IMG/VR virus record: IMGVR_UViG_3300021420_000098
Coordinates: 1-31,828 of that record
DNA length: 31,828 bases
Origin: a virus
Strand: one strand, 5' to 3'
Under the pieces are notes generated by a model. It did not search any database and was not told the DNA's origin. It saw only the letters and a program-made list of their open reading frames with translations. Below, in pieces: positions 1 through 31,828 of this stretch. The position numbers and the translations under genes are program-made. Numbering within the stretch: position 1 is the stretch's first letter; each line of letters opens with the position of its first letter.

Positions 1-238
1 GTCCTAACCATTGCATGACGTGACGCGGTGACTTACCGCCAAGATACTTGCTTGGAACTTCTTTCAAGTCGCCTTCAATGTATCGGTCTATCTGTTGAAC
101 GCCCTGATAGTGCAACAGCGCTCGCAGCATTTCCTTCAACGCCCCGGCGAATTTCCCCCTAATGTATCCGCGTTCTGCCAACACTTCCGCAGCCGTACCC
201 TTGCCAGAACCCGCCTCCCCCGCAATTCCTACGATCAT
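1..238 (-). CDS. Deoxynucleotide monophosphate kinase, partial (C-terminus beyond left edge)
   Basis: The ATG at 238-236 overlaps the stop of the upstream gene as ATGA, and the frame stays open to the window edge, giving 79 residues. The N-terminus starts MIVGIAGEAGSGKGT, a clear P-loop (GEAGSGKG, residues 7-14) that would bind ATP. The placement after DUF4406, MazG-like and deoxyribosyltransferase-like genes fits a phage dNMP kinase (T4 gp1-like), which phosphorylates dNMPs to feed phage DNA synthesis. The acceptor-binding and lid regions lie outside the window, so another P-loop kinase such as an adenylate kinase-like enzyme cannot be excluded. Confidence 0.75.
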   Translation of the reverse strand, partial: MIVGIAGEAGSGKGTAAEVLAERGYIRGKFAGALKEMLRALLHYQGVQQIDRYIEGDLKEVPSKYLGGKSPRHVMQWLG

Positions 239-573
239 AGGAACATCACCTTCAGGCCCAAAGCATCTGCAACAGCCTTTTCGGCAATAGCGCCCTTGCT
301 GGTTTCCCATCCGGGCAGCAAAGCGACAATGTCAGCGTGATCGCAAATGAAAGCCATATCATTTCCGAACACGACTCTAGGGTCTATGCCCGCTCTGGAC
401 TCGTCGCCCTCCGGGTTGTTCTTGTAGACGTTGTCGCCATAAATTCGTTCGCACTCCTCAACAGGGTTAAATACTTCGTGCCCCTCTGAACGAAATTTGT
501 CAGCAGCGTCCCTGAAAGCGCGATGACCAAAATCAGGAAGGCCGCGCATTTTTCCGGCTACATATATTTTCAT
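235..573 (-). CDS. DUF4406 protein (nucleoside 2-deoxyribosyltransferase-like fold)
   Basis: A 112-aa protein starting MKIYVAGKMRGLPDFG, the usual opening of the DUF4406 family, with the later core DHADIVALLPGWETSKGA and the C-terminal strand ALGLKVMFL. The fold resembles nucleoside 2-deoxyribosyltransferases: a Rossmann-like strand, a buried acidic residue, then the glycine/serine-containing loop GWETSKGA. I chose the ATG at 573 because it begins the conserved strand; in-frame GTG codons at 582 and 579 would add two or three residues and overlap the previous stop. It overlaps the dNMP kinase start by four bases. The biochemical activity of DUF4406 is not firmly established; a role in nucleotide or NAD-type substrate handling is inference. 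Confidence 0.8.
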   Translation of the reverse strand: MKIYVAGKMRGLPDFGHRAFRDAADKFRSEGHEVFNPVEECERIYGDNVYKNNPEGDESRAGIDPRVVFGNDMAFICDHADIVALLPGWETSKGAIAEKAVADALGLKVMFL

Positions 574-575
574 TT

Positions 576-1049
576 TCACCACTTCTTTCCGTTTGGAGCT
601 AACCGCGCTTCCCGTGTGTGGTCTTTGCGGGTATCGTTATACGTCAGCTTTTCGTCTACTGCTCCGTCAAGGTCCAAGCCTTCCCGCGCCGCATAGGCTA
701 GTAGCCTAATCAGAGCGTCGCCTAGCTCAACTTCGACTGCACGCCTATGCGGTAAGTGGTCATCCATCAGATTCTTGCGCGCACCTTCGAACGCTTCCGA
801 CAGTTCGGAAACAATCAGCATAAACCATTCGCCAGTATTGCGTACGATTGGTTCGCCAGTCTCTATGTTGAAATCAAATTTCTTATCGCCTTCCCGGCAG
901 CGCCGTGCAAGATCGTTCAGCGGCGTTGCATATAGTGCGTTAGAAAATGTCGGCTTGTTGTCGTTCGCCGCTGGCATGCCGCCCGGTGAGAAGCTGTGAG
1001 CCATCGGCTGATTATCGAAGTAGTAAGCTGTCCTGCTATTTGGATTCAT
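576..1049 (-). CDS. MazG-like nucleotide pyrophosphohydrolase
   Basis: A 157-aa protein whose central part has the all-alpha NTP pyrophosphohydrolase signature: SELSEAFEGARKN (E82 and E85 as the ExxE metal ligands) followed by VEVELGDAL (E108 and D111 as the ExxD ligands), then a helix ending DEKLTYNDTRKDH. Such enzymes hydrolyse (d)NTPs to monophosphates and PPi; in phages they shape dNTP pools or ppGpp signalling. The first 35 residues are proline- and serine-rich, look disordered and carry an AANDN peptide at 27-31. The start ATG overlaps the preceding stop as ATGA. The neighbours suggest a dNTP-pool role; the substrate is unknown. Confidence 0.82.
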   Translation of the reverse strand: MNPNSRTAYYFDNQPMAHSFSPGGMPAANDNKPTFSNALYATPLNDLARRCREGDKKFDFNIETGEPIVRNTGEWFMLIVSELSEAFEGARKNLMDDHLPHRRAVEVELGDALIRLLAYAAREGLDLDGAVDEKLTYNDTRKDHTREARLAPNGKKW

Positions 1050-1495
1050 TGCGACACCCGTAATTGACTCGTGATGTACTCAACGGCTTCTTTCACGTCG
1101 TATGTGATCTTCGAAGCAAAATTGTACATCACGTCGTAGCGCTCCGGTTCCTTATCCAACAGGATGACGCCGGGGATGCCGCGACCGCGAGCGAAACCAA
1201 ATTCCATATGGCCAGACCTGCCAGCCGGAAGAACCATAATCACGCCTTCGCTTCGCATGATGTTGTCACGATCAAGAGCGAACGTGTTTTGCGCAGCCCT
1301 GCCAGCTAGCGCTTCGGTGTACGTGCGACCGCGTAGCTTCTCGTATTCAAACCAATGGTCATCAGCCTTCGGGCCGGTGCCGTGCCAGTCATCGAACGCT
1401 TCGAAGCCAGCCGCACGAACTGCGTTGCCGACGTGTGGAATAGCTTCGTTGCGCAATGACCCTATGATGTAGATGCAAGGTGTTCGGTATAGCAA
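1046..1495 (-). CDS. Nucleoside 2-deoxyribosyltransferase-like protein
   Basis: A 149-aa protein with an N-terminal strand and loop YIIGSLRNE, a helix, then LDRDNIMRSEGVIMVLPAGRSGHMEFGFARGRGIPGVILL. That is the deoxyribosyltransferase pattern: an acidic D-x-D before the central strand, and a glutamate (E98) in SGHMEFGFA at the catalytic position. Family members swap bases on 2-deoxynucleosides or hydrolyse nucleoside monophosphates. The start is a TTG at 1495 behind GGAGAAAG; no ATG lies near the conserved N-terminus. With the DUF4406 gene this makes two related folds in one operon, separated by the MazG-like gene. Substrate unknown. Confidence 0.72.
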   Translation of the reverse strand: MLYRTPCIYIIGSLRNEAIPHVGNAVRAAGFEAFDDWHGTGPKADDHWFEYEKLRGRTYTEALAGRAAQNTFALDRDNIMRSEGVIMVLPAGRSGHMEFGFARGRGIPGVILLDKEPERYDVMYNFASKITYDVKEAVEYITSQLRVSQ

Positions 1496-1508
1496 AACTC
1501 TTTCTCCT

Positions 1509-1931
1509 CTAAAGATTTTTTGTCCAATACAAACTGTTGTCGAAGGCCCACGGCCAAGTTGGCGTGAACATCTTGTATCCTGCCTTGTAAAGGCTGTTGG
1601 CGCTGGCCGGGTTGTCTGTGCAATCGGTTACGATTCTTGACCAACCCTGTTTCTTAGCTCGCGCTTCGCGGACTCTAATGAGCCTCTTTTGTAGACCTTG
1701 TCCTCTGTGTTCCGGCAATACGCCAACGCGTTTCAAATAACCTGTATTGAATCCCAATGTGCTTGGCGTGATGCCAGCGAAGGCAACAGGCTCTTTATCG
1801 TTGTATGCCAGCCACCAATAACCTTGTTCGTAATCAACTTGCTTCGCGGTGTCCTTGAAACAGGTTTTGTGAATGTCTGCTAAAATGTCGGCGTTATCGC
1901 CGCCGTCTATCTCCCGAATCTTGTAGCTCAA
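1509..1931 (-). CDS. GNAT-family N-acetyltransferase
   Basis: A 140-aa single-domain GNAT. Motif A is LKRVGVLPEHRGQGLQKRLI, with the acetyl-CoA pyrophosphate loop RGQGL at residues 76-80; motif B follows as NPASANSLYKAGYKMF. An amino group of a protein or small molecule is the expected acceptor, but nothing in the sequence identifies it. The only plausible start is a TTG at 1931, a few bases after the stop of the HNH gene, with a poor ribosome-binding site, so expression may depend on translational coupling. Phage GNATs have been linked to modifying host proteins or modified bases; either is speculation here. Confidence 0.85.
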   Translation of the reverse strand: MSYKIREIDGGDNADILADIHKTCFKDTAKQVDYEQGYWWLAYNDKEPVAFAGITPSTLGFNTGYLKRVGVLPEHRGQGLQKRLIRVREARAKKQGWSRIVTDCTDNPASANSLYKAGYKMFTPTWPWAFDNSLYWTKNL

Positions 1932-1934
1932 ATG

Positions 1935-2321
1935 TCATGCTGCCTTGGAATGTTCTGTGTTGTCGTTGGCTGGCAAATGTCGCCAGCGGATTGAGCGTTT
2001 GCGGCTTGCGTTCTCAATAGCTGTCACCCATTCAAGATTGCCGCGCTTATTGTTTAGCGAATCTGAATCTCCGTGGTCTCCTATGTGGTGAGCCGGTGAA
2101 GGATGCTGAGACTCCATGCGTTCAGACAAAATCGCCTTGTGCATGTAAATCTTTTTGCGCCGACCAAACTCCCACGTCGAACGTGTCGCATACATTTTGA
2201 CCTTGTGACGGTCCAATGTGAATTGCCATTTCCATTGCAAAGCCCAAAGGTAATCTTCTGGCGAAACCAGACAGAAAATTGATTCATCACGCGGCGAAAG
2301 ATATATGCGACACTCTTCCAT
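1935..2321 (-). CDS. HNH homing-type endonuclease
   Basis: A 128-aa protein with the compact HNH_3-type core: MHKAIL at 60-65, HHIGDHGDSDSLNNKRGNLEW at 78-98 in outline (HH 78-79, D82, N90/N91, N95), and the trailing ENASRK. This is the layout of free-standing phage homing nucleases that nick or cut DNA using a metal held by the beta-beta-alpha motif. The N-terminal 55 residues (tryptophan-rich, WALQWKWQF) probably form a specificity or structural region. The start ATG overlaps the metallophosphoesterase stop as TAATG. The C-terminus reads ANDNTEHSKAA, similar to a tmRNA degradation tag (see findings). Confidence 0.85.
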   Translation of the reverse strand: MEECRIYLSPRDESIFCLVSPEDYLWALQWKWQFTLDRHKVKMYATRSTWEFGRRKKIYMHKAILSERMESQHPSPAHHIGDHGDSDSLNNKRGNLEWVTAIENASRKRSIRWRHLPANDNTEHSKAA

Positions 2322-3571
2322 TACGCGGCTAACGCTAGCGGCGCGTTGTCATTGGCTGCTAACATGCGCGGCGAAATAATAGAGCGCCCTACTTCGCCAT
2401 ACTCTTTGTGGTAGGTGATAACCTTGGCATCCCTACCAGATACCCAATTGCTACCGTAGGAGTCTGGCGGCGCAAGTGTCCTATGACGCTCAACCTTCAT
2501 TAGCGGACTCTCGCTGACTTCGTCAGAATGCTTGTGGCCGGTGTGTCCATAGCATTGTAGGCAACGTCCGAATATTTCCCTGAACGTCGCGGCGAACATT
2601 TCCGCCAAGTCGTTAATGGTTTTCTTGTGGCCGTGATGATAGAACAACCCGGTTCTACCGTGCTCGCGGGCATAGTACGTGCCGGGTGAGTTATCAATTG
2701 TCACACGCTGTTCGTCTTCGTACATCGTGTGAAGCAATTCACGCATCCAAGCCGACGAGGCGGGATCGTGATTTGCGTCCGCGTAGATCACATGCACATG
2801 CTCGTGCTTGTAAGCTAACATTGCGATAATCTGACGGTTGACTCGAACACAGACTCTAATGATCTTTTGAAGCCTGCTATCTGCGTCTAAGATGTGCCGG
2901 TGGGTTGGCGTAACTGATTCATGCGAGTCGTGGTGCATGAAATCGCCAATCTGCGCAAACACCGCATACTTTGCCGGTGGTGACATTGCGATAGCCGCAG
3001 AGAACCAATCAAGAAGAAGCTTTTCAGCTATCTTAAGATCGTAGTCCGCGACTCCTGTTTCTTCCTTCCAAGCCATCATTCCCATGTGGAGATCGGTAAT
3101 AGTAAACTGATTCAGTAAATCTTCATTGAGGTACGCGGGGCCTGCCGGAATATTAATACGGGGAAGGTCTTTCTTAAGTTCATCAACGACGGTGCGGATT
3201 GCTGCGATGGCTGCTTGCGCTTCTAAGTCGCTTTTCGTCCATCGTAGAATCTCTCTGCCGTCACCACTGGTGAGAACAGAGAGTTTCTTTACGACGTGGT
3301 CGAAAGGTGGCGTGTAGACTTCGCCGTGTTCCGGCTTCTGCTCAACCGACTTACCGTTTGGTCCGTCGTTGACGCGCGAGATACGAAAGCCCGGCATGGC
3401 CGGTGGGTGGTCAAGCATCATGCCGCGTTCAGCGGCCCGCTTAAGTCTCTTTTGAAACGTACTCCTAGCAATGCCCAAAGCAGATGCGGCTGCGGTTTGT
3501 GAACCGTGCTCCGTAAGTGCTACTACAGCCAGTTGGCATAGTTCTTCGCTCAACTCTTGCGACGTTGACAT
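2321..3571 (-). CDS. HTH-fused calcineurin-like metallophosphoesterase
   Basis: A 416-aa protein. Residues 20-46 form a Fis-like helix-turn-helix (GSQTAAASALGIARSTFQKR). The rest carries a complete metallophosphoesterase motif set: DLH (D160, H162), GDFMHHD (D210), NHD (N267, H268), a histidine cluster YHHGH (312-315) and GHTGHKH (H343, H346, H348). Such proteins hydrolyse phosphodiesters with two metal ions; phage versions are often described as SbcD-like nucleases or phosphatases. The ATG at 3571 has GGGG five bases upstream; an in-frame TTG at 3625 is less likely because it lies inside the putative promoter. The C-terminus AANDNAPLALAA resembles a tmRNA tag. DNA is a reasonable substrate guess given the HTH. 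Confidence 0.8.
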   Translation of the reverse strand: MSTSQELSEELCQLAVVALTEHGSQTAAASALGIARSTFQKRLKRAAERGMMLDHPPAMPGFRISRVNDGPNGKSVEQKPEHGEVYTPPFDHVVKKLSVLTSGDGREILRWTKSDLEAQAAIAAIRTVVDELKKDLPRINIPAGPAYLNEDLLNQFTITDLHMGMMAWKEETGVADYDLKIAEKLLLDWFSAAIAMSPPAKYAVFAQIGDFMHHDSHESVTPTHRHILDADSRLQKIIRVCVRVNRQIIAMLAYKHEHVHVIYADANHDPASSAWMRELLHTMYEDEQRVTIDNSPGTYYAREHGRTGLFYHHGHKKTINDLAEMFAATFREIFGRCLQCYGHTGHKHSDEVSESPLMKVERHRTLAPPDSYGSNWVSGRDAKVITYHKEYGEVGRSIISPRMLAANDNAPLALAA

Positions 3572-3596
3572 GGAACCCCATTTTTTGAGTAAGGAA

Positions 3597-3625
3597 TGTG
3601 TACCTGTTTTAGGAACACTTTTCAA
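3597..3625 (-). promoter_or_regulatory. Putative promoter with embedded operator palindrome
   Basis: Reading the minus strand, TTGAAA (3625-3620) and TACACA (3602-3597) are 17 bp apart, a sigma70-like arrangement with a weak -10. Between them, and overlapping the -10, lies an interrupted palindrome at 3618-3598: arms GTGTTCCT and AGGTACAC around AAAAC, with one mismatch. This is one of the few intergenic gaps in the left half and precedes the HTH-metallophosphoesterase gene, so it may start a separately controlled transcript for the genes at 3571 to 1. It is supported only by pattern. Confidence 0.4.
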
Positions 3626-3639
3626 GGTGGCCCGACAAG

Positions 3640-3972
3640 TTAGGAGTGCGTCACCCGCGTAAAAAGCCCATCAATACGGTTTCCGAGTCCCGTGATGGCG
3701 TCTACCAATCTGTTTTCAAGAGCAACCATGTGATTGAATGAAACGTATTCCTTAGCCACGTCTTCGCGGTGCCTAGAAAGGTCGTCTGAAACTTTTTCAA
3801 CCTTTTGCGAAAGTATCGCAACGCTGATGCCTGCCGCATCTGCGCGTGACGCGGCCGCATCAGCCTTCAATTCTACAGCCGAGATACGGTTTGCGATTGT
3901 CCAAACCCAACCTACGACTAATGCGCCCAACGTCACCATCAAAGACAGCGCGGCGATTTCTACGATACTCAT
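3640..3972 (-). CDS. Small single-pass membrane coiled-coil protein of the lysis cassette
   Basis: A 110-aa protein starting MSIVEIAAL, with one hydrophobic segment at about residues 5-26 (LMVTLGALVVGWVW) followed by an Ala/Asp/Glu/Lys-rich helix, probably a coiled coil, to about residue 75. The end is RLVDAITGLGNRIDGLF. The ATG overlaps the o-spanin stop as ATGA, so I reject the longer reading that begins at 4023. The topology fits a holin accessory, an XhlA-like protein or a second spanin-like protein. I cannot decide between them and no motif settles it. Position argues for a role in envelope disruption at lysis. Confidence 0.65.
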   Translation of the reverse strand: MSIVEIAALSLMVTLGALVVGWVWTIANRISAVELKADAAASRADAAGISVAILSQKVEKVSDDLSRHREDVAKEYVSFNHMVALENRLVDAITGLGNRIDGLFTRVTHS

Positions 3973-4244
3973 TTCCAGTTTACCCGTAGGTCTTCGTACC
4001 ACTGGTAGAACCGCGTGCCGCATGTCTGCATCACGACAACTCGCACGCGGTCATTTTTCCAAAGCTGTTCAACTTCGGCAATGTTCAATGCTTTTTGTGG
4101 GACGTTACCGACTCCCTTTGAAAAACAAACCTGAATGTCCGAAGGAACCGGTGGCAACTGACTTGCGGTTTTGCTTCCCGATGTTAGACACCCGCCTAGC
4201 GGCGTCAGCATCAAAGCAAGCGCCATCATTCTTAGGAGTTTCAC
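3969..4244 (-). CDS. Outer-membrane spanin-like lipoprotein (Rz1-like)
   Basis: From the GTG at 4244 the product begins MKLLRMMALALMLTPLGGC: two basic residues, a hydrophobic core and a lipobox LGGC with the lipidated cysteine at residue 19. The mature part starts with SGSKTASQLPPVPSD, a proline-containing stretch as in Rz1 proteins, and runs to 91 aa with two further cysteines. The first half lies in another frame inside the preceding membrane coiled-coil gene, the embedded arrangement typical of Rz/Rz1 pairs. The protein would sit in the outer membrane and, with its inner-membrane partner, fuse the membranes at lysis. A longer reading from 4313 would bury the signal peptide and is rejected. 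Confidence 0.75.
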   Translation of the reverse strand: MKLLRMMALALMLTPLGGCLTSGSKTASQLPPVPSDIQVCFSKGVGNVPQKALNIAEVEQLWKNDRVRVVVMQTCGTRFYQWYEDLRVNWK

Positions 4245-4560
4245 TAGCCTTACTTTCCAATTCTGCAATTTTGTCTGCGTCGATTTTTGCTTGTGCCGCG
4301 TTCTTAAGTGCAAGATCGCTCAATGTGTTGAGCCGCCCCTTGTACAAATCTGCCTGTGCAGCGATGTCCTTATTCATTTGATCTTGAATGCCTGACGTTA
4401 CCGCGCCCTGATATGCGAAGCCGCATACAGCAATCACGATTGCGGCCAGCGCAAATTTCAAATTTTTCAGAATATATGCAGCAACTCCTAGACCAGCGAC
4501 AACGAGGGTTACAACAATCACAAGAACCCAATGTGAGCCTAGATAGGCTAGCGTTGCCAT
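4105..4560 (-). CDS. Inner-membrane spanin-like protein (Rz-like), two membrane segments
   Basis: A 151-aa protein with hydrophobic stretches at about 11-31 (WVLVIVVTLVVAGLG) and 36-54 (FALAAIVIAVCGFAY). A long charged helix from about 58 to 107 (GIQDQMNKDIAAQ, then KIDADKIAELESK) looks like a coiled coil. The C-terminal part overlaps the lipoprotein gene in a different frame. This is the Rz/Rz1 arrangement, so I call it the i-spanin. Two membrane segments are unusual, since classical Rz has one; it might combine holin-like and spanin-like features. The ATG at 4560 overlaps the endolysin stop as TAATG; an in-frame ATG at 4566 is less favoured. Confidence 0.65.
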   Translation of the reverse strand: MATLAYLGSHWVLVIVVTLVVAGLGVAAYILKNLKFALAAIVIAVCGFAYQGAVTSGIQDQMNKDIAAQADLYKGRLNTLSDLALKNAAQAKIDADKIAELESKASETPKNDGACFDADAARRVSNIGKQNRKSVATGSFGHSGLFFKGSR

Positions 4561-5315
4561 TACCATCCGTGGCCCTTCTTACTGAACCACACGACGCAGA
4601 ACACCGCGAATGCGAAGCCAAGAATAATGACAATCGTAAGAGGCGTTACGCCACTAAGCCACGATCCGCCGACACCAAGAGCACCTACGCCGCCGCCAGA
4701 AACCCAAGACCAAGCCTTTTTGTACCAAGGCGTGCTTGTAGGCTCTGACTCTGGAACGTCACACTGATATGTCTCGTTGTTGTCTTGCTGTTCGTCGCTG
4801 TCGCTATCTGCCTGCGGCATGAAGCCAACAGGTGCAACGTTTCCTGCGTCAACAGCTTCAAAGTGCATCCAATCGGGACGGCCTTTGTAGCGCCCTCCCC
4901 ACCTGAAGCCCTGCCTATCGAACGCAGCAACAATAAACGCAGGCATTGTGCCGTGATGGTTACCCATCGCGTTAGCCTTAGCGTTCAAGTCGATTGCAGC
5001 GCCGTAAGCATGGTTAGACCATACTGTAGAGCTACCGCGAATCTTTCTAGGATTATAAGAACCGCAGAAATCAGACGCGCCTGACTCGTTTACTTTCGCT
5101 TGATCCTTACCGCAGTGTTCCCAAATTTCGTTGAACACAGCGGAAAGTGCCGACGCGGCCTTGCGGTGAAACATGACGTGCGCAATAGGCTTGCCGTCGT
5201 AATACATTTGGAACGGTGGGGTAACCGGTACTAATTGCCTTCCCGGTTCGCCCCTATCAGGGTCACCGTAGAAGGCTGCACGCGAGCGTGCATCGTCATG
5301 CGGCCATTGGCTCAT
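4560..5315 (-). CDS. M15-type peptidase endolysin with C-terminal membrane anchor
   Basis: A 251-aa protein. Residues about 40-155 form an M15-type D-Ala-D-Ala carboxypeptidase/endopeptidase domain: SNHAYGAAIDLN (zinc ligands H102 and D109) and DWMHFE (H151). After an acidic linker at 168-190 there is a tryptophan-containing segment, then a strong hydrophobic helix at about 222-245 ending WFSKKGHGW. It should cleave peptide cross-links or stem peptides of peptidoglycan. No N-terminal signal is present, so the C-terminal helix presumably tethers it to the membrane until release or flips the enzyme out. A C-terminal anchor on an M15 endolysin is not the commonest layout. It follows the RlpA-like gene by three bases. 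Confidence 0.82.
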   Translation of the reverse strand: MSQWPHDDARSRAAFYGDPDRGEPGRQLVPVTPPFQMYYDGKPIAHVMFHRKAASALSAVFNEIWEHCGKDQAKVNESGASDFCGSYNPRKIRGSSTVWSNHAYGAAIDLNAKANAMGNHHGTMPAFIVAAFDRQGFRWGGRYKGRPDWMHFEAVDAGNVAPVGFMPQADSDSDEQQDNNETYQCDVPESEPTSTPWYKKAWSWVSGGGVGALGVGGSWLSGVTPLTIVIILGFAFAVFCVVWFSKKGHGW

Positions 5316-5318
5316 TTA

Positions 5319-5651
5319 TTAAATCCTTTGCATTGAGACTTTGCCTACACCAACGCCGATAAGCCCGATGGCTCGTGCAGCGCCGCGCGACAAGTCGATA
5401 TCTCGGCCACGAATAAATGGGCCACGGTCGTTGATTCGAACTATTACGCAGGAGTCGCGGCATACGCGGACCATTGTTCCGAACGGTAATGTTCGGTGAG
5501 CCGCTGTCATTCCTTCAGGGTTAAAGCGCTCGCCATTGGCGGTGCGCTTTCCCTCGTAGTAGTAGCTTGCGACTTCTGCCTTTGCTATTGTAGGCAATAA
5601 AAAAGCCGCCACTAAAAGGGCGGCCAGAGTCATCCAAATCTTTTTTATCAT
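5319..5651 (-). CDS. Exported RlpA-like double-psi beta-barrel protein
   Basis: A 110-aa protein with a classical signal peptide (MIKKIWMTLAALLVAAFLLP, probable cleavage after AKA at 25). The mature part is a minimal RlpA-like barrel: ASYYYEGKRTANGERF, MTAAHRTLPFGT, VRINDRGPF and DIDLSRGAARAIGL. The histidine (H52) and aspartate (D75) corresponding to RlpA catalytic residues are present. RlpA proteins act as lytic transglycosylases on denuded glycan strands or bind them. Here a self-exported barrel sits immediately before the M15 peptidase, so a second lytic enzyme or a helper is likely. The SPOR domain of cellular RlpA is absent. The start overlaps the preceding stop as ATGA. Confidence 0.82.
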   Translation of the reverse strand: MIKKIWMTLAALLVAAFLLPTIAKAEVASYYYEGKRTANGERFNPEGMTAAHRTLPFGTMVRVCRDSCVIVRINDRGPFIRGRDIDLSRGAARAIGLIGVGVGKVSMQRI

Positions 5652-5950
5652 CTACCTTCAATCATCCTTGCTTGACCCGGCGGCGGCAACACCGGGCCGT
5701 TATTGATTTTCACCATTTCGTTTCTAAAGCTTTCGACTGCGGCGCCTGTCTGGCGTTGCTGTTGAGAGTTCTCGATTAGAAGCATTGGAATCCAGAAGTC
5801 CGAACACGCATATTTGTTAACTTGCTCGCCCGTGTTTGGGTCAGCGCCCAATACGTGAATCCACTTCGGGCATAAATGCTTTGTAACGCCATCAAAGCAT
5901 GACGTTTTGAAACCCGTGTAAGGGCATTTTACTTTTTTATCAGGAAGCAT
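5648..5950 (-). CDS. Conserved small cysteine-containing phage protein, unknown function
   Basis: A 100-aa protein with cysteines at 9, 18, 27 and 49 and the sequence features CPYTGFKTSC and IENSQQQRQTGAAVESFR. It has no signal peptide or membrane segment. The spaced cysteines could bind a metal but no standard finger spacing is evident. I recognise the general pattern from phage tail-to-lysis regions but know no function. It overlaps the upstream gene by 11 bases and the RlpA-like gene by four, so it is surely co-expressed with the lysis cassette. Confidence 0.7.
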   Translation of the reverse strand: MLPDKKVKCPYTGFKTSCFDGVTKHLCPKWIHVLGADPNTGEQVNKYACSDFWIPMLLIENSQQQRQTGAAVESFRNEMVKINNGPVLPPPGQARMIEGR

Positions 5951-6218
5951 TTGGCACCGATGCTGCAGGGGGTACCGTAAGTTCCTTTTTGGCTTCGACC
6001 GTCCAAAGGTCTACGAACTTTTGATACGGCGTGAAGTCAGTGATACGCTCGTTAGGAGCGCGCGTGTTGTTGATATAGTCCTGCTTAAACTCTACTTCTC
6101 CAACCGTGCCATACCATTGGACAGCGTGAACGTCTTCTTCAAGTGAAGACAGATCAACGCATTCCGGCATTCCCTCAACGACTACTTTGCTGTCGTCGGC
6201 AACAATAGTAACTCGCAT
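5940..6218 (-). CDS. Small protein next to tail fibre, possible fibre-assembly helper
   Basis: A 92-aa protein starting MRVTIVADDSKVVVEG, then VDLSSLEEDVHAVQWYGTVGEVEF, with an acidic middle, a conserved-looking FTPYQKFVDLW and a proline/alanine tail. A ribosome-binding AGGA precedes the ATG. Proteins with this opening commonly follow collar or fibre genes in alphaproteobacterial phages. A role as fibre chaperone or minor fibre component is inference from position only; no catalytic motif is visible. Confidence 0.6.
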   Translation of the reverse strand: MRVTIVADDSKVVVEGMPECVDLSSLEEDVHAVQWYGTVGEVEFKQDYINNTRAPNERITDFTPYQKFVDLWTVEAKKELTVPPAASVPNAS

Positions 6219-6302
6219 GTTTTATCCTCAATTAATGCTGTAAAAGTTTGCTATCTTCCGAAGTTCGTCTGCGGAAGAGTCTGTGCTATAATCATTTTCG
6301 CG

Positions 6303-6986
6303 TCAGTCTTTTGAGGCGATAATCAGGTCAACATAGGTCACAGACAACGCAATCGTGTGATTATGCGGGGCATCGCTTCCGATTGAACTTGTAGTTACCA
6401 CTTGAATTTGACCGCCTTGCGAGCCGCCAGACGCGAAATTAAACTGCGCGCCGCCCTGTCCGTTGCTTACTGTGTGCGTGTGAGACGGTGACGTAGATTG
6501 CGTGTTCGTTGTATTGCCAACCGTCGTCTGCGCCATCACTGTTGAGAACGCGTTTGTTCCGCCGAACGATGCCGTGCCAGACACAACGCGAAGTGCCTTG
6601 TCGTTGTGCGTTACCTGTTTAGTCCAATAGATTGGTGCAGCCGTCTGTTGAAACAACATCAACGTCCCGGTTGGGAACGCCTTCGAAGGCAGCGCCGGTT
6701 GACAAATGAAAACGTCCTTGGTGCCAGCCCCGAAATTCACAAGAGCGCCTGCGTTGCTGCTGGCAATTACCGACGTTCGAGTCAGTGTGCTAGCCCCGCT
6801 GTAGGTTCCGTTTCCTGTTTCCCAAGCCGAACCGGGAAGTACCATGCAATACCAACAAGTGTCGCCAATACTCATTACGCCGCTGAAGGGCTGGTAAGAC
6901 GTGTTTGCAGCGCCGCCTAGAGCTATTGCGCCTGTACCTATTGTTGTTGAAGACTCTCTTACCCTGTCTGCTAGAACGAAAGCCAT
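6303..6986 (-). CDS. Tail collar/fibre tip protein
   Basis: A 227-aa protein. The N-terminal part (VRESSTTIGTGAIALGGAA) is a short beta module common at the base of phage fibres. The C-terminal half resembles phage tail-collar tips: FPTGTLMLFQQTAAPIYWTK, the histidine-rich loops SPSHTHTVSNG and APHNHTIAL, and the final strand YVDLIIASKD. The His-x-His pairs are typical of metal-stabilised trimeric fibre tips such as T4 gp12. The role would be host-surface binding at the tail tip. An 84-bp gap follows before the next gene. Confidence 0.75.
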   Translation of the reverse strand: MAFVLADRVRESSTTIGTGAIALGGAANTSYQPFSGVMSIGDTCWYCMVLPGSAWETGNGTYSGASTLTRTSVIASSNAGALVNFGAGTKDVFICQPALPSKAFPTGTLMLFQQTAAPIYWTKQVTHNDKALRVVSGTASFGGTNAFSTVMAQTTVGNTTNTQSTSPSHTHTVSNGQGGAQFNFASGGSQGGQIQVVTTSSIGSDAPHNHTIALSVTYVDLIIASKD

Positions 6987-6990
6987 TTAC

Positions 6991-7755
6991 TTAGAGTCTT
7001 TCTTCGATTTGATATTGCTTAGTGAAAGTCTTTACTGACGGCTGCACTACAGGCGTCATGGCCGAAATCATTCCCCAAATTGAGTCTTTGGAAAGGTTTG
7101 TGCTTGATGGGTTAGCAATGAAAAGAACATCGACTCCGTATCCGTTAATCATGTCTATTGTTTCAACGAAGCCGTCCCTGTCGGCCTGCATCAGAAAATC
7201 AAACGATACGTCAATTGAACGATACTTGTTATCTTTCCAAACCTGAGTTTGTCCGCCGCGCGTCTTTGTCTTTACGCTTCGGTCATTCCAAAGCCGCGAC
7301 CATCCTGCTACGTAGTTGTACGAGAATTGAGTACGAGCGCCGATGAAGCACCGACCAGCTTCGACGTATGCGCCAGCCGTGGTTATATCAACGCGGACGT
7401 ACCTGCCGGATACCGCGCCAGTCGTTATCAGGTTTATTGACGACAAATAGTTTTGGTCAACGGCAATCGTTCCGGTGTCGTAAAGATCGCCCGCAGCGCC
7501 TGTGGCATCAACGCTAGAAATTCGTGTGCGTATCTGCGTTCCAGTGATTCCGAAAATCGCTACGGTGTCGATTGTATTCAACGCACCAAGGTCAAACACA
7601 AAGTTATCAGTTGCGCCACCTTGGCCGCGCCATTTTCTAGCGATGTGCGGAACGTTCAAATTTGAAATCGGTAAGAGGATGGTTGCTGACGACGCGGTTA
7701 GAAGTGCCGCGCTGTCTGCAAGGTTGGTATATGCAATATATGCGTTGTTGCTCAT
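6991..7755 (-). CDS. Tail-tip/baseplate protein with discoidin-like N-terminal domain
   Basis: A 254-aa protein. The first half reads like a beta-sandwich of discoidin type: KWRGQGGATDNFVFDLGALNTIDTVAIFG, then SGRYVRVDITTAGAYVEAGRCFIG. The second half (SRLWNDRSVKTKTRGGQTQVW, SIDVSFDFLMQADRDGFVETI) resembles a distal tail or upper-baseplate component. The ATG follows the hub gene stop directly (TAAATG). Its place between hub and collar protein supports a tail-tip role; the exact homologue in model siphoviruses is uncertain. Confidence 0.65.
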   Translation of the reverse strand: MSNNAYIAYTNLADSAALLTASSATILLPISNLNVPHIARKWRGQGGATDNFVFDLGALNTIDTVAIFGITGTQIRTRISSVDATGAAGDLYDTGTIAVDQNYLSSINLITTGAVSGRYVRVDITTAGAYVEAGRCFIGARTQFSYNYVAGWSRLWNDRSVKTKTRGGQTQVWKDNKYRSIDVSFDFLMQADRDGFVETIDMINGYGVDVLFIANPSSTNLSKDSIWGMISAMTPVVQPSVKTFTKQYQIEERL

Positions 7756-9327
7756 TTATCCGTAACCAACCATTTCAATTGTACCCGCTTGCGCGTCTTC
7801 GGTGAATTCCAACACCTGTAGGTTCTTTCCAACAGTCAAATCCCAACGCGGGTAAGTGACGTTGACAACGTCGCCAAGGTCTAACGCAAACGGCTGGTAT
7901 CCAACCTTGAAGCGATAAAGCGCAGCGTTCTTGGAAAACAAAGCTAACAGTCTGTCAGACTCTGCCTGTGCATCGGATTGATTTAGAAAGTAGCTGGCCA
8001 CTGGCGTTTGATCTATCGCGAACGGATGATTCAAAAGAACGTTGGTATTTACCGACTCCGAATACCTGTCGGCTTGCGCAAGAAAGCTTGTGCGAGTTGC
8101 CCCGACGCTTCCCGCGATATCCGTTTGAACCGTCCAATTATGTTGGTAAGCGCAACGCTGCCTGTACGGCGGCGGGGAAAGAGAGGTTGGCAACGGGTCG
8201 CGGCTTATTTCAAAAATGTCTGTTCTGTCGAACATCGCATTTGGAATTCTGCCTGAAGGCCCGTATACAATCCCAACATCAAGAAGACCGGAACGCCTGA
8301 AGCCAGCCCATCCCCCTATCGCCCCCATGATATTAGCTAGAGCGTCCGCAATAGTATTTGTTGAATCCGGGGCAACCCAATACCCGATAGGAGCGGGCTG
8401 CGCGGCTAGAACAGAAATGAATGACGGAAGATAGAGTCCGCTAGGGTCGCCAACCGTTCCCGTCGTCGAGACAATGCGCCTTACGATATCGGTTGACGTT
8501 GACGCAAATACACCGCCCGTGTTGTCTCCGCTAACGTCTGCGGTAATCGTTCCTGTCGGTGCTGTGTTGAGCCTGAAGTATCCTTGAGCCAAGCACGTTC
8601 CGTAGTGTCCGGCAGCTATAGTCGCTGCGGCTAGCAAAGCATATGTCGCGTAGTCAGCGCTGAACGTCAGCACCGAACCACGATCATACACGGCTGTTAT
8701 CGCTGAAACAGAACCGTCATGGACCTGATAGATAAGCGAAGCTGGCACAACACACGGAGGGCTTACGTTGTTTACGTACCCGAATGCACGCGGCTTTCTC
8801 TTGCCGAATAAATCTGTTCCGCCGTCAGAACCGCCCGTGCCGCCGTAAAGGTTTGGTTGAAGGGTGACACCTAGCCTGTAGCTATTATCTATAAGGAAGA
8901 TTTTTACCAAGTCTTCTTCAACCGACCAATCTGAAGCTGTGCCAGAGAACACGGTATAGAAATTATTGTAAGGATCGCTTGGCCTACCGATCTTTACTGA
9001 AATATTTCTTCCGTCGATTGCGAGTCCCTGAATCAAGAAATCGTATTGGCCATCGGTATTTGTTAAATCGAGTTCGCCAGTACCCGCCGTGAACGTGCCA
9101 AGGTTGGTGCCACCTAGCAACGTTCTGACAAAGCTAATAGGTTGCGCGAGCGTGCCGAAGAATGGTTGGCTAGCAAGAGTGTCCGTTGACTGAGTCGTGA
9201 ATTCAGTTGTTGCCGCATAAATATTGAAGCCACGTGACACGCTAAGGTTTGAGGTTACATATCCCCAAAACGTTGTATTCTTGATATCCGATTCAGGTAA
9301 TTCGGAAAATGCGCCAGCGGCAAACAT
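7756..9327 (-). CDS. Large tail-tip hub/baseplate protein
   Basis: A 523-aa protein. It shows repeated beta-sheet segments (GTGELDLTNTDGQYDF, NISVKIGRPSDPYNNFYTVFSGTASDW) and a middle section KRKPRAFGYVNNVSPPCVV. The C-terminal part (YRFKVGYQPFALDLGDVVNVTYPRWDL, ending VLEFTEDAQAGTIEMVGYG) resembles the final domain of phage hub proteins of gp27/Gp44 or J type. Length and position three genes after the tape measure fit the central hub. No peptidase or muramidase motif was found in it. Confidence 0.65.
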   Translation of the reverse strand: MFAAGAFSELPESDIKNTTFWGYVTSNLSVSRGFNIYAATTEFTTQSTDTLASQPFFGTLAQPISFVRTLLGGTNLGTFTAGTGELDLTNTDGQYDFLIQGLAIDGRNISVKIGRPSDPYNNFYTVFSGTASDWSVEEDLVKIFLIDNSYRLGVTLQPNLYGGTGGSDGGTDLFGKRKPRAFGYVNNVSPPCVVPASLIYQVHDGSVSAITAVYDRGSVLTFSADYATYALLAAATIAAGHYGTCLAQGYFRLNTAPTGTITADVSGDNTGGVFASTSTDIVRRIVSTTGTVGDPSGLYLPSFISVLAAQPAPIGYWVAPDSTNTIADALANIMGAIGGWAGFRRSGLLDVGIVYGPSGRIPNAMFDRTDIFEISRDPLPTSLSPPPYRQRCAYQHNWTVQTDIAGSVGATRTSFLAQADRYSESVNTNVLLNHPFAIDQTPVASYFLNQSDAQAESDRLLALFSKNAALYRFKVGYQPFALDLGDVVNVTYPRWDLTVGKNLQVLEFTEDAQAGTIEMVGYG

Positions 9328-9335
9328 TGCTTATC

Positions 9336-9530
9336 CTATGCCAAAGTCCACGGTGATATTTCCGCTGTAAAAATCAATTTCTGCATCGGTTCTGAAAGTA
9401 TTTGTTTGTACCTAGACGTTGGCACTGCCGTAAGATTCGAACCGCTGGAAACTGTCGCAGTCGCCAACTGAAACACAGTAAATTGCGTAATAGCGCGACG
9501 GCCAACGGCATCAAATCCCAATAATGACAT
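9336..9530 (-). CDS. Small tail-region protein, unknown function
   Basis: A 64-aa protein starting MSLLGFDAVGRRAITQF. The ATG overlaps the stop of the upstream fibre gene (TAATG) and the gene ends nine bases before the hub ATG, so it sits precisely in the operon. Short proteins with a MxLLGFDAxGR opening recur near tail-tip genes in my recollection, but I know no function. No membrane segment or cysteine motif is present. Confidence 0.6.
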   Translation of the reverse strand: MSLLGFDAVGRRAITQFTVFQLATATVSSGSNLTAVPTSRYKQILSEPMQKLIFTAEISPWTLA

Positions 9531-10291
9531 TACACGTTGACCGCTTTTATGACTGCGAAATTTATCACGGGGCTGTCCGAAGCTGTTCCCAAGATTGAAT
9601 CGAAACTTATTTGGAAGCTTCCCGCAGCAACAGCGCTTACAAACGCAATGTAGGTGTTCGTGCCGGACTTAACTGAAACAATAATGGTGTCGGTTGCGGC
9701 AACCAATGTGTTTGTAACGATGAACGAAACCCACGTTCCAACAACCGGAGCACCCGCTAGCAACGTGATGGCACCTGAAATCTTGCTTAGCGTAACGCCA
9801 GTCGTTCGGCTGGTTATCTGTGTAACCGTGCCCCCCGCGCCCGTTGCATAGCCTACGCCCGTCGTTCCGGTTGATAGAATGGAGCCGGTTGCTGCAACCG
9901 TCGCCCCCGACACAGCACCAGTTGCTGCCACAGAAGCGCTGGCAAGCGCCCCTGTGAACGTGTTGGTAGCCGCAGACAACGAAGGCAAATCTTCTGCCAG
10001 CGCGACAACTGCGACTTGCGGAACGGTATTGAAGTTTATTGCAGCGGTCGTGCCGGAAGAATTGAACAGAATCGTTGTTCTAGGAAATGTTCCTGTGCCG
10101 GAGTTGTAAGCACCATAACCAATTTCCCATTGCGTCAAATCTTGGCTTTCAGCGCGATAACGATACACAGTGCCGTTGACGGCGTTAGCCGCTGTTGGGC
10201 TTTGACAGCCCGGAACAGCAGCCGAGTATACCCAATCTGTCGTACCGCCAAGAGTAGGCGTGAATCTGCAATTATCTAGGTAAGAAGCCAC
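9530..10291 (-). CDS. Tail fibre/structural protein with two beta domains
   Basis: A 253-aa protein. The N-terminal half (NCRFTPTLGGTTDWVYS, YRAESQDLTQWEIGYGAY, TFPRTTILF) resembles an attachment module of phage fibres. An alanine/threonine/serine-rich stretch at about 105-150 could be a short trimeric stalk. The C-terminal part (SRTTGVTLSKISGAITLLAG, WVSFIVTNTLVAATDTIIVSV) is a beta module seen at the end of various phage virion proteins. Together they suggest a small trimeric fibre on the tail tip. Receptor unknown. Confidence 0.65.
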   Translation of the reverse strand: MASYLDNCRFTPTLGGTTDWVYSAAVPGCQSPTAANAVNGTVYRYRAESQDLTQWEIGYGAYNSGTGTFPRTTILFNSSGTTAAINFNTVPQVAVVALAEDLPSLSAATNTFTGALASASVAATGAVSGATVAATGSILSTGTTGVGYATGAGGTVTQITSRTTGVTLSKISGAITLLAGAPVVGTWVSFIVTNTLVAATDTIIVSVKSGTNTYIAFVSAVAAGSFQISFDSILGTASDSPVINFAVIKAVNV

Positions 10292-10303
10292 TGTGTTTTA
10301 CCT

Positions 10304-10711
10304 TTACGAAAATTGCACGATGAATTGACCAACGGAAAACTGCACGGACTCACCGATTGGAGTCGTCTGCGCAATTGTCAGCGCGCCATACATCAACATA
10401 TTGCCGCCGCTTAAAGCATCGCTGATAGCAATGTAATTGATAGTCCCCCAATTGATTGTTGCGGGGCCGTATAAGATGATTGCGTTGCTAACAGAAATTC
10501 CAGATACGGGGTCTGTTGCGTTCATCTTCGCTGTAATAGCAACTCTTCCGTATCCGCTAGACGTTGAAGACACTTCGTTAGTCAGCGAGCCGGATTGACC
10601 CGGACTCGCCGTATGTAACGAAGCGTAGACAGTCGTTGGCATTGTGAAGGAAGAAATGCCTAGCATGTGATCTAGAAGTTTTTTTTCCAGATATGAAGTC
10701 ATAGATGCCAT
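10304..10711 (-). CDS. Small tail-associated structural protein downstream of tape measure
   Basis: A 135-aa protein with the pattern MTSYLEKKLLDHMLGISSFTMPTTVYASLHTASP, followed by a beta-rich part with NYIAISDALSGGNMLMYGALT. Small proteins with this N-terminal helix and LHTA(S/D)P loop are common phage virion components, often labelled tail fibre protein without experimental support. The ATG at 10711 follows the tape measure stop directly (TAAATG). Confidence 0.68.
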   Translation of the reverse strand: MASMTSYLEKKLLDHMLGISSFTMPTTVYASLHTASPGQSGSLTNEVSSTSSGYGRVAITAKMNATDPVSGISVSNAIILYGPATINWGTINYIAISDALSGGNMLMYGALTIAQTTPIGESVQFSVGQFIVQFS

Positions 10712-13700
10712 TTAGTGCTTCGTCCCCGGCACACGCCGTTGGTTGACTGAAATGCGCGTGACGTTTTCAACGCGGCTTATGCGGTCTGCGATAGCATCAA
10801 GCTTATCGGATAACTTTTGAGTTTGACCGTTGAAGCCTTGTGTCAACACGCGAACAACTTCACTATTGTTTCCGCCCGGTGCTTGTCCGGTTTTGTTGAT
10901 GTAGCTCAACGCTCCAATGGTGCCAGAGTTTACGCTACTGGCCTTTGTGACGTGCTCACCACCGGCAAGCTTTGCCGTGACACTATCGACACCGTAAATA
11001 CCGTTTTGAACAACGCCGCCGCCAGCGAAAGCCGCAATGGTATTCGTTTGAAGGTTACCGTGACCGTCATAAGTATTTGTAGCTATACCATCTACCGTGT
11101 AACTAGTTGCGCCAGAGTCTTTTGCTACAGGCGGGCTAGGATTGCCCGCAAGTGAAGCGATAGCGCTTGTCACCTGATTATACGTGTCAGCATATCCTGT
11201 GCCGGACGCATAGAAGTTTTGTGCAAGAGTCAGTAAAGCCGAAGCTGTCGTTGTCAGTGCGCTAAGGTCATCAGAATTTCCGCCTTTCGCGCCTGCCAAT
11301 TGTGTGTTGAACAGATTCTGTTCATACGCAACTTGGTCACCAGCCGACAACGTTGACAACGAACCGGTTTTAATCGAGTTCAGATAGTCGTTCATTGTCT
11401 TGGTGATTGCATCATTTGACTTTTGAATGATAGCCAGCCGTTGCGCGGCTAGCGATTGTTCAAGTTCAACGATGGCACCGTTACCAGCTTGTGCCTCGGC
11501 TTGACGCTTCTGGTTAGACTGCAAATCGAACGCCGCAAGTTGGTTTTGCAGCGAATTCGGATCGGCGCTCATAGATAGTTGAGCGCTTGCAGTGTCATAT
11601 TGGTCTTGCTGTTGCCGACTAAGCGCAGACGAATTTATCTGCGCAGTGTTGTTGGCCGTCGTAGTGTTCGCTGCATCCTTAGAGCTACTTCCGCCGCCAA
11701 GGAATGACAGGCCAGCACCGGCAACCACCGCAGCGAGCGCCGCGATTGGTCCCCATAGCGCCGAACCGGCAGCTACGCCGCCAGCCGCAAGGGCTGTGCC
11801 AGCGGTTGCGCCCCCGACACCAACGCTTGCCCCTGCAACCGTGCCGTCTACCGCAACAACAGTGCCACCGGCTGTAATGGCTGTTCCAGCCGCAGCGCCA
11901 CCCGTAGCCAAAGCCGTACCGCCAGCCGTGCAGGCTGCGGTGATCGCAGCCGCAGCCGCTGTGCCGCCAGCCGCAAGAGACGCCGCAGCGCCGCCAGAAC
12001 CCGTAAGGGAACTTATGCCAGTGTTCACAAGACTGTTTAGGCCAGCAGTTTGAAGCGTTTTGCCCAACGAAGCCGCAGCCGTTTCCAGCGACTGCAACGC
12101 TGATTTTCCGCTTTCGATTCCCTGCAACAAATCATTGGCGAACGTTGCAACCGAAGTACGGGCCGTGGTGTTGATGGTCTTCAGAATATCATTCATGCGA
12201 AGCGCTTCGGCTTGCGAAGACTTCAACGCCGCAGGAATGTCGTCGCCATAGATTCCCTTCAACTGATTTGCGATAGCAACATCAGCGGGTGAAAGAAACG
12301 CTTCTTGCGAACCCCGGCTTATAGTCGAAGCAACCTTAGCTTTCGCTAACGCGTCCGCAGCCAAGCCTGCTTTCTCTTGCAAGTCCTGAAACGCGTCCGC
12401 CTGCTGATCGGTTATTTTCCCGCCGTTTGCTTGAATGGCCGCAGTCTCTGCGGCTTCGGCGCGGAATTGAGCAAGCGCACCGTCACCAAGGCCGATAGCC
12501 TTCGTGTCGGCTTCTTGCTGTTCAACATGCCTTGTCAGCGTGTTAATCGCGCGGTCAACAGCATCGTTAGCGTCAGTCTGTGCCTTCGTTTGCTTGTTTA
12601 GCTCATTGGACGTATCGGTGTTGTTAGGCATTCCGGCACGCAACTTGGCGAGACCAGCCTGCCTTTGCGCATCCGTTGGGCTACCCGCGCCAAATTGTTG
12701 ATTTGGTGCTTGAGCGCCTGAGAAGTGATCCGCTATAGCGCCGCCAACCAAACTTACAGCCGGTGCAACACCGGTGATTCCAGCCGCAGCCATCGCACTC
12801 AACAGTGAAGTAAACCACGTTGGCATTTTCCAATCTGAAATTGCCTTGCCGATGTTTACCAGCCCCGTGAACGCTGAAGCGATGTCTTCAACAATCGTCA
12901 CCCAAATTGAGTGCATACCCATTCCGGCAGAAGTGATAGTTGCCTGAAACGGAATCCATTGCTCGCTAAGAATCTTTACAGCGTCGTCATATCGATTCTT
13001 TAGGTTGGTTGCGTCGATAACGTCTTGAGGGTTGACAAGCTTCTTCGAAGCTACTTCGTCAGCACTCTCAAGAATATCTTTGAAATAATTGGTATTCTGC
13101 CGAAAGTTTTCCGTAGCTGTATGGCCGAACGCGGTTTCTGAAATGTCGATAGCCGCAAGAATCTTGTTCTGTGAAACAAGCTCGTCCATCAAGGTGACGA
13201 TGGCCCGCATTCTGGATTCGGTATCGTTTGCGTTGCTGAAAAGGTCAACGCCCTGACCTTGATCCAAATTTCCAGCGTCAATATGCGAGTCGATCTTCTT
13301 CATAAGATCGCTGCCACCAAGCTTGCTTTCGCTTGTCTGGCTAAACTTGTTTACAAGTTCCGTTGCGTCAGAAATCTTTCCGCCAAGGTCTTCCCACGCC
13401 TTACCGAAAGCTTGAAGAAATTCCGGGCTAACGCCGTCCTTTGTCGCCGTGACTGAAAGCGTATTGTATTTGTCGATTTGGTCGCTCGCCGATGACCAAG
13501 CGAATTCAACAAGCTTGATTGCATCAACGACAAGAAGAATCGGCCCGGCAATCCTCAACAGCAAAGATAGCGCTGGCACGAGCCTAGACGCTACGGCAAC
13601 GCCAACAACTTCCGCAGTCGGCCCCATAGCCGCCAATGCAGACCCTGTGGCAGATATACCGGCGACGATTGCCGGATTCACCATCGCCCTAAAGGCCGGT

Positions 13701-14122
13701 GACAGTAGGTAAGCCGCTTCCGCAGCCTGCCTGATATGATTTGCTGCGCTGGCTACTTCGACGCCTGTAAGATTGAAACTGTTGCTGGCATCGCTATTGG
13801 CAGCGTTAACGTCGCTGTACTTGTCCTTCAACTGGCCAAGACTGGCGTTGTATTGATCTTGGCTGATAACACCTTGGTCAAGCGCCGCATTAAGAGTCGT
13901 GGTGGCTTTTTCAATCGCAGCCTGCGACTTAGCAACCGGGTCTAGTGACGCGTTCAGCTTGTTCCAAGCTGCTTCTGCAGAAAGTGCGCGGGTCGCGTTG
14001 GTGTCAGTGATCGTCGCTAGGTTTGTGCTGGCATCTGCAAGCTTATTAAGTGATGATGTATTTTCATCAACACCAGTATTAGTTGCGGTGATAGTTAGTT
14101 TTCGGATTACTTCATCAGCCAC
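10712..14122 (-). CDS. Tape measure protein
   Basis: The longest gene here, 1136 aa. It is mostly helical and rich in Ala, Ser, Asn and Gln, with hydrophobic segments at about 140-230 (AAMGPTAEVVGVAVASRLVP, RIAGPILLVVDAI), about 440-480, and a striking Gly/Ala-rich stretch at about 706-811. The C-terminus is basic (RISVNQRRVPGTKH). It would set tail length and be ejected with DNA; at the usual rule of about 0.15 nm per residue the tail would be roughly 170 nm. The start is a GTG at 14122 with AGGA nine bases upstream, just after the stop of the chaperone fusion. No peptidoglycan-cleaving motif was recognised. Confidence 0.92.
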   Translation of the reverse strand: MADEVIRKLTITATNTGVDENTSSLNKLADASTNLATITDTNATRALSAEAAWNKLNASLDPVAKSQAAIEKATTTLNAALDQGVISQDQYNASLGQLKDKYSDVNAANSDASNSFNLTGVEVASAANHIRQAAEAAYLLSPAFRAMVNPAIVAGISATGSALAAMGPTAEVVGVAVASRLVPALSLLLRIAGPILLVVDAIKLVEFAWSSASDQIDKYNTLSVTATKDGVSPEFLQAFGKAWEDLGGKISDATELVNKFSQTSESKLGGSDLMKKIDSHIDAGNLDQGQGVDLFSNANDTESRMRAIVTLMDELVSQNKILAAIDISETAFGHTATENFRQNTNYFKDILESADEVASKKLVNPQDVIDATNLKNRYDDAVKILSEQWIPFQATITSAGMGMHSIWVTIVEDIASAFTGLVNIGKAISDWKMPTWFTSLLSAMAAAGITGVAPAVSLVGGAIADHFSGAQAPNQQFGAGSPTDAQRQAGLAKLRAGMPNNTDTSNELNKQTKAQTDANDAVDRAINTLTRHVEQQEADTKAIGLGDGALAQFRAEAAETAAIQANGGKITDQQADAFQDLQEKAGLAADALAKAKVASTISRGSQEAFLSPADVAIANQLKGIYGDDIPAALKSSQAEALRMNDILKTINTTARTSVATFANDLLQGIESGKSALQSLETAAASLGKTLQTAGLNSLVNTGISSLTGSGGAAASLAAGGTAAAAAITAACTAGGTALATGGAAAGTAITAGGTVVAVDGTVAGASVGVGGATAGTALAAGGVAAGSALWGPIAALAAVVAGAGLSFLGGGSSSKDAANTTTANNTAQINSSALSRQQQDQYDTASAQLSMSADPNSLQNQLAAFDLQSNQKRQAEAQAGNGAIVELEQSLAAQRLAIIQKSNDAITKTMNDYLNSIKTGSLSTLSAGDQVAYEQNLFNTQLAGAKGGNSDDLSALTTTASALLTLAQNFYASGTGYADTYNQVTSAIASLAGNPSPPVAKDSGATSYTVDGIATNTYDGHGNLQTNTIAAFAGGGVVQNGIYGVDSVTAKLAGGEHVTKASSVNSGTIGALSYINKTGQAPGGNNSEVVRVLTQGFNGQTQKLSDKLDAIADRISRVENVTRISVNQRRVPGTKH

Positions 14123-14128
14123 GTAATT

Positions 14129-14862
14129 TTAATCCTGCGGTGGTGTTGGTGGTTCTGCTTTCTTTGCAGCCCAAACAACGTACTCGCCATCAATCGCTTG
14201 AATGAACGTGTTAAAGGGTTCTATTTCTATGCCGTTGTCTTCGGCGTAACGGCTAATAGCCGTGTAGTAAATTCTGCCGACGCCGCCCATTGAGCCGTAG
14301 AAGCGGTCTTCGCGTAGACAGTGCCACGCGGCCCGCAAATAGCCGGACCATATTGGCCACTCTGCGGTAGTCTCTTGTGGTTCCGGTACGCCGGATTCTT
14401 CTTCCGACAACTCCAAAAGGAATTCGTCGGTTGCCTTCTCGTTTAGTTCGTAACGGAAGGCGGCGGCAAGTTTTTTACCGCGTCCGCGACAAACTCAACT
14501 TCGCTTTCCGCAATCTGTTGAGCCGCCCAAAGAACCTGCTTAACAAATTCCTTGCCCTCTGGCGAAGTCATCAATTCCTTCGCCTTCTCTGCGGTGTACG
14601 CTTGGTCAAAACCATTCCAGTCAAAAAGAACATGGTCCGCAAGCAATCCGCCGATATCAGAATCGCGAACATCCGGCGGCGCGGTCTTGCCCTTGTACTT
14701 CCTCGCGTACTTCTGCACCAGAATATCTAGCGCAATCTTGTACGCTGGCATTTCAAGCGAGCGTACTCCTAGAGTCACGCCGGGCCATTCGGGAATTTCG
14801 ATATAGTCGCCCTCGCGTTCTGCGGTGACGTTGTTCTTAATTGAATCAAGCTTGATAGCCAT
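14129..14862 (-). CDS. Tail assembly chaperone GT, -1 frameshift product
   Basis: Two frames joined by programmed -1 frameshifting at 14476-14470. Zero-frame codons 14862-14470 give the first 131 residues; reading then resumes at 14470 with CTT GCC GCC and continues to the stop at 14129, adding 113 residues (244 in total). The second frame has no credible start of its own: the first possible codon is a TTG at 14416, while the frame is already open back to the slip site, giving FRYELNEKATDEFLLELSEEE. As in lambda G/GT and HK97, the fusion would bind tape measure through the G part and recruit tail tube protein through the T part. It is not part of the virion. Confidence 0.88.
14443..14862 (-). 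CDS. Tail assembly chaperone G
   Basis: A 139-aa protein, MAIKLDSIKNNVTAEREGDYIEIPEWPGV, ending KNLPPPSVTN. It lies between the tail tube and tape measure genes, the invariant location of G-type chaperones, and has the small mixed-alpha length typical of them. It ends 24 bases after the slippery heptamer. It would coat the tape measure protein during tail assembly, in excess over the GT fusion. Confidence 0.85.
   Translation of the reverse strand: MAIKLDSIKNNVTAEREGDYIEIPEWPGVTLGVRSLEMPAYKIALDILVQKYARKYKGKTAPPDVRDSDIGGLLADHVLFDWNGFDQAYTAEKAKELMTSPEGKEFVKQVLWAAQQIAESEVEFVADAVKNLPPPSVTN
14470..14476 (-). promoter_or_regulatory. Programmed -1 ribosomal frameshift site (A AAA AAC)
   Basis: On the minus strand the zero-frame codons are GTA AAA AAC, giving the X XXY YYZ heptamer A AAA AAC. 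After slippage both tRNAs can re-pair on AAA AAA. The -1 frame is open from here through the T part, and the zero-frame stop lies 24 bases downstream. The sequence just after it is GC-rich (TTGCCGCCGCC), which may slow ribosomes; I did not define a pseudoknot. Confidence 0.9.
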
Positions 14863-14897
14863 TGGAATCGGTTTTCCTGTTATCTATGAGGTTGGAA

Positions 14898-14923
14898 GGG
14901 GTGACTACCGACATAGTCACCCC
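14898..14923 (-). terminator. Perfect 10-bp hairpin between tail tube and chaperone genes
   Basis: Arms GGGGTGACTA and TAGTCACCCC pair perfectly around a 6-base loop in the 147-bp gap between tail tube and chaperone genes. On the minus strand it is followed only by TTCCAACCTC, so a strong T-tract is lacking. It may be a weak terminator or an RNA-processing/stability stem that lowers expression of downstream tail genes relative to the tube protein. Two smaller hairpins lie upstream in the same gap. Confidence 0.5.
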
Positions 14924-15009
14924 CCATAGTTGCCACGGCCACAAGCCGCATCCCGCGCACCTACGCGGTAGGCATTTCTTCCGCGCCGTGTTCGGCAGCG
15001 CGGTATCTT

Positions 15010-16470
15010 TTAGACTTCGTAGTACTCTATGCGGTCAATGATATACTGAGCCGCAGTCAAGCTGTCGTAGCTTGATTGATAAGAGAACGACGCCATAACG
15101 TCAGTGTTCTTTGCGCTAGCTGAAGGATTGCCGCCGCTCTTGTACGTCGCACGAGGTACTTGGTAGATTACCGCTTGGTTGTTCTTAGCAACGCGTGTGT
15201 TGATTGGCCGAGTTGTTCCGGCGTAGAACGCCGCAAGTTCGGTATCGTTGCCAAAGTAAGTATCCATCTTTCCGGTAACGGTACAGTCGCCTTCGCGAAC
15301 CGCAACGGGTGCAGTAGAGTCAACAGCCTCAATCGTTCGAAGGTTGTTGTTGCAAACGAACGTAATCGACTTCGCCCAATTAGGAGAAATCAATTGCGAG
15401 CCGTTGACACCAAGACGGCCAACGTTGGCGTTAGCCGCCATCACAAGGCCGGTTGTCACAGCATCAGGTGTAGCGCTCAAAGTAACCTGAGATTCACCAC
15501 CGCCCATGCCAATAAACGTCGCAACGCAAACAATGTTCGCTTTGCTCGTAATCGTAGTCGTAAGGTCGTTGACTTCCATACCCGTGTTTACGATATAGGT
15601 AGGTGTCGTTTGACCAAGGAAGCCGCGCTCAATCGTTACAGACGAAGGCGTGATTCCGTTTTTGATTTCGTCACCGAACCAAATCCAGACAGTTTTACCA
15701 GTTCCTGTATCGGTTGCCCACGCTGCGGGAAGGTTGTCGAGCGTAAGAGCCGTGGCAGAAATCGCGGTAATTCGGGCGAAGTCATTCACCGCCGCTGTAG
15801 CGAACCGGTTGGTAGTTGCCGTCGCGCCAATCTTGATCCACTGCCCAACCGCAAGGCCGAGAGTCGTCCAATTGAGCGCCGTCGAACCAAGGCCAGTCGC
15901 GGTTGCTGTGATATCGCCGGATGCACCAGCAACGCCAACAACCTTAAGCTTGGCAGTGCCAAGCGGGGCAGCGTCGGTGGTAAGGCCAAGTGCAGTACCA
16001 ACAACGGTTGTTGCGCTTGAGCTAGCAACAACAAAATTCTGGTTATTGGCTGCGGCCAAAAAGCCTGTAGCGCGGCAAATCATGCCAGCCAAGAACGCAG
16101 CGCCGCCGGCGGTTACGGTGTACGTGCTCGTGCCCGCAGCGGTAATAACGCTTGAAGCTGTCGTGTCGTTGAATAGTGTAGGTGTGTTCACCCACGAATT
16201 CAACATAGCCGAACGGATGACTTCTGAAATCGGCGTATTGTCGAGAGGATACGACAATTCGAAATTGATTCCGCCCGTCGAAGCCTGCATGTTCTTGACG
16301 GGGTCGCCAAGCATACGGTCTGAACGGATTTCAGAAGAGTCAATAAAGTTTGGCGCGAATGCAAGCGACTCGCCAGTTACCCGCATGGTACGCATACGCG
16401 GTGTGACCGGCGTTGTACCTTGTGTCGTCTCACGCACAAGCGAAAGACGTAACCTATTTGAGCTAGTGAT
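15010..16470 (-). CDS. Major tail (tube) protein, non-standard start
   Basis: About 475-486 aa. Features of the Phage_tube_2-type tail tube family: ETTQGTTPVTPRMRTMRVTGESL, SSEIRSDRMLGDPVKN, and TYFGNDTELAAFYAGTT near the end, with a long central beta-rich insertion. The first ordinary start codon is GTG at 16437, but it would remove TSSNRLRLSLV, which matches the family's usual beginning (SSNRxxLxYVxE). The frame is open upstream to the TAA of the previous gene at 16483. AGGA at 16482-16479 lies eight bases before an in-frame ATC (16470), so I give 16470 as the tentative start. It forms the tail tube on the tail terminator. Confidence 0.8.
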   Translation of the reverse strand: MTSSNRLRLSLVRETTQGTTPVTPRMRTMRVTGESLAFAPNFIDSSEIRSDRMLGDPVKNMQASTGGINFELSYPLDNTPISEVIRSAMLNSWVNTPTLFNDTTASSVITAAGTSTYTVTAGGAAFLAGMICRATGFLAAANNQNFVVASSSATTVVGTALGLTTDAAPLGTAKLKVVGVAGASGDITATATGLGSTALNWTTLGLAVGQWIKIGATATTNRFATAAVNDFARITAISATALTLDNLPAAWATDTGTGKTVWIWFGDEIKNGITPSSVTIERGFLGQTTPTYIVNTGMEVNDLTTTITSKANIVCVATFIGMGGGESQVTLSATPDAVTTGLVMAANANVGRLGVNGSQLISPNWAKSITFVCNNNLRTIEAVDSTAPVAVREGDCTVTGKMDTYFGNDTELAAFYAGTTRPINTRVAKNNQAVIYQVPRATYKSGGNPSASAKNTDVMASFSYQSSYDSLTAAQYIIDRIEYYEV

Positions 16471-16482
16471 TGTCGTATTCCT

Positions 16483-16695
16483 TTATGCGAATGTAGCGGC
16501 TGGCACTTCGGTAACTACAACCGGAGTCGCTACAACCGGTGCAGCAACAACCGGAGTCGCTGAGTCACCAACAAATTTTTCAAGCGTGACGAATTCGCCA
16601 GCTACCCAATGTTCAAGATTTTCAATGTTGTCGTAAAGTTCGTCACCAACCTTGAAAACCTGATTCGTGGTCTTAAAATCCTTCAGAACAATCAT
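16483..16695 (-). CDS. Small protein with Ala/Val/Pro/Thr-rich tail, in frame with tail tube
   Basis: A 70-aa protein, MIVLKDFKTTNQVFKVGDELYDNIENLEHWVAGEFV, then a low-complexity tail (DSATPVVAAPVVATPVVVTE). The N-terminal 45 residues look like a small SH3-like or beta-barrel module. The tail is encoded by short direct repeats. The start overlaps the tail terminator stop. Its stop TAA is in the same frame as the tail tube, with no stop between, so readthrough would fuse this module to the tube protein through a flexible linker. Function unknown. Confidence 0.65.
   Translation of the reverse strand: MIVLKDFKTTNQVFKVGDELYDNIENLEHWVAGEFVTLEKFVGDSATPVVAAPVVATPVVVTEVPAATFA
16514..16561. repeat. 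Short direct repeats encoding the linker-like tail
   Basis: The 15-base unit ACAACCGGAGTCGCT occurs at 16517-16531 and 16547-16561 (plus strand), with a diverged copy (ACAACCGGTGCAGCA) between them at 16532-16546. On the minus strand these encode the Ala/Val/Thr/Pro repeats. Likely slippage-prone linker expansion. Confidence 0.7.
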
Positions 16696-17120
16696 GCGTC
16701 AATGCGTCTCCAATTTATGTAAACCGATACCCGATAATATGTGCCGTCTTCGTGGCCGGTCTGGCCCTTACCTATGAAGGCGTCTCTAAATTCAAGGCTG
16801 TTGCTCAGAAGCGTCAACCCCCTGAACAAGTCTGCCAATTCCTTGGCGTATGTTCGAACAAGCGAGCCTCCCGTATTGATCTTCACGAGCACATGAAGCC
16901 AAAGCACCCCCTCTTCGTCCCACCTATTAGCGGCTTGCGGAGAGGCACCTATTGACTGTTGACCGTATGCCGTGCCGGTCATTTCAACGTCAACGAAGGT
17001 CGCAGGCAGCGGGTCAATCGCTTCGTTCTCCCAACGGATTGGCGTTGTCGTCCACGCCCCGTTGCCGCCAGAGCCATCAAAGTAAGACCTGATGGCGTCG
17101 AACACTGCACCTGATGCCAC
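16692..17120 (-). CDS. Tail terminator-like protein
   Basis: A 142-aa protein, starting GTG at 17120 with GGGG eight bases upstream. It has the pattern of the DUF4128/tail terminator family: IRSYFDGSGGNGAWTTTPIRWENEAIDP, DVEMTGTAYGQQSIG, WDEEGVLWLHVLVKINTG, and the final strand YYRVSVYINWRRIDA. It would cap the tail tube and join it to the head completion proteins. Order gp10-like, terminator, tube is the standard siphovirus order. Confidence 0.75.
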   Translation of the reverse strand: MASGAVFDAIRSYFDGSGGNGAWTTTPIRWENEAIDPLPATFVDVEMTGTAYGQQSIGASPQAANRWDEEGVLWLHVLVKINTGGSLVRTYAKELADLFRGLTLLSNSLEFRDAFIGKGQTGHEDGTYYRVSVYINWRRIDA

Positions 17121-17134
17121 TTATAACCCCATCT

Positions 17135-17779
17135 TCATAACTGTACCTGAATTGCCGGAAACCGGTTGACCGCCTTGTTATGCTGCAACGTCGAATGCCT
17201 TCCATACTTTGCGTTGGGCGATTGCGCCGCGACACCGTAGACGCCGACATAATCAACGAAGTTGATTTTAGCGACGTTGCCGAATTTCGATTGCGCTTGG
17301 TTTGCTGTCACTTCATAAACGCCGCTTGGCGCTTGCTGCGACTCGCCTTGTTCAATCTTTCTCGAATACGGAAGGGTACTGACGAACGTGTAGACCGTCG
17401 CAGCGGGAATGTTGACTCCCTGAGAAACTTCAATTCCGTCCGCGAAAAGCGTATGCGATGCTTTGTACCTACCGGTTAGAACCGGCGAGTTCATTTCTAG
17501 TTGCTGGCCGATGTAGGCTAGCGTTTCGTTAATAAGATTGAATTCGTAAACAATCGTTCCGTCTGGCCTAACGTCGAATTCGCTAGCGTCTTCTATGCCG
17601 TCAACGAATGTCGTGTAATCGACTTGGCTTCCCAATACAGCCGCGTTGCTTTCTTCAGCATTTGCGGCACTCTCTATTGCGAAGTCTGCAAGATATTTGC
17701 TTTGCGCTTTGCTCGAAAGCAAATCGCTAATCAGTAGTTCAATGTCGCGGTCTATCGGTTCAAACTTGACAGCCAACAT
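17135..17779 (-). CDS. HK97 gp10-like head-tail joining/tail completion protein
   Basis: A 214-aa protein. The diagnostic part is NSPVLTGRYKASHTLFADG followed by TLPYSRKIEQGESQQAPSGVYEVTANQA, typical of gp10-like proteins where a tyrosine-containing loop and a C-terminal helix dock onto the neck. The N-terminal 70 residues are longer than in HK97 gp10. The ATG at 17779 is preceded by AAGGTG. It sits between head closure and tail terminator genes, as expected. Confidence 0.72.
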   Translation of the reverse strand: MLAVKFEPIDRDIELLISDLLSSKAQSKYLADFAIESAANAEESNAAVLGSQVDYTTFVDGIEDASEFDVRPDGTIVYEFNLINETLAYIGQQLEMNSPVLTGRYKASHTLFADGIEVSQGVNIPAATVYTFVSTLPYSRKIEQGESQQAPSGVYEVTANQAQSKFGNVAKINFVDYVGVYGVAAQSPNAKYGRHSTLQHNKAVNRFPAIQVQL

Positions 17780-17791
17780 TACCGCACCTTT

Positions 17792-18163
17792 TTACCGCAC
17801 CTGAATTTCAATCCTCACAAGAACGTCTTGCACGTATATTCCGACTGCGGCTTGAACCGTTCGCGTCTGGCCATTGATAATGACAAGGTCGCCGCGATTC
17901 TTGCTTGGTACGCGAACATCATTGATGTAGCCGAATTGAGCATATGGCCAAACGGCGCTGTTTATCTCAGTCGGAGATATGATGACCTTGGAGTCTTGTT
18001 GCGTGATCGCTCCAACCAACTCTTGCGGCGAATATCCGCGAACATTGGCTTGGCAAATAACATCGGTGAACGTCTGCGACGTTGTCCCGGTAACCTTACG
18101 CAACGTGATTGACTGACCGGCTACTTTTAGCGCCCTGTCTAACGCGTCAATTTGGCTAGCCAT
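17792..18163 (-). CDS. Head closure protein
   Basis: A 123-aa protein starting MASQIDALDRALKVAGQSITLRKVTG, with a beta-rich body (DVICQANVRGYSPQELVG, DLVIINGQTRTVQAAVGI) of the SPP1 gp16/HK97 head-closure type. The ATG at 18163 overlaps the connector stop by one base (TGATG), preferred over a TTG one codon upstream. It would close the portal-connector channel before tail docking. Confidence 0.7.
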   Translation of the reverse strand: MASQIDALDRALKVAGQSITLRKVTGTTSQTFTDVICQANVRGYSPQELVGAITQQDSKVIISPTEINSAVWPYAQFGYINDVRVPSKNRGDLVIINGQTRTVQAAVGIYVQDVLVRIEIQVR

Positions 18164-18804
18164 CAAACGCCTATATTTCTATAGGGGTCTAAGTAACCGG
18201 CCGCGATAGGATCAAGACTGACGCTTAGAGCGCTGTTGTTGGTGGTGTACGTTGTCGAAAGAACACCCGGAATCGTTTCTTGCTTTACGCTCGTGTCTCG
18301 CGTTGCATCACTTCGCAGGCTCTTGACCTGAATAATGCAAGCACGTTCGACGTTCTGCGGCAACGTACCAAGCAATTCATAGCCGCCAGAATAGTTGACT
18401 GTTAGCTGAGTAAATGACCACTGAATAATGTTTTGGTTGGTGTCAAGCCTATATATAAGCCCTTCGTCGGGGTCTAACCAAAAGTCGGTGTCTTGAACAA
18501 GCGTAACAGTGTCTTCAACGATTGATACAATCGAGACAACCGGAATACGCTGCAACTGAATCGAATCTAGCTTGTTTTGATTCCGATAGACATAAGAGAA
18601 GCGGTTACGAAAAGTTTCCGTAACCGTCTCAAGTCCAAACACCTTATCGCAGTACGCTGCACAAGCGCCGCTTGCTTGGTCAATCCAAGTCTCTATGTTG
18701 GCGTCTTCTGCGGTGGTAGTCAGACCAAGTTCCGCCTTGACTGTCGCGAGCACCGTCAAATCTGAGCTATCGGCAGGCGTGTTAACAATCAAAACCGATT
18801 TCAT
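18163..18804 (-). CDS. Head-tail connector protein (gp6 / PhiE125 gp8 type)
   Basis: A 213-aa protein. The N-terminal helices (DLTVLATVKAELGLT, DANIETWIDQASGACAAYCDKVFG) and the strands RIPVVSIVSI, DFWLDPDEGLIYR, LTVNYSGGYEL, followed by a helix with ERACIIQVKSLRSDATRD, match the gp6-like adaptor family. It would form the ring below the portal. I place the start at ATG 18804, which overlaps the upstream stop (TGATG); the longer reading from a TTG at 18831 lacks family support. Confidence 0.83.
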   Translation of the reverse strand: MKSVLIVNTPADSSDLTVLATVKAELGLTTTAEDANIETWIDQASGACAAYCDKVFGLETVTETFRNRFSYVYRNQNKLDSIQLQRIPVVSIVSIVEDTVTLVQDTDFWLDPDEGLIYRLDTNQNIIQWSFTQLTVNYSGGYELLGTLPQNVERACIIQVKSLRSDATRDTSVKQETIPGVLSTTYTTNNSALSVSLDPIAAGYLDPYRNIGV

Positions 18805-20552
18805 CAGACTTCCCTTGGTGCGGCTGGCCAACCGCTAGAACGCGGTTTTGCTTCGCCGTTGGTTGAGCGCGGTAGAGATTCGCGGTTTGCTTTCTTGACA
18901 ATCCGCACAAGCCACTTGACGAAGCCAGACGAAAAAATTGAAACCGTCTTGGCAACACTCTTCTTAATCGCAACCGAACCGGTTGAGACTATGGACACGG
19001 CAACTAAGTACGTGTGAGCGCCACCACCGCTGATATACTGAGCGACAACGGAAACAACGCCGACGCTCGCAACAAGAACACGTTTGCCAACTGACTTCGC
19101 CAGCGACAAAGCACCGGCACAGTTTATGGCAACGTTCTTTAGTACAGTCTTGCTTGATGAAACCGCACCGGTTGAAACCAGAGCAATCTTTTTGCCAACA
19201 GACTTGACCGCAGATACAGCACCATTCGAAGCCACGGCAATTGATTTGCTTATGGCCCGCGCGAACGATACTGCACCGGTTGACGTGATAGACACAACCT
19301 TGGCAACCGAACGGGATACAGCAACAGCACCTGTTGATGTAATCGTGACGATTACGATTCGAACCTTGATGCCAGCAGCCGTAACAACGCCAACCGACGT
19401 TATTATAATCGACTTTCCAACTGACTTAAGAAGCGATACAGCGCCCGTAGATGTAACCGTGATATTCTTGCCAATCGACTTCAGAAGCGACACAGCGCCA
19501 GTTGATGCGACCGTTAGGTTTTTGTTGACAGCCTTTGAAACAGATACCGCGCCAGAAGATGCGATATTTACGGCAACGAGTTTAACCTTTTGGGCTACAG
19601 ACGTAACAGCGCCGATAGACGTTAAAAGAATTGATTTAGCAACTGACTTTAACGCAGAGACGACTCCGGTTGAATTAAGCTTGATAAACTTAGAGGCCGC
19701 TTTTATAACCGAAGGTGAACCGGAAGACGTAATAAATACAGTCTTGCCAGCGATCTTAGCCGTTACTACAGCACCCACACTGCTCACTGTGACGGTTATG
19801 TTTGTCGTTGCACCACCAATTGATGCTTGCGAAAATGCCATCGCTTTATTGATCTGGCGATTTTCATACCAGAATGATCTTGAACCACTAAACTCTTGTT
19901 GCCACCATTGCAAAAGTTGTTGCGCTGAAATCGCGGTTGGCGACCACATTGCAGCCGCAAGCGAGCCAGTTAATGGATAGGACGATTGCGAGTCACCGAG
20001 AACATGCGTTGCATTCGGAGCAGAGAGTGCATTGCCTGACGTAAGCGCTTGCGTAAAAACGTTACCGGTTTGGAAATTGCCTGCAATAAAATTGAACTTG
20101 GTTCCCGCGCATGTCAGCGCTAGAAAATACGGAACGCCCGTTACTGGCGCAAACGTGGTTGCCTGCGATCCACCGCAATAAATGCCCAAAAAGCCGGTAT
20201 TCATCAGGCCAAATAAATTGAGGTCACCTGTCGGCGCTGTGTCTAAGAGACACTGGAAATTCCCGATAGTATCAAACGAGCATATGCCCGCGAACGTCGC
20301 ATTAGCTGCCGCTGCGGTGCTGTTGCCACTGAATTGAACTTGGTCTGAAGTCGTCGCAAAATTCGTGGCCGGTCCAATGACCGCCTTGATAACTTTTGTC
20401 GGCGCTCCCGATACGGTGCCAGCTTGGCCAGAAAGTAGATTGACCATATTTCCAGCGGCGGCAACGCAGGATAGGCCGCGCCCAATGGCCATTCCCCTAG
20501 ACGCCGGGTGCGATGGGTCAAATCTTGCCCGGCGTCCTTTAAATTCAAGCAC
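18804..20552 (-). CDS. LamG-like fibre protein with ~15 copies of an 18-residue repeat
   Basis: A 582-aa protein (GTG start at 20552, AAGGA upstream). Residues 1-230 look like a LamG/concanavalin-like jelly roll (FAGICSFDTIGNFQCLLDT, PYFLALTCAGTKFNF, GSLAAAMWSPTAISAQQ). Residues about 251-550 are a repeat array with consensus K-S-V-G-K-x-I-x-V-T-S-T-G-A-V-S-L-L. Three units carry a longer linker (QKVKLVAVNI, IKVRIVIVTI, QYISGGGAHTYLVAVSI). The last 30 residues are basic. There is no signal peptide. Repeated short hydrophobic strands with lysines suggest a beta-repeat fibre shaft, though membrane predictors may call false helices. It lies between capsid and connector genes, so a head- or neck-attached fibre is likely. 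Confidence 0.7.
   Translation of the reverse strand: MLEFKGRRARFDPSHPASRGMAIGRGLSCVAAAGNMVNLLSGQAGTVSGAPTKVIKAVIGPATNFATTSDQVQFSGNSTAAAANATFAGICSFDTIGNFQCLLDTAPTGDLNLFGLMNTGFLGIYCGGSQATTFAPVTGVPYFLALTCAGTKFNFIAGNFQTGNVFTQALTSGNALSAPNATHVLGDSQSSYPLTGSLAAAMWSPTAISAQQLLQWWQQEFSGSRSFWYENRQINKAMAFSQASIGGATTNITVTVSSVGAVVTAKIAGKTVFITSSGSPSVIKAASKFIKLNSTGVVSALKSVAKSILLTSIGAVTSVAQKVKLVAVNIASSGAVSVSKAVNKNLTVASTGAVSLLKSIGKNITVTSTGAVSLLKSVGKSIIITSVGVVTAAGIKVRIVIVTITSTGAVAVSRSVAKVVSITSTGAVSFARAISKSIAVASNGAVSAVKSVGKKIALVSTGAVSSSKTVLKNVAINCAGALSLAKSVGKRVLVASVGVVSVVAQYISGGGAHTYLVAVSIVSTGSVAIKKSVAKTVSIFSSGFVKWLVRIVKKANRESLPRSTNGEAKPRSSGWPAAPREV
18903..19802 (-). repeat. Coding tandem repeat array, 18-codon unit
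   Basis: About 15 units of 54 bases (some 60 or 81) coding for the KSVGKxIxVTSTGAVSLL repeat. Protein similarity between units is high but DNA identity is moderate, with motifs such as GTTGA and ACAGCACC recurring irregularly, so the array is old or under codon drift rather than recently expanded. Confidence 0.75.
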
Positions 20553-20561
20553 GTATTATCC

Positions 20562-21062
20562 TTAGACGTTCTGATATTGCAACGGAATGTGTGAGACTAC
20601 ATTGCCAGCCGCATTTAATGCAGCCACGTTATTATGCACGACATAGACTCCCCATTTTTTCGGCATATTGCCACCAAACAACGCAGCTAGGCTGAAAGAG
20701 AATGGGTAAGTCCTGCCCGTGGTAGCGTCAACCGTGATTACAGCCGCCAATTTGAACGCCCCTGATTGCTGCACGTTCGCAGAAGTCAACGTTGTATTTG
20801 CATCGCTGCCTGTCACCGTATCAGGATATGTCGGCGTGTCGTCTAAAATGCCCCATGCGTAGATAAGAACATTGGTAGATACTGTCGGAGTCGTGCCGGT
20901 TTTAATGACGCCAGTAATCAACTCATCAACGCTCAAATTCGACGTGTTATCCACAACGGACGACGAGCGACCGGCTAGCAAATTGGTATCCGAAGCAAGA
21001 GCATTGAGCGTAATCGTTAGTGCTGCTGACGCGCCGTATATCGGTTTAAGTGTCGTGGCCAT
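20562..21062 (-). CDS. Virion structural protein, unknown role (MATTLKPIYGASAAL type)
   Basis: A 166-aa beta-rich protein: MATTLKPIYGASAALTITLNAL, LAGRSSSVVDNTSNLSVDELITG, and near the end YPFSFSLAALFGGNMPKKWGVYVVHNNVAALNA. Proteins with this pattern recur in alphaproteobacterial and other phages beside capsid or spike genes in my recollection, but no function is established that I know of. A capsid- or fibre-associated structural role is inferred from location between capsid and connector genes. Confidence 0.6.
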   Translation of the reverse strand: MATTLKPIYGASAALTITLNALASDTNLLAGRSSSVVDNTSNLSVDELITGVIKTGTTPTVSTNVLIYAWGILDDTPTYPDTVTGSDANTTLTSANVQQSGAFKLAAVITVDATTGRTYPFSFSLAALFGGNMPKKWGVYVVHNNVAALNAAGNVVSHIPLQYQNV

Positions 21063-21063
21063 A

Positions 21064-21489
21064 TCAGACTAATCCCCCCGCGTTGTTTAGAAAACCAACG
21101 CCTATCGGTTCGCCGTATCCATTAGCCTGCCACCAAGGAATCGGTGGCGTACCCATCGCAACGATTGCGTCTGATTGTGCCTGCGATAGAAGGCTATGAG
21201 TGACTAAGTCCGCTAGCATCCCCTGTACGATTGCTAAGGACACGTCTAACGTTTGGACTCGCGGGTCAGAGTTGTAATCTACCGCCGCAGCGGCGCCCTG
21301 CGAGGTTGTGACGGCGGCTTTAATCGCCATCCACAAATTATTAGTTCGAAGATACGTCATCACCTGCAAGACAGGCACCGGGGCATTTGGCCCCGGCACT
21401 GTCAACGCATTGATTGCATCAAGCTTCTGTTGCGTCGTGCCGCTTGTTGCGGTTGACCATTTCGCTATCAACGCGTCGTAATATGCCAC
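21064..21489 (-). CDS. Small helical phage protein, unknown function
   Basis: A 141-aa protein with a GTG start (21489). It contains TQQKLDAINALTVPGPNAPVPVLQVMTYLRTNNLWMAIKAA and DPRVQTLDVSLAIVQGMLADL, and ends with a tryptophan-containing tail (PPIPWWQANGYGEPIG). It looks mostly helical, with no signal or membrane segment. It lies directly upstream of the MATTLKP-type protein with one base between. Possibly an assembly factor or minor virion protein. Confidence 0.6.
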   Translation of the reverse strand: MAYYDALIAKWSTATSGTTQQKLDAINALTVPGPNAPVPVLQVMTYLRTNNLWMAIKAAVTTSQGAAAAVDYNSDPRVQTLDVSLAIVQGMLADLVTHSLLSQAQSDAIVAMGTPPIPWWQANGYGEPIGVGFLNNAGGLV

Positions 21490-21504
21490 GAGTTATCTTT
21501 CTTA

Positions 21505-21888
21505 TCAGGTCCAAGTTACCTTGACGGTGAACGCAATCGAGTCACCAGTCGAAAGGTTGACAACCGCGAAGCTTCCGTAGAAATCCATATTTCCGGTTGT
21601 CGGTGGCGAGCCTGTTCCGACTGCGTCGAACACGCCGACTTCGGTAATAGCCCGCGCACCCGCCGCTGTGATCGTGCCAACTACCTGTAGTGTATCGTTT
21701 GTTGTCGTTACAGTGACCTGTGACATGGTCCCGGCTGTGCGGGCTTCAGTCGTGGTTGTGGTCGTAACCGCTGTTGCAGATGCCACTGCACCTGTTCCGG
21801 TGCCCCACTGCAGATACTTTGAAACGGCGGCAGTAACAAAATTGGCCGTGATAGCGGCCAAGCCAGTCTGTTGAACCTGTGCAGTCAC
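21505..21888 (-). CDS. Small beta-rich virion-type protein
   Basis: A 127-aa protein from a GTG at 21888. It starts TAQVQQTGLAAITANFVTAAVSKYLQWGTGTG and then has alternating beta strands (GTITAAGARAITEVGVFDAVG, STGDSIAFTVKVTWT). The GTITAAGARAITEVGVFD motif is similar to end domains of fibre-associated proteins. I infer a fibre or spike component; no experimentally known homologue comes to mind. Confidence 0.6.
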   Translation of the reverse strand: MTAQVQQTGLAAITANFVTAAVSKYLQWGTGTGAVASATAVTTTTTTEARTAGTMSQVTVTTTNDTLQVVGTITAAGARAITEVGVFDAVGTGSPPTTGNMDFYGSFAVVNLSTGDSIAFTVKVTWT

Positions 21889-21891
21889 TTA

Positions 21892-22053
21892 TTATTTTCC
21901 TTTAAACAATTTCTTGACCCGCCACGCGAGTCGCTTAAGTGGATTCGGGTGCCAGTAAGAGACGACACCTAGATTTTCAACCGTGCCGTTCGCACGAGTG
22001 ACAACTAGTTCAATGGTGGTTTCACCACGCGACTTTGCATTTACGTTCGACAT
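21892..22053 (-). CDS. 53-aa basic protein, unknown function
   Basis: Starts MSNVNAKSRGETTIELVVTR with a strong GGAAGGGGAG ribosome-binding site, and continues NGTVENLGVVSYWHPNP to a very basic helix (LKRLAWRVKKLFKGK). The stop is three bases before the next GTG. The basic amphipathic C-terminus could bind nucleic acid or membrane. Position and ribosome-binding site support it being real. Confidence 0.65.
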   Translation of the reverse strand: MSNVNAKSRGETTIELVVTRANGTVENLGVVSYWHPNPLKRLAWRVKKLFKGK

Positions 22054-22072
22054 TGGACTCCCCTTCCAAAAG

Positions 22073-22219
22073 TTATTTCTTCACTGGCGCGTCGTTGACG
22101 TGACCAATGAACTTTTCCTTCAAAAGACCTTCAACAAGGTCTTCGCGAACTTCAACAACGGCGTCAGGCTGCAACCAATCGTTCAGAAGTCGGAACGGCT
22201 TTAGGACTTTAAATTTCAT
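22073..22219 (-). CDS. 48-aa protein, unknown function
   Basis: MKFKVLKPFRLLNDWLQPDA, then VVEVREDLVEGLLKEKFIGHVNDAPVKK. It overlaps the upstream enzyme gene by 11 bases. The pattern resembles small SH3-like phage proteins that pair a VLKPF strand with a short helix, as also suggested for the N-terminal part of the 70-aa protein near the tail tube. Ribosome-binding sequence is weak (GAGA), so translation may be coupled. Confidence 0.6.
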   Translation of the reverse strand: MKFKVLKPFRLLNDWLQPDAVVEVREDLVEGLLKEKFIGHVNDAPVKK

Positions 22220-22925
22220 TTTTTTCTCTCATTAATTTGTTTGGGTGTACCGAATGATCGTACCTGCCTTCGATTTCTTCGGCAGTCGGTGGCTCGCGCT
22301 CCGTAAATGATACGGTCGCTAATCCGCCTTCGCTTTCTTGTGCAATGTGAACGTTTACTGTGTCGTAGCCGTAGAACTTGTTTTCAGGCTCGTTGGTATC
22401 CATCAGCGTCGTTGCTTCTGGTAACGCCAGCTTGATTCCTCGTGCCGCAGCGACGCCAAGCCAGAACTCAACGCACGCCCTGCCCTTTTCGGCTTGGTGA
22501 GCGTTGGGGTACGTGAAGTCGCAACCGAACAAACTGATTTTTGTCGCGCCGTAGTAGATCGCATAGGCGACTGCATAGGCAGCGGTACCGTTGAAGTACG
22601 CGTAACCAAGCTTGTTCAAAACATCTTCAAGCGGGAATTCAACCAACCCCGGATAATCGTTGTGTGTCCTACTCGTGATAATCGGACCAGCATGCTTGCG
22701 CATCCACTTCAACATATTCGCGATGTTTGATTCAGGTTCGGCTTTCGCTCGTATCTCTTGGACTCGAACATCGTCCATATGAAAAATCTTGTCGCATTGG
22801 ATAACATCGCCAAGCGAATTTATAGACCAAACTTCATCGCTGAACGCGGATCGTCCGCCTATCCTCTTAACCAAATCAACATAGGACTCTAACGATGGGC
22901 CGAGTCCCAAAATACAAATGTGCAT
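22209..22925 (-). CDS. DUF115/MAF-like Rossmann-fold enzyme
   Basis: A 238-aa protein. It opens MHICILGLGPSLESYVD, a glycine-rich nucleotide-binding loop, with DEVWSINSLGDVIQCDKIFHMDD next, then GTAAYAVAYAIYYGATKISLFGCDFTYP and a C-terminal acidic region. This resembles the DUF115 family (motility accessory factor / MptE-like), related to sugar-nucleotide or sialyltransferase-type enzymes. It might glycosylate a virion fibre or modify a surface sugar, but substrate and activity are unproven. It is an enzyme in the middle of a structural module, between a terminator-like hairpin and small fibre-region genes. Confidence 0.6.
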   Translation of the reverse strand: MHICILGLGPSLESYVDLVKRIGGRSAFSDEVWSINSLGDVIQCDKIFHMDDVRVQEIRAKAEPESNIANMLKWMRKHAGPIITSRTHNDYPGLVEFPLEDVLNKLGYAYFNGTAAYAVAYAIYYGATKISLFGCDFTYPNAHQAEKGRACVEFWLGVAAARGIKLALPEATTLMDTNEPENKFYGYDTVNVHIAQESEGGLATVSFTEREPPTAEEIEGRYDHSVHPNKLMREKNEI

Positions 22926-22944
22926 TACCGCTCCACCGGTTTAG

Positions 22945-22975
22945 AAATGAAAACGGCGGGACCGAAGCCCCGCCG
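22945..22975 (-). terminator. Rho-independent terminator-like hairpin after capsid accessory gene
   Basis: On the minus strand CGGCGGG-type arms (22975-22968 and 22960-22954) form a 7-bp GC stem with an 8-base loop containing CTTCGG, followed by GTTTTCATTT. It lies between the capsid accessory gene and the DUF115-like gene and would end or reduce the head transcript. Confidence 0.7.
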
Positions 22976-23000
22976 CTGTAGTCCTAGCTCGCGCTAAGTA

Positions 23001-23432
23001 TTATGTCGCAACCGGCTTGTTCTCGGCGACCGCAGCGATTACGTCAGCGCTGATAAGCGTACCAGCGGTAACCGTCGAAGAGACGTTGACGGACACATAA
23101 CGCTTCTGGCCGATATAGCCGACTCGCTTGGTGAAGTTCTTACCAACGCCCGACGTGCGGGCAGTTGCCTGCAACGCAAGCCCCGGCTGGTTTCCAATCA
23201 AGTTGGACGCCGCAACCGCTGTCATGGTGCCGGTGACGTCACCCTCTTGCACAGCCGCCGTAAACACAGCGCCTGTAGCAGTGACGGAACCGTAGTTGAC
23301 GACGATTTCAACAGCGTTGAAACCAAGAACATCAACCGGCTTGCCGGTCTGGCCCGTGCCAGTCGTACCAATCGCCACAGGCGAAATGGTCCGCTTAACC
23401 AAAATATTATCGTGAAGGTCTTTGATAGCCAC
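23001..23432 (-). CDS. Probable capsid accessory/decoration protein
   Basis: A 143-aa beta-rich protein from a GTG at 23432 (GGAG upstream). Features: KPVDVLGFNAVEIVVNYGSV, AVQEGDVTGTMTAV, RVGYIGQKRYVSVNVSSTVTAGT. Proteins with the (V)GYIGxKRYV motif directly follow major capsid genes in many phages. It has its own hairpins on both sides, which would set a high separate mRNA level, as expected for an abundant capsid component. Decoration role is inference. Confidence 0.65.
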   Translation of the reverse strand: MAIKDLHDNILVKRTISPVAIGTTGTGQTGKPVDVLGFNAVEIVVNYGSVTATGAVFTAAVQEGDVTGTMTAVAASNLIGNQPGLALQATARTSGVGKNFTKRVGYIGQKRYVSVNVSSTVTAGTLISADVIAAVAENKPVAT

Positions 23433-23449
23433 TTAGAAAATTCTCCAAT

Positions 23450-23506
23450 TCAAAAAAAGCAAATAGAAACGGGACGCAGCGTTAGCCGCGTCCCTGATTT
23501 TCTATT
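23450..23506 (-). terminator. Long hairpin with T-tract directly after major capsid gene
   Basis: GGGACGC at 23471-23477 pairs with GCGTCCC at 23488-23494 (10-base loop), and the stem can extend outward through AATAGAAA (23462-23469) with TTTCTATT (ending 23506). On the minus strand a run of seven T follows at 23458-23452. The right arm covers the capsid stop codon. It may be a partial terminator or a 3-prime mRNA-protecting stem. Confidence 0.65.
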
Positions 23507-24788
23507 AGGTGTGGCACTGAAGCTTGGCGATAGCTTCGCCAAGCACAACCGCACCACCAACGCGCTTACGGGCGCGATAGAGAATTTGGCCAGAGCCTGC
23601 GATGGTGAAGGGGTCGCGAAGAACCGAAATCAGAACCCGGTCAACGATGCGATATCCCTTGCTGAAGTCACCAACCGCAATCGGGTAGTTGCCCGCGCCC
23701 TCAAGGGGCATATCGGGCACTTCAAGGTAAGGCGCACCAAGAATGGTGTTCGGCTTGTCGGCGGCAATGCCGGACTGCCAAATGTAATCGCCATACGAGT
23801 CCTTAAGCTTACGAACTGAGCCAAGAGTCTGGCGAGCCAGAGTCCAAGTCGCGTTCTTCGCGTAAGCGGTCTTCAAACCGCTGTAGAACATCGTGATAAG
23901 GCCGTTAGCCTGTCCCGACGCGTCCGCAATGGTTGTGGCCGAACCCGAAAAGTTCGTTGTAGCCAGAGCCGTAGAAGTCAAGAACCCTTCGGCTTGGTTG
24001 TTCGTGCCGGTGCCAACGGTGAATTCGTTGCCTTCCTTGACCGCGAACTGCTCCGAAAATTCCTGCATCATTTCGGATTCAATGTCGAACATCGAATCTT
24101 CAATCATCTGTTCCGAAAGATGCACTTCAGCGTACATTTCAGGGGCGAAGATTTCCACCATACCTGTAGTGTAACCTGTCGTCTCTGTACGCGCGGCGAC
24201 TTCACCAACGCGGGTCGCGGCAAACGTGCCGGTACGCTTGGGAAGCTTGAGCGATTGAACGCCAATCGTGGTCACGCGAGCAATCGCGCGAATGGGCGAC
24301 TGCAAGATGACTTGCTTGATAATCTCTGTCGCCATTTCGGCGGGCGAAAGGTAATAGCCACCGAGTGTATCGTTCCCGGCCAACAGAACCTTGTACTCTT
24401 GCAAAATCTTGCGTTCGTCCTGCGAGATTCCGTTGTCGGTCTTGCGCAGATAGGAGTCAAACGCGGCCTTGTAAGCCTTTTTGCCTTCGTCTTCGGTCGC
24501 GCCAAGCGCACCGGGGCGGCCAATCTTGGCTTCGATCTTGGCAATGACTTCCGCAAGCTGTGCCACTTCGTCAACAGCCTTCTTGGCAGTCGCCGCAGCA
24601 ATCGTGACTTCCTGATTCTTTGCTTCGTGTGCGTCAAGAGTCGCGTTGATCTTCGCAAGCTTCTCAACCGTCAACGGGTCTTCGCCACGCTTCTCAAGCT
24701 GAACAATTCGAGCGTCATTCGTCGCCTTGAATTCCTCAATAGCGGTCATCACTTCCTTAACGGAAGTGTCAGTATCTTTGATAGGCAT
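23505..24788 (-). CDS. Major capsid protein, HK97 fold
   Basis: A 427-aa protein. Residues 1-105 are charged and helical (MTAIEEFKATNDARIVQLEKRG, then LTVEKLAKINATLDAHEAK), the delta-domain scaffold of HK97 gp5-type proteins that the neighbouring protease removes. The mature part includes GGYYLSPAEMATEIIKQVILQSPIRAIARV (N-arm and spine helix), FAPEMYAEVHLSEQMIEDSMFD, EFTVGTGTNNQAEGFLT and the C-terminal P-domain strand GYRIVDRVLISVLRDPFT. AAGGAAAA precedes the ATG. Cleavage probably occurs near residues 100-130. Confidence 0.93.
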   Translation of the reverse strand: MPIKDTDTSVKEVMTAIEEFKATNDARIVQLEKRGEDPLTVEKLAKINATLDAHEAKNQEVTIAAATAKKAVDEVAQLAEVIAKIEAKIGRPGALGATEDEGKKAYKAAFDSYLRKTDNGISQDERKILQEYKVLLAGNDTLGGYYLSPAEMATEIIKQVILQSPIRAIARVTTIGVQSLKLPKRTGTFAATRVGEVAARTETTGYTTGMVEIFAPEMYAEVHLSEQMIEDSMFDIESEMMQEFSEQFAVKEGNEFTVGTGTNNQAEGFLTSTALATTNFSGSATTIADASGQANGLITMFYSGLKTAYAKNATWTLARQTLGSVRKLKDSYGDYIWQSGIAADKPNTILGAPYLEVPDMPLEGAGNYPIAVGDFSKGYRIVDRVLISVLRDPFTIAGSGQILYRARKRVGGAVVLGEAIAKLQCHT

Positions 24789-24803
24789 TAATTTTCCTTG
24801 GGA

Positions 24804-25514
24804 TTATAAATTTCGGATGAACTTGGCCAACTGTTCAAACTTCTGTTGAATAGCCGCCGCCTCTTCGTCTACATCGCCAGCTTCATCCCGAAGTTCTGCG
24901 ATTGCCTTGTAGCCAGAGGCTGAAATAGCCTTGGCTTGCGCGATAGAGAATCCACCTACGTCCCGCAGGAAGGTTTCAAACTCGCGAATTGTATTGAGTT
25001 CTGTTTTGACGCCGCCAATGCGCGAATATTTATCGGCGGGAAATGTCACAAGCGAAACTTCGTGAAGGTCAACGCCCTTTAGGGTGCGTCTCGCACCGTT
25101 CGGACCTGAACCTGATTTGTGAAGTTGAAAATCCTTCGCTATGTAGCCGATTGAAAGCCCGTTCAATGCGGGGCGCGGCTTCATCTTCAAAAGATTGTAG
25201 GCATCTGCGCCACGAGTGGTGTTGACGGCAATCTTGCCTTTCAATTTAAGGCCGTTGTCGTCTTCATCCATCCCGGTCCAAATGCCGATAGGCGTTTCGT
25301 CTTCGGAAGTGATTCCGCCATGCTGCAAAAGCATCGCGGGCCATTGTCCGACGCCGGATTTTGCTTCCGTAATAGTCTTGTTGAACGCGCCCTTGGCTAC
25401 CGTGTCGCCGTATGAGTCAACATTGCCGAATGTTGAGCCGTACCCGTTAATCGTTCCGTCTTCGTCTCCGTCTTGGTCTATTTTGACTTCAAACGGGCAA
25501 ATAATGCGGTTCAT
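24804..25514 (-). CDS. HK97-type prohead protease (S78)
   Basis: A 236-aa protein. The herpesvirus-protease-like fold is indicated by GYGSTFGNVDSYGDTVAKGAF, the catalytic histidine in MLLQHGG (H65), the serine in ALNGLSIGY (S121) and EVSLVTFPAD (E152). The C-terminal 60 residues form a helical tail. It cleaves the capsid delta domain during prohead maturation and is then lost. I use the ATG at 25514; a TTG two codons upstream (25520) is better spaced from AAGAAGAA and cannot be excluded. Upstream, its start faces the promoter of a divergent cassette. Confidence 0.9.
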   Translation of the reverse strand: MNRIICPFEVKIDQDGDEDGTINGYGSTFGNVDSYGDTVAKGAFNKTITEAKSGVGQWPAMLLQHGGITSEDETPIGIWTGMDEDDNGLKLKGKIAVNTTRGADAYNLLKMKPRPALNGLSIGYIAKDFQLHKSGSGPNGARRTLKGVDLHEVSLVTFPADKYSRIGGVKTELNTIREFETFLRDVGGFSIAQAKAISASGYKAIAELRDEAGDVDEEAAAIQQKFEQLAKFIRNL

Positions 25515-25549
25515 TGGCAAAGATTCTTCTTTTTAATACAAAATAGATG

Positions 25550-25579
25550 TTGACTAAGTAGGGCGATTGGCCCTATTCT
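25550..25579 (+). promoter_or_regulatory. Plus-strand promoter with overlapping operator palindrome
   Basis: TTGACT (25550-25555) and TATTCT (25574-25579), 18 bp apart, resemble a sigma70 promoter. Between them and overlapping the -10 is the perfect inverted repeat TAGGGC-GATTG-GCCCTA (25559-25575). A repressor there would block transcription. The nearest DNA-binding protein is the HTH protein encoded by the second gene of this transcript, so autoregulation is likely but unproven. Confidence 0.65.
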
Positions 25580-25614
25580 GAGTCTGCTGCGATCAATATT
25601 TTAGGGGATGACAA

Positions 25615-25965
25615 ATGACACTTAGGAATCGCGAGCTACACAACCGGCTAACGAACCTTCAAGAGTGCGCAGCCAATGCGCCGGAAGGCACCTACGAGCG
25701 CGCCAAAGAGGCGGCGTGCGTAATCAACGATTGCGCGGAAACAATTTTTGAAATATTTAAGGCCGCAAATTTCAAGCTTACTGGCACTGACGGGTTTCGA
25801 GATATCGAAGCCGCTCTTTACGGCCTGATGCTCGAAAGCAATCCGACCGAATACTCACTTCAAACCGGGGAAGGCTTCGGCGCTGCTATGGACACCCCCG
25901 CACGCGCCCGTGTGATAGCTCAAACAATCCGCGACCGCGACCAACTGAAGGCGTTGGGATTGTAA
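25615..25965 (+). CDS. First protein of plus-strand cassette, unknown function
   Basis: A 116-aa protein, MTLRNRELHNRLTNLQECAA, with a mostly helical first 60 residues (YERAKEAACVINDCAETIFEIFKAA), three cysteines, then DGFRDIEAALYGLMLESNP and a C-terminal helix. AGGGGA precedes the ATG. No signal, membrane segment or catalytic motif is seen, and I do not recognise the family. It is on the opposite strand to all structural genes and directly abuts the HTH gene (TAA ATG), so the two are one transcript. It could be a small effector such as an anti-host, exclusion or defence protein; this is inference from context only. Confidence 0.8.
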   Translation: MTLRNRELHNRLTNLQECAANAPEGTYERAKEAACVINDCAETIFEIFKAANFKLTGTDGFRDIEAALYGLMLESNPTEYSLQTGEGFGAAMDTPARARVIAQTIRDRDQLKALGL

Positions 25966-26268
25966 ATGCCACCCGAACGTAAATACGATTACCCTGTGAC
26001 CGAATACAGCCGCGCAATCGCCCGGCTAGGTTGGTCACAGGTTCACGCCGCGAAGATGCTTGGCGTTGACGCTAGAACTTCGCGGCGATACGTCAGCGGT
26101 GACTTGCAGTTGCCAGCCGTAACACGGCTTGTGCTTAGAATTCTTGTGAACGCCGAAGTAAATCAAGTCGAGCCCGCGCAAAACCCGCTAGAGCTATTCA
26201 TTGATCTAATTTTTGATCTTGAATTGAGCAAAAAGCGTTTGCAAAACCTGATTTCAAAAGAAATATAG
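25966..26268 (+). CDS. Small helix-turn-helix DNA-binding protein
   Basis: A 100-aa protein. The HTH is EYSRAIARLGWSQVHAAKMLGVDARTSRRYVSGDLQLP, with the turn at MLGVDARTSRRYVSG, of the Cro/CI-like kind found in many small bacterial and phage regulators. The C-terminal half (ELFIDLIFDLELSKKRLQ) is helical and may dimerise. The ATG follows the upstream stop with no gap. Likely the regulator of the promoter at 25550, binding the TAGGGC palindrome. An alternative is an antitoxin role, with the first gene as partner. Confidence 0.78.
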   Translation: MPPERKYDYPVTEYSRAIARLGWSQVHAAKMLGVDARTSRRYVSGDLQLPAVTRLVLRILVNAEVNQVEPAQNPLELFIDLIFDLELSKKRLQNLISKEI

Positions 26269-26301
26269 CCGCTATCGCTGGTCGTTACGCGGCTATTTTT
26301 T
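26265..26301 (+). terminator. Terminator between converging genes
   Basis: ATAGCCGC (26265-26272) pairs with GCGGCTAT (26289-26296) over a 16-base loop, followed by six T on the plus strand (26296-26301). It spans the stop of the HTH gene and the stop of the portal gene. On the minus strand the same stem is followed by ATTTCTTTTG, so it may act in both directions and so weaken readthrough from portal into the protease. Confidence 0.78.
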
Positions 26302-27667
26302 CGTCTTCGGACGCTTCCAAAGCCTCTAATTTCGCTCGAATGTCGGCCAACAATTCCGATTTCTTCGGGTTAGCGGGCTTCGCACCGGGCTTCGCGGGTG
26401 CTGTTGCGCCCGGTTTCGACGGATCATCAACTGCATTCGGGTCTTTACCCGGTGGCGCTTGGTCAACTGGTGCCTGCACTTGCGGAATCAAAAGCTTGTC
26501 GCCGCCCTCGATTGGATTCAAGTCTTCCAATGCGCGGACTTCGTTACGAGTCATGTACGCAGTTTCACCGCGAGCGCCGCCTAGCGCCTGCATGTAGAAA
26601 TTACCGCGTGCAGCGTCGTCACCCCGCAAAAGCGCTGCGGTGTTAAACTTGCAAATCACATTGTCTTCGTCGTCAAGCAACCTGTGTTCAATCGCTTCTT
26701 CCCAACGACGAATCCACGGCATAAGCGAGTGGGTGACGTGCGCTAGAAAGAACGCGTCGGCGCTTGCAAACGTCGAAGTCTTGTCGGTGTGCATGACCAA
26801 TTGCGGAAACACCCGCATGGCCCGGCAGATTTCTTCGATTTGAAATCGGCGCGTCTCTAAATGTTGGGTGTCAACACCCTTCATTTGCAGCGGAGTCCAA
26901 GTTGCATCAACATCCAAAACAGCAGTCTTGAATTTATTGGAAACACCGCCTTGGAAGGCTTGCCACGACTGCTTAAGCCGTTCACGGGCCGGTTGGTCCA
27001 ATCTGCCCTTGACCGCTAGAACGCCGCCCGGCTGCGCGCCGTTGGCGTGCAAGCTGGCGTGTGTCTCTTCGGTGGTGATCGCAAGGCCGATAGCTTCGCG
27101 GGCCAATTGAACAGCATCCATTCCAAGGTAGCTATTCCAAGAAGGCCCCTTGATATGCAGAAGGTTTTCAGCGGGGATTTTAGTCTGACCGCCATCAAGT
27201 CCCGACACGTAATATGTCAGGCTGTAATCAATGTTCCTCTGAATCACAACCCGCGATGGCACGAGTGGAATCAATTCCATGACTCGTTTCGGGTTTCCGC
27301 CCCAACCGATGTACGCATAGGCGTTACCGGTGAGAACAGCGTGAAACATCATCGTTTCGCGCAACTCGAAAGAAGTCATCCAATCATTCGGACGGCGCTG
27401 AAGAATTTTCAGCAACGAAATATTCTTTACCGGAGTCTTAGAGCCGTCTACCGGGTCAACCTGAAATAGGTTGATGGGGAGTTGCGCCAGACCTTCCGCA
27501 AGAACGCGGCAACATGCAAACACCGTTGTTACGCGAAGCGACGTATCAACGTTGACAGAGACTCCAGATTTTGCGTTTGTGTGCGGGAATATTTCAGCCC
27601 ATGTGTAGTCTGCAATGCTGGTCATCTTCTTTTCGAAAGATGACGCTACGTTATCAAAAATCCCCAT
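26285..27667 (-). CDS. Portal protein, HK97 family
   Basis: A 460-aa protein. Family features: VTTVFACCRVLAEGLAQLPINLFQ, FELRETMMFHAVLTGNAYAYI, ENLLHIKGPSWNSYLGMDAVQLARE, EEICRAMRVFPQLVMHTDKTSTFASA, and MTRNEVRALEDLNPIEGGDKLL. The last 60 residues are a Pro/Ala/Lys-rich linker and a helix (KKSELLADIRAKLEALEAS). It forms the dodecameric DNA gate at one capsid vertex. The start ATG directly follows the small membrane protein stop (TAAATG). Between it and the protease lies the plus-strand cassette; portal and protease are usually adjacent. Confidence 0.93.
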   Translation of the reverse strand: MGIFDNVASSFEKKMTSIADYTWAEIFPHTNAKSGVSVNVDTSLRVTTVFACCRVLAEGLAQLPINLFQVDPVDGSKTPVKNISLLKILQRRPNDWMTSFELRETMMFHAVLTGNAYAYIGWGGNPKRVMELIPLVPSRVVIQRNIDYSLTYYVSGLDGGQTKIPAENLLHIKGPSWNSYLGMDAVQLAREAIGLAITTEETHASLHANGAQPGGVLAVKGRLDQPARERLKQSWQAFQGGVSNKFKTAVLDVDATWTPLQMKGVDTQHLETRRFQIEEICRAMRVFPQLVMHTDKTSTFASADAFFLAHVTHSLMPWIRRWEEAIEHRLLDDEDNVICKFNTAALLRGDDAARGNFYMQALGGARGETAYMTRNEVRALEDLNPIEGGDKLLIPQVQAPVDQAPPGKDPNAVDDPSKPGATAPAKPGAKPANPKKSELLADIRAKLEALEASEDEKIAA

Positions 27668-27820
27668 TTACTTTTTTGCAGACCTTGAAAATAGAATGAC
27701 TCCGACGATTAAGAACATACCGCCTGTGATGAATCCAGCCGCAGGCAATACGAGCCAAGCGCCGTATGAAACAAGTCCAACCCCTATTAGTCCAATGCCG
27801 TCCTTAATGTATGACCGCAT
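27668..27820 (-). CDS. 50-aa two-segment membrane protein between terminase and portal
   Basis: MRSYIKDGIGLIGVGLVSYG, AWLVLPAAGF, ITGGMFLIVG, VILFSRSAKK: two hydrophobic segments joined by a short loop, basic at both ends. AGGGGG lies four bases before the ATG and the stop abuts the portal start. Small membrane proteins are often found at this position. Function unknown; it is not near the lysis cassette. Confidence 0.72.
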   Translation of the reverse strand: MRSYIKDGIGLIGVGLVSYGAWLVLPAAGFITGGMFLIVGVILFSRSAKK

Positions 27821-27828
27821 TGAACCCC

Positions 27829-29520
27829 CTAAAGAATCATCAAATCATTTGTTGAAAGGTAAGAGCCGCTTTGCACTTCGCCCTTCAGCTTCAAGCCAAG
27901 GGACATAATCAGCGCAACGGCACCGTCTATTTTGTTTTCTTGTCGCTCTTTGCGCGGGTAGACATTGTCTTTCGCGTCGTAGTGGCCAACAACGTTGCCA
28001 ATCATCCAAGACATAATGGGATTACCTTCATGCCGGATTTTTCCGGTACGCATTAGGCTTTCCAATTCCTTAGTTGGCTCTGAAAAGTTCGACACCACTT
28101 GACGAAACTCAACTACGTTCGCGCCCTCACCCATCAACGAGGTCGACATTTGCGTTGACTGCCACGGGTCAAATCCCAATTCTAGAACTTCGAACCGCGC
28201 TAGGTCTTCCCGAATGTCTGATTCAATCCGGTTGAAGTCGATAACGTCGCCATCAGTGACAGTAAGATGGCCTTCAATCTGCCAAGCGACGTACGAAGCG
28301 TTCTTCGTCTCAAGCAACGCCGACTCTGGCACGTAGAACCGCGAAAAGGTTGTTACAGTCCCGTCGTCTTCATCAAAGACCAGATTGACAGCCGCGATAT
28401 CTACCTTAGACGCCAAATCGCCAGCAATACGACATTTGCGCCCAACATAGTTTGCAATGTCTAATGAATCGTCTGCGCAAGCGTCCCATTTGTCTACCGG
28501 GTAAAGAGCCTGATTAGATGACACCCACACGTTCAAGTGCTTCGTCAGAAACGCGGCGCGTGAAGCTGGCGAGTGTTGCGCCTTCTTGCACATATCGTTT
28601 AGGTTTTTTTCCTCAACCGAAACGCCGTAATTCGGATTTGCCTTGCGGTGTATCTCCGGGTCGGTCCAATCGTCGCCTTCGTCTATCGTGTAGACAATTC
28701 CGAAGTAGGAATCATCTTCAACGACTCCCTTGAGAATGTTAAGCGCATATGCGCGCTGTTCGTAGGCAATACCTGTCTTGTCACTGCCAGCCGTAGTAAT
28801 AGCCCAAAGGATAGCTTGGTCGCGCTTGCCGCAGCCCGTTTCAATAGCGTCATAAACATCCCTCGTGCGGTGCGCGTGTAGTTCGTCAATCAATCCAAAG
28901 TGAACGTTCTTGCCGTCCAAAGAGTCCGCATCAGAAGACACAGCTTCAAAAAACGAAGCGCTCCGGGTGTGCACGATACGGTGAGCAATAACATCGACGC
29001 CGAGTTCGTTTCTGAACGCCGGACATTTCCGCGCCATGTGTTGAGCGATGCCAAAGGCAATCTTGGCTTGATCTTTGACGCGGGCCGCGCTGTAGACTTC
29101 CGCGCCGCCCTCGCCGTCAGCCGCCAGCATATAAAGTGCCGGTGTCGCGCTAATGGTTGTCTTGCCGTTACCTCGCGGCATTTCAATGTAGACGCGGCGG
29201 AACCTTCGCTTCTTGTTCGCGGTGATTTTCCAACCGAATATGCAAGACAGGATGAACGCTTGCCATCCCTCAAGCTTCAGAAGCTGGCCAGCAAGAGGCC
29301 CTTTAATGTGCGGGAAGATGCAAGAGAATTCGCAAATCTCTTCAGCCGCCGCCTTATCGAAGTAGTAAGGCCAATTCTTCCGCTCTAAGTCGTCAAGGTG
29401 TCGCTTGCAGGCTTGCTGAACAAACACGCACGCCGGAACGACTCCAGCAACAACCGATTTACAATACGCAACGCCCGCTTCACAATGCGGGTACTTCTTA
29501 CTTGCGCTTGATGCGACCAA
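27829..29520 (-). CDS. terL: Terminase large subunit
   Basis: A 563-aa protein of the HK97-like TerL family. ATPase: Walker A-like RGNGKT (116-121), Walker B LIDELH (D212, E213) and coupling motif ITTAG (241-245). Nuclease: acidic residues at D368 (AGDLASKVD), D451 (LELGFDPWQ) and D532 (NKIDGAVALIMSL). It packages DNA and cuts concatemers. The start is a TTG at 29520 inside the small-terminase gene with GGAG six bases upstream; no later start precedes the conserved N-terminal domain. Confidence 0.94.
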   Translation of the reverse strand: MVASSASKKYPHCEAGVAYCKSVVAGVVPACVFVQQACKRHLDDLERKNWPYYFDKAAAEEICEFSCIFPHIKGPLAGQLLKLEGWQAFILSCIFGWKITANKKRRFRRVYIEMPRGNGKTTISATPALYMLAADGEGGAEVYSAARVKDQAKIAFGIAQHMARKCPAFRNELGVDVIAHRIVHTRSASFFEAVSSDADSLDGKNVHFGLIDELHAHRTRDVYDAIETGCGKRDQAILWAITTAGSDKTGIAYEQRAYALNILKGVVEDDSYFGIVYTIDEGDDWTDPEIHRKANPNYGVSVEEKNLNDMCKKAQHSPASRAAFLTKHLNVWVSSNQALYPVDKWDACADDSLDIANYVGRKCRIAGDLASKVDIAAVNLVFDEDDGTVTTFSRFYVPESALLETKNASYVAWQIEGHLTVTDGDVIDFNRIESDIREDLARFEVLELGFDPWQSTQMSTSLMGEGANVVEFRQVVSNFSEPTKELESLMRTGKIRHEGNPIMSWMIGNVVGHYDAKDNVYPRKERQENKIDGAVALIMSLGLKLKGEVQSGSYLSTNDLMIL

Positions 29521-29896
29521 GGACTCCTTCGGACTCGCCTTCGTCTTCTTTGGGCTTCGGGCCGTTGATTTTGCTTCTTTCGGCAGGACCGAATCCTAAC
29601 TTGTTCAATACCGTTATGAGTTGGCCAATCGTTTTGGTATCGCCACCCCCGCCTTGAAAATACGCCATGTACTTAGCGGCAATTTCCAAAAGGAATCTGT
29701 CGGCGCTCGTAAGCCAATGTGCTTCAGCGGCCATGTCACGCCACACCGCAGCCGCTTCTTTAGCGAGCGAGTCGGGTGGTTCACCAATCTTCCCAAGCGG
29801 TTTAGGCTCGTTCTCACGTTCCTTAGCTCGCTTGGGGTTTCTATCAAATGCGCCGTTCAATTCCAACGCAGCCGTAGGCTTGCGCGGCCGGGCCAT
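29498..29896 (-). CDS. terS: Terminase small subunit, P27-like
   Basis: A 132-aa protein. The N-terminus is MARPRKPTAALELNGAF, followed by EPPDSLAKEAAAVWRDMAAEAHWLTSADRFLLEIAAKY, then LNKLGFGPAERSKI, all typical of P27-family small terminases. It should recognise phage DNA near the packaging site. It overlaps terL by 23 bases. The ATG is 13 bases after the spike-like gene. Confidence 0.88.
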   Translation of the reverse strand: MARPRKPTAALELNGAFDRNPKRAKERENEPKPLGKIGEPPDSLAKEAAAVWRDMAAEAHWLTSADRFLLEIAAKYMAYFQGGGGDTKTIGQLITVLNKLGFGPAERSKINGPKPKEDEGESEGVLGRIKRK

Positions 29897-29908
29897 AGTT
29901 CAATTCCC

Positions 29909-30565
29909 TTAGTCGTACAGTGCGTAACAGGTTGCCGACGTACCGGTTGCGTTAACACGCCGGACGCGGAACGGGACAACATAGCCAGCGAGCACAGAAC
30001 CGAACGTGACATACACGCCAGCAACACCGCCAAGCAATGTTGCCGCTGACCAGCTTGCACCGGTAACCGTTGTTGTCGAAGCGTAAGCGTTCGCGGCAGT
30101 GCCGTTCAATAGAGACGTTGCGGTAAGCTTTAGCCCCGCGACGCTCGTGCCAGCAACTGTGGTGTGTGCCGTAGTGGCAGCGGCGTAGGCTGAGCCGGAA
30201 CCGGCAGCGGACAACGTCAACGCAGCGAAAAGGTTAGCCAACGAGATTGCGGCAGTCGCGCCAATGAACACGTTACCGTCTACGTTCGTCAGAACCGTTT
30301 GAAAGGTGTAGACCTTTGAATTTATCGTAACGGTTTGGGTGTTGGCGGGCTGTCCCGTGAAAGTAAGAATACCGGACGCGTTCGCGCCGTCCGAATTCTT
30401 CAGCGGCAACACAACAAGAGTACCAGCCGTTGCAGCAACAACCGACTTGGGATGTACTGCGATATCAACCGTGTCCGAAGTAGAGATAATAGCGCCTGTG
30501 CGGCAGACGCTTGACTCCGCGCCTTGAAACAGCGGGTCGTTTGATTGAACGTATACGGTGGCCAT
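29909..30565 (-). CDS. Head-spike base-like protein with inserted domain
   Basis: A 218-aa protein. Its ends together resemble the RcGTA spike base family (Rcc01079-like): STSDTVDIAVHPKSVVAATAGTLVVLPLKNSD (about 29-59) and VYVTFGSVLAGYVVPFRVRRVNATGTSATCYALYD (about 184-218). Between them, about residues 61-182 form a separate beta domain (GILTFTGQPANTQTVTINSKVYTF, AYASTTTVTGASWSAATLLGG) of a type I recall as an insert in several phage virion proteins. It would sit at capsid vertices as fibre base or host-binding knob. Position before terS is unusual for a spike gene. Confidence 0.65.
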   Translation of the reverse strand: MATVYVQSNDPLFQGAESSVCRTGAIISTSDTVDIAVHPKSVVAATAGTLVVLPLKNSDGANASGILTFTGQPANTQTVTINSKVYTFQTVLTNVDGNVFIGATAAISLANLFAALTLSAAGSGSAYAAATTAHTTVAGTSVAGLKLTATSLLNGTAANAYASTTTVTGASWSAATLLGGVAGVYVTFGSVLAGYVVPFRVRRVNATGTSATCYALYD

Positions 30566-30566
30566 C

Positions 30567-30722
30567 TTACTTGGTTAGTCCTTGGTACATGAATTCGAAT
30601 TCGCGCAACCGCTCCAACTCCGCGATTGCTTCCTCAATGATTGGTTTGACTTCAGAGTAGCGAACCCGACGCGCCTTAGCTGTGTCGCTTACGTGCTGTA
30701 GTTTCTCTTCAAGCGTGCTCAT
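30567..30722 (-). CDS. 51-aa helical protein upstream of spike gene
   Basis: MSTLEEKLQHVSDTAKARRV, then RYSEVKPIIEEAIAELERLR and EFEFMYQGLTK. It is strongly helical and charged, probably coiled. The ATG overlaps the upstream stop as ATGA. Function unknown. Confidence 0.72.
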   Translation of the reverse strand: MSTLEEKLQHVSDTAKARRVRYSEVKPIIEEAIAELERLREFEFMYQGLTK

Positions 30723-30940
30723 AGGCCGCGAGCCTTAACAGACGCGGCTTCATTGGCTATTGCGTTGTCGCAATGGTTCTTCACGATCTTGCCAAGAAGC
30801 CAACAGCCAACGCAGCCGTACCAAATTCCTAGATTGCGCTTGCGTGCGAGCCGCAACGAAACCGTTTCGTCGGGGTAGCCGCCTGTAATGGTGTTGATGA
30901 TTTCATCAAGAAGCATCAAAAGGTTTTGTAAGTAAGGCAT
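30719..30940 (-). CDS. 73-aa protein, unknown function
   Basis: MPYLQNLLMLLDEIINTITGGYPDETVSLRLARKRNLGIWYGCVGCWLLGKIVKNHCDNAI. The ribosome-binding site GAGGGGAAAAC precedes the ATG. A weakly hydrophobic WYGCVGCWLLG segment (with C-x-x-C) is present. It may be peripheral to membrane or bind metal. I do not recognise the family. Confidence 0.68.
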   Translation of the reverse strand: MPYLQNLLMLLDEIINTITGGYPDETVSLRLARKRNLGIWYGCVGCWLLGKIVKNHCDNAIANEAASVKARGL

Positions 30941-30949
30941 GTTTTCCCC

Positions 30950-31018
30950 TCAAGCACTATCAATCGGTCGCTGTGACCCTGTCGATACTTCATCCACGGT
31001 CGTTTTCGTCGTTTTCAT
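30950..31018 (-). CDS. Possible 22-aa peptide
   Basis: MKTTKTTVDEVSTGSQRPIDSA. The ATG has GGGGAG five bases upstream, a strong signal, and its stop overlaps the ribosome-binding site of the next gene. It could be a leader peptide coupling translation. Evidence is the ribosome-binding site and spacing only. Confidence 0.42.
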   Translation of the reverse strand: MKTTKTTVDEVSTGSQRPIDSA

Positions 31019-31077
31019 CGAATCTCCCCATTTTGTGGACGTGTAAGTTTTCCTGTTGGCCGGTTGCAGCCCCTCAT

Positions 31078-31141
31078 GTGCCAGAGATACAAGACCCCCA
31101 CCACGGGGCGGGTTCTTCCGGCATGGTTACCATCTTGGCAC
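31078..31141. repeat. Nested inverted repeats, possible cos/packaging region
   Basis: Outer arms GTGCCAGAGAT (31078-31088) and ATCTTGGCAC (31132-31141) are inverted copies with one base bulge. Inside, AAGACCCCC (31091-31099) and GGGCGGGTTCTT (31106-31117) form a GC-rich hairpin around ACCAC. No T-tract follows on either strand, so it is not a typical terminator. It lies in the only sizeable gap (31019-31172) next to the packaging genes and after an HNH nuclease. A cohesive-end or terminase-binding site is possible. Confidence 0.45.
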
Positions 31142-31172
31142 TGTAATAACTAACCGCGCGGTAGATTTCTTT

Positions 31173-31235
31173 TTACCTGAAAAAAATAACCAGCAACACC
31201 AACACAAACAAAAGCAACAACACGTTAGCAATCAT
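31173..31235 (-). CDS. Possible 20-aa membrane peptide
   Basis: MIANVLLLLFVLVLLVIFFR is almost entirely a hydrophobic helix ended by a single arginine. GGAG lies six bases before the ATG, ten bases after the HNH gene stop. Tiny membrane peptides are hard to prove by sequence. Confidence 0.45.
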   Translation of the reverse strand: MIANVLLLLFVLVLLVIFFR

Positions 31236-31245
31236 ATTGTCTCCA

Positions 31246-31527
31246 TCATCGCTTACCATGCGTTCTGTTGTGACAGTTGGTACACAGCGTTAATAGATTG
31301 AACAATGCATCAACACCACCATTGGTTCGCTCGATGATATGGTGTGCTGTCAAACGTTGCGTTGGTGTACGACAACCAACAACAGTACACTTGAAACCAT
31401 CACGTTGCAGACATGACGCACGTAGTGTGCGCCATGCTGACGTTTGATAGAATGGATCGTTACTGAACGTTGGTTTGTTGTACGGCCGCCATTGTGGTGG
31501 CTTGAACTGTTGTGGTCTTGTCGGCAT
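31246..31527 (-). CDS. HNH endonuclease near terminase genes
   Basis: A 93-aa protein. The core is LRASCLQRDGFKCTVVGC, LTAHHIIERTNGGVDALFNLLTLCTNCHNRTH: zinc-binding pairs C47/C52 and C82/C85, catalytic H62-H63, N77 and H86/H90. HNH proteins beside terminase genes are established in HK97-like phages, where they assist cohesive-end cutting or packaging. The ATG overlaps the stop of the 33-aa membrane protein (TAATG). Confidence 0.88.
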   Translation of the reverse strand: MPTRPQQFKPPQWRPYNKPTFSNDPFYQTSAWRTLRASCLQRDGFKCTVVGCRTPTQRLTAHHIIERTNGGVDALFNLLTLCTNCHNRTHGKR

Positions 31528-31628
31528 TACACGAACAAGACGAACGGTATCGCCATTACTACGACGGCAACGACGACACCAACCACTATACCAACCGCGA
31601 ACGCTGGTACCGTGTTGTCGTGTATCAC
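31527..31628 (-). CDS. 33-aa membrane peptide
   Basis: From GTG at 31628: MIHDNTVPAFAVGIVVGVVV, AVVVMAIPFVLFV. After a ten-residue polar head it is one long hydrophobic helix. It overlaps the upstream gene as GTGA and the HNH gene as TAATG, so it is fitted exactly between them, which supports reality. Function unknown. Confidence 0.6.
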   Translation of the reverse strand: MIHDNTVPAFAVGIVVGVVVAVVVMAIPFVLFV

Positions 31629-31828
31629 GACAATACGTTCAGCGTTGCACTGTCGTACTGCGCAAACACAAGACCTAGCCAGTGCTTTGTGTAACCGCGA
31701 AGGACTGGACTCTTGTCGCTCTGTATGAACTTCGTAAATGACGTGTTTGCTTCGTCAACTGCTTCAGCGGCTTTTGCTGGCAACATCGGAACGTTCAACG
31801 ATCCTTTAGGAAAATCAAACTTCGTGTT
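31625..31828 (-). CDS. Unknown protein, C-terminal 67 residues (start beyond right edge)
   Basis: Open from the window edge to a TGA at 31625. Contains NTKFDFPKGSLNVPMLPAKA, AEAVDEANTSFTKFIQSDKS, PVLRGYTKHWLGLVFAQYDS. An internal ATG exists at residue 15 but the frame is open upstream. Family not recognised. Confidence 0.6.
   Translation of the reverse strand, partial: NTKFDFPKGSLNVPMLPAKAAEAVDEANTSFTKFIQSDKSPVLRGYTKHWLGLVFAQYDSATLNVLS

Follow-up and report, generated by a model that had tools for sequence, protein, structure and literature searches.

How is a phage tail tube gene translated if no ordinary start codon precedes its conserved coding sequence? The question is raised by an IMG/VR virus record of 31.8 kb from an uncultured phage, the whole of which was analysed and is called here the window. 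The genes on its minus strand follow each other in the order terminase, portal, protease, major head protein, head-tail connectors, tail terminator, tail tube, tail assembly chaperone and tape measure. The tube gene (15010-16470, minus strand), delimited with the help of the start column of its relatives, encodes 486 amino acids from an ATC to the stop codon. Its product matches Pfam family PF18906 (Phage_tube_2; E=1.4e-28, 100.7 bits, above the curated cut-off of 27), is also assigned to PHROG 290, and in a profile comparison matches 8xan, a major tail protein of solved structure (E=1.7e-36). An AlphaFold prediction from 9 sequences had a pLDDT of 43; the model used in this work was obtained with 62 sequences (pLDDT 92.9), and in Foldseek its best match was 8xan (E=1.6e-19, TM 0.87 by target), followed by the tail tubes of P74-26 and T5. 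On the strength of these family, profile and fold matches the product is a phage tail tube protein. Elsewhere in the window, two small ORFs lie between the portal and protease genes (25615-26268, plus strand), the second of which is kept in G005/G009 (69% over 62 residues). The tail assembly chaperone gene (14129-14862, minus strand) has A AAA AAC as its slippery site (about 14476-14470), where ribosomes are likely to shift by -1, in a programmed manner, to the frame of 14494-14129; the arrangement is kept in relatives, and frameshifting in this gene is ordinary among siphophages.

Read from position 16485, the minus strand begins TAA AGG AAT ACG ACA ATC, continues ACT AGC TCA AAT AGG TTA CGT CTT TCG CTT, and arrives at GTG (16437). 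This direct reading bore out the description given in the original prediction: the TAA of the preceding gene (16483-16485) is in the tube frame, no ATG, GTG or TTG occurs in that frame between it and GTG16437, and an ATC (16468-16470) lies eight bases past AGGA (16479-16482), the core of a Shine-Dalgarno (SD) sequence AAAGGA (16484-16479). The preceding gene, said to encode a 70-aa module with a flexible linker, is indeed an ORF of 70 aa with an Ala/Pro/Val-rich tail (16483-16695, minus strand). Counted from the ATC, residues 2-11 are TSSNRLRLSL and the GTG (16435-16437), which mechanical ORF lists take as the start, is codon 12 and is judged to be internal. The prediction had offered initiation at the ATC, initiation at an ACG (16476) and read-through of the TAA as possibilities; of these, the ATC is strongly favoured.

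About 80 distinct relatives were collected from IMG/VR, GTDB genomes and GenBank phages. Across them the column of ATC16470 is the start codon, which is ATG in most (nearly all of the distant ones), among them Azospirillum phage Cd and EBPR siphovirus 3, and GTG or TTG in some. The first conserved position coincides with the relatives' ATG column, in agreement with the earlier claim that the conserved N-terminus extends upstream of GTG16437. Among the neighbours of the window the column contains TTG in L003, L004, L039 and L052 and GTG in L005/L009, but ATC in L006, as in the window, and ATT in L002, L042 and L256, the last found by a dedicated start-column pattern scan. Comparison of the junction in related phages, a check that had been proposed originally, thus yielded four further contigs with ATT or ATC (ATH). 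The window itself is known from a single metagenomic contig, and a sequencing or assembly error could have masked an ATG or another canonical start. However, since ATT or ATC occupies the same column in five contigs from different samples, such an error is very unlikely, to the point of being scarcely credible. The ACG is not kept (ACT in L042, AAC in L003) and is only 2 bases past AGGA.

In-frame stop codons are located 2-7 codons upstream of the start column in the window, L002, L003, L004, L005, L006, L039 and L042, which leaves no room for any other upstream start in these closest members of the non-ATG set. For the ATH contigs this means that no canonical in-frame start lies upstream of the conserved coding sequence, with the exception of L256. 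There, an in-frame ATG is found 11 codons upstream of the ATT, which counts against initiation at AUC or AUU, although this ATG is part of a hairpin resembling a terminator and lacks an SD.

The first canonical start in the tube frame is GTG16437, whose use would yield a 475-aa protein. Between the window and L002, codons 2-12 comprise 3 identical codons, 7 with synonymous and 1 with a nonsynonymous change; this predominance of synonymous change indicates that coding, constrained at the protein level, reaches upstream of the GTG. When every pair within the wider group is compared, these codons are less constrained than in the window and L002 (176 synonymous vs 160 nonsynonymous differences), and the stretch before the start, with 12 synonymous vs 110 nonsynonymous differences, is far from the pattern of codons 2-12. 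Of 62 sequences, 90% or more share each of the residues N5, R6 and E14; residues 1-10 of the tube model have a pLDDT of 91, and a strand is predicted at 7-13 with high confidence. A start at the GTG would sacrifice the near-invariant N5 and R6 and half of this beta strand, and would leave the coding-like evolution of codons 2-11 unaccounted for. Moreover, the GTG is poorly placed for SD pairing, is replaced by GTT in L002 and is a non-start codon in L004 and L006. Taken together, these data make the 475-aa protein highly improbable.

The in-frame TAA close to the tube start in the window and L002, and the flexible-looking, Ala/Pro/Val-rich end of the 70-aa protein, invite the idea that a fraction of the ribosomes reads through TAA16485 and that the 70-aa module, fused to the tail tube, is shown on the tail. 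Homologues of the 70-aa gene are present in L002, L003 and L004, but the gene adjoins the tube gene in frame in the window and L002 only, which does not fit a conserved fusion. The L003 copy is not in the tube frame and stops 73 nt before the tube gene; in L004 an inserted ORF intervenes and the distance grows to about 1 kb; L042/L039 have a terminator-like hairpin in its place, in L006 a tandem TAA TAG precedes the tube gene, and the other relatives have no such gene at this position. An in-frame upstream ORF is thus not conserved in the relatives. The same type of tail is found where a fusion is impossible (L003), and similar small ORFs with similar tails were recognized by eye in L007 and L010. 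No suppressor tRNA was found in the window. We regard read-through as extremely improbable.

Two minus-strand ORFs are inserted directly 5' of the tube gene: that in the contig carrying L004 (L160:8195-9152) has a sub-threshold GIY-YIG match and is possibly a homing endonuclease, and that in the contig carrying L006 (L161:3217-3474) matches an HTH domain below threshold. A GC hairpin resembling a terminator, together with a U run, is located immediately 5' of the tube SD in L003, L004, L039, L042 and L256, and hairpins of other sequence occupy this place in L008, L045, L047, L050 and L034. No terminator-like hairpin was found 5' of the tube SD in the window or in L002. The notion that the weak start compensates for hairpin loss in these two was rejected as not general, because hairpin and ATT coexist in L042 and L256.

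The proximity of the two genes also suggests termination-reinitiation, in which ribosomes finishing at TAA16485 would restart at the AUC 12 nt further on, so that the weak codon would cost little. The short gap between TAA and start (12 nt in the window, 18 nt in L002), with the SD in between, speaks for such coupling, which would be compatible with initiation at the AUC. In L042 and L256, however, the SD directly follows a terminator-like hairpin and not the end of a small gene; coupling therefore cannot account for the shared trait, although it may help in the window and L002. We consider it unlikely, if conceivable.

AAGGA or AGGAGG is found 5-8 nt 5' of the ATH codon in all five contigs, a workable spacing, and the SD core and spacing of the window recur in L002, L003, L042 and L256. 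Mean SD strength was -6.6 kcal/mol for the ATH starts vs -6.8 kcal/mol for the ATG relatives; as the two match, the idea that a stronger SD offsets the weak codon was rejected. Two neighbouring genes of the same loci served as controls. All tail terminator (43/43) and assembly chaperone (40/40) genes start with NTG, and none of the 83 with ATH, whereas 4 of the 51 tube genes start with ATH (5 with L256, which the automated count scored by its hairpin ATG) and 13 of 51 with GTG or TTG. The excess of ATH in the tube over the two control genes gave a Fisher p=0.019, a weakly powered value that is optimistic as the rows are related; for non-ATG starts in the tube vs the tail terminator gene p=0.0006, optimistic for the same reason. 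The terminase large subunit was rejected as a second ATH gene of the window, a TTG start being common to the window and G011, and the other window genes flagged as possible ATH starts lie mostly within overlaps.

On a tree of 27 rows the ATH/NTG state requires four changes; support for the wider clade of the window is moderate and its rooting unsure. L006 (ATC) and L005 (GTG) encode nearly identical proteins, and their DNA identity is about 90% past codon 10 but about 33% upstream of the start, with a sharp breakpoint close to codon 10. The ATC of L006 probably arrived with a recombined 5' cassette including a different upstream ORF, so the independent origins of ATH may number fewer than four. 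The tube start codon has repeatedly left AUG for GTG, TTG, ATT and ATC in what is probably a group of Rhizobiales phages.

Position, conservation, the limits of coding, recurrence, the contrast with neighbouring genes and the ATT-starting infC of genomes with related prophages together strongly favour the AUC as the start. Very probably, the tube is translated from the AUC (16470-16468), with the SD directing initiation in the ordinary manner and initiator fMet-tRNA being used, just as E. coli infC is translated from AUU. AAAGGA with its 8 nt spacing would position the ribosome over the AUC, which the initiator fMet-tRNA would read, presumably giving fMet as the first residue. IF3 represses non-canonical starts (PMC5472188; PMC2268962), and AUU and AUA starts with good SDs had about 10-30% of the AUG yield in S. 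aureus (PMC13009471). IF3 would likewise be expected to make the mismatched AUC weaker than AUG, with a reduced yield and sensitivity to IF3. Such a weak start is unexpected in a virion protein required in many copies, and this counts against the AUC. It may have been selected to set tube dosage or may be drift tolerated under a permissive SD; we favour neither.

The host of the window phage is probably a member of the Rhizobiales, as suggested by the related prophages, which six Rhizobiales genomes carry. In five of five readable genomes (L261, L262, L264, L265 and L266) infC opens with ATT CGC, preceded by GAGGAG or GGAGAA, which resemble an SD. This non-canonical start is conserved, and AUU initiation thus operates in plausible hosts. 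A more speculative, rather doubtful proposal is that selection has made the near-cognate start into an IF3-sensitive valve: the tube would be kept off AUG, its output would remain lower than the output of the late genes nearby and rise only when host IF3 is limiting, and control would be shared with the AUU of host infC. No phage-encoded IF3 was found within the window.

Gene finders restricted to ATG, GTG and TTG misplace the start of this gene and cut off 11 residues or more. With ATG, GTG, TTG, ATT and ATC at one site behind similar SDs, the group is a natural set for relating initiation strength to tail assembly, and the recurrence of ATH in the tube suggests other virion genes as places for such starts.

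In a limited search of the open-licence literature no report of an ATH start in a major tail protein was found. A recurrent AUU/AUC start in a major virion gene seems to be new; such starts are known in bacteria and have been predicted once in a phage. The gene for IF3, infC, starts at AUU in E. coli, and AUU or AUC infC starts occur in E. coli and Streptomyces. As in the tube gene, an AUU or AUC with an SD is conserved in relatives; unlike the tube, a virion structural protein whose start codon turns over among ATG, GTG, TTG, ATT and ATC, infC autoregulates its own fidelity factor. In S. aureus the ATH starts of cvfC1 (AUU) and ccpN (AUA) are also helped by an SD, but there the SD is extended, whereas that of the tube is no stronger than in its ATG relatives, and neither gene is structural, one encoding a putative small regulator and the other a repressor (PMC13009471). 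The non-canonical start of Streptomyces sigR cuts output through IF3 and is misannotated by gene finders, but it is a GTC in a bacterial regulator (PMC5472188). The closest phage case is orf28 (terS) of Streptococcus thermophilus phage TP-J34, for which an AUU start behind a strong SD (AAGGAGGTggatgtATT) was predicted after resequencing; in the part of that paper dealing with the gene, which is a packaging gene, the AUU is reported for TP-J34 and TP-EW only, without comparative recurrence (PMC3952083). Since an AUU start had already been predicted there, the tube start is a variation on a known mode of initiation and not a new mode.
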